Shown here: in pieces, positions 1 through 64,000 of the stretch
Position numbering within the stretch: the first letter of the stretch is position 1
How the letters are laid out: every line of letters begins with the position of its first letter
Assembly (NCBI RefSeq): GCF_031326345.1
Contig: NZ_CP133671.1
Coordinates: forward strand, 1,736,001-1,800,000
Source of the DNA: Aureispira sp. CCB-E
GTDB taxonomy: Bacteria; Bacteroidota; Bacteroidia; Chitinophagales; Saprospiraceae
Direction: 5' to 3'
DNA: 64,000 nt
Program-made: the position numbers and the translations under genes
The notes under the pieces: model-generated
Database searches by the model: none
The model's input: only the letters and a program-made list of their open reading frames with translations
Told to the model about the DNA's origin: nothing

Positions 1-1
1 T

Positions 2-3000
2 CAAAGCACAGTTTCTTCGGGGGCACCAGAAATAGATGTCTTAGGAAATGGTTTATCTATTGTAGATGGTGACGTGACACCTAGTGCTGGCGACGATACG
101 GACTTTGGAAACGTTACTGTCGGAGGAAATACAGCGCGAACATTCACTATTTCAAACACAGGTGGTACTGCAGCCTTGGATGTAAGTAGTATTAATTTGA
201 GCGGAGCAAATGCAGGCGATTTTGCAGTGAGCGGTATTACATTGCCAGCCAATATAGCTGCTGGAGCGACTACAACATTTACACTAACATTTACGCCTGG
301 AGCAGCTGGCGTTCGGAATGCAACGGTAACGATTAATAACAATGATGCCGATGAAGGAACGTATGCATACGCTGTTCAAGGTACTGGCGTTGCAAACCCA
401 GAGATAGATATATTAGGAAATGGTTTGTCTATTGTCAATGGAGATATTACACCTAGTGTTGGTGACGATACCGATTTTGGGAGCGTTAATGCTGGTGCAA
501 ATACAGTAAGAACATTTACCATTTCTAATGTAGCAGGAACAGGGGTATTGAATGTGTCTAGTATTGTGGTAAGTGGAGCGGATGCAGGGGACTTTGTAAT
601 TGGTGGAATTACATTGCCTGCTAGTGTGGCAGCAGGGGCTACAGCTACTTTTACAGCAACATTTACGCCATCAGCAGGTGGGGTGCGAAATGCAACAGTT
701 ACTGTCAATAATGATGATGCAGACGAAGGAACATATAGTTTTGCAATACGTGGAACGGGCATATTACCATCCGTTGCAATTACAGAATGGATCGCCGACC
801 CTTTGGCCAATGATTTGACAGATGAGTGGGTAGAGCTGCATAACTTTGGAGCTACTCCAATTGATATTCAGAATTGGGAAATTGAAGATGAAGGCGTAGA
901 CGATGATGTTATTACAACGACTAGTTTTATTATTCCCGCAGGAGGTTATGTTATTCTAGCTAGAAATAAAGCAATTTTTGAAGCACAGTGGTTGAATGGT
1001 TGCCCTTCTGCGAATGTAATTGAGGTAGCCGGTTTGACTTTAGGAAATGGTGCGGATGAAATTATTATAAAAGACAATAACGATATTGTTATTTGGTCTG
1101 TTGCTTATCAAAATGATGATGTAACGGGAATTGCAGCACATTATACCGAAGCACCAACTTTTACGAATAGAATCTGGGGATCTGCTGCTAGTCCAGGAGT
1201 AGATCGAACAGGAAATGATCCTGCAACGGGAACATTAGGCTATGAAAATAATAACGCAACAGCCGACCCCAACGTAATGACTTCGACAACAGGAGATATG
1301 GGAAGTCCTTTTAATGGTACGTATACACCACCTACAAAAGATCTTGTTCGTGGCGATGTACTAGATTTTGATGGTACCGATGATTTGGTGAGCGTTGCTG
1401 ATAATGCTTCTCTGGACATAACAGGAGATGTTACGTTTGAAGCATGGGTATTGATAAAAGGAAATGCAGCTACTGGATTCCATACTATTTTGGATAAAAC
1501 AGAAATAGCTGACAATGCCAACTACAGACCCTACATCAACAGTCCTGCTAACACAATGGGTTTTTATAATGGAACAACTGCCGTTAATGCTTCTGCGGCT
1601 ATTACTGCCAATGAATGGACGCATGTTTGTTGGGCTTATGACAATGGAACAGGGTTAATGACTTTTTATATGAATGGTGCTTCTGTTTTTACAGCAGCCA
1701 CTAGTATGGGGGCAACCAATGATGGAATTTTGAGAATAGGTACAGATATTTTAGGACGATTTAGCAATGTCTTATTGGATGAAGTTCGCATATGGAATAC
1801 TACCCGTACGGCAACAGAAGTTCGTGAAAATATGCACCTAACTTTAGAAGATTGTCCAACGGGCTTGGTGGCTTATTATCAAATGAATGATGGAACAGGT
1901 TCAAGTGCTTTGACAGATCATTCTGGAAACTCTAATACTGGTACATTAACAAACATGGACCCTGCGACAGATTGGGTCAATTCAGGAGTTAATATAGGGA
2001 ATGATGCAGGAAATGTTTCTAACAGTCAAACACTTGCTGTAGGAGCTGGTGTGAGTACGCAAAATTTTGCTACAGCTAATTTGAGCATTGATTTTACAGC
2101 ACATTCTGTACCAGAGGATTTTACCGTAACTTACCACAGGTTTACCCCCAATGCAACAACAGGTATTGTGGGATCGAATATCATTCAAAACCCAATGTGG
2201 ACGATAGATAAAGCAACAACTTTTTCTACTCAAACGATGGACTTAACATTTAATTTCCCTGTTGCAACAATTACAACCGTTGATATTTGTCAACTCAATC
2301 TTTATAATCGACCAACAGGGAGTGATGGGGCTTGGACATTGGTACGAAAAGCATCAACCGTTAGTGGAACATCAGTTACCTTTAGCGATATTAGTTTGAC
2401 AGGACAGTTTATGGTTGTAGAGGACAACACAGCTATTCCTGCGGATATTGTTCGGGGCGATGTGCTAGATTTTGATGGAATTGATGATTATGTAGCTATT
2501 GGTAATTTAGGAAATGTTACAGATTGGACGATTGAAACGTGGTTCCGTCCAAATGGTCTAAATAATTATGAGAATATATTCCATACCGCTTTTCCTGGAG
2601 CAGGAACTTCAGATGATGGCGTAAGGTTAGAGCTTAGTAATAATTTTGCCAATGGATTGCTTTATGTTTCGGTTTCTGGTAATGGTACTTTTAATCCATA
2701 TACGATTGTACCATTAGGCGGTAATTTACCTGATGAATGGCACCACATTGCTATTGTTGGAGATCAAACGAATGGTAGAGTTATTGTTTATCTAAATGGA
2801 ATAGAGGTGGTCAATAGTGTCAATGCGAACTGGCCTGCGAGCTTCTCTAACATGGTATTGGGGAGAGGTTTTGACGCTAATAATTTGGACAGAGAATTTT
2901 CGGGGCAACTGGATGAAGTTCGTATCTGGACAACGACACGTAGTGCAAATGAAATCCGTGAAAATATGCATTTAACTTTGGATGCTTGTGCAAACGGTTT

Positions 3001-5269
3001 GTTGACTTATTATCAAATGAATGATGGAGTAGGCTCTGCTACCTTAGCCGATAAAACAGGGAATGGAAATACTGGGACATTAACGAATATGGATCCAGCT
3101 ACAGATTGGGCAGCATCGGATGTCAATGTTGGAAACGATGCTTTGAGAAGTTCCAATAGCCAAACGATTAACGTTCCTTCGGGAGTAAGTACCCAGACTT
3201 TTGTAGCGGCTAATGCTACCATGAGATTCTTTCAGCATTCTGCAACAGAAGAGATCACTGTTACTTATCAAGCGTTTATCCCAAATAGTATTGTAGGGGT
3301 GAATGCCACTAATTTGATTCAAAATCCAATGTGGACGGTGAACCGATCGAATAATACTTCTAACTTGGTCGTAGATTATACGTTTAATTTTGCCCCAAAT
3401 ACATTTATTAGTTTGAATCCTGCAAAATATGGTTTGTATTATCGCCCTATGAATTCTGGTGGAGCATGGACTAAAATTGCAGTTGCAAATACTGTAACTA
3501 ATAATTCGGTAACGTTTGGAAAAATAAGTTTAACAGGACAGTTTATGGTCGTACGGGAGTCCGAAATTCTAGTTTCAGATGTACGTGGTAATATGTACGA
3601 GTTTGATGGTACGAATTTTATAGATCACTCTGCTACGGCTACCAACTTGCCAACAGGAAATGCTCCTAGAACAATAGAGGCTTGGATTAAAACTACCCAG
3701 TTAGGTTTGGGGAATATTGTTAGTTGGGGAAGAAGAAGCAATAATCAAAGAAATAGTATGGCGGTTCGTGGTAATGTATTGGGCTTTGTAGGAGAACTTA
3801 ATGATTACAATGGTACGACTGTTATTAATGATGGAGCATGGCATCATGTTGCCATTACTTATGATGGAACAACCATGCGTTTTTATGTAGATGGGGTCTT
3901 AGATTTGGCTGTACCAACAGCTACGAACTTAAATACAACCGATCAAAACCTTAGAATTGGAACAATTGCTTTGCCTTCTTCTGGTGAAAATTATCAAGGA
4001 AGTATCGACGAAGTACGTATATGGAATGTTGCTCGTACGCAAGAAGAACTTCGTGAAAATCGCCATTTAACCCTAAAAGGTAGTGAAATTGGATTAGTTT
4101 CTTATTATCAGTTTAACACAGATGACCCTATAGGAACAGCTGGTGGAGTAAAAGATGGTGTAGGAACAAATGATGGTACAACTGTAAATATGACAGGAGC
4201 CTCTTATGTTCCTTCAGAGGTAGCAGTAGCAGGAGGTGCATTTGATCGTATTCTTATTCCAGGACCAGGAGTGTACAATTTGCCGAATACTGATATTACC
4301 ATACAGTTTGATGCCAATACACCTAATGGAGAGATTGTTGTTTCTCGATTAGAAACTGAAAAACCACATGGCTGGGAAACTATTGGAGGAGATGTCGATG
4401 ATGAGTATTTTGTGGTGAATAACTATGGTTCTAATGCCTCTTTTGATCCTTTGATTGATTTAACATTTGGTCGAATGAGTTATATTTCTGCGGCTGATGC
4501 AGCAGAACCGCAAGGCAATTCACCTTTGCAATTGTTTAAACGTTCAGATAATGCTTTTGGAGCTACTTGGGGAGCTACTCTAGGTGGTGCCAATAATGCA
4601 ACATCAGGAACGAATGCAAGTGTAAGGTATAATGCTACAAACAATGTCAACTCATTTTCACAACTCGTGATTGCCAATGTTGGTGGAACATCCGATCTAC
4701 CCGTAGAATTGACAAAGTTTGAGGCAAAACGTCTGAATGCAGATAAGGTGGCATTAAATTGGGTCACAGAGACGGAGATTAATAATCAAGGGTTCTTTAT
4801 CGAACGTATGTTAGAGACTGAAAGTGAATTCAAATCTGTAACATTTGTAGATGGAAAAGGGCAGACTACTTCTGTTACCAATTATCAGCTTTTGGATGAA
4901 AATAGTTTTACAGGGGTGTCTTATTACCGTTTGAGACAAGTAGACTTTGATGGAACAACGACCTACTCACAAATCAAAGCAGTTGAAGGGCGTTCTACTA
5001 GAGACGAATACATGGATGTGTCTATATATCCAAATCCTGTACAAAACGAACTACAAGTTCGATTTAATACTTTGCCTATCGGAGTAACATCCGCACAAAT
5101 CACAATTACAGCAGCGAGTGGCAATGTATTACATAATTTTACAGCAGATATACAGTCGTATCAATTGCTAGAAATTAATGAAGTAGCACAGCTGCCAGCA
5201 GGTTTGTACTTACTTTCTATTGAATTTGATAATAAGGAACGTGTAGCTCAAAAGTTTATAAAAGAATAG
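2..5269 (+). CDS. Large secreted T9SS protein with choice-of-anchor D repeats, lamin-tail domain and three LamG modules (5' partial)
   Basis: The frame is open from base 2, so the true start lies before the window; the GTG at 74 is an internal valine codon. Modules in order by nucleotide: two near-identical choice-of-anchor D/HYDIN-like Ig repeats (about 29-385 and 395-755), a lamin-tail-like domain (about 770-1200, EWVELHNFG), and three LamG/concanavalin-like modules (about 1350-1890, 2455-3010, 3580-4110), each carrying a DEVRIW motif and ending in the (L/R)RENMHLTL/LRENRHLTL type. The first two are followed by a beta-rich spacer ending in LTGQFMVV. Then comes a fibronectin-like LPVELTKFEAK segment common before T9SS signals, and a type A sorting domain (SIYPNPVQNELQV to AQKFIKE, about 5014-5266). 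Family knowledge: such proteins are exported by T9SS to the surface or medium and the sorting domain is removed. An adhesin or carbohydrate-binding role is inference. Confidence 0.9.
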   Translation, partial: QSTVSSGAPEIDVLGNGLSIVDGDVTPSAGDDTDFGNVTVGGNTARTFTISNTGGTAALDVSSINLSGANAGDFAVSGITLPANIAAGATTTFTLTFTPGAAGVRNATVTINNNDADEGTYAYAVQGTGVANPEIDILGNGLSIVNGDITPSVGDDTDFGSVNAGANTVRTFTISNVAGTGVLNVSSIVVSGADAGDFVIGGITLPASVAAGATATFTATFTPSAGGVRNATVTVNNDDADEGTYSFAIRGTGILPSVAITEWIADPLANDLTDEWVELHNFGATPIDIQNWEIEDEGVDDDVITTTSFIIPAGGYVILARNKAIFEAQWLNGCPSANVIEVAGLTLGNGADEIIIKDNNDIVIWSVAYQNDDVTGIAAHYTEAPTFTNRIWGSAASPGVDRTGNDPATGTLGYENNNATADPNVMTSTTGDMGSPFNGTYTPPTKDLVRGDVLDFDGTDDLVSVADNASLDITGDVTFEAWVLIKGNAATGFHTILDKTEIADNANYRPYINSPANTMGFYNGTTAVNASAAITANEWTHVCWAYDNGTGLMTFYMNGASVFTAATSMGATNDGILRIGTDILGRFSNVLLDEVRIWNTTRTATEVRENMHLTLEDCPTGLVAYYQMNDGTGSSALTDHSGNSNTGTLTNMDPATDWVNSGVNIGNDAGNVSNSQTLAVGAGVSTQNFATANLSIDFTAHSVPEDFTVTYHRFTPNATTGIVGSNIIQNPMWTIDKATTFSTQTMDLTFNFPVATITTVDICQLNLYNRPTGSDGAWTLVRKASTVSGTSVTFSDISLTGQFMVVEDNTAIPADIVRGDVLDFDGIDDYVAIGNLGNVTDWTIETWFRPNGLNNYENIFHTAFPGAGTSDDGVRLELSNNFANGLLYVSVSGNGTFNPYTIVPLGGNLPDEWHHIAIVGDQTNGRVIVYLNGIEVVNSVNANWPASFSNMVLGRGFDANNLDREFSGQLDEVRIWTTTRSANEIRENMHLTLDACANGLLTYYQMNDGVGSATLADKTGNGNTGTLTNMDPATDWAASDVNVGNDALRSSNSQTINVPSGVSTQTFVAANATMRFFQHSATEEITVTYQAFIPNSIVGVNATNLIQNPMWTVNRSNNTSNLVVDYTFNFAPNTFISLNPAKYGLYYRPMNSGGAWTKIAVANTVTNNSVTFGKISLTGQFMVVRESEILVSDVRGNMYEFDGTNFIDHSATATNLPTGNAPRTIEAWIKTTQLGLGNIVSWGRRSNNQRNSMAVRGNVLGFVGELNDYNGTTVINDGAWHHVAITYDGTTMRFYVDGVLDLAVPTATNLNTTDQNLRIGTIALPSSGENYQGSIDEVRIWNVARTQEELRENRHLTLKGSEIGLVSYYQFNTDDPIGTAGGVKDGVGTNDGTTVNMTGASYVPSEVAVAGGAFDRILIPGPGVYNLPNTDITIQFDANTPNGEIVVSRLETEKPHGWETIGGDVDDEYFVVNNYGSNASFDPLIDLTFGRMSYISAADAAEPQGNSPLQLFKRSDNAFGATWGATLGGANNATSGTNASVRYNATNNVNSFSQLVIANVGGTSDLPVELTKFEAKRLNADKVALNWVTETEINNQGFFIERMLETESEFKSVTFVDGKGQTTSVTNYQLLDENSFTGVSYYRLRQVDFDGTTTYSQIKAVEGRSTRDEYMDVSIYPNPVQNELQVRFNTLPIGVTSAQITITAASGNVLHNFTADIQSYQLLEINEVAQLPAGLYLLSIEFDNKERVAQKFIKE

Positions 5270-5300
5270 TTGCATGGCGTAGCTTAGGTTAAGTGAATAA

Positions 5301-5341
5301 AATAGCAGTACTATCAATTAATTGGTGCTGCTATTTTTTTT
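5301..5341 (+). terminator. Rho-independent terminator after the large T9SS gene
   Basis: AATAGCAGTAC (5301-5311) pairs with GTGCTGCTATT (5325-5335) with one mismatch, followed by a run of T. It sits 32 bp after the stop codon. The rest of the 303-bp gap to 5573 holds nothing I can identify apart from AT-rich DNA. Confidence 0.8.
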
Positions 5342-5572
5342 AGCCCAAAGAAATGGATTTAGAGCAAAACTTTGGACTGCTTGCATTGTGAAAGCTATGT
5401 TTAGAATTAAATGTCAAGATACTTTAATATTGAGCTTCAAATTTTTATAGAAAGATTGAAAAAAAATGGTGAAATTTTAAACCTTTTTTGCTTTTTTAGG
5501 TTTATCTTAAATGCGAATAGATTGTAGTGTTTACCCCCAAAACTCTTTGTATTATTCTTCAAACCATAGGTA

Positions 5573-6577
5573 ATGAAAGTAAAAGAATTGAGAGATATTT
5601 TATCTAAAATGCCCAAGGATAAATTATTGAATTTGTCTATTGAATTTTATAAACTGATACCTAAAGCACAAAAGGAAGTGATGGCTTTGGATGACTATAT
5701 AGAGACATCGGGGCGTAAAAAAAACAAGAAACCTATTGTTTCCATCTCTCTCGCAGAATTAGAGCAGCAAATCAATCAATTTATCATTGATGTTCGAAAC
5801 CAAGATTACCTATATCCCAATAAAACAATTGTTCGGAAAGAACGCTTAGCATGGCGGTCTAAAGTAAAGCGTTGGGGCAAAGCGTTGACAAAGAAAAATA
5901 GAACAGAGTTAAACTTTCCTAAACAAGCAGAGTTGTTGACCCAATTGTATCAAATTATTTGTGAATCTTGTGTTTACGAGTATTTTTCTGCTTACGATGC
6001 TTTTCAATCTATCGGAGTTAAACAAGTCGTTTTTTATAAGAATATTCTGAAATTACTGCAAAATATAGGAGACGACGAACAGATGCTTAACAAAGGTATT
6101 TCTCTAATCATCGAAAATCCCTTAAATACATACACGTTGTATTCTGATTTGATTATTCAGTTTGTTAAGAGCATCAAAACAGAACGGAACTATAAAAAAG
6201 CTCTCGAAGTGGCTACTCATTTATTACAAACAAATGGGTTTAATCGAAGTGATAGTCCAATTGAGCAAAAATGGACAGAAGAAGAAGAATACGAACAAGA
6301 ACAGAGACACAACAACTTGGTAGAATTGATTTATCGTTTGCATGCCAATTTTTCTGATTATTCCAAAGCTATCCAGTTTTATAAAAAACATTATTATTGT
6401 CTCAACGATGAGATAAAACTATATGTTTTGGTACGTTTGTTATTTGAAAAGGGAAAGAAAAAATTGATCAAACAAGAAATTGAATTGGCGATCAAACAAG
6501 GCATTAAACCGCGTGAAAACCTGCTTAAATTACTGGCGATGATTAATGACGAAAATTTATTACCACAATATTTATAA
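5573..6577 (+). CDS. Hypothetical helical protein, 334 aa
   Basis: I do not recognise a family. The protein is highly charged, Lys/Glu-rich and predicted to be almost wholly alpha-helical, with no signal peptide or membrane segment, so it is probably cytoplasmic. The N-terminal 60 residues (LRDILSKMPKDKLLNL) form one small domain, followed by a basic linker. The C-terminal two thirds has a repeating helix pattern (NYKKALEVATHLLQ, DYSKAIQFYKKHYY) resembling TPR or SWIM-associated helical repeats. It stands alone between two terminator-like or repeat regions, so context gives no function. The ATG start is preceded by an A-rich stretch typical of this phylum. Confidence 0.7.
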   Translation: MKVKELRDILSKMPKDKLLNLSIEFYKLIPKAQKEVMALDDYIETSGRKKNKKPIVSISLAELEQQINQFIIDVRNQDYLYPNKTIVRKERLAWRSKVKRWGKALTKKNRTELNFPKQAELLTQLYQIICESCVYEYFSAYDAFQSIGVKQVVFYKNILKLLQNIGDDEQMLNKGISLIIENPLNTYTLYSDLIIQFVKSIKTERNYKKALEVATHLLQTNGFNRSDSPIEQKWTEEEEYEQEQRHNNLVELIYRLHANFSDYSKAIQFYKKHYYCLNDEIKLYVLVRLLFEKGKKKLIKQEIELAIKQGIKPRENLLKLLAMINDENLLPQYL

Positions 6578-6589
6578 TCGACTATTAAG

Positions 6590-6624
6590 TTGTAGTAGCA
6601 GCGCAGCCAACTATTGAAGTTGTT
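6590..6624. repeat. Dispersed intergenic repeat, family 1 copy (AGTTAGCTGCGCTGCTAC type)
   Basis: The minus strand reads CAATAGTTGGCTGCGCTGC followed by TACTAC, matching the copy at 42006-42042 over about 25 bases. It lies just after the stop of the 334-aa gene. Other copies or partial copies are at 14138, 24697, 28021, 54391, 59680 and 61993. Confidence 0.55.
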
Positions 6625-6661
6625 GATTAGTAGTTTTTTTGTAAACGATAAAGTCTAACAA

Positions 6662-7582
6662 ATGCCCCAATTAATTATACCTGGAGGATCTGGTTTTTTA
6701 GGTTTGGAATTAGCACGACATTTTGATGCTAAAGGTTGGGACGTGTGTGTGCTCTCTCGTCAAAAAAAAGCAGCTATAGGACGTATTCAATTTGAACAAT
6801 GGGATGGAAAGACATTGGGAGATTGGACAAAGGTAATAGATGGAGCTGATGTCGTTGTAAATATGGCTGGTCGGACAGTTAATTGTCGTTACAATGCGCT
6901 TAACAGAAAACAGATTTTAGATTCTCGAATAAATTCTACAAGAATTTTAGGAGAAGCCATTGCACAAGCTCAAACAAAACCAAAAGTATGGATTAACTCT
7001 AGCTCTGCTACGATTTATGAAGATACGAGAGGGCAGGCACCTGCCAACGATGAGTACAATGGAACGATTGGAACCGATTTTTCTATGAATATCTGTAAGG
7101 CTTGGGAAAAAGAGTTTAGAGCAGCACCAGTTGATTCGGTGCGAAGAATTGCACTTCGAACAGCTATTGTTATAGGAAAAGAGCCAGGAGGAGCCATGGA
7201 ATATTTAATAAATCTTTCCAAGTTCTGGTTAGGAGGAACCCAAGGAGGTGGCAATCAGTTTATTAGTTGGGTGCATCTATATGATTTTAGTCGTGTGGTA
7301 GAATTTTTAATTGAACAAGCGCATATTGATGGAGTGATTAATTGTGCTGCCCCAAATCCTGTAACAAACAAGTCCTTCATGAAAGAATTGCGTCAACAGC
7401 TGGGGCGTTCGTGGGGACTTCCTATCCCCAAAACGTTGTTGGAGATTGGCGCTGTATTTTTACAAACTCAAACGGAGTTGGTGCTTAAAAGTCGAAAAGT
7501 TGTCTCCAAACGTTTAGAAGAAGAAGGATTTCAATTTGAATATCCGACCATTCAAGCTGCATTTAAAGAAATTTGTTCTTAA
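6662..7582 (+). CDS. TIGR01777 family NAD(P)-dependent epimerase/oxidoreductase
   Basis: This is an extended short-chain dehydrogenase of the TIGR01777/SDR39U1 (YfcH-like) family, about 300 aa in the family and 306 here. The nucleotide-binding motif GGSGFLG is at residues 8-14, followed by VVNMAGR and NSSSATIYE, where this family has a divergent active site instead of the classical Tyr-Lys pair. The C-terminal LKSRKVVSKRLEEEGFQF is a family hallmark (the S.K...P.rL.e.GF.F pattern). The substrate is unknown for the family. It is monocistronic and converges on the lipoprotein gene with only 2 bp between the stops. Confidence 0.9.
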   Translation: MPQLIIPGGSGFLGLELARHFDAKGWDVCVLSRQKKAAIGRIQFEQWDGKTLGDWTKVIDGADVVVNMAGRTVNCRYNALNRKQILDSRINSTRILGEAIAQAQTKPKVWINSSSATIYEDTRGQAPANDEYNGTIGTDFSMNICKAWEKEFRAAPVDSVRRIALRTAIVIGKEPGGAMEYLINLSKFWLGGTQGGGNQFISWVHLYDFSRVVEFLIEQAHIDGVINCAAPNPVTNKSFMKELRQQLGRSWGLPIPKTLLEIGAVFLQTQTELVLKSRKVVSKRLEEEGFQFEYPTIQAAFKEICS

Positions 7583-7584
7583 TT

Positions 7585-8184
7585 TTATTGATAAATATTA
7601 AAAGAGTCCAAAGGCGTATTAAAATAATTTTTATCAGATAAGTTTGACGTATCTACAGGCGTTGAGGCATTGAATGTTTCTTCCGCATCTTTATAAAGAA
7701 ACCACTGCTTTTTTTCACGGTCATATTTGAAGGTAAGGTGTCTAGCCCAACGGTTTTGACTACCTCCATAATGCTGTATAGAGACATATTGTTCATGTGC
7801 TATTAAGGCACTAAAAGGATCTCCCATTTGCCCTCCACAGTCAACGCAATAGACAGCTTTGTCATTTCTTGCAATGAGATGGAAGGAACCCGTGGAGTCT
7901 GCTGCCAAAAGTAATAAAGGGCGCAATGTTGGTTTGTTGTTGGCATAGTCAGATGTTTCTTCTTCTTTGTTTTTTTTCAAAATAAGAACAGCATCCTCAA
8001 ATCCATCCGCATTAAAGTCGGTTGTTGCTTGACTAAGGATACTATGATTATCCAAAACAAATGAATCAATAGTCAAAACGACAGGTGTTTTAGTTGCTGT
8101 TGGCAATGCTGTAGGAGGGGAAGATGTATTACTCTTGTTATTACAGGAAATAATTAAAATACAGAGTAAAAATAATAAAGGCAT
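7585..8184 (-). CDS. Putative lipoprotein with an FG-GAP-like calcium loop
   Basis: The protein is 199 aa. The N-terminus MPLLFLLCILIISC is a short lipoprotein signal with a lipobox ending at Cys14, then a Ser/Thr/Pro-rich linker. The segment DFNADGFEDAVLIL (about residues 57-70) looks like the D-x-D-G-x-x-D loop of FG-GAP/VCBS proteins. A CVDCGG motif follows around residue 112. Mature length is about 185 residues. It is the downstream partner of the muramidase gene on the same strand, 147 bp away with a hairpin between. That arrangement could be an effector and a protective lipoprotein, which is inference only. No family recognised. Confidence 0.75.
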   Translation of the reverse strand: MPLLFLLCILIISCNNKSNTSSPPTALPTATKTPVVLTIDSFVLDNHSILSQATTDFNADGFEDAVLILKKNKEEETSDYANNKPTLRPLLLLAADSTGSFHLIARNDKAVYCVDCGGQMGDPFSALIAHEQYVSIQHYGGSQNRWARHLTFKYDREKKQWFLYKDAEETFNASTPVDTSNLSDKNYFNTPLDSFNIYQ

Positions 8185-8272
8185 ATTTGAAGTAATTAAA
8201 GATGAAGAAACGAAGTAGAGTTCCTAATTGACTAAGGAAAGAAGGAGTTTAGTGACTTGTTAGTTACTAACT

Positions 8273-8311
8273 AAAGCCCGCCTAATATCATTAAAGATTT
8301 AGGCAGGCTTT
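8273..8311 (-). terminator. Hairpin between muramidase and lipoprotein genes
   Basis: AAAGCCCGCCTAA (8273-8285) pairs with TTAGGCAGGCTTT (8299-8311) with a single mismatch. It lies just downstream of the muramidase stop. The U-tract is weak on the minus strand (TTTAG) and better on the plus strand, so some read-through into the lipoprotein gene is possible. Confidence 0.6.
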
Positions 8312-8331
8312 GAATTTTTTAAGAGAGCAAT

Positions 8332-10137
8332 TTAAACGATTTGAGAAAAACGTTTGTAAGCATTGGCTAGTTTTATGTCGTATTTATTTTTGGCATAAGC
8401 AGGCCCATTGTAACCTTTAGCTAAAGCAGCCCAATTTTTAGACGGACCTTGAACGTGTCTAATTAAGTTGTTATCTTTCAAGAATCCCATTAAACCACCC
8501 AATTGATTAATACCAGGTTGGTACATTGCTTCTACAAATGACTCCACATTTGAGTAGCCAGCACTAGCATAATTAAAGCCCATGATTTGGAACTCTCCCC
8601 AAGAAGTAGATTTTAGAGCAGCCGTTTTATCAATTTTCTTAGCCAATTCTAGGCGGTCATATTCTCTCTCGTTCCATTTATAGTTTGTTTTTACCCATTT
8701 TGGATAAATGATATTCTCGTTGCCTTTTTGGAGAGCAGCAGGATTCTTGCCTGCTTTTTTTAGTTCTCGCCAAAAGATATGCCCTTCAAACAAAATCTTA
8801 GGACGTCCATCGGGCAAAAATCCATTCCCCCCAGATTCTACAGCCTGAATTGCTAAGATAACCGCTACCTCAATACCATATTTTTTAGCAACATCATAGA
8901 TCCCTCCTCTGATACGACCGATGCCTAATAGTGTATTCCATGTTTTGCCATTGGCATCAATGCGGCCATCAGGTTTAGAGCTACCCACAAACTCCTTTTG
9001 GAATCGTTTGATAGCACTTACTAGAGGAATATCTACAGTGGTATCCTCTTTTAAGTTGTAATTAAATTTAATCAATAGTTTTCTGACAAGAAGAACATCT
9101 TCTGGAAGGTTTGTACCTTTGTGTCCAACAGATTTTTTTATTTTACTGGTAACACTTAATTCTTCTGGAAGTGGAGCATCACCTGTCGTAACAACCATTT
9201 TTTCATCATGAGGATTGTCATGAGGAGTTACTTTATTTAATTCTTTCCAAGTAAAACCATTAGGATCAACTCGACCATCAGGATTAGCGACACCTAGTTT
9301 AGCTTGAAAAGCTTCAATCGCTTCAATAGTTCCAGGACCAGCATCGCCATCAATATCGAGATGAGCTCCTTTTTCGTGCAATAATTGTTGTACTAATTTC
9401 ACATCATTAACGTGGTTGTCTCCATTCTTTCCAACAGAGCCTGTTAATGACTTAGCAGAGCCAGAGGTTGTTTGGTCTGGTGGTACGGATTGAGCATTTA
9501 ACTTTTTCCAAGTAAAACCATTGGGATCAATTCGACCATCAGGTTTTGGGAGACCAATACTTTGTTGAAATTCTTTGATGGCACGGATTGTTTTAAGACC
9601 ACATTTACCATCTGGTGTTAACTTCAGTAACTGTTGAACGAGGATAACATCGTCCAGTTGATTGGTTCCTTTTTTACCAACTGAAGCTTTAATTTCGGTT
9701 GCTTTAGATGCTAGAGCTGTATTGGAATCAGTATCTGTTGTAGTTTCTTCAGAAGGGTTAGAAGTAATTCTCTTACTCAAGTTTTGCCAAGTAATTCCCT
9801 TGGGATCAATGCGACCATCTGTTTTTTTGAAACCTAAGCTACGTTGAAATTTTCGTATGGCTAAATTGGTTTTAGGTCCTGCATGTCCATCGGCTTTGAT
9901 GCCTAATAGTTCTTGTACAAGTTTAACATCATTGTATTCGTTTTTGCCATTTTTACCTACCGAGTTATTAATTGTCTTTCGGGGAGGAGGGGGAGCTGCT
10001 TTTTCTAAAACAGGATTCGCTGCAATTAGCTTTTTGGCATAAGGATCATGTTTGGATGTGTCATGGGGGTTGTTGTGAATGGTTAAATACTTTGCAATAT
10101 CTTTTTGCAATTGACCAAGTTCCTCAATGAAATTCAT
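8332..10137 (-). CDS. N-acetylmuramidase (DUF3380-type) with four peptidoglycan-binding modules, no signal peptide
   Basis: I place the start at 10137 (MNFIEELGQL, 601 aa); an in-frame ATG at 10212 would add 25 unlike residues. Four PG-binding-1-like modules (about 58-122, 150-215, 232-303, 325-398) share an SVGKxGxN-xxDVxLVQxLL pattern and end in DGRIDPNGxTW. The last 200 residues match the phage-type N-acetylmuramidase domain, with the likely catalytic Glu in AVESGGNG near residue 434 and the conserved SWGEFQIMG and YNGP segments. It would cleave the glycan backbone of peptidoglycan. There is no export signal, unusual for a wall enzyme outside a phage; delivery by a secretion apparatus or lysis is possible. 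No phage genes are nearby. Confidence 0.88.
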   Translation of the reverse strand: MNFIEELGQLQKDIAKYLTIHNNPHDTSKHDPYAKKLIAANPVLEKAAPPPPRKTINNSVGKNGKNEYNDVKLVQELLGIKADGHAGPKTNLAIRKFQRSLGFKKTDGRIDPKGITWQNLSKRITSNPSEETTTDTDSNTALASKATEIKASVGKKGTNQLDDVILVQQLLKLTPDGKCGLKTIRAIKEFQQSIGLPKPDGRIDPNGFTWKKLNAQSVPPDQTTSGSAKSLTGSVGKNGDNHVNDVKLVQQLLHEKGAHLDIDGDAGPGTIEAIEAFQAKLGVANPDGRVDPNGFTWKELNKVTPHDNPHDEKMVVTTGDAPLPEELSVTSKIKKSVGHKGTNLPEDVLLVRKLLIKFNYNLKEDTTVDIPLVSAIKRFQKEFVGSSKPDGRIDANGKTWNTLLGIGRIRGGIYDVAKKYGIEVAVILAIQAVESGGNGFLPDGRPKILFEGHIFWRELKKAGKNPAALQKGNENIIYPKWVKTNYKWNEREYDRLELAKKIDKTAALKSTSWGEFQIMGFNYASAGYSNVESFVEAMYQPGINQLGGLMGFLKDNNLIRHVQGPSKNWAALAKGYNGPAYAKNKYDIKLANAYKRFSQIV

Positions 10138-10285
10138 ATTAATAATGGTTTTTATAGTGTGTGTAACAGTAAGTTGGACATAACGGGGATATGCATTGAT
10201 AGAAAAAATCAAATCAAATTACAATTAATTTTTGAGATATACAAGCAAAAACAATAATGACTAATTAGAAAGAACAACACAATAC

Positions 10286-10318
10286 AAAAAAAAGCCCCTT
10301 CAGCAGAGCTGAAAGGGC
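10286..10318 (-). terminator. Terminator of groESL
   Basis: On the minus strand GCCCTTTCAGC (10318-10308) pairs with GCTGAAGGGGC (10304-10294), followed by eight T (10293-10286). It is a strong intrinsic terminator 33 bp past the groEL stop. Confidence 0.9.
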
Positions 10319-10350
10319 ATATTTTAAATGAATTTCCGAAGAAATCAATT

Positions 10351-12012
<1,662 letters not shown>

Positions 12013-12191
12013 TTAAAGAATAATACTTCGTTGATAATTTTGAACTTAAATCAAAATTGTAAAATAAATATCAAATGGATTATCAGTTTTAAGTTTTGGG
12101 TGTTAATAATTTAGCTGATAAGCAATTTGATGACGTTATTACGAAGTAATGAAATAATTGAATGTTAAATTATAAAGTGATTCGAGAGGCA

Positions 12192-12458
12192 TTAATCTAG
12201 AATCAAAAGGATGTCATCTTCTTTCATAATCAAGAAATCTTCTCCTTGGTGAGAAACCTCTTGACCTGCATATTTGCCATAAAGTACAACATCGTTTACC
12301 TTTACAGTCATTGCTCGGTCTTCTTTACCAGGTCCAACAGCTATCACAGTTCCACGTTGTGGCTTTTCTTTAGCAGTATCTGGTATAATGATACCACCTT
12401 TAGTTGTTTCTTCTGCTGCTGCAGGTTTTACCAAGACTCTATCATTAATTGGTCTCAT
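12192..12458 (-). CDS. groS: Co-chaperonin GroES (Hsp10)
   Basis: The protein is 88 aa, slightly shorter than typical GroES. It has [11 protein letters not shown] at the N-terminus, the mobile loop ([18 protein letters not shown]) that docks on GroEL, and the [16 protein letters not shown] ending. It caps the GroEL ring. It is the first gene of the operon. Upstream there is no CIRCE (HrcA) element; instead a candidate sigma-54-like promoter lies about 57 bp before the start codon. Confidence 0.98.
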
Positions 12459-12514
12459 AATAAATGTTTTGTTTTATTTAGATTAATAAGATTAAAAGTT
12501 ATAGCACACTATAA

Positions 12515-12529
12515 TCATGTCTTGTGCCA
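12515..12529 (-). promoter_or_regulatory. Candidate sigma-54-type promoter of groES with upstream GACA/TGTC boxes
   Basis: The minus strand reads TGGCACAAGACATGA, that is TGGCAC-N5-ATGA. This resembles the -24/-12 pattern TGGCAC-N5-TTGC, although the -12 GC is GA here. The predicted start of transcription near 12503 would give a leader of about 45 nt. Further upstream (plus coordinates 12542-12637) are repeated TGTC/GACA half-sites at 12542, 12550, 12593, 12613 and 12634; the last three are 20-21 bp apart, as for an activator bound on one face of the helix. The rest of the 331-bp gap to 12790 shows nothing else. The clpB promoter region has the same architecture. Confidence 0.45.
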
Positions 12530-12789
12530 AGTCTATATTTGTGTCGTTCTGTCATATTTGTGCAGTTTGTTAGACTCGGCTTGTGTTATTTTGACAGGAG
12601 AGGCTTGGTTTTTGTCATCAGAATGGAACAAATTGTCATAAAAAGAGTATAAGAATATCTTATCCTATACTCTATAAACTGCTTTGAAAAGAGCAAAACT
12701 AGTTCATCATTCTCAATTATAATGAATTGGCTTCTATTCAAAAAAAGTACCTAGAGTATTGACCTAATTAAAAACTAAAAAAAATCATT

Positions 12790-14124
12790 TTGACTGACGA
12801 ATTTAAACAAGAGAAAGCAAGCTTATTTGCATTAATTCAATCTGGAGATGAAAACAACGTAGATATTGCTATTCAAATTATGAAAGGCGATGTTGCTTTG
12901 CAGCGAGCTTTTGTTCAAGATGCTTATATGATTATAGAACAATCGTGGCATTTGAGAACAATCCAAGGCGTTCTGAGGGCTGCGGAAGATACTCCTGCGG
13001 CAAAAGCTACTTTAAAAAAACGCTATGCTTCTTTGCTGCATTTGGTAAGTACATTGACTCATAACAGCAACAAGTTGACAACGCTGGTTTCTGTGGTAGA
13101 TGCTTTTCAGAGTTATTACTTATACAGACCTTCTGGTTGGCAACCAACCGCAAATGACAAGGAAATTATGGCAACACTTCCTGTTCAAACCTTAAATTTG
13201 CGAGATCGTTGCTTTAGTCGTTTACCTGACTGGATGGGTTATTTAACTCAATTAAAAACATTAATCCTCAGTAGAAATGTATTGAAGGTACTGCCCGATT
13301 CTATTTGTAATTTGACTCGTTTGGAGCATCTAGATTTACAAGAAAATGTTCTAGAAACATTACCTCAAAATATCGGGAACTTGACGGCTCTAAAAACACT
13401 AGAATTGCGGAAGAATAGTTTTCAGGTATTGCCCGATTCTATAGGGCAATTAATAGGCTTAGAGGAATTGAGTTTGGAGTACAATCAATTGACCGCTATC
13501 CCAGTTTCAATAGGTCAAATTCAGCGATTGGTAAAACTAGATATTTCGGATAATAATCTTACACATTTACCTGAAGAAATTGGTGCTTTTAGCAATTTGG
13601 TTGAATTGGATGCTAGGAATAATCAGTTGGAAAGTTTGCCTTCAAGTTTGCAACAGTTGACCAAACTCGAAATTTTGTGGTTGTCCAACAATCAACTGGC
13701 AGATTTGCCGAATTGGGTGAGTGCCTTTAAAAAATTGAGAAAATTGCATCTGTCCAACAATCAACTCAAGCATTTACCTTCGGTAATTACGGCTTTATCC
13801 AACCTAAAACGCTTGTATTTGCACAACAATCACCTTACCACATTACCCGATGATATTGGACAATTATCAAGTTTAAATTATATTGATTTAGATGAAAATA
13901 ATATTCAGTTGTTGCCAGAATCGTTGGGGGACTTGATCGCTCTACGAGAAATACGCTTATTTAATAATCCGATTGAAAAATTACCTACTCGGTTGATCGA
14001 ATTGCCAAACTTCAAAGAAATTGGACTAGGAGATACGCCTATTGGTCGCCAGTATGGAATTGAAGTTGTGCGTGGTCGAAAAGAAGTCGTAACCTTACTA
14101 CGACAGGTTTCGGTTGTGTTCTAA
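12790..14124 (+). CDS. Leucine-rich-repeat protein, 444 aa
   Basis: The start is a TTG codon; there is an in-frame stop at 12769 and no ATG between. The first 130 residues are helical and not recognised. From about residue 135 there are twelve contiguous 23-residue LRRs of the type LxxLxLxxNxLxxLPxxIxxL, the ROCO/Shoc2-like bacterial form, and a short C-terminal cap. There is no signal peptide or sorting domain, so it is probably cytoplasmic and serves as a protein-binding scaffold. It converges on the STM4011 gene with 46 bp between the stops. The partner is unknown. Confidence 0.88.
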   Translation: MTDEFKQEKASLFALIQSGDENNVDIAIQIMKGDVALQRAFVQDAYMIIEQSWHLRTIQGVLRAAEDTPAAKATLKKRYASLLHLVSTLTHNSNKLTTLVSVVDAFQSYYLYRPSGWQPTANDKEIMATLPVQTLNLRDRCFSRLPDWMGYLTQLKTLILSRNVLKVLPDSICNLTRLEHLDLQENVLETLPQNIGNLTALKTLELRKNSFQVLPDSIGQLIGLEELSLEYNQLTAIPVSIGQIQRLVKLDISDNNLTHLPEEIGAFSNLVELDARNNQLESLPSSLQQLTKLEILWLSNNQLADLPNWVSAFKKLRKLHLSNNQLKHLPSVITALSNLKRLYLHNNHLTTLPDDIGQLSSLNYIDLDENNIQLLPESLGDLIALREIRLFNNPIEKLPTRLIELPNFKEIGLGDTPIGRQYGIEVVRGRKEVVTLLRQVSVVF

Positions 14125-14137
14125 TAATAGAATAACT

Positions 14138-14171
14138 TTGTAGCAGCCCACCTAACTATTGAAGAATAGTT
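14138..14171. repeat. Family 1 repeat copy containing a terminator-like hairpin
   Basis: TAGCAGCCCACCTAACTATT is a copy of the dispersed repeat in reverse orientation. Its end forms AACTATT (14154-14160) and AATAGTT (14165-14171), a 7-bp stem with loop GAAG that lies between the two convergent genes and may help end transcription from both sides. Confidence 0.5.
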
Positions 14172-15028
14172 TACTCTCGATATGTTGATGGAATTCGTTC
14201 AAGAATTCCATCAGCATATGTATGATATAGATTCAACTCATCCAAATGCACATAACCAATATGGCAGCCACAAGTTGCATTGATACAAGATTTAGGAGTT
14301 AGGCAATCTCTTATTTCATGTGTATAAATATTTCCTAAGACAGTATCAATAAAATGGCAACTGCGAACATCTCCATTTCCATCTACTGTAAAAGAAGTGC
14401 ACCCTGCTTGGCAAGATTTTCCTAAACTTTGGTGATGCATAGTATTGTAGCGAAACAGTGGGTCTGTTCTTTCGATTCTAAGAATATCTTCTTCTGTATA
14501 ATAGTTAGGAATTCGTTTGTAGGCATTAGCCCAAACATAACGATTAGGGTTAATACTCGCTCTCAAGCGTTCCAAAATATCAATATCCTCTTTAAAAGCA
14601 ACAAAACCAACACTATATTGAATGTTTAAAGCATCTAGTTGTTTGCATTTGTTAACAAATTTTTCTAGGCTAATTTGAGTTGGGTGGAAAGTCGTCCATA
14701 AGGCAAAAGAGTCTCTACGAACAGCATCCATCCAATTGGTCGTACAAGATAAATTGGTTTGAATACTTACTTTTTTTACGTGTGGCAAATGACTTAGTTC
14801 GGTCATTGCCTCTTGGTAATATTTTCGAATCAAACCTTCTCCCCAAGGAGTAAATAAGATGCTTATTTGTTCCGAACGCCCTTTGACCCACTGGACAAAA
14901 TTTTGTAAACGTTGCGCATCATCTGCTAGTTCTGCTCTAGTGTTTTTAGTTTTTGCAAATGGGCAGTAGCTGCACCCATAGTTGCAGCTCGATAGGGGAC
15001 CACGGTATAAAATCGACCAATGATTCAT
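14171..15028 (-). CDS. STM4011 family radical SAM protein
   Basis: The protein is 285 aa. The radical SAM cluster motif CxxxCxxC is Cys15, Cys19, Cys22 (SCNYGCSYC). The C-terminal third has further cysteines (about 206, 210, 224 and a CINATCGCH stretch near 245-256), which looks like a shortened SPASM/twitch region able to hold an auxiliary iron-sulphur cluster. SPASM-type enzymes often act on peptides or proteins. It is the last gene of the six-gene operon, 185 bp after the STM4012 gene. The family is named after a Salmonella locus and its reaction is not known to me. Confidence 0.88.
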   Translation of the reverse strand: MNHWSILYRGPLSSCNYGCSYCPFAKTKNTRAELADDAQRLQNFVQWVKGRSEQISILFTPWGEGLIRKYYQEAMTELSHLPHVKKVSIQTNLSCTTNWMDAVRRDSFALWTTFHPTQISLEKFVNKCKQLDALNIQYSVGFVAFKEDIDILERLRASINPNRYVWANAYKRIPNYYTEEDILRIERTDPLFRYNTMHHQSLGKSCQAGCTSFTVDGNGDVRSCHFIDTVLGNIYTHEIRDCLTPKSCINATCGCHIGYVHLDELNLYHTYADGILERIPSTYRE

Positions 15029-15075
15029 AATAATAATATTTAAGGCAAGAGTTTAGTAAGTAGTCTAATATATAT

Positions 15076-15092
15076 TAAGTAATCGTTCAGAA
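15076..15092 (-). repeat. Dispersed intergenic repeat, family 2 copy (TTCTGAACGATTACTTA)
   Basis: The minus strand reads TTCTGAACGATTACTTA, identical over 17 bases to the copy at 21957-21973. Further copies with changes are at 44623, 53504, 54424 and 62700. It lies in the 185-bp gap between the STM4012 and STM4011 genes. Confidence 0.55.
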
Positions 15093-15213
15093 AAAAATTC
15101 TATAAAAATAAGGCTATTTTTTTGCTATAACTTTTTATGCCCACTTACTTAGATAAAAAAGCAGCGTTCGTTTTAATTATATTTTGAACCGAATGTAGGG
15201 CTTTTGCTTAAGG

Positions 15214-16533
15214 TTAAGCCAATTCAAATCCTTGCATCATCGTACAAACTTGATCAGAATACAGCCAAGGACCAATGACATCAGAGAGTTCTAAGCCAGT
15301 TTGGTTGAGTTGCAGTTTATGGTTTTCTTTTGGAGCCAAATTAAGCGCATACAATTCCTGTAACTCTGGCAAATCATCCAAGGCATTGGTTCCAAAAAAT
15401 TGATAGTATGCTGCAAAATCTAAGTGTTGCCCTTCTAAAATGGATTTGATTACATATCGTCGCTGTTGTTCTTCTAAAGAGAGACGAGTGCCATAAAGTA
15501 CCTTTTGAAAATCTTCTGTTGTTTTTTCGTTGTAATTATGGATAATATTTTTGATCCCTTTTCGTCCAACAGCATATTCCGAGCTATAATGTAACTTTTT
15601 GGTGTAAGAACGGGCACCAACTCCCAAACCTACCATGCCATCTTCAGGACTATTGTAAGGAGGAGCGGGCATCGTAGGGGCTTTCGTATTTCTAAAAATA
15701 CGCATGGTCACTTGTTCGTATCCTTTTGACAATAAAAAATCCCGACCAAAACGATACAAGTTTAAACGGTGATCGTTCCAAGCTTTTTCTTTGAGTCCTA
15801 AACCTGTCAGAGGGCGTACATATAAAGGGTATAAGAAAATTTCCTCAGGCTGAAAAGCAATGCTTTGTTCCAGAGAATATTGCCACGAAGAAAGTGTTTG
15901 TCCTGCCATCCCGTAAATTAAATCAATATTCATTTCAGGTATTCCCGAATCTTTGATGGTTTGTAGTGCTTGTTGTACTTCAGCCGTTTGTTGTGGGCGA
16001 CCCAATGCTTTTGTTTCTTCTAGCAAAAAACTTTGAACACCAATACTAGCTCTAGTAGTCCCTTTTTCTTTTAATAAAGCTAATTTTTCGACACTGGCAG
16101 TTTTGGGAGACATTTCCACAGAACTAGGAATAGAAAGTAGATCTGCTCCCATGATGTCTTCAAGGATAAAAAACAAACGCTCTAAGTCTGTTGTACTCAA
16201 AAAGGTAGGTGTGCCCCCACCAATAGCCAATCGATTAAAATTGGCATCTCCCAAGGCTGCCTTTACTTCTGTAGCTTGGCGTTCTAAGCTTTGTATAAAA
16301 GGACTTTCGTGGGTCTCTTTGGGATTGGCAATAGTGAACAAGTTGCAAAAACCACAACGCATTTCACAAAATGGAACGTGCACATACAAAAAAAGTCGCT
16401 CTTTGTTTTCTTCACTCCAAACCTCCTTTAAAGAAAGTGGATTCTCAAAAGGTCTATAACTAGATTTGTGAGGGTAGGAATAAGCATAACCTTGAAAAAA
16501 ATTATCATTTATGATAGATTGTAATTTTGCCAT
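15214..16533 (-). CDS. STM4012 family radical SAM protein (HemN/HemW-like)
   Basis: The protein is 439 aa. The motif Cys56-x3-Cys60-x2-Cys63 (HVPFCEMRCGFCNLF) is the HemN/HemW form of the radical SAM site. It continues with GGGTPTFLS, SVEMSPKT, IGVQSF and the DLIYGMAGQT motif, as in coproporphyrinogen oxidase-like proteins, and a winged-helix-like C-terminus. In the HemW branch such proteins often act as haem chaperones or methyltransferases, not oxidases. Its place in the STM4011-4015 operon argues for a dedicated role there. It lies 41 bp after the hydrolase gene. Confidence 0.9.
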   Translation of the reverse strand: MAKLQSIINDNFFQGYAYSYPHKSSYRPFENPLSLKEVWSEENKERLFLYVHVPFCEMRCGFCNLFTIANPKETHESPFIQSLERQATEVKAALGDANFNRLAIGGGTPTFLSTTDLERLFFILEDIMGADLLSIPSSVEMSPKTASVEKLALLKEKGTTRASIGVQSFLLEETKALGRPQQTAEVQQALQTIKDSGIPEMNIDLIYGMAGQTLSSWQYSLEQSIAFQPEEIFLYPLYVRPLTGLGLKEKAWNDHRLNLYRFGRDFLLSKGYEQVTMRIFRNTKAPTMPAPPYNSPEDGMVGLGVGARSYTKKLHYSSEYAVGRKGIKNIIHNYNEKTTEDFQKVLYGTRLSLEEQQRRYVIKSILEGQHLDFAAYYQFFGTNALDDLPELQELYALNLAPKENHKLQLNQTGLELSDVIGPWLYSDQVCTMMQGFELA

Positions 16534-16574
16534 TGTGTGGTATGAATATATAGGTGATAATGTCTAATGAAGTA

Positions 16575-17375
16575 TTATTTTTTTAACAAAACCTCTAAGT
16601 AAGGAACAGTCCAAACGTTAGAGTGCCCAATTCGATGCCCTATGTAGCCGTCTTCTCCATAAGTAGTGCCATGATCCGCAGAACAAATGACAAAACTTTG
16701 TTGGCGGCGTTTATGGAGTGCGTTCATTAATATTGGTAATTGGCTATCTACATATTCCAAAGCAGCCGCATGACTTTCAATGGTGTCTTGCAAGTTATCA
16801 TCCAAATAAAAGCAATTGGGCTGATGAATGGCAGAAATATTAATAAATAAGAAAACAGGGCTAACCGTCTGATTAAGCAAGTCAGCTGCTTTTTCAAATT
16901 GAACTTGCGTAGAATCCTTGTTGGTTACTCCGAATGATTCTTCCCAATAGCTCTCTTCAAATAAGTCTGGAAAAACATTACTTAATGGAGTTTGTTTGTT
17001 GAAAAAGCCAACGCCACCTATGCAAATCGTCTTAAATCCTTTTTGTTGTAGTCCTTTAACAATATTAGGGGCATCAAAGGTGCAAGTCTCTGCAACAGCC
17101 GTTTCGCTACCTTCAAATCTTGTTGCAAAGAGACGAGGTTGCTTAGGAGTTTCAATAGGAGTTGGCAAAAAACCAGCAAAAAAGGCATGGTGAGCAGCAT
17201 AAGTAAAACTTCCTGGCGTATGCCGTTGTTCCCAGCCTTTGGGAGAAAGCCACTTAGAAAAATTAGGCAATTTGCCTTGCACCCAAAGCGTTTGAGCAAC
17301 ATCATAGCGTAGAGTATCTAAAGTTATAAAAACGAGATCACTGTCGGTGATAATTTCGTTCATATTATGCAGCAT
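16575..17375 (-). CDS. STM4013/SEN3800 family alkaline-phosphatase-fold hydrolase
   Basis: The protein is 266 aa, short for a sulfatase. FITLDTLRYD (Asp20 the likely metal ligand) opens the fold and SADHGTTYGEDGYIGHRIGHS near the end carries the D-H-G and downstream His metal ligands of the alkaline phosphatase/sulfatase superfamily. The formylglycine signature C/S-x-P-x-R of true sulfatases is absent; a Ser/Thr in TPGSFTYAAHH may be the nucleophile. It is therefore probably a phosphatase, phosphodiesterase or transferase. An alternative start is Met5. It is co-transcribed with STM4012 and follows the HAD gene by 123 bp. Confidence 0.85.
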   Translation of the reverse strand: MLHNMNEIITDSDLVFITLDTLRYDVAQTLWVQGKLPNFSKWLSPKGWEQRHTPGSFTYAAHHAFFAGFLPTPIETPKQPRLFATRFEGSETAVAETCTFDAPNIVKGLQQKGFKTICIGGVGFFNKQTPLSNVFPDLFEESYWEESFGVTNKDSTQVQFEKAADLLNQTVSPVFLFINISAIHQPNCFYLDDNLQDTIESHAAALEYVDSQLPILMNALHKRRQQSFVICSADHGTTYGEDGYIGHRIGHSNVWTVPYLEVLLKK

Positions 17376-17498
17376 GCAGGAAAAATTTTAAGATTAAACT
17401 TTGGAAATTTATGCCAATGCACATTACTTTACGAGTATTGTACAATTGATTGTTAGTGTACTGTTTTTTAGTAGTAACTAGCAGATAATTAATTGGGT

Positions 17499-18158
17499 TT
17501 ACAGAGTATTAAACTCAAGAATATGCTCTATCGTTATATCTGGTTTTATCTTGTATATCCATTCTCTTTTGTGGCTGACCCAAGCCGTTTTGATGCCTAC
17601 TTTTGCGGCACCCTTTATATCATTAATAGGATCATCACCTACATATAATAGATGTTGCGGTTCCAGTTTCCATTGTTCTAATATTAATTCAAATAACTGT
17701 GTATCTGGTTTAGATAAATGATATTGTTGAGCAATGTGAATGGTTTCTGTAGAAAAAATAGAATCTAATTGAGCATTGCGAATTTTTCGGCTTTGATTAC
17801 TGATGGAGCCATTGGTTAAGATTCCGATTCTATACTGTTGTTTTAACTTGTATAGCAATTCTCTTAAAGCTGGAGTTATTGGTGGCACATAACTGCTGAT
17901 ATTAGCGTGTACATAGTTCCAAAAACTTGTTTCGTCCCAACCTTGAGGCTGGTAATAATGAATGAACCATTCGACGAATTCTTCTCGAGGTGTATATCCA
18001 GATTGATCGACATTTTCTATTTCAAAAGCTTCATTATTGAAATAGTAGTTGGGCATGTTTTCATCAAAAAACTGTTGCATACAAGCCAAAAAAGCAGCAT
18101 TTCGATCAATTAAAGTATTGTCTAGGTCAAAGTATATTGTGCTTATCCCATCAAGCAT
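17499..18158 (-). CDS. HAD family hydrolase (YjjG-like)
   Basis: The protein is 219 aa. It has all four HAD motifs: YFDLDNTL (nucleophile Asp11, Asp13), LTNGS, the Lys in SKPDTQLF, and YVGDDPINDIKGA. A helical C1 cap lies between motifs I and II. The closest recognisable type is the YjjG/noncanonical nucleotidase and haloacid-dehalogenase-like subfamily, which removes phosphate from small molecules. Its start overlaps the end of the ATP-grasp gene by 8 bp, so the two are translationally coupled, a strong sign of joint function in this operon. Confidence 0.9.
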   Translation of the reverse strand: MLDGISTIYFDLDNTLIDRNAAFLACMQQFFDENMPNYYFNNEAFEIENVDQSGYTPREEFVEWFIHYYQPQGWDETSFWNYVHANISSYVPPITPALRELLYKLKQQYRIGILTNGSISNQSRKIRNAQLDSIFSTETIHIAQQYHLSKPDTQLFELILEQWKLEPQHLLYVGDDPINDIKGAAKVGIKTAWVSHKREWIYKIKPDITIEHILEFNTL

Positions 18159-19293
18159 ACTCTTTTTCTTTTATATAGTTTATAGTACTTGTGTAGGTAT
18201 CCATATTGTTGATCAATACATTGGGTAATAAATCTCCAAATGCATTGGCTTCTAAGATATAACTTTTTTTTAAGGTATTAGAAATCATGACATCCATTCC
18301 TGCATAAGTTGTGTTGGGTAAAGTAGCAACCGCTTTCTCTGCTAAATGGCTCATTTGTTGCCATTTATCGAAGCCAATAATGCGCTTGACTTCTTGAATG
18401 CTGCCTCTCTGATTGCCCAAATGTAAATTGGTCATAGGAGATTGACTTTGTCGCACTACTACTTGTTTGGTTTTCCCACCGATAACAACCATTCTTAAAT
18501 CAAAGGTGCCTCCTTCTACAGATGCTTTGGGAATCCATTGTTCAACGAGTATCCCTTCTTTGGCTAAAGTATTGACCAAATAGGCAATTTCTTTAGAGTT
18601 GTTGTAGGTGCGAATTTTTAGTGAATTAAATAATTTGGCAGAAGTGGCATTTTGAACCAGCTCTACAGAAGTGATTGCTTGTACTTTACTTCCTTTAATT
18701 CTAAAGGCAATGACTCCTGATGCAGAAGAACCATGAATCGGTTTGATAAACACGCTTCTCCATTGTTGTTGTCGCATTTGAGTAAGCAAATCATCATAAT
18801 TTTTAATATGGTATAAAGCTGGCGCAACAGTAATGTTATGTTCTACAAAATGTTGGTGACAACTTGTTTTATCAAACATCAGTTGAATGCCTTCAATGCT
18901 GTTAATTAATTGAACCGTAGGATATAGATCAATTTTTTGTTGCAATTGATTTAGAAAAGTGACAAAACCAAGATGGTGTTGTTTCAAAAACTGTATGCGT
19001 CCTTTTTCAAAAGGCAATTGATCAACAGATTCCAAATCAATAGAATCGGCATTTCTTAAATCAGGATGATGGGCACCTAGCTTTAAAAAAGCACAGTGAA
19101 CCGCCCAATTTTCACCAGGGGATTCAATTCTCAAATAGTTGGTCTGAGCGAGTATAGGATGTAAATCTACCTTTTGTTGTAAAACATCTAAATAAGAGAC
19201 AACAAAAGGGGCAGTAAAACCTTGGGATTTTACTGCCTCTAAGAAGTATTGACAACGTCTATTTTCAGGATTCCCGATTAGCGTAAATTGCAT
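18151..19293 (-). CDS. STM4014 family protein (ATP-grasp fold)
   Basis: The protein is 380 aa. A RimK/glutathione-synthetase-like ATP-grasp core is visible: FIKPIHGSSASGV (about 179-191, phosphate loop and Lys), DLRMVVIGGK (near 262) and ILEANAFGD (near 344, metal-binding Glu/Asn). Such enzymes activate a carboxylate with ATP and join it to an amine or thiol, often adding amino acids to a peptide. The N-terminal 120 residues are specific to this family. It begins 17 bp after the STM4015-like gene and overlaps the HAD gene. That it ligates something to the product of a neighbouring gene is inference. Confidence 0.87.
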   Translation of the reverse strand: MQFTLIGNPENRRCQYFLEAVKSQGFTAPFVVSYLDVLQQKVDLHPILAQTNYLRIESPGENWAVHCAFLKLGAHHPDLRNADSIDLESVDQLPFEKGRIQFLKQHHLGFVTFLNQLQQKIDLYPTVQLINSIEGIQLMFDKTSCHQHFVEHNITVAPALYHIKNYDDLLTQMRQQQWRSVFIKPIHGSSASGVIAFRIKGSKVQAITSVELVQNATSAKLFNSLKIRTYNNSKEIAYLVNTLAKEGILVEQWIPKASVEGGTFDLRMVVIGGKTKQVVVRQSQSPMTNLHLGNQRGSIQEVKRIIGFDKWQQMSHLAEKAVATLPNTTYAGMDVMISNTLKKSYILEANAFGDLLPNVLINNMDTYTSTINYIKEKEYA

Positions 19294-19310
19294 GTGTATA
19301 ATGGATCCAA

Positions 19311-20243
19311 TTACTCTGATACAGAAATATAGCGATCGTCCTCGTCTGCGTCAGGTTCCCTTTCTTTTAGGTCTACCTTAATTCCCAAATCTTCTAATTT
19401 TTCTGCCCATTCATCCGAAATAAAGTTGTGATGCAAATCTAGTTTTTTTAGGTTTTTGATAGCAGGATTATCCACCAATGCTTCTGCACCTCTATCATCA
19501 ATTATTCCTCTAGAAAAATCCAATGTCTCAATACGATCTAAAATAGGATCTCCTTTCATGAGTTGAGCCAATTCGTTCGCAATTTCACTATTTCTAAGAC
19601 CTAGATATTTTAGAGAAGGTAGGTGGTTGGTTTTGCCTTCAGCTCCTCGATAAGCAATTGCAACTTCTTCGGGAGTAGCATTGAAGCCATAATAATCAGA
19701 ACCTAGCCATAATTCTAAATGTTCTAAAGCCGGCAAATTAGCTTTTGATAACTCAGCATAAACAGATTTGTCTAATCCCCCTGTTTGAATGACTAATTTC
19801 TTTAAGTTGGGATGATTGATGTCTCCAAAACTCAAGCCGTTGCCACCACGAACTTGATAAAACTCTAAGTTAGGTAAGGCAGCTAAAAGAGGGCCATGAT
19901 TACAGTTTTCAATCCAAGAAACTTCATTTTCTTCATAGGTAATGTCTCCTGTAAAGATGCCTTTGATGTGCTGCAATTTATCTTTATTGTCAACCAATAA
20001 TTGAAGAATAGATTTGGGAGAGTCATCGTGCTCAGGTCCCCAATATCCAATGACAAAGCTGTCTATTTCTCCCAGTTTAGGGTCATTCAAAAAAGCGGTT
20101 AGCATATTTTTGACCTCATCTTCTGGACCATCATATTCTGTACGAAAACGATACGCTAAATCTGGATTTTCGATACCTTTTTCTATATCAAAATCCACTA
20201 CTTTTTTCTTGTTAAAGTAAAATGCATTTCTTGAAAATGTCAT
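19311..20243 (-). CDS. STM4015 family LRR-like protein
   Basis: The protein is 310 aa with no signal peptide. The first third (FNKKKVVDFDIEKGIENPD) is typical of the STM4015 family. The remainder has irregular LRRs (LPNLEFYQVRGG, LPALEHLELWLG, LPSLKYLGLRN, NLKKLDLHHNFI). It ends in a strongly acidic tail (EREPDADEDDRY). It is the first gene of the operon, directly behind a good promoter. It may be a scaffold that presents substrate to the enzymes encoded downstream, or itself a target of modification; the sequence does not decide this. Confidence 0.85.
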   Translation of the reverse strand: MTFSRNAFYFNKKKVVDFDIEKGIENPDLAYRFRTEYDGPEDEVKNMLTAFLNDPKLGEIDSFVIGYWGPEHDDSPKSILQLLVDNKDKLQHIKGIFTGDITYEENEVSWIENCNHGPLLAALPNLEFYQVRGGNGLSFGDINHPNLKKLVIQTGGLDKSVYAELSKANLPALEHLELWLGSDYYGFNATPEEVAIAYRGAEGKTNHLPSLKYLGLRNSEIANELAQLMKGDPILDRIETLDFSRGIIDDRGAEALVDNPAIKNLKKLDLHHNFISDEWAEKLEDLGIKVDLKEREPDADEDDRYISVSE

Positions 20244-20295
20244 GATGTGTTTAATTAGGTGATGAATATATTTTTAGTATGCGTTTAATTTTTGT

Positions 20296-20326
20296 CAAAT
20301 GTATCAAAAAAGTTATATTAAGTCAA
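20296..20326 (-). promoter_or_regulatory. Promoter of the STM4011-4015 operon
   Basis: On the minus strand TTG (20326-20324), a 20-bp spacer and TACATTTG (20303-20296) match the Bacteroidota consensus TTG-N17-23-TAnnTTTG. The predicted transcription start near 20289 gives a leader of about 45 nt to the STM4015 start at 20243. Confidence 0.6.
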
Positions 20327-20746
20327 GTCTTTTAACAAATTATTTACAAAATGAATTTAGCTGTATTCTTATTACTTATAATCGCCCACTTATTTTTAAT
20401 TTTTTAGTAAAAAAATGTCTTTCATTTGTTTGATAATCATTGTTTTGTGATTAGTTGTGTTTTGGGTATACTGTTGATTATCAACAGTATTGTTAAAGCA
20501 GGTTAATAAAAAAATAAGACTTAGTATATTGATGTTCAGAGTGTCAATAGCTCAATGGAATAGGGAATAACTTAAAGAAAAATTAATCGATCAATAAGCT
20601 AAATAAAGTTAAAAAATCTCTTTGAATAATTGCTCGCAAATAAGACTAAGTTTTAGTTGTAAACTAAAAAAAAAGTACTTGCCACGAAAATCATATCTCA
20701 AAGGGGCATCTTTGTTTTTCAAAAACTAAAATAAACATTTAAATAC
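20327..20746. other. Divergent intergenic region without a recognisable gene
   Basis: This 420-bp very AT-rich stretch lies between the two outward promoters. It has no ORF with a plausible start and coding character. I see only short homopolymer runs and a TTGATTATCAACAG sequence (around 20473) with partial dyad symmetry. Confidence 0.4.
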
Positions 20747-20776
20747 TTGATTTTTGTAAGTTATAGTTTATATTTG
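20747..20776 (+). promoter_or_regulatory. Promoter of the GNAT gene
   Basis: TTG (20747-20749), a 19-bp spacer and TATATTTG (20769-20776) match the Bacteroidota promoter. The expected start near 20783 leaves a leader of only about 20 nt. Confidence 0.6.
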
Positions 20777-20802
20777 AACAAACCATTTGGAGGTAAAAAA
20801 CT

Positions 20803-21915
20803 ATGGAAATACGAGAAATTCGACAACATCAATTGCAAAGCTATATAGATTCACCAGAATATAAAGCAGCAAAATATATTGCGATTAGCAAACACAGAGC
20901 GCTATCGCATATCCGAAATCCTCGTGTTAAGCCCAATGATTTGGTGTTGGTTTTGATTTATGAGAAAGGTGAAATGGTCGCTTACTTGGGCGTTTTTGCA
21001 GATGATTTGCATTTTTCTACAGGTATAGAACATGTAGGCTGGTTGAGTTGTATGTGGGTGAACCCAATCATGAGGGGAAAGGGCATTGCTAAAAAATTAA
21101 TTCAAACTGTTTTTGAAGCTTGGGATTACAAGATATTGGTGACAGAGTTTACGCCAGCAGCACATGGGTTGTACAATCGAACAGAACAGTTCTTAGATTT
21201 GGCAAAGCCTCAAGGAGTACGGGGCTATCTTCGTCTAAATTTAGCCTACCTTCTTCCAAAAAAAGAGCACAAATGGAACAAATGGAAACCTTTTTTGAGT
21301 TGTATGGATGGTGTGTTTAATCTGTTTAATGCTTTGCGTTTAAAGTGGTATCAAAATACTACTTTAGCATCTCAAGGAATTTCGTTTGAATATCTATCAG
21401 AAATAGATGATGAAGCTTGGGCGTTTATTCAAAAAAATAAAGCCAATGAATTAATGAATCGAAGTCGAACCGATTTGACATGGTTGGTTAAGAACCCTTG
21501 GTTGTTATCGTCTAACTTAAAGGATCACAACGCCAAACGGTATCACTTTTCTGCGACAGATAGTTCCTTTGCATTTTTAAACATAAAGGTATATGATCGA
21601 GCTTTTAATATGCTTGGTTTTTTGATTGTAAGTATTCGGGGTGGAAATATGAAGATACCTTATGCTTACTTGCTAAATGGCGCAGAGGAACAAGTTTTAA
21701 GCGTTGTTTATGAGCACATGTTGGCAGCCAAGTTGGATATGTTAACCGTTTTTCATCCTGCTTTGGTTAAGGCGATTCAAGAAAAGCAATCTCCCTTTTT
21801 TAAGAAAAGAACTTTCAAACGACACTATATTATAGGCAAAGTTCTGGGAGAGCAATTGGCGGCAACTCCAGATTTTGTAATTCAAGATGGTGATGCGGAT
21901 GCTGCTTTTACATAG
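20803..21915 (+). CDS. GNAT family N-acetyltransferase-like protein, 370 aa
   Basis: The first 150 residues carry the GNAT acetyl-CoA fold: WLSCMWVNPIMRGKGIAKKLI is the motif A region (R/Q-x-x-G-x-G/A). The remaining 220 residues form a second domain with a diverged repeat of the same kind of fold, as in two-domain acyltransferases. No signal peptide; cytoplasmic. GGAGG at 20789-20793, about 9 bp before the ATG, is a rare strong Shine-Dalgarno sequence for this phylum and supports the start. The acceptor is unknown. The kinase-like gene follows after 111 bp on the same strand. Confidence 0.8.
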   Translation: MEIREIRQHQLQSYIDSPEYKAAKYIAISKHRALSHIRNPRVKPNDLVLVLIYEKGEMVAYLGVFADDLHFSTGIEHVGWLSCMWVNPIMRGKGIAKKLIQTVFEAWDYKILVTEFTPAAHGLYNRTEQFLDLAKPQGVRGYLRLNLAYLLPKKEHKWNKWKPFLSCMDGVFNLFNALRLKWYQNTTLASQGISFEYLSEIDDEAWAFIQKNKANELMNRSRTDLTWLVKNPWLLSSNLKDHNAKRYHFSATDSSFAFLNIKVYDRAFNMLGFLIVSIRGGNMKIPYAYLLNGAEEQVLSVVYEHMLAAKLDMLTVFHPALVKAIQEKQSPFFKKRTFKRHYIIGKVLGEQLAATPDFVIQDGDADAAFT

Positions 21916-21956
21916 AAGTTGCTGGTTCCTTATCGAGTAATGTTGTTTTTGCAATA

Positions 21957-21974
21957 TTCTGAACGATTACTTAG
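21957..21974 (+). repeat. Family 2 repeat copy (TTCTGAACGATTACTTAG)
   Basis: This copy lies in the gap after the GNAT gene and continues into GCGACCGCTAACTCATG. It is identical over 17 bases to the complement of 15076-15092. Confidence 0.55.
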
Positions 21975-22026
21975 CGACCGCTAACTCATGCAACAAACGA
22001 TCATTATTAATTAATTTCTTTTTTTT

Positions 22027-24678
22027 GTGGCAAAACGATATAAATTAGAAAAAAGCGGTGTTTGGATTACTCTTTCGACAAAACCTTTTGCAGGAGGAGG
22101 AGAGGGGAATTTATACAATATAACAGCGCCCAAAGAATTCAGAAAGTACGTTGCCAAGCTGTACCATCTACACAAACTAACGTCCATACGAGAGGAAAAA
22201 ATTAATTACTTAGCAACCTATCCCCCAATACAATCCAAAGAGAATGCAGGAGCGCACAATTCGGTTATTTGGGTTAAAGATGCTTTGTACGATAAAAAAA
22301 AGTTTGTAGGTTTTATAATGCCCTACACCGAGGGAGAAAAATTAGAAATACTTTGTACTCCTAAGATACCTCGAAAATTGCGGCAAGAGTGGAAGCGTTT
22401 TGACTTTAAACAATCGCCCAAAGCTTTGGAAATGCGCTTGAAATTATCCTTTAATATCTGTGCTGCTATTCATCAAGTGCATTCTATAGAACGCTATGTT
22501 TTGGTAGATATGAAACCTGATAACATCGTTATTCAAACGAATGGTTTGGTTTCTATTGTGGATACCGATTCGGTAGAGGTAGTAGAGTCAGGCAAAAGTC
22601 TGTTTGATGCTCCTGTCGCCACGCCAGAATATACACCCCCTGAGCATTATAAATTATTGGATTATGATGCCACAGAAAGAGAAGCATGGGATCGATTTGG
22701 GTTGGGAGTAATTTTATATAAATTGCTTTTTGGGATTCATCCTTTTGCAGCAAGTTCTGGCGCACCTTATGAGCAATTAACAACCTTGCACGACAAAATT
22801 AAGCATGGCTTATTTGTCCATCATCCTGCTAAAAAGTCTTCGTTTAAAATCATTCCACCTCCACATAAGGCTTTTTACAAATTAGATCAAAGCTTGCAAG
22901 ACTTGTTTTTCCGTTGTTTTGTTGATGGGCATGAGAATCCAGAAATGCGTCCTAGTGCAGAGGAGTGGTGCGCTGCTATTTTGTTGTCTTTGGACGATGA
23001 AACGGCTTACAAGCGCTATGGGCATATTTTAGGAGGAGGTTTTTATGCTTCCAAACCAAGATTTCCTTTGCCTTCTTCGAGAATCGATGTGCCTGGATAT
23101 GCAACACCAGCAGCGAAACTAGTGGAGTTGCATAAAAATAATAGATTGCCCAATCCTAAAGTGCGAACTCCTCAGCAACATGAATTGAAAGATTTTCAAG
23201 TGCAGAGCCTTAAAAAAGGAGAAAAGATAGCATTTATGATTGCGATTGTAATGATTTCAATTATTACAACTCCTTTTGGAGGGTTTCTATTTTGTCTTTA
23301 TTTGTTGCATCGAACTAAGAAAAATTTCAAAACGGATGGTGCTTTTCGTCAGGCACAACGCATCAAGGAGAATTTAGCGCAAGTACAACGTAAATACTAT
23401 CGACAAAACCTGCGATTGCGTCAAAGTCGGAAAAAATTTAAGAAAAGTGTGCGTTGGGTTATTCCTAAGATAGAGCGTTTGGTAGAAGAGGTCAAAACAA
23501 AAATAGAGGGTTTAAAAACTTATTTAAAAGAAAAAGATACCCAAGTAAAGGAATTAGAACAAAAAGCATTAGAGCAGTATCATTATTTAAATGAAAAATA
23601 TGTCTCTAAAGCCAAAGAACATCGTGCCATTGCTCGAGTAGAAGATGGACATTATAATAATTTGGCTAAAATTAGAATCGCTATTCATAATGCGCACAAA
23701 AAGGCAGTCGATGAATTGGTGAAGGATCAACCTATTCAAGAGAATCATCCTTTTATGAAAGAAGGAAAAATAGCTGTGGATAATTTGGTAAAGGATAAGA
23801 AGTTGAAAATTAGTGATTTGATTGGCGCTAAATTAACGGCTTTGTACAATGAACAAGAGGCAAAAATAAAATTATTGTATCAAGACATTCGGGAAGATAC
23901 TTTTATTGAAAATCATTGGTCTCGATTGTGGAAAGGCAAACGAAATGTTGCAGAAGGGGTTAAGGACGAATTGAAAGAAGAATTTGAAGAACTTAAGCTA
24001 TCTTCTATTTTGCAAATTTATAACATCAATTCTAGGACAGGTGAAATAACACTCAAAAATGGTCAGAAATTTAATATTAAATATTTTAGAGATTCTAAAT
24101 TGATTTTAAATAATTTGAAGCATTGGCATGATGAAACGAAGCATCAGTTGAGCATCTTAGACCAAGAAAAAGCGCTTTTGAAAAAAGAGTACCGACAAAA
24201 GGTAAAAGCTTTGGAAGAAAAAAAACGAATAGAGTTAAAAAACTTAGATCGTTTTAAACGGGGTGAGTTAGAAAAAGTGAAAATTGAAACTCAAAAGATC
24301 GTGTTGGGACAGCCCTTTGCCAATCTACAAGAGCAATATGAAACGGTTACTGAATATGTGACCGAATTGGAGACAGCTTATGAACAAGAAGAGGAAGAGG
24401 TGTTAAAAGATTATAAGGCTTTGTATGAGTCTATTATCAAAGATTGTGAATATAGAGCGGATAAAGTTACTAGAGATATAAAGGATTTGGAAGCTAAATT
24501 GCATACTTATAATAAGAAGAGCAAACACCCCAAAGTTCAAAAAGCTTATCGAGAACTAGAGCAGGATTTAAAAGAATTAAAACAAATAATCCCTGAATAT
24601 AAGACCAAGGCATTTGAGATGAAGAAATATGAGCAGATCACGTTTAAAAATTACTTGCGCAAATTGCTTCGAGAGTAA
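22027..24678 (+). CDS. Protein-kinase-like protein with membrane segment and long coiled coil
   Basis: The protein is 883 aa with a GTG start. The N-terminal 300 residues form a Ser/Thr-kinase-like domain: glycine loop FAGGGEGN (21-28), Lys44 in VAKLYH, VLVDMKPDN (158-166) in place of HRDxKxxN, and DTD (179-181) in place of DFG. This divergent form is seen in kinases linked with TerY/VWA and PP2C proteins and in PglW-like proteins; neither partner is near. A membrane hairpin follows (about 402-430, MIAIVMISIITTPFGGFLFCLYLL), then about 440 residues of Lys/Glu-rich coiled coil. The key Lys, Asp and Asn are present, so it may be active. Role unknown; it sits behind the GNAT gene. Confidence 0.82.
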   Translation: MAKRYKLEKSGVWITLSTKPFAGGGEGNLYNITAPKEFRKYVAKLYHLHKLTSIREEKINYLATYPPIQSKENAGAHNSVIWVKDALYDKKKFVGFIMPYTEGEKLEILCTPKIPRKLRQEWKRFDFKQSPKALEMRLKLSFNICAAIHQVHSIERYVLVDMKPDNIVIQTNGLVSIVDTDSVEVVESGKSLFDAPVATPEYTPPEHYKLLDYDATEREAWDRFGLGVILYKLLFGIHPFAASSGAPYEQLTTLHDKIKHGLFVHHPAKKSSFKIIPPPHKAFYKLDQSLQDLFFRCFVDGHENPEMRPSAEEWCAAILLSLDDETAYKRYGHILGGGFYASKPRFPLPSSRIDVPGYATPAAKLVELHKNNRLPNPKVRTPQQHELKDFQVQSLKKGEKIAFMIAIVMISIITTPFGGFLFCLYLLHRTKKNFKTDGAFRQAQRIKENLAQVQRKYYRQNLRLRQSRKKFKKSVRWVIPKIERLVEEVKTKIEGLKTYLKEKDTQVKELEQKALEQYHYLNEKYVSKAKEHRAIARVEDGHYNNLAKIRIAIHNAHKKAVDELVKDQPIQENHPFMKEGKIAVDNLVKDKKLKISDLIGAKLTALYNEQEAKIKLLYQDIREDTFIENHWSRLWKGKRNVAEGVKDELKEEFEELKLSSILQIYNINSRTGEITLKNGQKFNIKYFRDSKLILNNLKHWHDETKHQLSILDQEKALLKKEYRQKVKALEEKKRIELKNLDRFKRGELEKVKIETQKIVLGQPFANLQEQYETVTEYVTELETAYEQEEEEVLKDYKALYESIIKDCEYRADKVTRDIKDLEAKLHTYNKKSKHPKVQKAYRELEQDLKELKQIIPEYKTKAFEMKKYEQITFKNYLRKLLRE

Positions 24679-24696
24679 AATCGCTATACTATATAA

Positions 24697-24786
24697 TAGT
24701 AGTTAGCTATCTGTGGTGCTACTTCGTGGTAGCTCCCTACGGTCGTGAGCTCACATCGCTCGGTTCGCTGCTACTGCGTGGTTTGA
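24697..24786. repeat. Longest family 1 repeat copy, GC-rich
   Basis: The region reads TAGTTAGCTATCTGTGGTGC, then CTACTTCGTGGTAGCTCCC, a TCGTGAGCTCA palindrome and CGCTGCTACTGCGTGGT. The CTACTTCGTGGT core occurs twice here in variant form and again near 42021, 54400 and 59684. GC content is clearly above the flanking DNA. It lies downstream of the kinase gene and may fold into hairpins. Confidence 0.6.
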
Positions 24787-24892
24787 AAGGGCTAATGTTA
24801 TCAGTAACTGCCAGAATTACCTGTTTTGCGCTATATTGGCATTTTAGATAGACTGGCATAAAATTGACTGTTGTTAAACTACTATAAACAAA

Positions 24893-25423
24893 ATGGAAAC
24901 AATTACTGTTAACTTTGGCAAATGGCGTTCAGGTCTGGTAGTTTTTATTAACCTGTTTTATTTAATAATTATCAGTAGTTGGCCCTTTTGGTTGGATGCA
25001 AGCATCTTAATCATATCATTACCAATTGGAATTGTATTGTTAATCAATGCTCGAAGGGGATGGCAAGAACTAACGGGAAAAAGACCTGCTCTAATTATTG
25101 ACAAAAGTGGAATCGTAGATAATATTCATTGGTATAGTCTAGGGCGTGTTACTTGGGATGAGATAGATTCTATTAAAACCAAACGGTTGTTGTTGGTGAA
25201 GACAATTGCTATCTTTTTAAAAAATCCTCATGCAGTTGTTCAAAAAGAAAAAAGATTGATAAAGAGAGCTTTTCAGCGCCTCAAAACAATACTACAAGGA
25301 ACACCTATGGTACTTCAAACCAAAAACTTGGCAATCTCATACAATGAATTGGCTACCTTGTTGAGAGATATTGATTTTGACAAGCCTGATTTTATAGATA
25401 TGTCCAAGCATTTGATTGATTAG
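24893..25423 (+). CDS. STM3941 family membrane protein
   Basis: The protein is 176 aa. Two hydrophobic segments (about 12-32 and 36-52) form a membrane hairpin, followed by a cytoplasmic PH-like beta domain: PALIIDKSGIVDN, then VTWDEIDSI, the order seen in the STM3941 family, then a C-terminal helix (ISYNELATLLRDI). No catalytic residues are evident; such domains are thought to bind partners or lipid. The function is not known. A 59-codon ORF follows after 4 bp. Confidence 0.75.
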   Translation: METITVNFGKWRSGLVVFINLFYLIIISSWPFWLDASILIISLPIGIVLLINARRGWQELTGKRPALIIDKSGIVDNIHWYSLGRVTWDEIDSIKTKRLLLVKTIAIFLKNPHAVVQKEKRLIKRAFQRLKTILQGTPMVLQTKNLAISYNELATLLRDIDFDKPDFIDMSKHLID

Positions 25424-25427
25424 AAGC

Positions 25428-25607
25428 ATGAAAGTATTAAAAATTGCGTTTGATAAAAGAAGGCTGTGGAGCTTAGTTGGTGCATATTGCTTGAATCACC
25501 GATTGACAAAACTAGGGCATTTAGAGTTGGTAACTCTTTTGGAAAATTATCAAAATGAAAATGGTTTTTCTAATGATTTTTTAAGGCACTTGCTTGATGA
25601 AAATTGA
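25428..25607 (+). CDS. Small hypothetical protein, 59 aa
   Basis: The ATG at 25428 is 4 bp after the STM3941 stop, so translation is probably coupled; a longer reading from 25416 would overlap the preceding gene. The product (MKVLKIAFDKRRLW to LLDEN) is basic at the start and helical, with no similarity that I recognise. Coding potential rests on position and length only. Confidence 0.45.
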   Translation: MKVLKIAFDKRRLWSLVGAYCLNHRLTKLGHLELVTLLENYQNENGFSNDFLRHLLDEN

Positions 25608-25713
25608 TGTAAAATACAAGCTTTAAAAATTAGGAAACCAAAATAAAACCGTATATATTAGAGCAGCCTTGTGCCTACTCTTATACAATTAATAAAACCA
25701 AAATAAAACGAAC

Positions 25714-26421
25714 ATGTTTAATAAAAGTGAATTTAGAAAGTATGCTGTTAAGCATATGGGAATGACGGGAATGCACGTAGATACATATGCTGAGAAAACA
25801 GCACAGCAAGCAATGAATATGGGAATGCCTAACATAACTGGTTTAACACCTTATATCATTGAAGAGCGTCAGTTGAATGTAGCCTCTATGGATGTATTTT
25901 CTCGCTTGATGATGGATAGAATTATTTTCTTGGGACAAGGAATTAATGATTACGTAGCTAATATTGTACAAGCTCAATTGTTGTTCTTAGAGTCTACAGA
26001 TCCTAAGCGTGATATTCAAATTTTTGTTAATAGTCCTGGTGGTTCTGTTATTGCTGGTCAAGGTATTTATGATACAATGCAATACGTTACGCCTGATGTT
26101 GGAACTATTTGTACTGGTTTGGCTGCTTCTATGGGAGCGGTATTGCTTTGTGCAGGAGCAGAAGGAAAACGTAGCTGTTTGCCACATAGCCGCGTTATGA
26201 TTCACCAGCCATTGGGTGGAATGCAAGGGCAAGTGACAGATATGGAAATCTCTTACAAGTTGATCAAAAAACTTCAAAAAGAGTTGTACGATATTTTGGC
26301 ACATCACACTGGACAACCTTATGATAAAATTCAAGAAGATTGTGAGCGTGACAACTGGATGACTTCTGAAGAAGCAAAAGCCTATGGGCTAGTCGATGAG
26401 GTTTTGGCTCGCAAAAAATAA
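25714..26421 (+). CDS. clpP: ATP-dependent Clp protease proteolytic subunit ClpP
   Basis: The protein is 235 aa with an N-terminal extension of about 35 residues before the conserved core, probably a propeptide. The catalytic triad is Ser139 (GLAASMGAVLL), His164 (SRVMIHQPLGG) and Asp213 (EDCERDNWM). It forms a tetradecameric serine protease in the cytoplasm that degrades proteins fed by ClpX. It is followed by clpX on the same strand after 236 bp with two hairpins between, so the two are probably separate transcription units. The leader contains two copies of ACCAAAATAAAAC (about 25637 and 25697). Confidence 0.97.
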   Translation: MFNKSEFRKYAVKHMGMTGMHVDTYAEKTAQQAMNMGMPNITGLTPYIIEERQLNVASMDVFSRLMMDRIIFLGQGINDYVANIVQAQLLFLESTDPKRDIQIFVNSPGGSVIAGQGIYDTMQYVTPDVGTICTGLAASMGAVLLCAGAEGKRSCLPHSRVMIHQPLGGMQGQVTDMEISYKLIKKLQKELYDILAHHTGQPYDKIQEDCERDNWMTSEEAKAYGLVDEVLARKK

Positions 26422-26436
26422 AACTTTGTTGCTCTC

Positions 26437-26472
26437 TTTTTTTTACATTTTTCATATAAAATGTAAAAAAAA
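26437..26472 (+). terminator. AT-only hairpin after clpP
   Basis: TTTTTTTTACATTTT (26437-26451) and AAAATGTAAAAAAAA (26458-26472) are perfectly complementary. It sits 15 bp after the clpP stop. A stem of A/T pairs alone is weak, but the T-run and position suit transcript end formation. Confidence 0.5.
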
Positions 26473-26504
26473 GAACCAAAATAACTTAAGATGATCAGTA
26501 TACG

Positions 26505-26547
26505 ACCAAGTTGAATGGGTTTTGCTCGTTCAACTTGGTTCTTTTTT
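26505..26547 (+). terminator. Intrinsic terminator between clpP and clpX
   Basis: ACCAAGTTGAA (26505-26515) and TTCAACTTGGT (26529-26539) pair perfectly, followed by TCTTTTTT. It is a strong terminator for clpP transcripts. Confidence 0.85.
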
Positions 26548-26657
26548 AGAATAAATGTATATTTGCAGCTCAATTGAAAATTAGAATGGATTAGACAGAT
26601 TGTTAAAAAGGTGCAATTGTAAGTCCATCATTACAAGTAGAATAAAACCAATTAAGA

Positions 26658-27923
26658 ATGACGAAGCCAGGAGCAAAATGTTCTTTTTGTCACAAGCCCA
26701 AAGACCAAGCACTAATTTTAATTTCGGGTGTAGATGCCTATATTTGTGAATCTTGTGTAGAACAAGCAAAGGCAATCATTGAGGATGAAATTATGCCGTT
26801 TGAACAAGATGGAGATTTGGCACAAGTGAATCCTATTGATGGCAAAGACATTACGATGCTGAAGCCAATGCAAATTAAAGAGCGTTTAGACGAGTATGTT
26901 ATTGGTCAGGACGATAGCAAAAAGATTTTAGCTGTTGCTGTTTATAATCATTATAAACGAATTATGCAGCAAATAGAAGAAAAAGAAGAGGACGATGTAG
27001 AGATTGAAAAATCAAATGTAGTAATGGTTGGACGAACAGGAACGGGAAAGACGTTGTTGGCTCGCACCATAGCCCGTTTATTAAACGTTCCTTTTACGAT
27101 TGTAGATGCTACTGTATTTACAGAGGCTGGTTACGTTGGTGAAGATGTAGAGAGTATGCTGACTCGCCTTTTGCAAGCTTGTGACTATGATGTTGCCGCA
27201 GCAGAACGAGGTATTGTGTATATTGACGAAATTGATAAAGTTGCTCGTAAAAATGACAATCCTTCGATTACCAGAGATGTTTCTGGAGAAGGAGTACAAC
27301 AAGCTTTGCTTAAAATGTTGGAAGGAACCGATATTTTAGTACCGCCACAAGGGGGACGCAAACACCCCGAACAAAAATTAGTAAAAGTAAATACCAAAAA
27401 TATTCTGTTTATTTGTGGAGGAGCTTTTGCTGGTATCGAAAAACAAATTGCAAAGCGTATTAACACGCAAGTAATTGGATTTAGAGGTAATGCAGAAGAG
27501 GAAGTCGATACAGAGAATCTATTGCAATATGTGTCTCATCAAGATTTGAAATCTTTTGGTTTGATCCCAGAATTGTTGGGTCGTATGCCTGTGTTGACAC
27601 ATTTAGATCCTTTGGATAAATCGGCATTGCGTCGAATTTTGACAGAACCTAAAAATGCGTTGATGAAGCAATATAAGCGACTGTTTGATATGGAAGGCAT
27701 TGATTTGGTGTTCTCGGATGAAGCGTTGGACTTGATTGTCAACAAAACAGTAGAATATAGTTTAGGAGCAAGAGGGTTGCGTTCTATATGCGAGGCAATT
27801 ATGACGGATGCAATGTTTGAAATGCCTTCTCAAGAAGGAGTGGAGACCTTTGAGATAACAGAGGATTATGCTGCGTCTAAATTAGGGAAAACCAAGTTAT
27901 CTATCTTAGAACAGGCACTATAA
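26658..27923 (+). CDS. clpX: ATP-dependent Clp protease ATP-binding subunit ClpX
   Basis: The protein is 421 aa. The N-terminal C4 zinc-binding domain (CSFCHKP and CESC) recruits adaptors and substrates. The AAA+ module has Walker A GRTGTGKT (125-132), Walker B YIDEIDK near 190 and the sensor segment GARGLRS. ClpX unfolds tagged proteins and threads them into ClpP. It has its own terminator at both ends. The overall length and the domain order are standard. Confidence 0.97.
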
Positions 27924-27978
27924 GAATTGATTAAAGCAATCATTTTATAATAGACATCGTCAATGGACGATTTGTATG

Positions 27979-28020
27979 GCAATAGCTCACTAAAGTATTT
28001 AGTGGGCTATTGCTGTTTTA
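27979..28020 (+). terminator. Terminator of clpX
   Basis: GCAATAGCTCACTAAA (27979-27994) pairs with TTTAGTGGGCTATTGC (27998-28013) with one mismatch and a GTA loop, then TGTTTTA. It is a 15-bp stem, very stable for this genome. Confidence 0.85.
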
Positions 28021-28044
28021 CAATAGTTAGCAGCGTAGCTAACT
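28021..28044. repeat. Family 1 repeat copy forming a 7-bp palindrome
   Basis: CAATAGTTAGCAGCGTAGCTAACT: AGTTAGC (28025-28031) and GCTAACT (28038-28044) pair perfectly. It directly abuts the clpX terminator. Confidence 0.5.
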
Positions 28045-28122
28045 CCTATGTTTTATAGACTAGCTAGAAAGTGGGATTTATTAGGAAATATAGTAGCATG
28101 AGACAGTAAATGTAATTTTTTA

Positions 28123-28193
28123 GACAAAATGTCATTATTTGTTTGTGCTTTTGTGACAAAATGTCTGTTGTTTTTGAGTGGCACACGACTTGA
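28123..28193 (+). promoter_or_regulatory. Candidate stress promoter of clpB: sigma-54-like element with two GACAAAATGTC boxes
   Basis: Two identical palindromes GACAAAATGTC (28123-28133 and 28155-28165) are 32 bp apart, about three helical turns. They precede TGGCACACGACTTGA (28179-28193), TGGCAC-N5-TTGA, close to the sigma-54 consensus TGGCAC-N5-TTGC. The expected start near 28205 leaves a 134-nt leader in which GAAGGTT (28206-28212) can pair with AACCTTC (28247-28253). The groES promoter has the same core spacing and the same half-sites. Confidence 0.5.
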
Positions 28194-28338
28194 ATAGTCT
28201 AAGGCGAAGGTTAATGTATCAATACTCATGAAAAATATTTTCGATCAACCTTCTCAAGATTTTTAATGTTAATAACATAGAGCCAACACATTAATAAAAT
28301 ACTTGAAGCAATAACTTTAAAATGAAAATTAGAAAACA

Positions 28339-30963
28339 ATGAATCTAGAAAAATTCACTATAAAGTCTCAGGAAGCTATACAACGAGCACAACAACTTGC
28401 TACAGAGTATGAACATCAGGCAATTGAGCCTGCTCACTTGATGAAAGCAATCTTGGAGACTGACGAAAACGTTACGCCTTATGTTTTTAATAAATTAGGG
28501 AGTAATCTAAACTTAATTAAGCAAGCAATAGGAAGCGTTATACAATCGTATCCAAAAGTTAGTGGTGGGAACCAGTATTTATCTCGTGGGGCAAGTGAGG
28601 TGCTTCAAAAAGCGCATTCATTTCTCAAAGAATTTGGAGATGAATATGTCTCTATAGAGCATATTTTACTGAGTATTTTAAAAACTAAAGATCAAGTATC
28701 TCAATTGCTCAAAGATAATGGTGTCACCGAAAAAGGTATGATTGCTGCTATCAAAGATTTGAGAAAAGGAAGCAAGGTAACAACTTCTAGTGCTGAAAAT
28801 AGTTATAATGCCTTGGGCAAATATGCGATTAATTTGAATGAACGAGCTCGGGGTGGCAAGCTAGATCCAGTCATTGGTCGAGATGAAGAAATTCGTAGAG
28901 TTTTGCATATTTTAGCTCGCCGAACCAAAAATAATCCCATTTTAGTTGGGGCACCTGGAGTTGGTAAGACGGCTATTATAGAAGGATTGGCGCATAGAAT
29001 TGTAGAAGGTGATGTTCCTGAAGATTTGCGCAGCAAAGAAATATATGCACTGGATATGGGAGCTTTGATTGCTGGTGCGAAGTACCAGGGAGAGTTTGAA
29101 GAAAGGCTTAAAGCCGTTGTTAACGAGGTAATTAGTGCTGAAGGAGATATCTTTTTATTCATTGATGAAATTCACACACTAATTGGCGCTGGTAAAACTC
29201 AGGGGGCTATGGATGCCGCCAATATTTTGAAACCTGCATTGGCACGAGGGGAGTTGAGAGCTATCGGAGCAACTACTTTGGATGAATATCAAAAGTATTT
29301 TGAGAAAGATAAAGCACTAGAGCGTCGTTTCCAAATGGTGGTGGTGGATGAGCCTAGCGAGGAAAATGCTATATCAATTCTTCGTGGGTTGAAAGAGCGT
29401 TACGAAACGTACCACAAAATCAATATTACGGATGGGGCAATTGTATCGGCGGTTCAGTTATCTAACCGATATATTACCGATCGTCATTTGCCTGATAAGG
29501 CGATTGATTTGATTGATGAGGCGGCAGCAAGATTGCGTTTAGAAATGAACTCTATGCCAGAAGAATTGGATGAAGCCGAACGAAAAATTCGCCAATTGGA
29601 AATTGAACGAGAGGCGATGAAGAGAGAAAAAGATAAGGAAAAAGTCAAACTCATCAATGAGCAATTGGCAAACTTGGAAGATCAACGTAATCAAATAAAA
29701 GCGCAGTGGGAAGCTGAAAAAGAAGTGGTATTGGGTGTCCAAAAGTTGAAGGAGGAAATTGAGGAGCTCAAACTAGCTGGTAGTCGTGCAGAGCGAGAAA
29801 GTGATTATGGTAAGGCTGCGGAAATTCGATACGGGCGTATTCCTGAATTGGAACAACAATTGGGAGCTATGAATGAGCAAATGCAAAAAATGCAAGAAAA
29901 AGGCAATCTCCTTGTCAAGGAAGAAGTAGATGCAGAAGACATTGCTGCCATTGTAGCAAAATGGACAGGAATCCCTGTGACGAGAATGTTGCAAAGTGAA
30001 AAAGAGAAATTAATTCATTTGGAGAAAGAACTGCACCAACGTGTCGTTGGGCAAGATGAAGCGGTAGAGGCTGTGGCTTATGCTATTCGCAGAAGCCGCA
30101 CAGGATTGTCTAATAAGAATCGCCCAATTGGTTCGTTTCTTTTCCTTGGTACAACAGGGGTCGGAAAAACGGAGTTGGCCAAAGCATTGGCAGAGTATCT
30201 ATTTGATGATGAAAACCTAATGACGCGTATTGATATGAGTGAATATCAAGAAAGACACTCTGTTAGTCGTCTAGTTGGTGCGCCTCCAGGATATGTAGGT
30301 TATGATGAAGGGGGGCAATTGACAGAAGCCGTACGCCGCAAGCCTTATTCTGTTGTTTTGTTGGATGAAATTGAAAAAGCTCATCCCGACGTGTTTAACA
30401 TCTTGTTGCAGGTGTTGGAAGATGGTCGATTGACAGATAATAAAGGACGGGTTGTCAATTTTAAAAATTCGATTATCATTATGACTTCCAACATTGGATC
30501 GGATATTATTCAAGAGAATTTTGAAAAAATGACGGAAGAGAATAAGGAGGAAAACATTGAAAAAACTCAAAATATGGTTTTTGAAGTGTTAAAGCAATCT
30601 GTTCGCCCAGAGTTTCTTAACCGAATTGATGAAGTGGTCATGTTCCGACCATTGTCTAGAAAAGATATTCTGACCATCACTAAATTACAATTGAATCATT
30701 TGCGAGAATTGATGGTAGAACAAGGAATTCAATTGGACTTTACAGAACATGTAATGGATTGGTTGGCAAAAGAAGGTTTCCATCCCGAATTTGGAGCTCG
30801 TCCTCTAAAAAGAGTCATTCAACGTAGGGTATTAAACAAGCTTTCTGATGCTCTTTTGTTAGGAGATATAACGCCCAATAGCAAAGCGATCTTAGATGTA
30901 TTTGATGGTACGGTTGTTTTTCGTAAGCCTAAAGTTGAGGAAATAGAATACACTGTAGAGTAA
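28339..30963 (+). CDS. clpB: ATP-dependent chaperone ClpB (disaggregase)
   Basis: The protein is 874 aa, standard for ClpB. It has an N-terminal Clp-N domain (1-145), the first AAA+ module with Walker A GAPGVGKT near 204, a middle coiled coil (about 400-530, the DnaK-contact arm that distinguishes ClpB from ClpA/C), the second AAA+ module with GTTGVGKT near 604, and a C-terminal D2-small domain (FGARPLKRVIQ). It extracts proteins from aggregates with DnaK in the cytoplasm. It is monocistronic with a stress-type promoter region upstream. Confidence 0.97.
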   Translation: MNLEKFTIKSQEAIQRAQQLATEYEHQAIEPAHLMKAILETDENVTPYVFNKLGSNLNLIKQAIGSVIQSYPKVSGGNQYLSRGASEVLQKAHSFLKEFGDEYVSIEHILLSILKTKDQVSQLLKDNGVTEKGMIAAIKDLRKGSKVTTSSAENSYNALGKYAINLNERARGGKLDPVIGRDEEIRRVLHILARRTKNNPILVGAPGVGKTAIIEGLAHRIVEGDVPEDLRSKEIYALDMGALIAGAKYQGEFEERLKAVVNEVISAEGDIFLFIDEIHTLIGAGKTQGAMDAANILKPALARGELRAIGATTLDEYQKYFEKDKALERRFQMVVVDEPSEENAISILRGLKERYETYHKINITDGAIVSAVQLSNRYITDRHLPDKAIDLIDEAAARLRLEMNSMPEELDEAERKIRQLEIEREAMKREKDKEKVKLINEQLANLEDQRNQIKAQWEAEKEVVLGVQKLKEEIEELKLAGSRAERESDYGKAAEIRYGRIPELEQQLGAMNEQMQKMQEKGNLLVKEEVDAEDIAAIVAKWTGIPVTRMLQSEKEKLIHLEKELHQRVVGQDEAVEAVAYAIRRSRTGLSNKNRPIGSFLFLGTTGVGKTELAKALAEYLFDDENLMTRIDMSEYQERHSVSRLVGAPPGYVGYDEGGQLTEAVRRKPYSVVLLDEIEKAHPDVFNILLQVLEDGRLTDNKGRVVNFKNSIIIMTSNIGSDIIQENFEKMTEENKEENIEKTQNMVFEVLKQSVRPEFLNRIDEVVMFRPLSRKDILTITKLQLNHLRELMVEQGIQLDFTEHVMDWLAKEGFHPEFGARPLKRVIQRRVLNKLSDALLLGDITPNSKAILDVFDGTVVFRKPKVEEIEYTVE

Positions 30964-30983
30964 AATAAAATTCTATTATAAAT

Positions 30984-31026
30984 AAGAAGTGCGTTCAGTG
31001 TCTAAAAGGGACTGGAGGCACTTCTT
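30984..31026. terminator. Shared hairpin between clpB and the convergent membrane protein gene
   Basis: AAGAAGTGC (30984-30992) pairs with GCACTTCTT (31018-31026), with a second inner stem around AGTGTC and GGGACT. It lies between two convergent genes. The T-tail is poor on both strands. Confidence 0.6.
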
Positions 31027-31043
31027 GCTTGTAACCAATTCGC

Positions 31044-31589
31044 TTAAATGGGGTGTTTCAAGTGCAATAAGCTGAATAAGAAAGCCCCCCAACCTAAGTA
31101 GCAGCCCTGCACAATCCATACAGGATACTTATCTCCAAAAATAAGCATACTAACAACAACGGTTGTTGTAGCAAAGGCAGCATAAACTAGGAATTTTTTC
31201 TTGCCAGCTAAGGAGCTATACCAGTTGTATAAAATGGAGGCAACGATAAAAAATGGAACATTTTCAATGATTAAAGCCAAGGCATCGCTAACACTGTCTT
31301 TTTCCCAACCTAAATAAGCCATCAAAATAGGTCCCAAAACAATTCCAAAGCCACTTAATGCATAAACAGGAGGCAGTAAGATAAGTGCCAATTTAGATAA
31401 TGGTTTGAAATTGAGTAAGCTAATCATAACACCTACAGCTGCATATGGAAACAAAACATCAAAATCATGTTTAATCTTGCCTTCGTAAATCAGGTAGCCA
31501 ATTAATAAAGCGAGTGTGCCACAAACAAGACCAACAACAATAGCATTAACAATGCTATAATGTCGTGTAGGAGAAGTTTCTTTTGCCAT
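31044..31589 (-). CDS. Small integral membrane protein, 181 aa
   Basis: Five or so hydrophobic segments cover most of the protein (IVNAIVVGLVCGTLALLIGYL at the start, then about 45-65, 70-95, 105-125, 130-170). Loops are short and the N-terminus is probably cytoplasmic. No family recognised and no charged residues inside the membrane that would suggest transport. It lies 24 bp downstream of scpB and is probably co-transcribed with it, although a functional link is not evident. Confidence 0.7.
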   Translation of the reverse strand: MAKETSPTRHYSIVNAIVVGLVCGTLALLIGYLIYEGKIKHDFDVLFPYAAVGVMISLLNFKPLSKLALILLPPVYALSGFGIVLGPILMAYLGWEKDSVSDALALIIENVPFFIVASILYNWYSSLAGKKKFLVYAAFATTTVVVSMLIFGDKYPVWIVQGCYLGWGAFLFSLLHLKHPI

Positions 31590-31613
31590 GATTTTATAAT
31601 TGTTTTTGATTAT

Positions 31614-32177
31614 TTATTCCTCAACAACATCTCCAATTTCATTGTCTTCATGTTTAAATTCTTTGAGTTTTGGAAGCTCTTTGATGGACTTAAGACCAAA
31701 GTGCTGCATAAACTTTTCGCTGGTAGCATAGAGCAAGGGGCGCCCTACATCAGTAGAACGACCTGTTATGGTAATGAGTTCTTTTTCTAGCAATTTTCGG
31801 ATAGCATAATCACAGTTTACACCTCTTATCTTTTCCATTTCTCCTCTAGTAATAGGCTGGCGATAAGCGATAACAGAAAGCGTTTCTAAGGCAGATTTAC
31901 TCAACTTTTTGTTGCTTCTTTGTTGAATGAGTACGCTGAGAGTGTCGTTAAATGCTGGTTTGCTTAGAAATTGATATCCATTGGCAATTTCTATGATACT
32001 AAAAGAAAAATTGTTGGTCATGTATTTTTGCTGTAAAGCAGTAATTTTATTTTGCAAGACCGTTTTGTCTAGCTCTTCGTCCAAAACAGATTCCAAGCAC
32101 TGTTTGATTTCTTTTAAGGACATAGGGCTATCGCTAGCAAAAATCAAGGCTTCTATATGCAATGTTATATTATCCAA
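31614..32177 (-). CDS. scpB: Segregation and condensation protein B (ScpB)
   Basis: The protein is 187 aa. It shows the two winged-helix domains of ScpB, beginning IEALIFASDSPMSLKEI, with the hallmark LSKSALETLSVIAYRQPITRGEMEKIRGV and GRPLLYATSEKFMQHFGL. It binds ScpA and the SMC ATPase and helps compact and segregate the chromosome. scpA is not in the window. The acidic tail (EFKHEDNEIGDVVEE) is not conserved in the family as far as I know. Confidence 0.93.
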   Translation of the reverse strand: MDNITLHIEALIFASDSPMSLKEIKQCLESVLDEELDKTVLQNKITALQQKYMTNNFSFSIIEIANGYQFLSKPAFNDTLSVLIQQRSNKKLSKSALETLSVIAYRQPITRGEMEKIRGVNCDYAIRKLLEKELITITGRSTDVGRPLLYATSEKFMQHFGLKSIKELPKLKEFKHEDNEIGDVVEE

Positions 32178-32406
32178 AATAAGGTATACTTTTTTCTACT
32201 TTTTATTAAAACAATGGAACAAAGCCAAGCAAATAAATGTTAGTTGACTGTTCTATGAAGGCGAAATTAGCAGTTTTATTACCTATTAACAAGTTCACAA
32301 CAATAAGTTTTTATAGTGGAATAAAAAAAGAGGTCTTATCCTATCTATTAATAATAAAAAAATTGTAAATTTCGGGAGTATGTATTTTGAGACAACAAAA
32401 ATTGGT

Positions 32407-32437
32407 TTGGACCTAATTAATCATCTAAATACATTTG
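32407..32437 (+). promoter_or_regulatory. Promoter upstream of the YbjN-like/PspA unit
   Basis: TTG (32407-32409), a 20-bp spacer and TACATTTG (32430-32437) match the Bacteroidota consensus. The expected start near 32444 is over 210 nt before the first gene, leaving a long leader. The stretch 32178-32406 upstream shows nothing else. Confidence 0.55.
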
Positions 32438-32443
32438 TAGACT

Positions 32444-32659
32444 TTTATTGCAACACTTCTCAACAAAATTACTAGCCATTCATTTTGCGTGCGATAAGAA
32501 AACGTTAGCAGTTTTATAAAATAAATGGTGTCTCTAAAGTAGATAAAACTACTAGCGAAGTGTTGTCATTCAATAGTCCGATATTTAATTACTCCGTAAA
32601 CAAATCAACGGAGTATTAATATTTATTATAATAAAATAAACAAAAATCCAATTAAAATT
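32444..32659 (+). ncRNA. Possible structured leader or small RNA before the YbjN-like gene
   Basis: Within this 216-nt predicted leader CAACACTTC (32451-32459) can pair with GAAGTGTTG (32557-32565), enclosing about 97 nt that includes a smaller AGTAG/CTACT stem (about 32539-32553). A second hairpin follows: ACTCCGT (32591-32597) with ACGGAGT (32608-32614). The second stem has no clean T-run but is followed by AT-rich DNA. It could be a cis-acting leader or a free small RNA. It fits no riboswitch I can recognise. Confidence 0.35.
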
Positions 32660-33070
32660 ATGATGTTGAACTACTTTGAAAAAGTAAAAGGCTATCTGTT
32701 AGATTTGGGACACGAAATCGTAGATGAAAATGCTCAAGATGGCATGTTGGTGGTGACAGATGAAAGCAAAGGATTAATGAACACAATGTTAGATTGTGAG
32801 GGCGAAATTTTAGTAATTGAGCAACATATTATTAACCTAGATTCTAACCAAACAGAAGCTTACAAACGCTTACTTCAAATTAATAGAGAGGTTGTTCATG
32901 GAGCATTTGTGTTAAATGAAGATGCAACCAAACTTTTGTTTAGAGATACTTTGCAGTTGGCCAATTTAGACTCTAATGAGTTAGAAGGTTCTCTAAACGC
33001 GTTGACCATTGCATTGGTCGAAAATACAGACGAGCTTTTAGGGTGGGCTGCGCATGAGCCAGTAGCTTAA
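32660..33070 (+). CDS. YbjN/CesT-like small protein, 136 aa
   Basis: The protein has an alternating alpha/beta pattern (LNYFEKVKGYLLDLGHEI, GMLVVTDESKG, GEILVIEQHI, REVVHGAFVLNE) that resembles the YbjN/type III chaperone-like (CesT) fold. It is acidic, cytoplasmic and about the usual length for that fold. An alternative start is the second Met. A PspA-family gene follows after 61 bp. YbjN-like genes commonly neighbour PspA genes, so a role in the envelope-stress complex is likely, as inference from context. Confidence 0.7.
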   Translation: MMLNYFEKVKGYLLDLGHEIVDENAQDGMLVVTDESKGLMNTMLDCEGEILVIEQHIINLDSNQTEAYKRLLQINREVVHGAFVLNEDATKLLFRDTLQLANLDSNELEGSLNALTIALVENTDELLGWAAHEPVA

Positions 33071-33131
33071 TTGCTTTTTTATTTAGAACTCAATCATTCA
33101 TTTGTAAACAAGTAAACTCTTAATATAAATT

Positions 33132-33932
33132 ATGTGGGAATTTATCAAACGATTATTTAGAATAGGAAAAGCAGAAGCAAATTCTGCGGTAGATAAATTA
33201 GAACGTCCAATTACTATGACCAAACAAGGTATTCGTGATTTGAAAAAAGATTTGGACGAAAGCTTAAAAAGTTTGGCAGAAGTAAAGGCAACTGCTATCC
33301 GCTCTAAGCGAGAGGCAAATAACCACAAGGAAGCTGCTGAGGATTATAAGAAAAAAGCAAAAGCTTTGCTTCAAATGGCTTTAGATGGTCGAAAAGATGA
33401 AGCAGAAGCAAACCGCTTGGCAGCAGAGGCAATGGCTCGTAGAGAGGAATCTCTAAAATTGTATCAAGTGGCTAAAACCAATCAAGATAAATTTGAAGGT
33501 TTGGTAGCTAAAATGGAAAATAAAATCCGTATGCTGAAAGGTCAAGTTGCTAAGTGGGAAAATGAATTGAAAACATTGATTGCTCGTGATAAAGTGAGTA
33601 AAGCAACTGGTAAATTGAACAAACAATTGGCCAACATCGATTCTAGTGGAACATTATCAATGCTAGAAAAAATGAAAGAAAAAGTAGAGGAGCAAGAGGC
33701 TTTATCTGATGCTTATGGCGATATGGCTGCTGAAAGCAAAACAATCGATGAGGAAATTGATGCTGCTTTGGGAGATACATCTTACACTTCAAGTGCTGCA
33801 TTGGACGATTTAAAACGTGAAATGGGGTTGTTGCCAGCAGAAGAAAAAATTGAAATTAAAGAAAAAGCAGAAGAAACGATTAAGATTGAAGTAGATAAAC
33901 CAGATACTACAGATTCTGATACTCCAGCTTAA
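33132..33932 (+). CDS. pspA: PspA/IM30 family protein
   Basis: The protein is 266 aa and nearly all coiled coil. The N-terminal amphipathic helix (MWEFIKRLFRIGKAEANSAVDKLE) is the membrane-binding segment of PspA/Vipp1 proteins, followed by DLKKDLDESLKSLAEVKAT and four long helices. It would coat and stabilise the inner membrane under stress as ESCRT-III-like polymers. It has an acidic C-terminal extension ending in TTDSDTPA beyond the canonical core. No PspF/PspC genes are nearby. It follows the YbjN-like gene and ends at a strong terminator. Confidence 0.85.
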   Translation: MWEFIKRLFRIGKAEANSAVDKLERPITMTKQGIRDLKKDLDESLKSLAEVKATAIRSKREANNHKEAAEDYKKKAKALLQMALDGRKDEAEANRLAAEAMARREESLKLYQVAKTNQDKFEGLVAKMENKIRMLKGQVAKWENELKTLIARDKVSKATGKLNKQLANIDSSGTLSMLEKMKEKVEEQEALSDAYGDMAAESKTIDEEIDAALGDTSYTSSAALDDLKREMGLLPAEEKIEIKEKAEETIKIEVDKPDTTDSDTPA

Positions 33933-33965
33933 TACGTTGAATGTATAGTGCGTTACTTTACGCTC

Positions 33966-34003
33966 AAAAAGGTTCTCAGCATTTTGTTGAGAACCTTTTT
34001 TTG
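33966..34003 (+). terminator. Terminator of the PspA unit
   Basis: AGGTTCTCA (33970-33978) pairs with TGAGAACCT (33988-33996), followed by seven T. In the 286 bp between it and the next start at 34290 I see no further element. Confidence 0.9.
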
Positions 34004-34289
34004 TAGATAGGCAAGCTAAATGATGAATTGTGTGAGTTGCCTAATTTGTTTTTTAATGAATTGATTTTTAGTGTGGTAGGAAATGACATTAAAAAAATAT
34101 GCCCTTGGTAGGGTAAATATGAAACTTCTGTAAATTTATAGGAGACCAACTCGGATTATTTTTTGTATTTCTTGGTGCGATAGCTTTTGGTCTTTTTGGT
34201 TCAACAAATCAAAAAATGAGAAAGCCTGTATTTATTCATAGAAGCAGTTGGAGATGTATCCGCCGCTTCTTGTTTTAAAACCAAGATTT

Positions 34290-35822
34290 ATGAGATTATT
34301 TTTTTTTATATTATTTCTGATAGGAACAATAGATAGTAGTTCTGCTCAATTTAAAATCAAAGCAACAAAGTATATTAGTAGTCCTAGCGCTTCTGTTATT
34401 AGTGATGATGGAAAATACTTTTATCTTAGAAATGGGAAAGGCGTTGGAGTATATCGTATAAATCCTACCACCAAGTTGTTAGAAAATATTCAAGAGCTAA
34501 AAATATCGGGCAGCTCCAGTGAATTACTTTTGACGAAGGATAATCGGTTTGTTATCACAACCAATTTTTCAGATGGAGTATTATTAATATACAAACGAGA
34601 TCCTTCCAATGGAAAATTATCATTACATAAAAAATATGAACAAACCATTGACGGAAAAGGATCTATCAACAAGCCGATGGATATTGCTTTGTCACCAAGT
34701 GGACGCTATTTATTTTTAGCGGGTAATAAAACCCTAATGACACTTCGTTTCCAAGATGGTACGGCAACTTATCTGAGGCAACATGATTCGAAAGGTAGTC
34801 CTCATGGGACAATCTATTTTAGTACAGATGGAGAGTATGCTTTTATCGCATATTATGGCGATAATAGTTACTTTGGTCGAACAATACTGAAATTCAATGA
34901 CGAAACTGGAGAATTGTATGTTGTGGGAGACTTAAGAGAAGATTATCCTATTCCTGGTTCTTACTATTATTTTGGGAGAAAACAAAAACAATATACGGTG
35001 TCCGCAAATTTGGAATATATGAATTTTTCTCCTGATGGAAAAGATGTTTATATGGATGGCACGGAAAGTTATTCTAATGGCGGACGTGGTGCCATAATGC
35101 ATTATAGATGGGTAAATGGAAAACTAGTTTTGCAAAATGCTTATTATGAGTTGGCTGTAAAATACCAATTGGAAAATATCAAAAATATTTGTTTGGATGG
35201 TAGTGGGGGATATCTATATGTATTAACAGGTGGAGATGACTCTGGTATTCATATTTTTAAGCGAGACGCTCATACAGGTGCACTAACTTTTATTCAAACA
35301 TTTCATAAGAAAAATTATCCTCAAATTGCTACGCCTTATAGGGCTAGTTTTAGTGCCGATAACAAATATATTTATGTCTCTAATTATTTTGGAGGGAATG
35401 TCGTTGTATTAGAAAACTCCAATGCTAAGCCTAGTCCTCGTCAACAACAACAACTTAATGTAGATAATAAAGAGACTCCCCAACCAATTGTACAAGACAT
35501 CCCTACGAATAATGTAAGTGATCATGATTGTCCTTATACAGCAATTACAGAAGTAGAGGTCAGCAGGATAGAAGAACGATTAAACGATTTGGAAACCGAG
35601 CAAGCTCGTTATGACTTTGCTATGAAAACAGTGCAAAATCGTTGCTTAAAAACAATGCAAGTGTTGAAACTGGCACGTGTGTTTGAAGTGGAGTATATTC
35701 GATTGGAATGGGTGAAGTTTGCTTATTATTATACCTCTGATATAGAGAATTTCTATTTGTTAGATACTTTATTTACCAACAAGAGGCTCAAGCAAGCATT
35801 TAAAGCATCTCTGGAAGGATAG
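34290..35822 (+). CDS. Secreted beta-propeller (lactonase/YncE-like) protein, 510 aa
   Basis: I choose the ATG at 34290 because it gives a proper signal peptide (MRLFFFILFLIGTIDSSSAQ); the ATG at 34248 would add 14 residues before it. Residues 20-370 show repeated blades with lactonase-like phrases: LSPSGRYLFLAGN, NFSPDGKDVYMDG, SFSADNKYIYVSNYFGGNVVVLE. This is the seven-bladed Lactonase/YncE propeller fold, here probably a binding scaffold. The last 110 residues are a helical DUF4476-like domain (RIEERLNDLETEQARYDFAMKTV, LFTNKRLKQAF), a common C-terminal module in Bacteroidota. The protein is probably periplasmic or surface exposed. Confidence 0.82.
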   Translation: MRLFFFILFLIGTIDSSSAQFKIKATKYISSPSASVISDDGKYFYLRNGKGVGVYRINPTTKLLENIQELKISGSSSELLLTKDNRFVITTNFSDGVLLIYKRDPSNGKLSLHKKYEQTIDGKGSINKPMDIALSPSGRYLFLAGNKTLMTLRFQDGTATYLRQHDSKGSPHGTIYFSTDGEYAFIAYYGDNSYFGRTILKFNDETGELYVVGDLREDYPIPGSYYYFGRKQKQYTVSANLEYMNFSPDGKDVYMDGTESYSNGGRGAIMHYRWVNGKLVLQNAYYELAVKYQLENIKNICLDGSGGYLYVLTGGDDSGIHIFKRDAHTGALTFIQTFHKKNYPQIATPYRASFSADNKYIYVSNYFGGNVVVLENSNAKPSPRQQQQLNVDNKETPQPIVQDIPTNNVSDHDCPYTAITEVEVSRIEERLNDLETEQARYDFAMKTVQNRCLKTMQVLKLARVFEVEYIRLEWVKFAYYYTSDIENFYLLDTLFTNKRLKQAFKASLEG

Positions 35823-35830
35823 AGCAAAAT

Positions 35831-35867
35831 AAAAAACGATAATGAATCCACTTCATTATCGTTTTTT
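35831..35867. terminator. Bidirectional terminator
   Basis: AAAAAACGATAATGAA (35831-35846) and TTCATTATCGTTTTTT (35852-35867) are perfectly complementary. It gives a T-run on both strands and serves the two convergent genes. Confidence 0.93.
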
Positions 35868-35891
35868 GAGTACGTATTAGTCAACCTAACA

Positions 35892-38816
35892 TTAATCACC
35901 CAAAATTTCTTGGTCAATTAGAATAAGTTTAGAACCAGGGAGAATTTTATGCAAAGTGCCTAAGTTTTCGCTAGTATAAGAATGCACACGGATAAATCCA
36001 TGACCGTACTCAGGTTTCTTTTGATAGGCAGAAAAACCTGTTTTGCAGTTTTTGAGCGAAACGTTGCTAATAATTGTTTTAGACAAATCTTTGGAGGCAA
36101 TCCCTATCACAGCATCTTCTATGGTTGTATTGATAACTCGTGCTGTTCCTTGCTCTCCCATAGAAATTCCTTTATCTCCTGCCTTTTTAATGGTACAATC
36201 TCGAATGGTGACAATACTGGTAGAAAAATCAATGGCATCGTTTCCTGTATTATTAAAATGACAATGAGCAACCGTTCCTTGACAAAAATCAGCATCAAAA
36301 CCATCTCCAAAAGTATTGCTAATCGTGTTATATTGAAAATCAAAGTCAGAGCGCACAATGTTTAAAATATCCTCGCAACTATTTTGAGTAAATGTAGTGT
36401 GATAAATATCGACATTAGACTCATAAAAATTAACTGCGCCAGGCAAGTTCCAGCCTTTGTAAGAGAATGCTCCTAATTTAGAGAATAGCGTATGGTTAAC
36501 CTGAGATTGCCCACCTGCTTGTATGACAGAAAAAGCACGAGCAGATTTATCACTCGACTCAACCACAATAGGAGCCGACTCTGTTCCTAAGAACTGTACT
36601 GGGGAATAGGAGAGGATAAAAGCGCTATTGACAATATCAATCTTAATACCAGGCTTAAATGTGATGTTATGACCAGCAGGAATAACAATGGGCTCATCAA
36701 TGACAACACTCTTGTTAAAGATGATGTGAGGTTGCCCTGGTGTATAAACATAGGCTGGATGATTTTCTCTCAAGGTACTTTTTAGTTCTTGTACTGGACT
36801 CAAGCCCTCAGGAATAGGCCAAGGATTGATGCTAACATAAAAGTCTTTATCAAGACCAAGCACTCGGTATACGAAAAATTTAGCATTGTCAGGAACCTTG
36901 ATTCGAACGCTATAGTCTGGCAAATCTCTAAATCTAGTCGTATAAAGAATTTGAGCTGTATCCAAGTAATTAATAACACCTCCTGATTGACTCATAGTAC
37001 CTACTATTTCAATAGGAATTTGATGGCGATTGCAGACAGCAATTAGCCCTGGAGCTACTGTTTTGCTTTGAAGAGAGGCGCTATTGGGGTATAAGGCGTT
37101 TAAAATATTGCTAGCTCGTTTATACATATAGTTAATAGAAAACGTATAATCTGGTTTCTCTTGTTGAACGACTTTTAAACGAGCATAAAGAGGCGTAGCA
37201 ATAGATTTTGTGAATCCCTTTAAGTAAGTCTCTTCGGCAAATTTTTCTAAATATTGATGGTATTTTCTTAAAAAACCATTGTCTCTAAATAACTTGCGAT
37301 GCAATTCTTTATTCCCTTTGATGGCAGATAAATCAATGCCCAAAAATGGCTTTTCTGGTGTGTGATCCAAGCCAATTTCTGTAAAGCCATCAAAGCCTAC
37401 AGGCTCTAGTTTTCCTGTAACTGGATTGTAGTAATAACGTTGGTTGTGCCATGCAATACCATGATAGCCTGCCGTAATATCCATAATAGCATAATACTTG
37501 GCAAGTAAATCTATATCAAAAATTTCCTCTGCTGGCTTTAAACCATATTGATATTGGTAAAGTAATTTTTGTGCAATTTTGTATTGTTCTGCCAATACGG
37601 GCGTTTTGAACGTTTTTCCTTCTGAAAATGGTTTGATATCAGGGCTACCAACAACAAGTTCGCCATCCAAATCCGCATCTAAATTGAATTGTTGTAATTG
37701 AGCTTCCCAAAAACCACTTTCTACAAATCGAATAATGGGTCCTTCTTTTTTCTTCGAAAATTCAGGCAATTGTTTCAAAAAATGTTCTTCATAAACATAC
37801 AACCCCAAATCTTTGTGATTGAGTTTCATGTTGACAAAGTCGTAACGAGTGGTTAAGATGTCCTCATATTTGAAAAACTCATGCAAAACCCATTCAAACA
37901 AATAGCCCCTTGTAGAAGGGTTTTGTAGAGAAAACGTTTTTAAGCGATTCCAAGATTTATCGGTTTGAGTGGACACCCGAAACGACCATTTGTCTCCCAT
38001 TAGGTGATCTGTCCAATCCCCTTTTAAACGCATTTTGATGCTAATTTTTGCATCCTTTTGCTCTTTGGGAAAGATTGCTCCTTTTACCCAAGAATCATCA
38101 GAACTAATCAGCATACCCTGCTCTATGGCTTCATGGCGTTTTTGCTTTAGTTTGTTGTATTCTCCTTCTTTGACAAAAATATGGATATCGTCAGGCTGCC
38201 AACTTTTGACAATAGACGCTTCATAAGAACTGTTTTTAGAATACGAAAGGTTGTCAAAATAGACAGGATCTTCATTAAAGTTAAAACAGTAAATTTTGAG
38301 TGTGTTTTCTTGCAATGGTTCTGTAACATCCAAAAACACTTCTACTTGTTGCCATTGATCTGTAAATTCGAATTGCTCACTTTGAAGATAAACTGCCTTG
38401 CCGTCAAGACTGGTTAGTACTAATCGACCAGCTTGTTTAGAAGGAGAACGCATCCAGACTTTTACTGTAATTTCATCGCCAACATAGACATCATTCAGCT
38501 GGGTCGAAAAACCATATGTGATTTTGTTTTTACTCAATTCAATAGAATAACTGCCTTCGTATGCTTCTGCCTTAGTTTGTGCAGCCGCACCACCTACTTT
38601 GTACCCATCCAAAACAAAAAAATCTCCTTCCTTTTTTTCTGCATTTGCTAGAAGGGTTCCTTTGATTTCTTTTTTGTTAAATGCATTCCACGCATAAGGA
38701 GCAACCACTACTATTCCAAGTATCAATAAAACGACTATTGATAAAGAGACTAGTTTTCTGAGTAGAATGCTTTGTCTTTGCTGTCTTTTTTTAGCAGAAT
38801 TTGTTTTTATAATCAT
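35892..38816 (-). CDS. CotH-kinase family protein with C-terminal right-handed beta-helix
   Basis: The protein is 974 aa. A single N-terminal membrane anchor (LVSLSIVVLLILGIVVVAPYAW, about 20-42) is followed by a carbohydrate-binding-like beta domain (about 55-200). Then a CotH domain with MRLKGDWTDHLMGDKWSFRV, LHEFFKYEDILTTRYDFVNMKLNHKDLGLYV-type features and the active-site-like HNQRYYYNP and PVGFDGFTEIG. The last 250 residues are a parallel beta-helix (repeated NTIS/DAIDFSTS/GISMGEQG turns). CotH proteins are atypical kinases that phosphorylate secreted proteins, and some add phosphate or nucleotides by protein self-modification. It is the third gene of a DUF4956-VTC-CotH operon, 188 bp after the VTC gene. 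Confidence 0.87.
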   Translation of the reverse strand: MIIKTNSAKKRQQRQSILLRKLVSLSIVVLLILGIVVVAPYAWNAFNKKEIKGTLLANAEKKEGDFFVLDGYKVGGAAAQTKAEAYEGSYSIELSKNKITYGFSTQLNDVYVGDEITVKVWMRSPSKQAGRLVLTSLDGKAVYLQSEQFEFTDQWQQVEVFLDVTEPLQENTLKIYCFNFNEDPVYFDNLSYSKNSSYEASIVKSWQPDDIHIFVKEGEYNKLKQKRHEAIEQGMLISSDDSWVKGAIFPKEQKDAKISIKMRLKGDWTDHLMGDKWSFRVSTQTDKSWNRLKTFSLQNPSTRGYLFEWVLHEFFKYEDILTTRYDFVNMKLNHKDLGLYVYEEHFLKQLPEFSKKKEGPIIRFVESGFWEAQLQQFNLDADLDGELVVGSPDIKPFSEGKTFKTPVLAEQYKIAQKLLYQYQYGLKPAEEIFDIDLLAKYYAIMDITAGYHGIAWHNQRYYYNPVTGKLEPVGFDGFTEIGLDHTPEKPFLGIDLSAIKGNKELHRKLFRDNGFLRKYHQYLEKFAEETYLKGFTKSIATPLYARLKVVQQEKPDYTFSINYMYKRASNILNALYPNSASLQSKTVAPGLIAVCNRHQIPIEIVGTMSQSGGVINYLDTAQILYTTRFRDLPDYSVRIKVPDNAKFFVYRVLGLDKDFYVSINPWPIPEGLSPVQELKSTLRENHPAYVYTPGQPHIIFNKSVVIDEPIVIPAGHNITFKPGIKIDIVNSAFILSYSPVQFLGTESAPIVVESSDKSARAFSVIQAGGQSQVNHTLFSKLGAFSYKGWNLPGAVNFYESNVDIYHTTFTQNSCEDILNIVRSDFDFQYNTISNTFGDGFDADFCQGTVAHCHFNNTGNDAIDFSTSIVTIRDCTIKKAGDKGISMGEQGTARVINTTIEDAVIGIASKDLSKTIISNVSLKNCKTGFSAYQKKPEYGHGFIRVHSYTSENLGTLHKILPGSKLILIDQEILGD

Positions 38817-39004
38817 AGCTATAGTGGTTAATAGTCCGCTAATTTTTTAGTTTTTTGCTAAAAAGTATCTTAGATTAAGTTGATAATTAGGTTTTAGTGT
38901 GTTTGTAGGCTGTAGTATTGATTATGAACTGCGAAGCACTCACAACGTAATCTAATACGATTTTTGACAGACTAGTACTGGTAATACAACTGTAATACGT
39001 TATC

Positions 39005-39637
39005 TTATTGTGTTAATAAAATACCATTGACGTACTTGCTATTTTTGGACAAGCGAAATGGCAAGAAACGTGTAATACGTCGTAAATCTTTTTCATCTTC
39101 TCGTTCGTACTTGAGTTCTACAATAACAACGTGATCTCTATGCAAGTACTGTTTAAAATTGGGAGAGTGTAGCAAAGAGTGGAATCGCAAATTAGAATCA
39201 ATTGTAATCCTAAATTTACCATCATTGGTTCCCCAATACGAGCGTTCGTAAGAATTTAATAAAGTAGCTTGTAGTGCGAATTGTTGCGGAACCAAGTTGT
39301 TAACCTCTTTTTGCAATCCTTTGATACCAGATAATTCAAAAGGAGAAAGTGGAAAGGTAGTTTTACCTCCCAGCTCATTTTCCTTATATTTTATTTCTAG
39401 TTTAGGAGCAATGATGGTTCTAATATCATCTCCATACCAACGGGCACGGTATTTTTTGCGAACATTAATCCCCATTAAATTTTCATTTAGACAAACCATA
39501 TTAGGAGTGTCAAAATAAATGTTGTTAACGGTTCTATTGGGATACAGTTTATAAAAAGAAGCGGGATGCGATTTTATAATCTGTCTAATGTGTGGCATGG
39601 ATAAGTTTTCCACCCTATATTTTCGTTCAAAACGCAT
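39005..39637 (-). CDS. VTC-domain polyphosphate polymerase-like protein
   Basis: The protein is 210 aa, forming a single VTC/CYTH triphosphate-tunnel domain. FERKYRV at the start gives the basic/acidic tunnel entrance, NNIYFDTPN, KKYRARWYGD, LEIKYKEN and ELKYEREDEKDLRRI the further strands with alternating Arg/Lys/Glu that bind triphosphate and metal. Family knowledge: VTC domains make inorganic polyphosphate from ATP in yeast; many bacterial ones are uncharacterised. It lies 59 bp after the DUF4956 gene and before CotH, a combination repeated in many bacteria. Confidence 0.9.
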   Translation of the reverse strand: MRFERKYRVENLSMPHIRQIIKSHPASFYKLYPNRTVNNIYFDTPNMVCLNENLMGINVRKKYRARWYGDDIRTIIAPKLEIKYKENELGGKTTFPLSPFELSGIKGLQKEVNNLVPQQFALQATLLNSYERSYWGTNDGKFRITIDSNLRFHSLLHSPNFKQYLHRDHVVIVELKYEREDEKDLRRITRFLPFRLSKNSKYVNGILLTQ

Positions 39638-39696
39638 AACTGTATGAATTCGTAAGCCAACCTAAAATACTTTACAACACAGGTATGTTGATGTGT

Positions 39697-40371
39697 TTAG
39701 ACAATTAAGTCTGGTTGATCAACAATAGAAACGGTTGTATTGGGTGTAGAAGTAATAATTTGTTCTTGCATAGCAGTAATAGACTCTAAGCTAGAAGCTT
39801 TACAAATAAATGTAATATCTACTCCAGTAGACATACGATCCATTCTTTTTAATTCTACATAATCCATTTTTTCTTTTAACACACTTACAAAAGCGTCAAT
39901 ATTGGTTGTTTCAGAGGCAATATTAACATACAGCATATTTTCTTTAGAGTATCGGCTGCGATCTTGAATTTTGTAATTAATAAATAATAAAACCAAAATG
40001 AATAAGACTGCAATACTAGCCAAAATAGGGTAGTTAGCTCCTGTTGCCAACCCAATACCAATCACTAGAAATAAATAAATTAACTCTTCTGGGTCTTTGA
40101 TGGCAGCTCTAAAACGAACGATAGATAATGCTCCAACCAATCCCAGCGAAAGGGCAATAGATGTTTTGATAATTGTGATGATAAGTACAGTGGTCAATGC
40201 CAAAGGAATAAAGTTGGTAGCAAATTTTTTACGATTAGCCACAGCGTTACCAAATCGCATGTAAAATTGACCTAGTAATATACTTAAAATAGTTGCAACA
40301 ATTAGGTTGAGCAAAAATGCATAAATGTTAATAGAATTGTTGAAGTTCTCTACAAGTTGTTCTATGTTCAT
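39697..40371 (-). CDS. DUF4956 domain membrane protein
   Basis: The protein is 224 aa. Three or four transmembrane helices (about 15-38, 50-72, 75-125) enclose the conserved SLGLVGALSIVRFRAAIKDP motif typical of DUF4956, followed by a cytoplasmic ferredoxin-like domain of about 85 residues. No function is established for the family. It is the first gene of the operon behind a good promoter. With VTC and CotH it could form a membrane system that handles polyphosphate or phosphorylates exported proteins; this is inference. Confidence 0.9.
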   Translation of the reverse strand: MNIEQLVENFNNSINIYAFLLNLIVATILSILLGQFYMRFGNAVANRKKFATNFIPLALTTVLIITIIKTSIALSLGLVGALSIVRFRAAIKDPEELIYLFLVIGIGLATGANYPILASIAVLFILVLLFINYKIQDRSRYSKENMLYVNIASETTNIDAFVSVLKEKMDYVELKRMDRMSTGVDITFICKASSLESITAMQEQIITSTPNTTVSIVDQPDLIV

Positions 40372-40529
40372 GTTTGAATAACTGAGCTATTAGTTAAGTT
40401 AAATGGCAAAGGTTTTAAGCTCCATGGACCTATTTTTTAGGATTAAATAATAGTATGATTGGAGTTGTTTAAAAAACCGATAAGATTATAAAGGATAGTA
40501 ATAAAATACTACAATTGATATTTTCACGG

Positions 40530-40558
40530 CAAATATACTCAAATTGTCCTAAGCTCAA
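40530..40558 (-). promoter_or_regulatory. Promoter of the DUF4956-VTC-CotH operon
   Basis: On the minus strand TTG (40558-40556), an 18-bp spacer and TATATTTG (40537-40530) match the Bacteroidota promoter. The expected start near 40523 leaves a leader of about 150 nt. Apart from this and the terminator at 40697 the 390-bp gap is featureless. Confidence 0.6.
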
Positions 40559-40696
40559 TAAGAAAACAGAAGTAATGTTAAGTTAAAGTAAACCAAGTGT
40601 ACTATGAACTTAAATTTTGAATAATGTTAGGTTAGGTTTTGATGGATTTTTCATCTATTCTTGAAATTAGATGAACGATAACGTTAAGGTATAAAC

Positions 40697-40747
40697 AAAA
40701 AAAAGCCATGTTCGTCTAAGATGATATAAACAAACATGGCTTTTTTA
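40697..40747 (-). terminator. Terminator of the OmpH-like gene
   Basis: AGCCATGTT (40704-40712) and AACATGGCT (40733-40741) pair perfectly, with T-runs on both strands. It ends transcription of the OmpH-like gene before the DUF4956 promoter. Confidence 0.9.
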
Positions 40748-40761
40748 GAATAGTTGTAGTT

Positions 40762-41274
40762 TTATTGAAGACCCAATTCAGTTTTCATCAAGTCCAAGAT
40801 ATTTCTAGATTCATCAATGTACAAAAGAAATTGTCCCCCTGTATCTAAATCTATAATAGCGGTAAATTTGTGCTTTTCGGCTACTTTTTTTATACCAGCA
40901 TTTACCTTTTCGAACACAGGCTTTAACAATTCTTGTCGTTTGCCATCAATCTCTTTGCGAGCCGTTGCATAGTAATTTTGGATTTTTGCTTCAAGATTTC
41001 TAATTTCTTCGACTCTGGTTTCTTGCAGAATTTGAGCCATCCCAGCTTTTTCCTTCTCAAATGCGGCAACTTTAGCTTTGAGTTCATTTTCTAAAGCAGT
41101 GCCGACACCTTGTTTTTCGGTACTCATCTTTTCGATTTCAGCTTGGATGGTCTTTGCTTCAGGAAAAAGAGAAACTAATTTAGAAGAACTAAAAAAGCCA
41201 ATTTTTTCTTGTTGCGCGAAAGCAGATGAAGTGATTAAAAAACTAGAGATTAGGAATAAAAATAAATATTTCAT
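40762..41274 (-). CDS. OmpH/Skp family periplasmic chaperone
   Basis: The protein is 170 aa. The signal peptide is MKYLFLFLISSFLITSSAFAQ. The mature part has the Skp order: a short strand (EKIGFFSSSKLVSLFP), a pair of long helices forming a tentacle (about 45-125, rich in Glu/Lys/Ala), then the C-terminal strands (AEKHKFTAIIDLDTGGQFLLYI). Skp-like proteins hold unfolded outer-membrane proteins in the periplasm. It appears monocistronic with its own promoter (41319-41326) and terminator. Confidence 0.9.
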   Translation of the reverse strand: MKYLFLFLISSFLITSSAFAQQEKIGFFSSSKLVSLFPEAKTIQAEIEKMSTEKQGVGTALENELKAKVAAFEKEKAGMAQILQETRVEEIRNLEAKIQNYYATARKEIDGKRQELLKPVFEKVNAGIKKVAEKHKFTAIIDLDTGGQFLLYIDESRNILDLMKTELGLQ

Positions 41275-41318
41275 TGTGTGAGGATTGATTTTTGGTAAAA
41301 TGATGGCTATTAAAATTT

Positions 41319-41326
41319 CAAAGATA
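41319..41326 (-). promoter_or_regulatory. Candidate -7 element for the OmpH-like gene
   Basis: The minus strand reads TATCTTTG, a full TAnnTTTG match. At the expected -33 position there is CTG instead of TTG. The implied leader is about 38 nt. Confidence 0.4.
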
Positions 41327-41385
41327 ACAGAATTTTGCTTTAACAGACGAATAGTTTACGGTATCAATATAACTGAAAAGGTGTT

Positions 41386-41982
41386 TTAATCATAAAAATC
41401 ATCAATAGGCATATTACCAATGATAATATCTCCGTACAAGGCTTGAACCTCCTTGGTATCAGTAGGCACTTTGGTTTTAGAAGAATTTTGAACAGCTCCC
41501 AGCTTACTAGATGTTTTAGGTGCCGTAGCTGCAACGTGCTTACGTGGATAAACAAACTGAACGTTGACTTGAATGGTTTGGTTGATAGCTTTTAACTGTT
41601 CTCCTTTTAAAATGACATTACCTTTTGATGTAAGGCTAGTTGGTATTTTTACGGTCACTTTAATGGTTTCCTTTAGTGCGTTACCGCCAATTGTGACCCC
41701 TTGTTTTAAGTTAGGAGCTTCAAGAACAAAGGTTCCCTCTTGTGATTTTGTAGTCAACTGATAGCGATTTACTTTTTGAAGCTGCTCTATAACGGTTTTG
41801 GGGTAATTGACACTAATTTCTACATCAACTACAATGTTTTTGGTTTTGCTTTGCTGAATAGAAAAGTTGCTATTTGGAATGTCAATTTGAATGGCATTTT
41901 TGTCTTTTACATTAAAAACCTGTTGTGCAAAACTGCTATTGGCAAACAATAGCACAGTCATTGCTAAAAATAATTGTTTCAT
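41386..41982 (-). CDS. Secreted hypothetical protein, 198 aa
   Basis: I set the start at 41982 because it begins a signal peptide (MKQLFLAMTVLLFANSSFAQ); upstream in-frame codons to 42042 read into the repeat at 42006 and look non-coding. The mature protein is a beta-rich domain of about 130 residues (NAIQIDIPNSNFSI, VDVEISVNYPKTV, FVLEAPNLKQGVTI, IKVTVKIPTSL, ELKAINQTIQVNVQFVYP-like), like an immunoglobulin or adhesin-head strand series, then a Lys/Thr/Ser-rich linker and an acidic end (IDDFYD). No family recognised. A sigma-54-like site lies about 190 bp upstream. Confidence 0.7.
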   Translation of the reverse strand: MKQLFLAMTVLLFANSSFAQQVFNVKDKNAIQIDIPNSNFSIQQSKTKNIVVDVEISVNYPKTVIEQLQKVNRYQLTTKSQEGTFVLEAPNLKQGVTIGGNALKETIKVTVKIPTSLTSKGNVILKGEQLKAINQTIQVNVQFVYPRKHVAATAPKTSSKLGAVQNSSKTKVPTDTKEVQALYGDIIIGNMPIDDFYD

Positions 41983-42005
41983 TAAATGGAATGTTTTGAT
42001 TTGAT

Positions 42006-42042
42006 AATAGTTAGCTGCGCTGCTACTTCGTGGTCGTTGCAA
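42006..42042. repeat. Family 1 repeat copy (clearest core)
   Basis: AATAGTTAGCTGCGCTGC followed by TACTTCGTGGTCGTTGC. This copy joins the two halves of the consensus seen separately elsewhere (AGTTAGCTGCGCTGC and CTACTTCGTGGT). It lies just upstream of a start codon on the minus strand, so it would be in the leader of the 198-aa protein gene. Confidence 0.6.
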
Positions 42043-42174
42043 CTGAAAGTTATGAACAAACTACTAGTTGTGATAGATAAGTATGTTTTAAATGAATGCT
42101 AATTTATAAAGTACTAAGTCTACCAACGCCTATTTAGATGATTGGCTTAAGGTAGAAGTATACGCTTTCGTTGG

Positions 42175-42189
42175 TCAAAATTTGTGCCA
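42175..42189 (-). promoter_or_regulatory. Candidate sigma-54-like promoter of the 198-aa secreted protein
   Basis: The minus strand reads TGGCACAAATTTTGA: TGGCAC-N5-TTGA, the same core as the clpB element. The expected start near 42163 would leave a leader of about 180 nt containing the family 1 repeat. No GACA/TGTC boxes lie upstream, so if real it would answer to another activator. Confidence 0.35.
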
Positions 42190-42256
42190 TGATATTTGAG
42201 TGAAATATGGTCGCATAAAAACTTATAGAGTATAAAAAGGAGGAAAAAGGGGCTTC

Positions 42257-42336
42257 CAAAACGGACTAAAATAGCTCAAAATAGCCTTAAACAGCCATTT
42301 GTCCGTTTTGAATGTAAAATTGTCCGTTTTGAATGT
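42257..42336 (+). promoter_or_regulatory. Direct repeat resembling a LytTR operator, with an inverted third copy
   Basis: TTGTCCGTTTTGAATGT occurs twice without change at 42299-42315 and 42320-42336, a 21-bp period (two helical turns). The core TCCGTTTTG fits 8 of 9 positions of the LytTR-site pattern, and those sites usually come as direct repeats with 12-13 bp between. A third copy CAAAACGGAC (42257-42266) lies upstream in the opposite orientation. The second copy overlaps the -33 region of a possible promoter ending in TACTTTG (42349-42355), 69 bp before the start at 42424. The window encodes a LytTR regulator at 50793-51542. Confidence 0.5.
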
Positions 42337-42423
42337 CTGAAGTACTGTTACTTTGTGAGTATGAAAATAATATCCGTTTTCGTCCCAAATATTTATTATT
42401 TCAAATAACACAAATTTACTCCA

Positions 42424-44502
42424 ATGAAATATTTATTTACATTCCCCATTGTGTGTTTAAGCTTCTTGATAAGCACCCATTTAGTAGGGCAAACAATAGA
42501 CGATTTAGCAGAAAAAAACTACAATCAACAAGCAACAGATTTATCCATTCTTCAGCAAGTCAATACGCATCAACCTAATCATGCAAGAACAGCACCTCCC
42601 GCCCCTGCTGCTACGGGGGATAATTTATGCGCCCCAGGAATGACGGCTACCTTGACAGCAACAGCATCTTCGGGCGGTACTCTTAATTGGTATAACGTTG
42701 CTTCTGGTGGCACCTCTATAGGAACAGGGGCAACATTTAATCCTGTGGTTACGTCAACTTCTAACTATTGGGTAGAAGAAGTTGTTGGAGGAGGGGCAGG
42801 AGGAAGCAATAACTTGGTTGCTCCTTACAACTCCAACAATGGGCAGCGAGGCTGTATGTTTGATTTGACAGCTGCCAATACGGTTACCATCAATAGCTTT
42901 GATGCTAATTTATATGCAGGAACGACCGCCAATTATGAAATATATTATAGAGCAGGCACACATGTAGGTTCCGAGAATAACGCAGGCGCTTGGACATTGC
43001 TTGGTGGAGCAACAGGAATTACATCTGCTGGAAATAATCTACCTACATCCTTGCCAATTCCTGTTGGGGTGACTATCCCCGCAGGGCAAACGTACTCTTT
43101 TTATATTACGAATGATTTTGGAGGAGGTACATCTTATACAGATGGGACTGCTGTGGGCAATTTTTTAGCATCAGATGCCAATTTGACAATTTATGAGGGT
43201 GTTGGCAAATCGTATCCTTTTGGATTAACATTTGCAGTTCGAAATTTTAATGGAACCATTCATTACTCAACAGGCGGAGGTTCTTGTTCTAGCCCTCGGA
43301 CATTGGTTACTGCAAATGTGAAAGAGCCCACATACGCTCCAACAAATATGTTGACTAGTTCTAATGCGAGTTGTACTGTAACGGAGTCGGGCGTTGATTG
43401 GACCTATTATTACAATACAGCCAATCCCAATGATTTATTATTTGCGATTGCGCATGATCCTATGAATTTAGGGAATAATAATTTTACAGCACAAGCGCAT
43501 ATCCAAGTACGAAACAACTCGACAACCAATTGTTATACAAGAGAAAATATTCCTCAACAACTTGCTCGTTTTGTAATGGGGCGTTATTGGAATGTGGATG
43601 TGCTGTCTGGAAATATTGTGGATCCTGTTTGGGTTCGTTTTTATTACCAAGCAGCAGAGCGTACAGCTATGAATGCGGCGGCGGCAGCTTGGCAGGGAAC
43701 CAATGGAGGTGTTCAAAGTCCAGTTTACTTCTTTAAAACCAATGGCGCACCATTTAGCATTGCTTCATCTTTGCATTCAGAAGGTGTATACAATAGTTTG
43801 GAATTGACGAATTTTGTAGATAATCAAGCTGCTAGTAATGGAACTAACTATGTTGAAATTCATGATATCAATAGTTTTTCGGGAGGTGGTTTAATTACAG
43901 GAGTAGTGCCAGTAGGAGGGACAACGACAGGAACAGCAATTCTATTGGATTTAAAATTATTGGATTTTTCGGCTAAACGAGTTGCGCAGAGTGTGGATTT
44001 AACTTGGCAGACCAAAGATGAATACAATATGAGTCATTTTGAGCTGCAACGTAGCCTTGATGGAGTTCATTTTGAAACAATTGCGCATACTTCTGCTCAA
44101 GCAAAAGGACAAGCCAATCATTATACATGGAAAGATGAAGTGCCTTATTTAGGACGAAATTACTATCGTCTAGGAATGGTTGAAATAGGAGGGGAGGTAA
44201 GATATTCGGACGTAAGAGTCGTATCCCTAGAGGATGTAACACCTTATACGATGCGTGTGGCACCGAACCCTTTTGGAGATGCCTTAAGAATAGAGGTATA
44301 TACCAATTCGTCAGAAGTGACACCAACTTCTATTCTAGTTTACAACGCCCTAGGGCAACAGGTATATGCCGCTGAAAAAGTATTGCAAGGAGGGCAAGAA
44401 CGCATTCATATTGCAACAGCAGACGATTGGCAAACTGGATGTTATACCGTAGTGTTGCGTAGCAATCAATTTACACAACAAAAACAGGTTATTAAACAGT
44501 AA
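42424..44502 (+). CDS. Secreted T9SS protein with Ig-like domain, 692 aa
   Basis: The signal peptide is MKYLFTFPIVCLSFLISTHLVGQ. An Ig-like domain follows (about 60-115: LCAPGMTATLTATASSGGTLNWYNVASGG-type, common before T9SS domains), then a beta-sandwich similar to the Ig/CBM-like PKD-linked domain (about 120-285), a unique middle domain (about 300-490, VTESGVDWTYYYNTANPNDLLFAI), a fibronectin-like segment (LLDFSAKRVAQSVDLTWQTKDE) and a type A sorting domain (RVAPNPFGDALRIEV to FTQQKQVIKQ). It is exported through T9SS. The direct repeat upstream suggests regulation. A terminator lies 93 bp downstream. Confidence 0.9.
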   Translation: MKYLFTFPIVCLSFLISTHLVGQTIDDLAEKNYNQQATDLSILQQVNTHQPNHARTAPPAPAATGDNLCAPGMTATLTATASSGGTLNWYNVASGGTSIGTGATFNPVVTSTSNYWVEEVVGGGAGGSNNLVAPYNSNNGQRGCMFDLTAANTVTINSFDANLYAGTTANYEIYYRAGTHVGSENNAGAWTLLGGATGITSAGNNLPTSLPIPVGVTIPAGQTYSFYITNDFGGGTSYTDGTAVGNFLASDANLTIYEGVGKSYPFGLTFAVRNFNGTIHYSTGGGSCSSPRTLVTANVKEPTYAPTNMLTSSNASCTVTESGVDWTYYYNTANPNDLLFAIAHDPMNLGNNNFTAQAHIQVRNNSTTNCYTRENIPQQLARFVMGRYWNVDVLSGNIVDPVWVRFYYQAAERTAMNAAAAAWQGTNGGVQSPVYFFKTNGAPFSIASSLHSEGVYNSLELTNFVDNQAASNGTNYVEIHDINSFSGGGLITGVVPVGGTTTGTAILLDLKLLDFSAKRVAQSVDLTWQTKDEYNMSHFELQRSLDGVHFETIAHTSAQAKGQANHYTWKDEVPYLGRNYYRLGMVEIGGEVRYSDVRVVSLEDVTPYTMRVAPNPFGDALRIEVYTNSSEVTPTSILVYNALGQQVYAAEKVLQGGQERIHIATADDWQTGCYTVVLRSNQFTQQKQVIKQ

Positions 44503-44594
44503 ATGCAGAAAGACAAAATGTTATATCATCAAGCATTATTATACAATATAGAAAGATAGAGATAGCTTTCGGGGGAAAGCTAGATTTGTTGCAC

Positions 44595-44626
44595 ACCACA
44601 GCTAAATTTTAGTTGTGGTTTTTTTT
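44595..44626 (+). terminator. Terminator after the second T9SS gene
   Basis: ACCACAGCTAAA (44595-44606) pairs with TTTAGTTGTGGT (44608-44619) with one mismatch, followed by TTTTTTT. Confidence 0.88.
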
Positions 44627-44640
44627 GAACGATTACTTAG
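44623..44640 (+). repeat. Family 2 repeat copy
   Basis: TTTTGAACGATTACTTAG overlaps the T-run of the preceding terminator. It differs from the 21957 copy by one base. Confidence 0.5.
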
Positions 44641-44765
44641 AAACAGAAGAAGAAAGCTTACTTTTAAACATGCTCTTATATTATTCAGTTATGTATTGGT
44701 AAGTGGATAGCAAAAATCATAAGTAGCAGCCTCATATCGCAACTCAAATCTAAAACAACAACTCT

Positions 44766-46109
44766 ATGTTCTTCTTTCGATTGATGATTGGATTTTTTTT
44801 AGCTATAAATTGTTCTTTTGCGCAAACTGTTGATGAAAATTTAGAAAAATATTGGCATTATCGAGCTCGCTTAATTGGTACAAACAATGAATGTGGTTTT
44901 TTGGACATTGGTTTAGGTCGAGGAATGAGCTTGGCAGCTTCTGAGCGGTTTCCTGATGCCGATTGTGCGACGAACCATCATCTCAAAAACAATGATTGCC
45001 ACCTTTCAAAAGGATCAGGGCGAATGCATTGGGGAGATGCAAGTCTTTATCATGGACTTTATTTGGCAATATTGGCATTAGAATATAAGAACTTAGAAAT
45101 TGCGAAACAAAATACAGATGCTGTGGCTCAGGAATTGTGGTATGCTTTAGAAGCTTTTGAACGACTGGACTCGATGGCAGAAGTAGTCCTAGGGTTGCCT
45201 GGTAAAAAAGATGGTTTTTTTGTGCGAGATGATATAGACGGTGATTTTTATTTTAAAAAAAATACAGCGACCAATAAGCGTTTTTCGAATGAAAATGAGA
45301 GCTACAATTGTATGTCTTCTGCGATTAGTTGCGGTCAGCCTTCGGCAGAATCGGGTTCTTTTATTAGTCAAGATCAAGTGATTGGACTATTTATTGGATT
45401 TTGTATGATCGATCAATTAATTCCCAATCAAAGATATCGGCATAATTTGCCAACTTTTGGCGAGAAAGTTCGTGTTAATGTTGATCGAATTGTTAGTTAT
45501 ATGATGAAAGACCGTTGGAAACTAAAAATGCCCGATGGTACCCCAATTCCTGATAAATGGGGAGGAAATGCAATTGGATTGAGCTTTCCAATTAGTACCA
45601 TTGCCAATCAGTTGACCAAAGGAGAATATGAAAAAAATTACCACAAAAAAGGCGCTTTACTTTTAGGTAGACCCATTTATGATTTGTTACAACTTTCTTT
45701 GGCTTTTCAACATCCCACCAATGTCGTTTTAGCATTAGCAAGTATGAGCCTATTGCCCAAAAGAAGTTACAAAGCATTAGGACGAAAGAGTATCAAGCAC
45801 GATGTTATTATTTACCCTTTAATTCGATCTGTCTTATTTGATCAAAAGTTATTCAAAAAAATAAAACGCAGCGATTTTGAGTTGATCTTAAACGCTGCGC
45901 CCTATGATGGTCCCTGTTTTGGTTTAGAAGATTGTACGGCACCTAATGGATGGAAGTCGTTTAACCGATGGATTCATCCACATTTTAAAAATGGAAATCC
46001 CTATGGTATTTATAGCGAACTGCCAGGGTTAGATTATATGTTGTTGTATAATTTGTATCATTATTATTATCACAAAGACTTGCCTAGTTATCAACAAAAA
46101 CTACGCTAG
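44766..46109 (+). CDS. Secreted hypothetical protein, 447 aa (possible alpha/alpha-toroid fold)
   Basis: I do not recognise the family. The signal peptide is MFFFRLMIGFFLAINCSFAQ. The mature part is helical with many aromatic residues and seven or more cysteines (NNECGFLD, DADCATNHH, NNDCHLS, YNCMSSAISCGQ, DGPCFGLEDC), probably forming disulphides outside the cytoplasm. Features such as MHWGDASLYHGLYLAILALEYKN, DGFFVRDDIDGDF and MMKDRWKLKMPDGTPIPDKWGG resemble six-hairpin glycoside hydrolases and similar toroids, but no catalytic pair can be assigned. There is no T9SS sorting domain, so it is periplasmic or anchored differently. It converges on the TonB receptor with a 16-bp gap. Confidence 0.72.
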   Translation: MFFFRLMIGFFLAINCSFAQTVDENLEKYWHYRARLIGTNNECGFLDIGLGRGMSLAASERFPDADCATNHHLKNNDCHLSKGSGRMHWGDASLYHGLYLAILALEYKNLEIAKQNTDAVAQELWYALEAFERLDSMAEVVLGLPGKKDGFFVRDDIDGDFYFKKNTATNKRFSNENESYNCMSSAISCGQPSAESGSFISQDQVIGLFIGFCMIDQLIPNQRYRHNLPTFGEKVRVNVDRIVSYMMKDRWKLKMPDGTPIPDKWGGNAIGLSFPISTIANQLTKGEYEKNYHKKGALLLGRPIYDLLQLSLAFQHPTNVVLALASMSLLPKRSYKALGRKSIKHDVIIYPLIRSVLFDQKLFKKIKRSDFELILNAAPYDGPCFGLEDCTAPNGWKSFNRWIHPHFKNGNPYGIYSELPGLDYMLLYNLYHYYYHKDLPSYQQKLR

Positions 46110-46125
46110 TTCAATTGTAATTGGT

Positions 46126-48531
46126 TTAACCTTGTTGCTTGGCAGCGCGTTTAGCTTGTCTATTTGCCCTTTGTTCTTTATAATAACCTTTCTTAGGCTG
46201 TTTCCATTTGAAATTAAGTGTAATCGCAGGAATAACAGGAAATAGAGAAACTTGATAAGACTTTAATTCTACCTGTCCCGAAAGGGCATCTGTTTCGGGA
46301 GTGGTATAGGTGAAAAATACATTCTGACGATTGTAGACGTTGTAAACAGATAGTACCATATCGGCTTGAAACGGTTTTTGCTTTTTTGTTAATCGGAAAG
46401 ATAAACTCAAATCCATTCGATGATAAGCTGGCAAACGAGCGGAGTTGCGTAATCCATATTCTAACGTTGGGGTAAAATTAACCATATACACAGACTTGAT
46501 TGGAGTGTACGGAGCACCAGAGCCATAGACAAAAGTAGAACTAACTGTAAACCAGTCAAAAATATCATAACTTAAAACAACAGACAAATCATGGGTTCGA
46601 TCAAAGCCTGCTAGAAATGTTTTGCCTCGGATATTATCAAAAGTGCGCTCAGAACGAGAAAGCGTATACGATATCCAACCTGTAAAACGCCCTTTTTGTT
46701 TGCGCAAAAACAACTCTAAACCATAAGCTCGACCACGCCCAGAGATAAACTGATCTTCTAGGTCTGTGTCTGGCGTAGGTGTATAATCTTCGGCATAATC
46801 CAGCTGATTGAATAAATCTTTATAAAAGACCTCAATAGAAGCCTCAAAAGTATTGTCTAAGAAGTTGTGGAAATATCCTAAGGCATATTGAAGCCCCCAT
46901 TGAGGACGTACTTTTTCTGTACTAGGCACCCACAAATCAGTCGGCAGTGTACTTGTAGAATTGCTAACCAAATGGACATATTGCCGTCCCAATGTTACTC
47001 CTGCTTTAATGGATGAAAAAGGAGAAACTGTTGCTTTGCCACTAAATCTAGGTTCTACCCCAAAGTAGGTTTTGACGGGCTCTAACATGCCATACGTACG
47101 TGTAGTATCTACTTTGCCCGTATAAGGACCCACCTGTTGAAACATAGAAAAACGCATTCCTACATTAACACTAAAGATTTTACTAATTTTCCAATTGTCT
47201 GTAATATAAAGCCCTGCTTCATGCGAGCGTTTGCGGTCTGGATCAATGATAAAAGCTTCTTCCCCAGAAAAAGCCTCTGCTCTATTGGGAGTAAATGTAT
47301 GATAGGTATAATCTACCCCAAATTTGATTTGATGGCGAGGATTGGGATAATAGTCAAAGCTAACTTTTCCTCCAAAATCTCTAATGCCAGAATTTAGCTT
47401 AAATGAGAATTGTTCTTGTCCTCCCGATACAGAAAAATCATAATCGTTGTAAACAAAAATAAAGTTCATAAAGAGTTTGTCATCAAAAATATGATTCCAA
47501 CGTAGGGTTGCCGTGGCATTTCCATAAGGCATATCAAATACAAAACCTCGATCTGGATTTTTTAAATTTAGAACATCTCGTCCAAAATAACCACTTAAAA
47601 ACAATCGATCTTTGTCGGTGATTTGGTACTTTGCTTTGATATTCAAATCATAAAAATAATAGTTGGTTCCCTCAAAAGCGGTTCCTTGAATAAAAGGTTG
47701 GGCAACATCAAAAGCATACGTGCGTCTACCTGAAACAATAAATGAGCCTTTTTTAGGAACAATAGGACCTTGAACGGTTAACCTTGAAGAAATAATTCCA
47801 ATACCTCCTTCTATACCAAATTTATCATCATAACCATCTTTCATTTGGATGTCAAGAACAGAAGATAATCTTCCTCCATAGTTGGCAGGCATTCCTCCTT
47901 TGATAAGCGTTGCTTTTTTAATTGCATCTGAATTAAAAACAGAGAAAAAACCTAACAAATGCCCCGCATTGTAGACAACTGCTTCATCTAGCAAAACTAA
48001 GTTTTGGTCAATACCACCGCCACGAACAAAAAATCCTGCGGTTCCTTCTCCAGCAGATTGTACGCCAGGCAATAGTTGGATGGTTTTTAGCAAATCCACT
48101 TCTCCCATCAAAGCAGGAAGTTTTTTTATCTCGCTCATCTCCAATTCTACAGTTCCCATTTGAGTACTTTCCACATTGGTATTTCCACGTTCGTCTGTTA
48201 CAACAATAACAGAATCAAAAACAGCACCACTAGATAGTTCAATATTGAACGTCGTATCTTGCGTTAGATTAATGGTTATTTTTTTATCCTCATAACCAAT
48301 ATAACTTGCTACGATAGTGTATTGACCCGGTTTGAGGGATAAAGAGTAAAAACCATAAACATTAGATGTAACACCGTCCAAGGTGTTGTTCTCGTCATAA
48401 ATGTTGGCATAAATTAAATCTTCTCCACTTACAGCGTCCTTGATGTAGCCGCTCATAGTAACTCGTTTTTGGGCGAATAGAGATGTGCTCAATAATAGAA
48501 AGAAGCAGAAGAGTTTATAGTTAACTTGCAT
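46126..48531 (-). CDS. TonB-dependent outer membrane receptor with carboxypeptidase-like N-terminal domain
   Basis: The protein is 801 aa. The signal peptide is MQVNYKLFCFFLLLSTSLFAQ. An Ig-like CarboxypepD_reg-type domain (22-105, VTMSGYIKDAVSGEDLIYANIY) precedes the TonB plug (about 118-225, LPALMGEVDLLKTIQLLPGVQSAGEGTAG-type, VRGGGIDQNLVLLDEA). The 22-stranded barrel ends in a Lys-rich tail. It imports a large ligand, such as a siderophore or peptide, using TonB energy. No SusD partner follows, so it is not a SusC pair; the ligand is not evident. Downstream it converges on the 447-aa gene. Confidence 0.92.
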   Translation of the reverse strand: MQVNYKLFCFFLLLSTSLFAQKRVTMSGYIKDAVSGEDLIYANIYDENNTLDGVTSNVYGFYSLSLKPGQYTIVASYIGYEDKKITINLTQDTTFNIELSSGAVFDSVIVVTDERGNTNVESTQMGTVELEMSEIKKLPALMGEVDLLKTIQLLPGVQSAGEGTAGFFVRGGGIDQNLVLLDEAVVYNAGHLLGFFSVFNSDAIKKATLIKGGMPANYGGRLSSVLDIQMKDGYDDKFGIEGGIGIISSRLTVQGPIVPKKGSFIVSGRRTYAFDVAQPFIQGTAFEGTNYYFYDLNIKAKYQITDKDRLFLSGYFGRDVLNLKNPDRGFVFDMPYGNATATLRWNHIFDDKLFMNFIFVYNDYDFSVSGGQEQFSFKLNSGIRDFGGKVSFDYYPNPRHQIKFGVDYTYHTFTPNRAEAFSGEEAFIIDPDRKRSHEAGLYITDNWKISKIFSVNVGMRFSMFQQVGPYTGKVDTTRTYGMLEPVKTYFGVEPRFSGKATVSPFSSIKAGVTLGRQYVHLVSNSTSTLPTDLWVPSTEKVRPQWGLQYALGYFHNFLDNTFEASIEVFYKDLFNQLDYAEDYTPTPDTDLEDQFISGRGRAYGLELFLRKQKGRFTGWISYTLSRSERTFDNIRGKTFLAGFDRTHDLSVVLSYDIFDWFTVSSTFVYGSGAPYTPIKSVYMVNFTPTLEYGLRNSARLPAYHRMDLSLSFRLTKKQKPFQADMVLSVYNVYNRQNVFFTYTTPETDALSGQVELKSYQVSLFPVIPAITLNFKWKQPKKGYYKEQRANRQAKRAAKQQG

Positions 48532-48769
48532 TGTTTGTTAAGGCTAATTTATCAATCAATACGACTATCTATCAGAATAGGATGCTTAGTCGTTCGGTGC
48601 TTTGTGGTGTCGTTTTTAAATTTACTACAATTAAAATGATTTTGCTAGAAAAGAGTTTAGTGAAAACCTTAGAATTATAAAAAATAGCTATTCCTTAACA
48701 TTCCAACATGGTGTGCGTATTTTTAAGGCAAAAAAAATTAAAATCCCAAAAGAGAATAGGGCGTTTTTG

Positions 48770-50761
48770 CTAAATAGAAAAATATAAGGTAATTCTTGTT
48801 CCTGTAGATGGTTCTGGTCCTAGGTCATCTGTTTGTATCCGAATTTCTTTCTGCATGGTTTGATTCAAAAATTGAATTCTATGTTGAATAGCTTCTGTTG
48901 AAAAACCTGTATGAAGATGCAGTGTTTTTTCTTTCATTTCATTGGCTTTTTCTTGTCCAATTCCATTGTCCTCAATTACACAAACCAAAAAATCCCCCTC
49001 AATACGAAACTCAACCAAGAGCTTTTTTAACCCTTTTTTGTGAAACAATCCATGTTTGATGGCATTCTCGATATAAGGTTGAATAAACATGGCAGGTATT
49101 TGAATCTCTGTTTGTTGTTCAAGGGAGACGAGGCAATTAAAGGTGACATTTAATTGTTCGCCAAAACGTAATTTTTCAAGATCAAGATAAAGGCTTAAAA
49201 TTTCCAATTCGTTGTTCAAAGAAATGAATTGTTCTTTGGAAGACAAGAGAATTTTTCGGATTAAGGCACTAAATTTTCCTATATAAATGGTTGAGTTTTT
49301 AATGTCTTTCATTAGCACCAAATCCTGAATGGAATTGAGTGCATTGAAGATAAAGTGAGGATTCATTTGTGCTTGAAGGGCTTTTAAACTAAGCAAGGCT
49401 ACTTCATCTTGTTTTTGCCGTTCAAGTTGTTCATAAGCAACATTTAAAGCTATTTTTTGTTGCCTAATAATTCTAAGCCGAGATGAGATATAGAGCAATA
49501 ATAGCAGGACTAGCAGCGTAAAGATAACCACTCCCATTAAGTTTCTTTTGCTCTGAATAGCCCTTTCGTTGGATAGTAATAATTCTTTTTGAGTTAATTC
49601 CTTTTCAAGTTTGTGCTGATTGGTTCTATATTTGGTTTCTAGAGAGGCAATCAAGGTAGCATTTTTACCTTTTCGGAGGCTATCTACCATGTTAAATTGG
49701 TTTTTTAATAGTTCCAATGCTCCTTTGTAGTCTTTTTTTAGTTCAAAAAAGTTTCTTTTAACTTGATAATAATTGATCAAAAGGGAGGGGTTCTTGAATT
49801 TAGGAGCAATGGCATCTAGTTCAGCAACAATTTTTTGCAGTTCAAGTACATTTTTCCTAGCAACATGTATTTTTCCTATAAGCGTAAGTGTTTGACTTAA
49901 AACCTTAATGTCTTTTACCTTCTTAGCTATTTCTAACGCTTTTTCATAAAACGGAATGGCTGTTAGAGTATCTTTTTTCTTGAGGTAGGCATTGGCAACG
50001 ACACTATAAGAAAGAGACAAGCCGTGAAGATTGTTCACTTGTTTTTTAAACTCAATGGCTTTTAATCCATAATAAATCGTACTATCTATTTGCTTTTGTT
50101 TCAGAAAAAAAGTAGCTAAATTACTATAAACTAATCCAAAACAATAAGGTGTTCTAGAAGAGGGTAAGTCATCGCAAATACCCGCACATTTTTGATTGTA
50201 CTGAATAGCTTTGGCGTACATTTTTTGACTATAAAAAAGACCGCTTAGACCAATGTAACAAGAAGCTACAATCTCTGTCAATTGGTTTTCTTTAGCAATT
50301 TTTAAAGCATTTAGATACTTTTGAGTGGCCTCAGATAGGTCGCCCTTCATTTGTAATAATGAGGCATGTTCGGTTAAAACACCTAAGTGTTTTTTTTTAT
50401 CGGACACATGAGGCAAATAGCTATAAGCTTCTTCAATAACCGTAAGGGCTGAATCAATGGTATTGGTAGAGGTTAGGTAATAGCTGTAGTAGATACATAA
50501 ACCTATTAAATGATGGTATTGTTTGTACTCTTTTGCCAGTCGAATACCTTCAAGAATATAGACAATACTCTTTTCTGCATCCTTTCGAATCGTCTTCGTA
50601 CTTAATTCAAGTAAAATTTCCAATTTAAGTGTGTCATGAGGACTTGTTTCTAAAGCGATTTCGAGAGAATCTAGTATGGCAACTTGTGCTTTAGAAGTAG
50701 ACGGTTGTATAAAGAAAAATAGGCAAAAAATATAGAATAAACGGACGTAATATTGTTTCAT
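48770..50761 (-). CDS. LytS-type sensor histidine kinase with TPR sensor region
   Basis: The protein is 663 aa. A signal-like N-terminus (FYIFCLFFFIQPSTSKAQ) leads to a periplasmic region of six or more TPRs (about 30-370), a coiled coil, one membrane segment (about 403-425, MGVVIFTLLVLLLLLYI) and a His_kinase domain with the phospho-acceptor in QAQMNPHFIFNALNS (His about 466). The ATPase part has PYIENAIKHG and DNGIGQEK. It phosphorylates the LytTR regulator encoded 31 bp upstream in the same operon. The TPR array suggests it senses a protein or peptide. Confidence 0.94.
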   Translation of the reverse strand: MKQYYVRLFYIFCLFFFIQPSTSKAQVAILDSLEIALETSPHDTLKLEILLELSTKTIRKDAEKSIVYILEGIRLAKEYKQYHHLIGLCIYYSYYLTSTNTIDSALTVIEEAYSYLPHVSDKKKHLGVLTEHASLLQMKGDLSEATQKYLNALKIAKENQLTEIVASCYIGLSGLFYSQKMYAKAIQYNQKCAGICDDLPSSRTPYCFGLVYSNLATFFLKQKQIDSTIYYGLKAIEFKKQVNNLHGLSLSYSVVANAYLKKKDTLTAIPFYEKALEIAKKVKDIKVLSQTLTLIGKIHVARKNVLELQKIVAELDAIAPKFKNPSLLINYYQVKRNFFELKKDYKGALELLKNQFNMVDSLRKGKNATLIASLETKYRTNQHKLEKELTQKELLLSNERAIQSKRNLMGVVIFTLLVLLLLLYISSRLRIIRQQKIALNVAYEQLERQKQDEVALLSLKALQAQMNPHFIFNALNSIQDLVLMKDIKNSTIYIGKFSALIRKILLSSKEQFISLNNELEILSLYLDLEKLRFGEQLNVTFNCLVSLEQQTEIQIPAMFIQPYIENAIKHGLFHKKGLKKLLVEFRIEGDFLVCVIEDNGIGQEKANEMKEKTLHLHTGFSTEAIQHRIQFLNQTMQKEIRIQTDDLGPEPSTGTRITLYFSI

Positions 50762-50792
50762 AAGGGGACTAAGTTAGGACATAGGAAAGGCA

Positions 50793-51542
50793 TTAGAAAA
50801 GATTTAGATAAGAGATGTGTTCTTCAAAACTTTTCTTTTTTTCTCTAGCAACTTTCGCATTAATATTTTCGGATAACGTGAGTTGTCCCTCACCTTTGAA
50901 GTATTTTTTTATATGATTGATATTGACAATAGAGGAGCGATGAACTTTGTAGAATTGTAAATGGTTTTGTGTGAGTTTTTCAAAAAACTTAATGCTTTTG
51001 CTGATTAAAATTGGTTTAGAGTTGGTTTGCCATACTTTGGTGTAAGCGCCATCGGCTTCTATCAAGATAATTTTCTTTGTTTCAATAAAAATTAAGCCTT
51101 CAGCAACAGGCAAGGCAATATTGTGAATAATATTTTTTGTTAAATTAGATTTTAAAGCCTGAAGTCTTTCATACATAGTCGAAGTTTGAACTTTTTGTCT
51201 GAGTTTCTCAACGGCTATTTCTAATTTTTCTAATTCAATAGGCTTGAGTAAATAATCAATAGCAGAGAGCTCAAACGCTTGTATGGCGTATTCATTATGC
51301 GCTGTTGCAAAGATCAATTCAAAATTTACTTCTTTAAAAAAAGAAAGCAATTCTAGCCCTGAATATTGGGGCATTTCGATGTCACAAAAGACAACATGTG
51401 GCTCTAATTTGTTAATTTGCAAAACGGCATCGGGTACGTTAGAACATACTGCAACAATTTGCAAATCAGAGAAGAAGGTAGTAATTAAGTTTTTTAAAAC
51501 ACGCCGCCCTCTTTCTTCATCATCAATTATAATGACTTTCAT
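50793..51542 (-). CDS. LytTR-family response regulator
   Basis: I set the start at 51542 (MKVIIIDDEERGRRV, 249 aa); 21 more codons upstream look non-coding. The receiver domain (1-115) has the acidic pair in IIDDEE, the phospho-acceptor Asp54 in VVFCDIEMPQYSG and the conserved Lys in YLLKPIELEKLE. The LytTR DNA-binding domain (about 150-248) shows IFIETKKIILIEADGAYTKVW and FYKVHRSSIVNINHIKKYFKGEG. Such regulators bind paired direct repeats 21-22 bp apart. It precedes the kinase gene in one operon. Confidence 0.95.
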   Translation of the reverse strand: MKVIIIDDEERGRRVLKNLITTFFSDLQIVAVCSNVPDAVLQINKLEPHVVFCDIEMPQYSGLELLSFFKEVNFELIFATAHNEYAIQAFELSAIDYLLKPIELEKLEIAVEKLRQKVQTSTMYERLQALKSNLTKNIIHNIALPVAEGLIFIETKKIILIEADGAYTKVWQTNSKPILISKSIKFFEKLTQNHLQFYKVHRSSIVNINHIKKYFKGEGQLTLSENINAKVAREKKKSFEEHISYLNLF

Positions 51543-51906
51543 AGGATGATTGGAATCGTAGAAAAATTTGAGATTTAATTGTTGCTGTAATATAGTATAA
51601 AACAATTTCTTTTAAAAAAATATAAATTTTAAAAGCACTTTTAGGTAGCCTAATGCTCTAAAAAAAAGTAAAAATTTACCATCCATCAACTGAAAACTAA
51701 CGGTTGATTAATCGATTATAATATACTCGTTTTTACTTTTTGAGCATTACTTTGCTGGACGTAGTTGATACATAGAAAATTAAAAATTGGAATGTTAGAA
51801 AAATGATTTAGAACTTATTTTAAATCGTTAAGATTTGTATTTTGAGTTCTGTAATACTTGATGTTGTCATCAAAACCATTTTTGTAAAACGCTAAAACAA
51901 GCAATC
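51543..51906. other. Divergent intergenic region (364 bp)
   Basis: This AT-rich stretch lies between the LytTR regulator and a plus-strand small gene. I see no perfect TAnnTTTG with a properly spaced TTG and no clear pair of 21-bp LytTR repeats. An AACGGTTGATTAATCGATT stretch around 51699 has partial symmetry. No ORF. Confidence 0.35.
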
Positions 51907-52242
51907 ATGAAAAAGTACTTGATCTTAATTCCTTTATTTTTATGTTTAGGAACAAATCTTTTTGCTCAATTTGATAATCAAACCTGTGAAGAACTACTAA
52001 AACCTTATGTTAAATCCAATAAAGATTTTGCAAAGATGAATATTGCGACTTTGGATTTCTCAAAACATCATCAAAAGTTTGATATCAATTGGTTACTAGA
52101 TTTTAAATTTAACTTTATGGATAAGGTATTGGATGTAGAATACACAACAGATAAAGGGACATTCCATCTGTATATTCCATATATTGAAATTATAAAAATT
52201 AATACTAGTAAAACTTCATTGGATATTATTGTAAGAGATTAA
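51907..52242 (+). CDS. Small secreted protein, 111 aa
   Basis: The signal peptide is MKKYLILIPLFLCLGTNLFAQ. The mature part of 90 residues begins FDNQTCEELLKPYVKSNKDF and has alternating helix and beta strands (FNFMDKVLDVEYTTDKGTFHLYIPYIEIIKI). No family recognised; it is typical of the small periplasmic proteins found next to sensor systems. It is divergent from the LytTR/kinase operon. A terminator follows 48 bp after the stop. Confidence 0.7.
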   Translation: MKKYLILIPLFLCLGTNLFAQFDNQTCEELLKPYVKSNKDFAKMNIATLDFSKHHQKFDINWLLDFKFNFMDKVLDVEYTTDKGTFHLYIPYIEIIKINTSKTSLDIIVRD

Positions 52243-52289
52243 AACCATTGAAGAGTTGTTGACTTACGCAATGAACTTAAAAGAATTAA

Positions 52290-52319
52290 AAGGCTGCTTA
52301 TTAGAGCGGTCTTTTTTTT
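52290..52319 (+). terminator. Terminator of the small secreted protein gene
   Basis: AAGGCTGCT (52290-52298) and AGCGGTCTT (52305-52313) pair with two G-U wobbles, followed by eight T (52312-52319). Confidence 0.8.
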
Positions 52320-52451
52320 GAAATAAAGAATGAATTAAAAAAAACAAAGCATAAAATTGTAGAATCCACCTAGGCTTTGTAATTTCAGCCTGTAAAAATA
52401 ATGTACCCACATAAAAGACAAAAAAAAGAACTACTTATAAAAACATAGATT

Positions 52452-53435
52452 ATGGCAATGAGAAAAATTCGTATGCGCGAAGCCTTGAGAGAGGCAATGT
52501 CAGAAGAAATGCGTAGAGACGAGAACGTATTTTTGATGGGCGAAGAAGTAGCAGAGTATAATGGAGCATACAAAGTTAGTCAAGGCATGTTGGATGAGTT
52601 TGGTCCCAAACGCATTATCGATACGCCAATTGCAGAGTTAGGTTTTGCAGCAATTGGAGTAGGAGCAGCCATGGGAGGTGTCCGTCCAATTGTAGAATTT
52701 ATGACTTGGAACTTTGCTGTGTTAGCATTTGATCAAATTGTCAACCACGCTGCGAAAATAAACTCTATGTCTGCGGGGCAATTTAAATGCCCAATCGTAT
52801 TTAGAGGAGGAACAGGTTCGGCAGGACAATTGGCACAACAACATTCTCAAACATTTGAAAGTTGGATGGCTAACGTTCCTGGTCTAAAAGTTATCTCTAT
52901 TTCTAACGCTTATGATGCAAAAGGCTTGTTGAAGTCGGCGATTAGAGATGAAGATCCTGTTTGTTTTATGGAGTCCGAACTGATGTATTCAGATATGGGA
53001 GAAGTTCCAGAAGAAGAGTATTTGATTCCTATTGGAAAAGCAAATGTTGTTCGTGAAGGAACGGATGTTACTATTACTTGTTTTAATAAATTAGTAAAAG
53101 TAGCCGTTGCTGCTGCCGAAGAATTAGAAAAAGAAGGTATTTCTGTAGAAATTATTGATTTGCGTACCATTCGCCCGTTAGATGAGGCGGCAATTATTCA
53201 GTCGGTCAAGAAAACAAATCGCTTGATTGCATTGGATGAATCATGGCCTTTTGCAGGGGTATCGTCAGAAATTGCTTATCGCACACAAAAGCATGCCTTT
53301 GACTATTTGGATGCTCCTGTTACGAGAATCAATAGTTTGGATGTGAGTATGTGTTATGCGCCAACTTTAGTAGATGCTTTCTTGCCTTCTGCTGAAAAGG
53401 TAATCAAAGCTGTAAAAGAAGTACTTTATCGTTAA
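52452..53435 (+). CDS. pdhB: Pyruvate dehydrogenase E1 component, beta subunit
   Basis: The protein is 327 aa. The transketolase-like pyrimidine-binding domain (1-175) has EMRRDENVFLMGEEVAEYNGA and DTPIAELGFAAIGVGAAMGG, then the transketolase C domain with IDLRTIRPLDE and DESWPFAGVSSEIAYR. With the alpha subunit, encoded elsewhere, it forms the thiamine diphosphate-dependent E1 that decarboxylates pyruvate for acetyl-CoA. It is single here, not linked to E1 alpha or E2, as is common in this phylum. A close alternative would be the branched-chain 2-oxoacid E1 beta; the overall match favours pyruvate. Confidence 0.9.
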   Translation: MAMRKIRMREALREAMSEEMRRDENVFLMGEEVAEYNGAYKVSQGMLDEFGPKRIIDTPIAELGFAAIGVGAAMGGVRPIVEFMTWNFAVLAFDQIVNHAAKINSMSAGQFKCPIVFRGGTGSAGQLAQQHSQTFESWMANVPGLKVISISNAYDAKGLLKSAIRDEDPVCFMESELMYSDMGEVPEEEYLIPIGKANVVREGTDVTITCFNKLVKVAVAAAEELEKEGISVEIIDLRTIRPLDEAAIIQSVKKTNRLIALDESWPFAGVSSEIAYRTQKHAFDYLDAPVTRINSLDVSMCYAPTLVDAFLPSAEKVIKAVKEVLYR

Positions 53436-53471
53436 TAATAAACCCCTTTTTTAGAGGTTTTAGAGATATAG

Positions 53472-53506
53472 AAGCCATCTGCAAATTGTTTGTAGATGGC
53501 TTTTTT
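53472..53506. terminator. Terminator after pdhB
   Basis: GCCATCTGCAAA (53474-53485) and TTTGTAGATGGC (53489-53500) pair with one mismatch, followed by TTTTTT. It is flanked by the family 2 repeat copy TTTCTGGGCGATTATTTAA at 53504-53522. Confidence 0.9.
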
Positions 53507-53540
53507 CTGGGCGATTATTTAATTGTGATTTCATACTTAT

Positions 53541-54182
53541 TTACCCAAGCCCAGGACTTCGAATAACGCGTCGTTTTTTGATTCTTTTAAAGGTATAAGC
53601 GACATTTAAGCCTAATGTTATACTATTATAATAATTGTAATTAGTACTATTAGGATGGTTGTCTTGGCGGATTTTGATTAAATCATACACTCCATAAAGC
53701 CGTACAGCAAAACTAGGGGTGATTTGATAAGCGATGGCTGCTCTAGGACCTAGATGCAAAGTAGGTGTTTTAAAAAAAGGAATGTCTGAATGCACAATAG
53801 TGATAAACTCTATTCCAACATCAAAAGAAAGCTTTGAACTGGCTTTGAAAGAGCATAGGACAGGGACAGTCACACAATGCATTGCTCTATAGTTATTGAC
53901 AAAGTTGGAATCGGATTGATGATTTCCTAAAAAGAACCGAATGGCATAAAAACCTCCCCAACGAATGGCTATTTTGTCGCTAACATGTTTTTCTACAAAT
54001 AACCCACCATTTATACCAGGATGTAAATTTCTGAGAAATAGTGTTTTTTGAGGACTCGGAATATTTCCTGCAAAGTTAAAACCTGCTTCTAGACCTATAG
54101 ATGTCTGTGCTAGGCTCGAAAATGACAAACATAGACAAAGTAATAAAGCTAAAAAAGGTGTTTTAATATTTGTAGTGGACAT
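53541..54182 (-). CDS. Outer membrane beta-barrel protein (PorT-like fold)
   Basis: The protein is 213 aa. The signal peptide is MSTTNIKTPFLALLLCLCLSFSSLAQ. The mature part starts TSIGLEAGFNFAGNI, the usual first strand of PorT-type eight-stranded barrels, and continues with amphipathic strands (IAIRWGGFYAIRFF, LSFDVGIEFITIV, FAVRLYGVYDLIKI, SITLGLNVAYTFKRI). It has a basic C-terminal tail (KKRRVIRSPGLG). It probably sits in the outer membrane; its function is not predictable from sequence. It converges on pdhB. Confidence 0.82.
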   Translation of the reverse strand: MSTTNIKTPFLALLLCLCLSFSSLAQTSIGLEAGFNFAGNIPSPQKTLFLRNLHPGINGGLFVEKHVSDKIAIRWGGFYAIRFFLGNHQSDSNFVNNYRAMHCVTVPVLCSFKASSKLSFDVGIEFITIVHSDIPFFKTPTLHLGPRAAIAYQITPSFAVRLYGVYDLIKIRQDNHPNSTNYNYYNSITLGLNVAYTFKRIKKRRVIRSPGLG

Positions 54183-54390
54183 CGTGATAAGGATAACTTG
54201 CTAATAAGAAAGTAAAAAAGCAACAACTATATAGTAGTGGTGCAACTAAGTACTAATATAACTTATTATTATAACTTAGAAAGAAGTTCATATGCTGCTT
54301 GGTATAAAAAATAAGTACGTGGGCAGAAAAACATATAGCTAAAAAATAGACTTATTTTAGTGCTAATTAAAGAGAAACAATGCAGCTTTA

Positions 54391-54440
54391 CCTGTGGTGC
54401 TATTTCGTGGTTTATATGATTTTTTCTGAATGATTATTTA
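54391..54440. repeat. Family 1 and family 2 repeat copies side by side
   Basis: CCTGTGGTGCTATTTCGTGG (54391-54410) matches the second half of family 1 as at 24712. TTTCTGAATGATTATTTATAA (about 54423-54443) is a diverged family 2 copy. They lie next to each other after the lptD stop. The rest of the 262-bp gap to 54182 is plain AT-rich DNA. Confidence 0.45.
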
Positions 54441-54444
54441 TAAC

Positions 54445-57393
54445 CTAAAAAGTATCATAAACTCCTCGCTCTACAGGTACTTCAAGGAAGCCTAAGGAAC
54501 CAGGTTTTACACGAATAAAAAAGCTCCAAGTTTGTCGTTCGGGTTGCCAACTCAAACCCATTTGCCAACAGTGTAAATCTCTAGAAAATGTAAAGTCAGG
54601 GAATGTAATTCGTTCGTCTTTAAAACTATATCCAATGTTTCCGACTCGAATGCCCCAGCCTTTGGATAGGTTGATAAAACCAGAAAATGATAGTTGATGT
54701 GCTGTCACAACGGTACTATCCACCCCATCTATATATCTATTGTTAACAATCAAGTTGTAACCAATATTAATGTTTTTGATCAGTTCAAACTGTTTTTTGT
54801 CCTTGTCTTCTTTGACCCCTTTCTTTCTAAAGATGTCTCTCAAATCCTTAGAAGTAATACTTGTAGAAGCATTAAATGACATAGACGTAACTCGCACAAG
54901 TCGTTTGCTTAGTGTATACTCAAAGGTGTTGATTCTTGCATTATTTTCTGGATTGGCAGCATAAGGATCAAAAGTAGACGAAAAGCGAATATTAATTTTT
55001 TTGAACAAAGTAGTATTGACATTAAAATTAATAGGAGATAGGTGCAGTGAATCCGCTGCGATGTTATAATTACCACTAATGGTCGCCGTAGGAATGAGAA
55101 CAATTTTCTTAAAAGGTTCTTTATTTAAAGAATCTTGCAGTGGTTTTTTGACTTTTGCCTCAAACCTTGTACCGATAGAATAGGTTAATAGAGCCGTACG
55201 CCCAGAGGGGGGGGCAAAAGCAAAGTAATTGTAGCGGCGCAACTGTTCTGGATAGCGAGTATCTGTTTGCACCGAATCGTAATAATAATCGTAGGCGTTC
55301 TCATAACTAGGTTCCCAGTTGAATCCTACGGTTGGAGAAATAACTGCTCGAAGACTTTTTAGTGCCCCCCAATTAAATTCACCAGTAGCATAAATTTGAG
55401 TATTTACATTTACCCCTGCACTAAATTTATGAGTGCTAAAAAAGCCATATTCTCTATAATTATCAACTGTTCCATAGGAAGTCGTATCGGTGGCATCACT
55501 AGGATTAACGACTGGGGTAGGGTCTAAAAATTGGCGGTTGCGATAAAAGAACCATCGTTGAGAATAATTGACATTGGGCTGAACGTTGATGACCTTAAAT
55601 AGCTTGAATGAAAAATTGAGTCTAGGACTATGAGTAATGCTATAGTTCATATTCTCAATGGCTTCTTCTAGACCTCCAGGCTGAAAAAGAGCAGTGTCGG
55701 TCGTTGTAATGGTATTGCTACCATTCATATTATAACTAAATCCAATGCGCTCGTACCAACGTTGCTTTCCTGAAATATTTTTTCGTTTAAATGGAAAGAT
55801 TTGATTCATATTGAATGTCAATTGCGGGAACGTAATTGTCATGGCATTGGTTTGGGTATTTTGACTGTGAGACAGCCTTGCCGATATCGAAAAAGGCGTA
55901 CCTAGAAAACGTTTGGTATACGATATATTGGAGTTAAAGGTAGCTGCTAAGACATTGTCCGCATCGTTGAATGTATTTCTATTATAATCAGAAGTACCAA
56001 AATTGATTGTTCCTGTAAAATTTTGACTAGGATGAGCTTGTGGCGATTGAGTATGCGTCCAACTAACCTTGAATTCATTGGTTAAGTCATAACCAGGCGT
56101 TCCTTTGTCGTCAATTTGTAAGCGGGTATAACCTAGTTCCACCGTTCCCTGTCCCTTGTAACGAATGTTATAGTTCGATTTAATTCTAGTTCTTAAGGAA
56201 CCTCTCATATAAAAATCTCCCGTTACCTTTAAATCCCAGTATTCGCTTAATCCCAAATAAAAACCAATTTCTCGAATCCCGGGTCCTAAGGTTGGTGAAA
56301 AATCTAAATCCATACTTAGAATAAGACCAGAGCGTTTGTTTTTGGTAATGGGGAAAAATCCAAATGGCAACAAAACAGGAGTGGGGGAGCCCATAATTTC
56401 TAAAAAAGAAGGTCCCACGACAATCAGTTTACCAGGGATAATTTTGGCTTTAGAAGCACGTATTCCAAAGTGAGGATGCTTGGCATCACAAGTTGTATAC
56501 AAACAGCCTTGACTGTAGAGTATATTTTGCGAATTGTCCGTTGTACTATCGCCCCCTTTACTAATAAACTTGGTGGCATTAGAAACCAAATAACCATCTC
56601 CTTGTTGTGTAGAAGCATCGTATATTTTACCTTTTTTTGTCTTGAAGTTAAATTCAATTCTCCGAGCCGTAAATTGTTGCGTTTTATCATCAAAAAATGG
56701 GCATTGAATTTCATTTCCAGCACTATCCAAAAGACAGGTCGCTGTAGCGACATTGGTTAAAAAGTTAAACTCAATATAACCAGCTTTTAGGTTATACTGC
56801 TCATAAAACACCTCAGCATTATTATACATATAGACCTTGCGATCAACTAAGTCGTAAATCATGGAATCAGCAGATTCGTATTGAACTGGCAAATCCAATG
56901 AATCTTGAGAATATCGAATGACTTTTTCGTCTGCCCCAGAAGTAGTAGGGATGGTATCTAAACTATCTATAATACTTGAATCTGGAAGGATAACAGTCAT
57001 AAAGTCTGTGCTATCAATAAAGGTAGAATCTAGTTGGTTTAAGGTATCTATGCCTTCGGTTGCTAACGTATCTAAATGGAAGGTATCAGTAGGCGTAAGA
57101 ATTGGGTTAATAGAAGTATCAGGATCAACAAAAGGGATTGAATCGGTTGCAACAACAGGCGTCGTGGTTGATGCTGTATCAGCAGATGCCAACCGATCTT
57201 TTTTTGCAGCAACAAGCGTGTCGTTGGCAACTTGTGCTTGAAGCTTTTTAGCTTGTTTTTTTTGTAATCGTTGCGTTTTTCTAGCAGCCCTCGCTTGACG
57301 GGTATTATAGGGAAAACCACAACTTGAACAAAAAATTGAACAAATAGTAAGAAAGCAAAGAAGTTTGTAATATTTTTGTACTAATAATGCCAC
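54445..57393 (-). CDS. lptD: LPS-assembly protein LptD, Bacteroidota type
   Basis: The protein is 982 aa. A signal region with a lipobox-like end (ICSIFCSSC, Cys25) is followed by a basic then Thr/Asp-rich linker (about 30-160). The OstA/LptA-like domain (about 165-330: DSMIYDLVDRKVYMYNNAEVFYEQ, AGYIEFNF) forms the jellyroll that receives LPS. The rest is a 26-stranded barrel (GPGIREIGFYLG to the end). It would insert LPS into the outer membrane. A -7-like TACTTTTG lies at 57462-57469 on the minus strand. It is divergent from the amidase and MlaD genes, an arrangement often seen in this phylum. Confidence 0.87.
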   Translation of the reverse strand: MALLVQKYYKLLCFLTICSIFCSSCGFPYNTRQARAARKTQRLQKKQAKKLQAQVANDTLVAAKKDRLASADTASTTTPVVATDSIPFVDPDTSINPILTPTDTFHLDTLATEGIDTLNQLDSTFIDSTDFMTVILPDSSIIDSLDTIPTTSGADEKVIRYSQDSLDLPVQYESADSMIYDLVDRKVYMYNNAEVFYEQYNLKAGYIEFNFLTNVATATCLLDSAGNEIQCPFFDDKTQQFTARRIEFNFKTKKGKIYDASTQQGDGYLVSNATKFISKGGDSTTDNSQNILYSQGCLYTTCDAKHPHFGIRASKAKIIPGKLIVVGPSFLEIMGSPTPVLLPFGFFPITKNKRSGLILSMDLDFSPTLGPGIREIGFYLGLSEYWDLKVTGDFYMRGSLRTRIKSNYNIRYKGQGTVELGYTRLQIDDKGTPGYDLTNEFKVSWTHTQSPQAHPSQNFTGTINFGTSDYNRNTFNDADNVLAATFNSNISYTKRFLGTPFSISARLSHSQNTQTNAMTITFPQLTFNMNQIFPFKRKNISGKQRWYERIGFSYNMNGSNTITTTDTALFQPGGLEEAIENMNYSITHSPRLNFSFKLFKVINVQPNVNYSQRWFFYRNRQFLDPTPVVNPSDATDTTSYGTVDNYREYGFFSTHKFSAGVNVNTQIYATGEFNWGALKSLRAVISPTVGFNWEPSYENAYDYYYDSVQTDTRYPEQLRRYNYFAFAPPSGRTALLTYSIGTRFEAKVKKPLQDSLNKEPFKKIVLIPTATISGNYNIAADSLHLSPINFNVNTTLFKKINIRFSSTFDPYAANPENNARINTFEYTLSKRLVRVTSMSFNASTSITSKDLRDIFRKKGVKEDKDKKQFELIKNINIGYNLIVNNRYIDGVDSTVVTAHQLSFSGFINLSKGWGIRVGNIGYSFKDERITFPDFTFSRDLHCWQMGLSWQPERQTWSFFIRVKPGSLGFLEVPVERGVYDTF

Positions 57394-57931
57394 TTGTTGT
57401 TGAATTAAGAAGTTGAAGTCCCAGTATTATTTTGTCCATACCTATCAACTTCAGGAAAGAACAAAAGTACAATTATTCATTTTTATTCTAAAAGAATTAA
57501 GAGACATTATTAGGAATTAATTTGCAGGGTTAAAAAATAGGATTTGGGGAATTTATTTACAAGGAAAAAGCTTCACAGGGAGTACTATTTTTTTGTTTTA
57601 ATAAATCTCAAAATCAGTATTTTTATTTCTCACAAAACCAATTTCTAACAATGTCTAAGGATTGAAAGATTGATTTTTTTCAAATCGAATTGCTAGACAA
57701 TTGGTAAGAAAGATATTTTTATCAAAAAATTAGTTGTTTCGTTTTTTCTTTAACGCAATATTTGGCTGTTTTTAACGATCTTTAAGTGATTTAGCCCCAA
57801 TTATTATTCGAAAATCACACGAGCCTAAAATTTGTCAACGAGTTTTAATTTTTAATCAAATCCCTTGGGGTATGTGATGTACTACAGGCTTCTTTGCTTG
57901 ATGTGTTGCAACCTTGTAATCTGTAAGTATT
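57394..57931. other. Divergent intergenic region between lptD and the amidase gene
   Basis: This 538-bp region is very AT-rich. On the minus strand TACTTTTG (57469-57462) is a full -7 match about 62 bp ahead of lptD with no TTG at the expected distance. On the plus strand no consensus promoter is clear. No ORF or hairpin of note. Confidence 0.4.
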
Positions 57932-59269
57932 GTGGAAAAATCAACAATTGTTGCTATTTTTTTATTTGTTTGTTTGCCCTTTTTCTCTGAAACTTCAACT
58001 TATCAATCAAGACCATCCAATAGTGTTTTTACGATAGTAATTGACCCTGGACATGGAGGGAAAGATAGTGGTGCTTTGGGAAGCGTGGTCAAAGAGAAAG
58101 ATATTGCTTTGAAATTAGCCCTTCGATTGGGGCAATATGTACAGCAGTATATGCCTGGCGTACGGGTTTTGTATACCAGAACCACAGATAGTTTTATCCC
58201 GCTGCATCAACGCATTGCCATTGCTAATAATAATCATGCAGATTTGTTTTTTTCCATTCATTGTAATTCGATGCTGCATAGAACCAATACGGTTGCAGGA
58301 ACGGAAACGTATGTGATGGGATTGCATCGAGTTGAAGAAAATTTGAATGTTGCTAAAAGAGAAAATAAAGCGGTTCTGTTAGAAAAAGACTATGCTCAAA
58401 ACTATGGTGGCTATGATCCACATTCTTCTGAAGGTCATATTATGTTAAGTATGTATCAGAATGCTTACTTATCTCAAAGTTTGTTGTTAGCAGAAAAAGT
58501 AGAGCAACAATTTATACATACTGCTAAACGCAAAAGTAGAGGCGTAAAGCAAGCTGGTTTTTTGGTGCTTAGAGCAGCAACGATGCCTTCTGTTTTGGTC
58601 GAAACAGGATTTTTGTCAAATACTATAGAAGAAAGTTATCTCAATTCGGAAAAAGGACAAGTGTATACTGCTTCTGCAATGTATCGAGCTTTAAAAGAGT
58701 ACAAATATGCCGTAGAACAGGCAACGAATTATAATTATCGAATGGTGAAAGGACGTTCAACGACTAAAACACAACCTACCTATTCAACAACAGCTTTGGC
58801 TAAGAAGCATTATTATCAAAAGACACCCGAAAAACACCAATTTGTTCGAAAGACAGTTGTTCCTGATTCTAAGCCGTTGGTTAATGAAGCTATATTTGAT
58901 GCGCCTAGACAGTCATTCAATGAAGAGCCTCCTGTGAAGGAAATGCCTTCGATTACAGAAATGTATCCAACAAGTTTGCAACCAATCAAGCCCAGAAGTG
59001 TTTATAATACTAACAATAAAACTGTTTTTAGAGTCCAGTTAGCCGCAGTAGCACAAAAAACAAGCGTAAAAACGGGAACTTGGGCAGCCATCGAAGGAGT
59101 AGAGTGTGTGAAAGTAGGAAACTCTTATAAACTTTTGATTGGAACGTATATAGACTTGAATACTGCTGCACAACAACAAGAATATTGGCGTCAGAATGGA
59201 TTTAAAGATGCCTTTATTGTAGCGTTTAGAAATGGTCAAAGAATTTCTATGGCAGAAGCTATTCAGTAA
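57932..59269 (+). CDS. N-acetylmuramoyl-L-alanine amidase with SPOR-like C-terminus
   Basis: The protein is 445 aa with a GTG start. A short hydrophobic export segment (IVAIFLFVCLPFFSETSTY) precedes the Amidase_3 domain (about 30-245): VIDPGHGGKDSGA with the zinc His, FFSIHCNSM, VETGFLSN with the catalytic Glu. A Pro/Lys-rich linker follows, and then a SPOR-like domain (about 360-440, VFRVQLAAVAQK, VKVGNSYKLLIGTY) that binds septal glycan. It cleaves the amide between MurNAc and the stem peptide, for cell separation. It is upstream of two MlaD genes, a linkage common in Bacteroidota. Confidence 0.93.
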   Translation: MEKSTIVAIFLFVCLPFFSETSTYQSRPSNSVFTIVIDPGHGGKDSGALGSVVKEKDIALKLALRLGQYVQQYMPGVRVLYTRTTDSFIPLHQRIAIANNNHADLFFSIHCNSMLHRTNTVAGTETYVMGLHRVEENLNVAKRENKAVLLEKDYAQNYGGYDPHSSEGHIMLSMYQNAYLSQSLLLAEKVEQQFIHTAKRKSRGVKQAGFLVLRAATMPSVLVETGFLSNTIEESYLNSEKGQVYTASAMYRALKEYKYAVEQATNYNYRMVKGRSTTKTQPTYSTTALAKKHYYQKTPEKHQFVRKTVVPDSKPLVNEAIFDAPRQSFNEEPPVKEMPSITEMYPTSLQPIKPRSVYNTNNKTVFRVQLAAVAQKTSVKTGTWAAIEGVECVKVGNSYKLLIGTYIDLNTAAQQQEYWRQNGFKDAFIVAFRNGQRISMAEAIQ

Positions 59270-59799
59270 TAATAATAGAGCCAATGTGATGCACTTTAAT
59301 TGTACAACTATTCTCAAATGCTTCATTTATTCAAAAGAATTTATTTACTTTGGTATGTTGTAGCTGTGTTTAGAACTGACCTAAATATTCTTTGAGTAAA
59401 AAATCTAATTTGTAATTGTTGCTTGATGAATTGAAATGGTTGGTTTACTATTTGTGGTTTGGTGCAAAATTTGGTGACAGAACGAAAAACTAAGCCTATG
59501 ATCTCATGGACTTAGCAAATGCCACACAGCTAAACTACTATCTAAAGATAGAAAAGTAAATTGTCGGAAATTTGCAGCAATAGTTTGAGGTTCATTTTAA
59601 GGAAAGGTAGTCGAATTTGACCGAATGTACAGTACTTGAATATCCAACAAGCAGATCGATGGATTTTATTTTTTAGATTTACTACTACTTCGTGGGGGTG
59701 TCGTATCATATTACTTCGTGATAGCTGCGTAGTTGATTATTAATACAATACGATTTTAAAGCAGACTATTGAATTTACTTAATACAAAAAAAAATCAAC
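59270..59799. other. Long intergenic region with a double family 1 repeat copy
   Basis: Of these 530 bp, 59680-59738 carry two CTACTTCGTGG/TTACTTCGTGA copies followed by AGCTGCGTAGTTGATTATT, the reverse half of family 1. TGGTGCAAAATTTGG (59460-59474) is a weak sigma-54-like match too far from the next start to be convincing. No ORF. Confidence 0.5.
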
Positions 59800-60816
59800 T
59801 TGGAAATATCTAAAGAAGCAAGGGTGGGGTTTATTGGTCTTGTTATTTTATTTACGACCTTATTTACCTTTAATTACCTGAATCGACAAAATGTATTCTC
59901 TAGAAACTTGATTCTTAAAGCTAAATTTAAGGATTTGGAGTTTTTAAAGATGGGAAACCCTGTTTATATAAAAGGGCGAGAATACGGAAGAGTCGTTGCT
60001 ATATATAAGGTAGGAGACGTTTTGTGGGCGGACTTGGATATTGAACCTTCTGCCAAAATACCACAAGATGCAAGGGCTAATATTACCGAACTTTCTTTGT
60101 TGGGAGGTAGAATGGTAACCATTGACTATACTGGCGCTTGTGATGGTGACGATTGCTTGAAAAATGGTGATATTATAATTGGTGGTGTCAACAATATGAA
60201 AATGCAGGTGGCAGCAGTTGCAAAACCGATCTTAGAGTCGTTTGGTAAGGTAGCCGATACACTAATGGGACCAAATGGTATGGATAAGATGCTAACAAAA
60301 GCTTATAATTCAGTAGCTAGTTTGCGCAAAACTACCAATGGGCTCGAAGGTAAAATGAGAGGAATGAATAGAACATTACCAAGCACAATTAAGAGTTTTA
60401 AAGAACTCACGGCAGGTTTGTTAGAGGGAGAGGTGGATGCCACAGCGGTAACACCAACTCGTGAAATGGCAATGGCGTTAGACTCTTTGTTGGATAACTT
60501 ATCTTCTTTGACGGAAGAAGATATTGAAGCTATGACAAAAATATTGTACACCTTAAAGGAACAAGCAGAAGCATTGCCTAAAAACATCCAAAAGGCAGAG
60601 GCTATTATAGCAAAAGCTGACGATACATTGGATAGCTTGAACTTAAAAATTGCTCCTTACAAAGAAGGTGCGTCGGGAATGGTACCTAAACTGTTGTATG
60701 ATGCTGATTACAAAGATAGTTTAAACAATAGTGTAGAAAATGTTTCTCAGAAGCTTCGTGACATTCGAGAACAGCCACAAAATAATCTTTCATTAAGAAA
60801 GAAAAAAAAGAAGTAA
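59800..60816 (+). CDS. MlaD/MCE family protein (first of two)
   Basis: The protein is 338 aa with a TTG start; no ATG lies between it and the in-frame stop at 59770. An N-terminal membrane anchor (VGFIGLVILFTTLFTFNYLN, about 8-28) is followed by one MCE domain (about 38-118: LKAKFKDLEFLKMGNPVYIKGREYG, LSLLGGRMVTIDY). The rest is helical with a basic end (RKKKKK). MCE proteins form periplasmic rings that shuttle phospholipid between membranes with an MlaE/MlaF ABC transporter; these genes are not in the window. A second MCE gene follows after 51 bp. Confidence 0.9.
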   Translation: MEISKEARVGFIGLVILFTTLFTFNYLNRQNVFSRNLILKAKFKDLEFLKMGNPVYIKGREYGRVVAIYKVGDVLWADLDIEPSAKIPQDARANITELSLLGGRMVTIDYTGACDGDDCLKNGDIIIGGVNNMKMQVAAVAKPILESFGKVADTLMGPNGMDKMLTKAYNSVASLRKTTNGLEGKMRGMNRTLPSTIKSFKELTAGLLEGEVDATAVTPTREMAMALDSLLDNLSSLTEEDIEAMTKILYTLKEQAEALPKNIQKAEAIIAKADDTLDSLNLKIAPYKEGASGMVPKLLYDADYKDSLNNSVENVSQKLRDIREQPQNNLSLRKKKKK

Positions 60817-60867
60817 CTTATTGCATTAAAACATAAGGAATTATTATAAAATTAAAACATAAAGAAC

Positions 60868-61914
60868 GTGCGTAACGAAGTTAAAATTGGTATTCTGGGC
60901 TTAGTGTCTATCGTCTTATTAATTTGGGGGTACAACTTTTTACAAGGAAAGAATATATTTTCATCAGATATCGTTGCGAATGCAGTGTTTACTTCTGTTG
61001 ATGGTTTAAACATTGCCGCTCCTGTAACAATTAGTGGATATAAAGTTGGTGCAGTAACAAATATCAAACCTTCTCCAGATTACTCTCATGTAATTGTGGA
61101 AATGAATATTCAGGATGGTACCAAAATACCTAAAGATGCGAGAGCTGTCCTTGTACAACCTTCGTTGATGGGAGGCAAAGAAATTTCTTTGAAATTTGTA
61201 GGTGATTGTGGCAATGATTGTTTAGAGTCGGGAGGAACATTACAAGGAAATGTATCGGGTATGGTTGATGGTATTCTAGAGGTGGCGGATCCTTATTTAG
61301 GTAAAATTGATACCATACTAGGTGCTGTCGCTAAGTTGTCTATGGATGATAACAAGCAATTGAACGCTACCTTTAAAGAATTACAAGGGGTTATTACTAA
61401 TGTAAAAGTATTGACGGATTTAGTGAATAATCTATTGGTTAGTTCATCTGTAAATATCTCTGTAGCCTTATCTAATCTAAAGAAAATTACAGGAAATATT
61501 AAGGATAGTAATGGAGAAATTACTAGTATGTTGCAAAATATTAATACCATTACAACACAGGTTAAAGATGCCGATTTAGAAAAAACAATTGCCTCTGCTA
61601 AAGAAGCATTGGACAATATTAATCAAGTAGTCAATGGGCTAGATGGTACTTTGAGCAAAGCCAATAACATGATTGATAATATTGGGAAAATTACAGATTT
61701 TGAAAATCAAAATGGTTTGGTCGCTGCGTTGTTCAATGACAAAAACTTTAAAGGAGATATTGACGAAGTAGTTGAAAATCTAAATTTATTGCTTCAAGAT
61801 ATCCGCTTGCATCCAGAACGTTATAAAACGGTTCTTAGTGGCAAGTACAAGCCATATAAACCCGTTGATCAAGATCCTAAATTGAAAGATGGTAAAGATC
61901 CTAAAGACCAATAA
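60868..61914 (+). CDS. MlaD/MCE family protein (second of two)
   Basis: The protein is 348 aa with a GTG start. An N-terminal anchor (VKIGILGLVSIVLLIWGYNFL) is followed by one MCE domain (about 36-117: VANAVFTSVDGLNIAAPVTISGYKVG, PSLMGGKEISLKF), then a long helical region with heptad-like spacing (NLKKITGNIKDSNGEITSML). It is a paralogue of the preceding gene and probably forms a mixed or second ring. It is likely co-transcribed with the first and ended by the hairpin at 61941. Confidence 0.92.
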   Translation: MRNEVKIGILGLVSIVLLIWGYNFLQGKNIFSSDIVANAVFTSVDGLNIAAPVTISGYKVGAVTNIKPSPDYSHVIVEMNIQDGTKIPKDARAVLVQPSLMGGKEISLKFVGDCGNDCLESGGTLQGNVSGMVDGILEVADPYLGKIDTILGAVAKLSMDDNKQLNATFKELQGVITNVKVLTDLVNNLLVSSSVNISVALSNLKKITGNIKDSNGEITSMLQNINTITTQVKDADLEKTIASAKEALDNINQVVNGLDGTLSKANNMIDNIGKITDFENQNGLVAALFNDKNFKGDIDEVVENLNLLLQDIRLHPERYKTVLSGKYKPYKPVDQDPKLKDGKDPKDQ

Positions 61915-61940
61915 TCGAACGGTTAAAAATAAATAATAGG

Positions 61941-61976
61941 AGAGGGCAAGTGGTTTCAACTACTTGTCCTCTTTTT
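61941..61976 (+). terminator. Terminator of the MlaD operon
   Basis: AGAGGGCAAGTGGTT (61941-61955) pairs with AACTACTTGTCCTCT (61958-61972) with wobble pairs, followed by TTTTT. It is a 15-bp stem. Confidence 0.9.
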
Positions 61977-61992
61977 GTGTGTATGGATGCTA

Positions 61993-62006
61993 TCAATAGT
62001 TAGCTG
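61993..62006. repeat. Partial family 1 repeat copy
   Basis: CAATAGTTAGCTGC, identical to the first 14 bases of the 42006 copy region but without the CTACTTCGTGG part. It lies at the 3' end of the following minus-strand gene. Confidence 0.45.
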
Positions 62007-62032
62007 CAATTTTACAGAATGCCGCTGCTTTT

Positions 62033-62611
62033 TTAGCGCAAAACAGCACTTGTTTTTTCCAATCCTTTAAAACTTTCATGATAATGCGTTGGTCGATTTT
62101 GTTCGGCTCGACTAGGTGCTCTTCTACTAGGAGCAATGCGAATTTCATGGCCGTTATAGACTTCATTGAGAATACGAATTTCATTTCTAAAGTCTTGATG
62201 CGCTGTTGATGCTTTTTCTAAGTCAATACAAATAGGAGCTTGATAAACTTGATAAACTTTATCTGCTGTTGCATCAATATTAGTGTTGGTTGCTTGTACG
62301 ACTAAACCTAAATCCAATTCGATGCTTCCATCGTGTTGCAGTGCAATTTTGTCAACTTCCAAGATACAGTAACCATCATGATAGATTGAAATAGAATAAT
62401 TTCCTGATCTTAATTGACCAAACCAATAATTTCCAACATGGTCAGTTTTTGTTTTACTATGATACTTATTATTTCTCTTTAAGACTATTTTTGCGTTATG
62501 TAGTGTTGATTTTGTAACTTGGCTGTAAATCTTTCCTGTGATAAAACCAGATTGAGCATAAGAACGCGGACTTAATACTAAGAAAGTATATGTTAAAATT
62601 ATAAGCATCAT
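62033..62611 (-). CDS. Secreted protein with carboxypeptidase-regulatory-like domain, 192 aa
   Basis: The signal peptide is MMLIILTYTFLVLSPRSYAQ. The mature start SGFITGKIYSQVTKSTLHNAKIVL and HVGNYWFGQLRSGNYSISIYHDGY is an Ig-like CarboxypepD_reg fold (about 22-105), the same fold that precedes TonB plugs, here alone. The last 60 residues form a charged tail with a conserved-looking DFRNEIRILNEVYNG and an Arg/Ala/Pro-rich stretch. Its role is unknown; it probably sits in the periplasm or on the surface. The 306-bp gap upstream to 62917 shows a family 2 copy at 62700-62717 and a -7-like TATGTTTG (62857-62864) for the next plus-strand gene. Confidence 0.78.
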   Translation of the reverse strand: MMLIILTYTFLVLSPRSYAQSGFITGKIYSQVTKSTLHNAKIVLKRNNKYHSKTKTDHVGNYWFGQLRSGNYSISIYHDGYCILEVDKIALQHDGSIELDLGLVVQATNTNIDATADKVYQVYQAPICIDLEKASTAHQDFRNEIRILNEVYNGHEIRIAPSRRAPSRAEQNRPTHYHESFKGLEKTSAVLR

Positions 62612-62699
62612 AACCGAGAGTCGTTAAAGTGAAAAAGAGCTCTTAATAATACGATAGCAAGTAATTCAGTAGCAAAAAATCTTATAGAGTAGACTCTTG

Positions 62700-62717
62700 T
62701 TCTGAGTGATTGCCTAA
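62700..62717 (+). repeat. Diverged family 2 repeat copy
   Basis: TTCTGAGTGATTGCCTAA matches TTCTGAACGATTACTTAG at 13 of 18 positions. It lies in the divergent intergenic region. Confidence 0.35.
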
Positions 62718-62926
62718 CTAAAAAATAGGTGTATTATTGTTTGAGTAGTTGGTACAAGGCGAACATAGTGGGTTTATGTAGTATAGTAAGTAACTAAGAC
62801 CGTAAGTCAACGACACAACTAAGTGTTTATATAAATATATACGGATAAAAATAGATTATGTTTGGGAATCAATCTATGGAATTAGATCTTTTGTCGAAAG
62901 AATCAAAATGATATAAAGTGATCAGA

Positions 62927-63592
62927 ATGATAGACTTATTAGTGAAACGGACATTGTCAAAAGAAAAAGAAGCAATTTTAGAAAATCGTTTTTTGAGCTT
63001 GTGTCAAGCATTGGGTGTTCCCTTTGTACAAGCCCAAGAGTATTATCAACAATTGTATGACTTGTACCATGAAGAGCATCGACATTATCATAATTTAGTT
63101 CATATTTCAAATTTCTTAAATTTATTGGATCAGTACAAAGCTCAAATAGAAGCGCCTTTATTATTTGAAGTGGCAATATGGTACCACGATGCTATTTATA
63201 CTGTAAAAGCTAAGGATAATGAACGTCAATCTGCCAATTTGGCGCAAGAATTGTTTGAAATCTATTTGGATGTGCCTAGCCTAGAGTATGTTAAGGAACT
63301 TATTTTGAGTACAGAAGGACATTATCCTAGAATAGAAAAAATGGACACTTATTTTTTCTTAGATTTTGATCTCTCAATTTTGGCAGCAAGTACTTTAACT
63401 TATAAATTATACAGCGAAGCCATATGGCAAGAGTACAAAACGGCTTATGTTAAACTGTTGTACAAAATGGGCAGAAAAAAGGTTTTAAAGAACTTTTTAG
63501 CACGTGAGAAAATATACTTTTCGTCTGTTTTTTTTGAGAAATATGAAGAAACGGCACGAAAAAATTTAAAACTAGAACTGAACGGGAAATAA
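62927..63592 (+). CDS. Predicted metal-dependent HD-superfamily phosphohydrolase
   Basis: I prefer the ATG at 62927 (221 aa); a GTG at 62918 would add MIR. The motifs HYHNLVHISNFL, VAIWYHDAIY (the HD pair), LSTEGHYP and FFLDFDLSILAA form the metal-binding set seen in the COG4339 type, around 200 residues, which is the usual length. The protein is all-helical and cytoplasmic. The substrate is not established; the fold cleaves phosphoesters, often of nucleotides. A TATGTTTG -7 element lies 63 bp upstream, with no good -33. Confidence 0.85.
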   Translation: MIDLLVKRTLSKEKEAILENRFLSLCQALGVPFVQAQEYYQQLYDLYHEEHRHYHNLVHISNFLNLLDQYKAQIEAPLLFEVAIWYHDAIYTVKAKDNERQSANLAQELFEIYLDVPSLEYVKELILSTEGHYPRIEKMDTYFFLDFDLSILAASTLTYKLYSEAIWQEYKTAYVKLLYKMGRKKVLKNFLAREKIYFSSVFFEKYEETARKNLKLELNGK

Positions 63593-63880
63593 TAATATTA
63601 CGTTAATTGATGGATTGTTTTGTTTAAAATTGGAATATAAAATGTAACTTACAATATAATATTGCGTTAAGCACTATAAAGATAATCGCCCCCGTCTCTA
63701 GAATTTAATGTTTATTATGTATAGAATATCAAAGGTATCGCCTGAAATAATGCCTTGGGTAAGCTAAATAACCAATTCTTTGTAACAAAAGATTAGGGGA
63801 ATTTTACCTGTATTCTGCTTACAATTGTTTATGCTTGTAAGTTATATGCATATGTAGACGATCACAAAAACGAATAAATC

Positions 63881-64000
63881 ATGCAGTCATTATTAGTGTT
63901 AATGGGGAGGTTATCAAAATACACTTTATTAGGAAGTATTGTAGGTGTTTTGATGGTTTTATTAGCAAACTTGGTCGTACTTATAGCCGTAAATTCCAAC
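63881..64000 (+). CDS. Start of an envelope protein, possibly a SusC-like TonB receptor (3' partial)
   Basis: The ATG at 63881 opens a frame that runs to the end of the window (40 codons). The product (MQSLLVLMGRLSKYTLLG followed by IVGVLMVLLANLVVLIAVNS) is a basic region and one long hydrophobic segment. This pattern (RLSKYxLLG plus a hydrophobic stretch) is common at the N-terminus of SusC/RagA family receptors of this phylum, but 40 residues cannot prove it; another exported or membrane protein is possible. An inverted repeat CTTACAA/TTGTAAG lies just upstream (about 63819-63841). Confidence 0.5.
   Translation, partial: MQSLLVLMGRLSKYTLLGSIVGVLMVLLANLVVLIAVNSN

What the first reader, a model, noticed from the sequence alone, without database searches (positions are those of the whole stretch)
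14171..20326. STM4011-STM4015 operon: an uncharacterised two-radical-SAM, ATP-grasp, hydrolase pathway, complete and under one promoter
Seen: six minus-strand genes in a row behind TTG-N20-TACATTTG: LRR-like STM4015, ATP-grasp STM4014, HAD phosphatase (8-bp overlap with STM4014), alkaline-phosphatase-fold STM4013 lacking the formylglycine motif, HemW-like STM4012, and STM4011 with extra C-terminal cysteines like a SPASM region. Known: these families carry locus-derived names and I know of no assigned reaction. Inference: a dedicated pathway that modifies a peptide, protein or small carboxylate (ligation by ATP-grasp, radical chemistry by two SAM enzymes, removal of phosphate by two phosphatases), with the LRR protein as carrier or docking scaffold. 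The HAD gene as a tightly coupled member is a useful detail for defining the minimal set.
Basis: partly seen in the sequence, partly recalled or inferred. Interest (0 to 1): 0.8.

Follow-up and report, generated by a model that had tools for sequence, protein, structure and literature searches.

The report
Repeat protein with conserved glutamate tail
A five-gene bacterial pathway of unknown function appears to be built around a repeat protein whose very last amino acid is almost always glutamate, next to an enzyme most like those that join molecules to such an end, which points to a specific and easily tested chemical modification.

Summary
The six genes are present as described. Five pass NCBI's cut-offs for STM4011-STM4015; the sixth is a HAD-IA phosphatase. 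A single promoter is not shown (9 consensus matches, 6.7 expected).

The five genes form a real system: all five in 72 of 90 loci examined, by record titles from over ten phyla. STM4015+STM4014 and STM4013-4012-4011 are each co-oriented in 72 of 72.

New observation: STM4015 ORFs end exactly in glutamate, 119 of 123, usually R-Y-x-x-V-x-E-stop behind an acidic stretch; a profile without the tail gives the same count. One genome holds eight copies, near and far from a single STM4014. The STM4014 model is nearest to ArgX (with LysW), RimK and LysX, ligases acting on the C-terminal glutamate of a protein.

Best explanation: STM4015 is a substrate or carrier whose terminal glutamate is loaded by STM4014; the radical SAM enzymes and phosphatases act on the tail or attached group. 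The ligation and all chemistry are inferred. HAD is replaceable: 26 complete loci have it, 31 have DUF6745 plus a small protein, 15 neither, none both.

The parts
19311..20243 (-). STM4015: leucine-rich-repeat protein, proposed substrate/carrier (310 aa)
19314..19334 (-). C-terminal motif R-Y-I-S-V-S-E of STM4015, directly before the stop; proposed site of modification (terminal Glu)
   Evidence: 119 of 123 family ORFs end in Glu; same count with a profile lacking the tail; column rank 11 of 297
19335..19361 (-). acidic linker in front of the motif (REPDADEDD)
   Evidence: D+E 42% at positions -18 to -8 against 15% in the body across the family
18151..19293 (-). STM4014: ATP-grasp ligase, proposed to act on the STM4015 tail
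   Evidence: NF038074 371.9 bits, cut-off 175; model nearest to ArgX-LysW 3vpb, RimK, LysX
17499..18158 (-). HAD-IA phosphatase, overlaps STM4014 by 8 bp
   Evidence: Pfam HAD_2 6e-27; conserved Asp, Thr and Lys positions in 28 homologues; family-specific copy directly upstream of STM4013 in other loci
16575..17375 (-). STM4013: alkaline-phosphatase/sulfatase-fold hydrolase with an invariant Thr in place of the formylglycine motif
   Evidence: NF038075 390 bits; Pfam Sulfatase 6.3e-13; T58 89 of 89
15214..16533 (-). STM4012: HemN-like radical SAM protein
   Evidence: NF006067 565.6 bits; nearest solved HemN 1olt and NocN
14171..15028 (-). STM4011: radical SAM protein with SkfB-like cysteine-rich C-terminal region
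   Evidence: NF038073 377.3 bits; SkfB 6efn match over profile 192-272, E 1.3e-4; 5 invariant C-terminal Cys
20296..20326 (-). promoter-like string TTG-N20-TACATTTG; significance not shown
   Evidence: 9 such strings in the window against 6.7 expected

Best explanation
STM4015 is the substrate (or carrier) of the pathway, not an enzyme: a solenoid body (LRR, sometimes with an added HEAT or WGR domain) presents an acidic linker and a short tail ending in a free C-terminal glutamate. STM4014, an ATP-grasp ligase nearest in structure to RimK, LysX and ArgX, activates a carboxylate of that glutamate as an acyl phosphate and joins it to an amine. The two radical SAM enzymes (STM4011 with an auxiliary-cluster-type C-terminus, and HemN-like STM4012) and the hydrolases (STM4013; HAD in some lineages) then modify the tail or the attached group. 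Shown here: the gene set, its co-inheritance, the tail, the multi-copy substrates with a single ligase, and the structural neighbourhood of STM4014. Inferred: that STM4014 binds the tail, which carboxylate and which amine, every reaction of the other enzymes, and whether the product stays on the protein or is released.
Confidence: 0.58

Rival explanations
1. The C-terminal tail is a recognition or assembly motif only: it docks STM4015 to STM4014, to another partner, or to the rest of its own fold, and the enzymes act on a small molecule or another protein held by the LRR body.
For: Two other neighbouring families also have conserved ends; tails persist in 3 of 5 genomes read that lack STM4014; the predicted tail is not fully disordered (mean pLDDT 75 in the last ten residues).
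Against: The free carboxylate sits exactly at the end, with only one ORF of 123 showing residues added after the motif (L066), and the nearest structural relatives of the neighbouring ligase are C-terminal-Glu ligases.
Confidence: 0.22
2. RiPP-like pathway: the last residues are a core peptide that is modified by the radical SAM enzymes and ATP-grasp and then cut off as a small product or cofactor, with the repeat domain as leader.
For: Several paralogues per locus with a common end; STM4011 C-terminus like SkfB, a peptide maturase; Tyr or Phe at -6 in 113 of 118 Glu-ending tails.
Against: Outside the named genes the most widespread neighbour cluster is an ABC-transporter-type ATPase (by eye) in 16 of 89 loci, all others are in 9 or fewer, and I recognised no protease among those printed (clusters were not all annotated). 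The leader would be about 300 residues. The Salmonella and L179 tails keep Glu but not the R-Y pattern.
Confidence: 0.13
3. Graspetide-like: STM4014 makes a lactone or lactam between the terminal Glu and a Ser, Thr or Lys of the same tail.
For: ATP-grasp enzymes with SPASM-family radical SAM enzymes are a known graspetide association (PMC8939145, passages only).
Against: 34 of 118 Glu-ending tails have no S, T or K in the last ten residues, and 117 of 118 have no K there.
Confidence: 0.04
4. An ordinary set of housekeeping-like enzymes (HemN/HemW-like, phosphatases) that happen to be neighbours, with STM4015 an unrelated LRR protein.
For: Members belong to broad superfamilies.
Against: Co-occurrence in 72 of 90 loci and concordant presence in three genome samples.
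Confidence: 0.03

Closest known systems
Amino-group carrier protein pathway (LysW with LysX/ArgX)
   Same: C-terminal Glu of a protein carrier; ATP-grasp ligase. [quoted passage not shown] The STM4014 model is nearest to ArgX in complex with LysW.
   Different: Carrier body is LRR, not the LysW domain; tail is R-Y-x-x-V-x-E rather than EDWGE (the latter recalled); two radical SAM enzymes and phosphatases; no release peptidase recognised.
RimK and ribosomal protein S6
   Same: Ligase fold; protein substrate with C-terminal Glu (a title in the reference list of PMC8939145, names RimK adding Glu to the C-terminus of S6).
   Different: Substrate family and operon partners; score far below the RimK model cut-off.
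NCBIfam STM4011-STM4015 families; PDB 2ra8
   Same: The window genes are members; 2ra8 (Bacteroides fragilis Q64V53, structural genomics) is a STM4015 homologue whose matched stretch ends YSYPMITE at residue 354 of 362 (the last eight residues I take to be a purification tag, not checked).
   Different: The family descriptions name no reaction; model kinds are hypothetical equivalog (4013, 4014, 4015), subfamily (4011) and equivalog (4012).
Graspetides and radical SAM RiPPs (SkfB)
   Same: ATP-grasp and SPASM-type radical SAM enzymes in one locus.
   Different: No short precursor found; many tails have no residue able to form the ring.

Membership tests
STM4011-STM4015 gene set (NCBIfam) | each protein above the curated cut-off | tested here: met
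   five of five
STM4011-STM4015 gene set (NCBIfam) | genes found together across lineages | tested here: met
   72 of 90 loci with all five; many of the other 18 lie on short contigs or are STM4013 relatives outside the system, some are unresolved
Amino-group carrier protein (LysW) system | C-terminal Glu on the carrier | tested here: met
   119 of 123
Amino-group carrier protein (LysW) system | LysW-type carrier domain | tested here: not met
   body is LRR, homologous to 2ra8
Amino-group carrier protein (LysW) system | LysX/ArgX subfamily ligase by curated model | tested here: not met
   LysX_arch 21.5 bits against 275.6 for L179 STM4014; no LysX model listed for the window protein at E 0.001
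Amino-group carrier protein (LysW) system | release peptidase in the pathway | tested here: inconclusive
   none recognised among neighbour clusters printed, but clusters were not all annotated and the gene could lie elsewhere
Amino-group carrier protein (LysW) system | isopeptide bond to the terminal Glu | not testable with these tools
   needs mass spectrometry
RimK | score above the RimK family cut-off | tested here: not met
   27.9 against 143.4
Graspetide precursor | Ser, Thr or Lys acceptor near the Glu | tested here: not met
   absent from the last ten residues in 34 of 118 tails
Formylglycine sulfatase (STM4013) | C/S-x-P-x-R motif (recalled) | tested here: not met
   T58 invariant, 89 of 89; no such motif there
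HemN / HemW (STM4012) | score above HemN or HemW cut-off | tested here: not met
   142.2 of 324.95 and 137.6 of 205.4

The most novel reading that the evidence does not exclude
A new class of protein-tethered chemistry: repeat proteins (LRR, LRR with HEAT or WGR, and in one operon a pentapeptide-repeat protein) act as interchangeable carriers with a common C-terminal R-Y-x-x-V-x-Glu tail, loaded by one ATP-grasp ligase and matured by two radical SAM enzymes. One ligase serves up to eight carriers scattered in a genome, so the repeat domains may aim the modified tail, or a cofactor made on it, at different targets.
Probability: 0.3. Interest if true: 0.88.

Novelty: new variant of a known kind. 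Interest (0 to 1): 0.74.

Why it matters
STM4011-STM4015 are widespread (72 complete loci in this sample, by record titles from more than ten phyla) and carry locus-derived names; no reaction for them turned up in the searches listed under Tried and rejected. Knowing that the LRR protein has a near-universal C-terminal glutamate, and that its partner ligase resembles C-terminal-glutamate ligases, turns an uncharacterised cluster into one experiment: weigh the C-terminus of STM4015. If right, it extends carrier-protein biosynthesis from LysW-like domains to repeat proteins and adds two radical SAM reactions to be found.

Tried and rejected
HAD as an obligatory member: rejected; among 72 complete loci 26 have the family-specific HAD-IA, 31 have DUF6745 plus the small protein within the stretch read, 15 neither, 0 both (L047, a near copy of the window, is counted). 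Four weak HAD matches (27-35 bits, in L071, L088, L095, L109) were dropped before that count. One of the 15 (L043, Salmonella) has a Cof-type HAD downstream, and L179, outside the 72, carries a STM4011-HAD fusion.

Single promoter: not shown. Tail more conserved than the body between paralogues of one locus: not supported. Tail decay in genomes without STM4014: 2 of 5 read have a changed -6 or -1 residue against 0 of 23 copies read from ten genomes with STM4014; too small to lean on, and the sixth such genome (G518) was not read. Anti-phage defence: the only PADLOC matches were PDC-M51A to STM4012 (5e-9) and pVip to STM4011 (1.1e-4), both over the radical SAM part. Presence in E. coli: no match to the Salmonella copy by megablast, which would miss distant copies. 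Small protein: no PDB sequence match at E 1, no Pfam match. Missed short ORF: none in five or more loci.

Literature: searches gave no paper on the function of these genes. One search gave two papers holding a locus tag, which I saw as passages: a table of sigma-54 sites (PMC3844500) and a table of selection (PMC2784778). One search gave one paper naming PRK08208 (PMC11964587), seen as a listing and start of abstract only. Subscription papers and preprints were not searchable.

The first clustering of neighbours was printed partly cut and contains antisense shadows of the main genes; I used only its HAD cluster, and replaced the rest, which leaves out frames overlapping the main genes.
Full report
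WHAT IS THERE. The window holds six consecutive minus-strand genes at the stated coordinates. Five exceed NCBIfam's curated cut-offs for STM4015, STM4014, STM4013, STM4012 and STM4011; the sixth is a HAD-IA hydrolase. From the upstream gene down the spacings are 17 bp, an 8-bp overlap, 123 bp, 41 bp and 185 bp. The window lies in a 7.39-Mb genome of two contigs; the nearest named relative is Aureispira sp. CCB-QB1 (L047, 98% in STM4013).

SYSTEM OR CHANCE. With these, the window, a second Bacteroidota genome piece (L010) and eight plasmid loci I had 90 loci and mapped the families by HMM. All five genes are present in 72 of 90. The other 18: short contigs or stretches (L010, L049, L050, L052, L064, L080, L110, L119); L010's genome is complete in L169; for L101 the STM4014 lies just outside the stretch; STM4013 relatives outside the system (L044, L045, and L107, whose genome G225 gave no STM4015 or STM4014 match); L066 without STM4011 and L092 without a complete STM4014 in the stretch read; L067, L078, L082 and L114 not resolved. 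In all 72, STM4013-4012-4011 are co-oriented, and STM4014 is co-oriented with at least one STM4015; all are co-oriented in 65, and in the other 7 the STM4014-STM4015 pair is the part that is inverted. In 198 Bacteroidota genomes STM4013 (over cut-off), STM4014 and STM4015 (E 1e-10) occur in the same two; in 146 genomes of the phylum of the Calothrix locus STM4014 and STM4015 occur in the same four; in 200 genomes of the family of a Streptomyces, STM4015 occurs in 103 and STM4014 in 97, all within the 103.

THE TAIL. The alignment of eight STM4015 proteins showed that every one ends in Glu. In the 90 loci, 119 of 123 STM4015 ORFs end in Glu; a profile built without the tail finds the same 123 and the same count. 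The four exceptions (L058, L066, L068, L100) sit in loci with other, intact copies, and all 77 loci with STM4015 (L047 set aside) have at least one Glu-ending copy. The consensus is an acidic linker, often W/Y, then R(-7) Y(-6) V/I/C A/S V(-3) S/G/A E(-1). E(-1) is the 11th most conserved of 297 columns, Y(-6) the 34th, V(-3) the 43rd and R(-7) the 69th. Fourteen representatives with under 40% body identity all end in Glu. Among other stop-to-stop frames of at least 150 aa in the same loci, not all of them genes, 92 of 2,622 do. STM4011, 4013 and 4014 have no dominant end and STM4012 leans to R and K (31 and 24 of 80); but DUF6745 proteins (T, 29 of 31) and the small protein beside them (D, 31 of 31) do have one, which must be weighed against reading the tail as a reaction site. 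Between paralogues of one locus the last seven residues are about as alike as the bodies (57% against 52%). The Salmonella and L179 copies and PDB entry 2ra8 keep the Glu but not the R-Y pattern, so Glu is the one near-constant element.

MANY SUBSTRATES, ONE LIGASE. Loci carry one to four STM4015 copies. Genomes can carry more, partly far from the operon: one Streptomyces-family genome has eight, with a single STM4014. Unlinked copies end in Glu in 7 of 10 read and 9 of 9 read. Some STM4015 have an added HEAT domain (L056 over Pfam's cut-off, L058 below it) or WGR domain (L100, L098, L179). In L050 a pentapeptide-repeat protein beside two STM4015 genes ends in HRYELVGE, a hint that the tail can ride on another solenoid; it is a single case. 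In five genomes with STM4015 but no STM4014, three tails are intact and two changed (RHVAVEE, RCTAVGD), against 0 of 23 copies changed at -1 or -6 in genomes with STM4014; this is suggestive only.

THE OTHER ENZYMES. STM4011 resembles SkfB in its C-terminal half and keeps CX3CX2C plus five further cysteines. STM4012 resembles HemN and the methyltransferase NocN, below the HemN and HemW cut-offs. STM4013 matches sulfatase and phosphodiesterase families with an invariant Thr. HAD-IA accompanies STM4013 in 26 complete loci; DUF6745 plus a ~100-residue protein with conserved G-E-x-T-G-H-x-H and H-x-E-H motifs (four sequences) accompanies the cluster in 31; none has both. Salmonella has a Cof-type HAD-IIB after STM4011 and L179 a STM4011-HAD fusion, so a phosphatase of some HAD type is a recurrent but exchangeable partner. 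Outside these families the most widespread neighbour cluster, an ABC-transporter-type ATPase by eye, is in 16 of 89 loci and all others in 9 or fewer.

EXPLANATION. I think STM4014 loads the terminal Glu of STM4015 with an amine-bearing group and the remaining enzymes mature the tail or that group. Only the anatomy is shown; the ligation, its partner and all later steps are inference. Rivals are listed with what would separate them; the strongest is that the tail is only a recognition element.

NOVELTY. The families are named in NCBIfam; the searches found no description of their function or of the tail. I rate it a new variant of a known kind (ligation to a protein's C-terminal Glu), because if the reading is right its logic is known while its carrier and its radical SAM steps are not.

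Noticed in passing
window 15070-15160: A dispersed repeat of about 85 bp between STM4012 and STM4011, with about 50 related stretches in the genome. In another Aureispira (L048) the two genes are only 26 bp apart against 185 bp here, so it looks like an insertion in this lineage.
   Followed up: partly
window 14180-14219: An inverted repeat at the end of STM4011 (40-bp match to the other strand at 85%).
   Followed up: no
window 12790-14124: A convergent LRR protein of 444 aa next to the operon; it does not end in the Glu tail and matches other LRR families.
   Followed up: partly
L040 3725-5347, L042 11006-12303 and 29 other loci: DUF6745 protein plus a ~100-residue protein with conserved histidines, beside STM4011-4015 in 31 loci and with near-uniform last residues (T and D); no PDB or Pfam match for the small protein.
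   Followed up: partly
L050 5479-5988 (minus): Pentapeptide-repeat protein ending HRYELVGE beside two STM4015 genes on the same strand.
   Followed up: partly
L179 1318-7161: Complete five-gene operon on a contig of the viral collection, with WGR-STM4015 and a STM4011-HAD fusion, and a phage-integrase-family ORF at 8499-9239; could be host DNA or a mobile element.
   Followed up: partly
L044, L045, L107: STM4013 relatives without the other genes in the stretch read: on a Ti plasmid, on a Streptomyces plasmid near CRISPR genes, and in a KSB3 genome.
   Followed up: no
L043: A Salmonella plasmid carrying this operon together with typA, glnA, glnL and glnG, genes I know (by recall) as chromosomal.
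   Followed up: no
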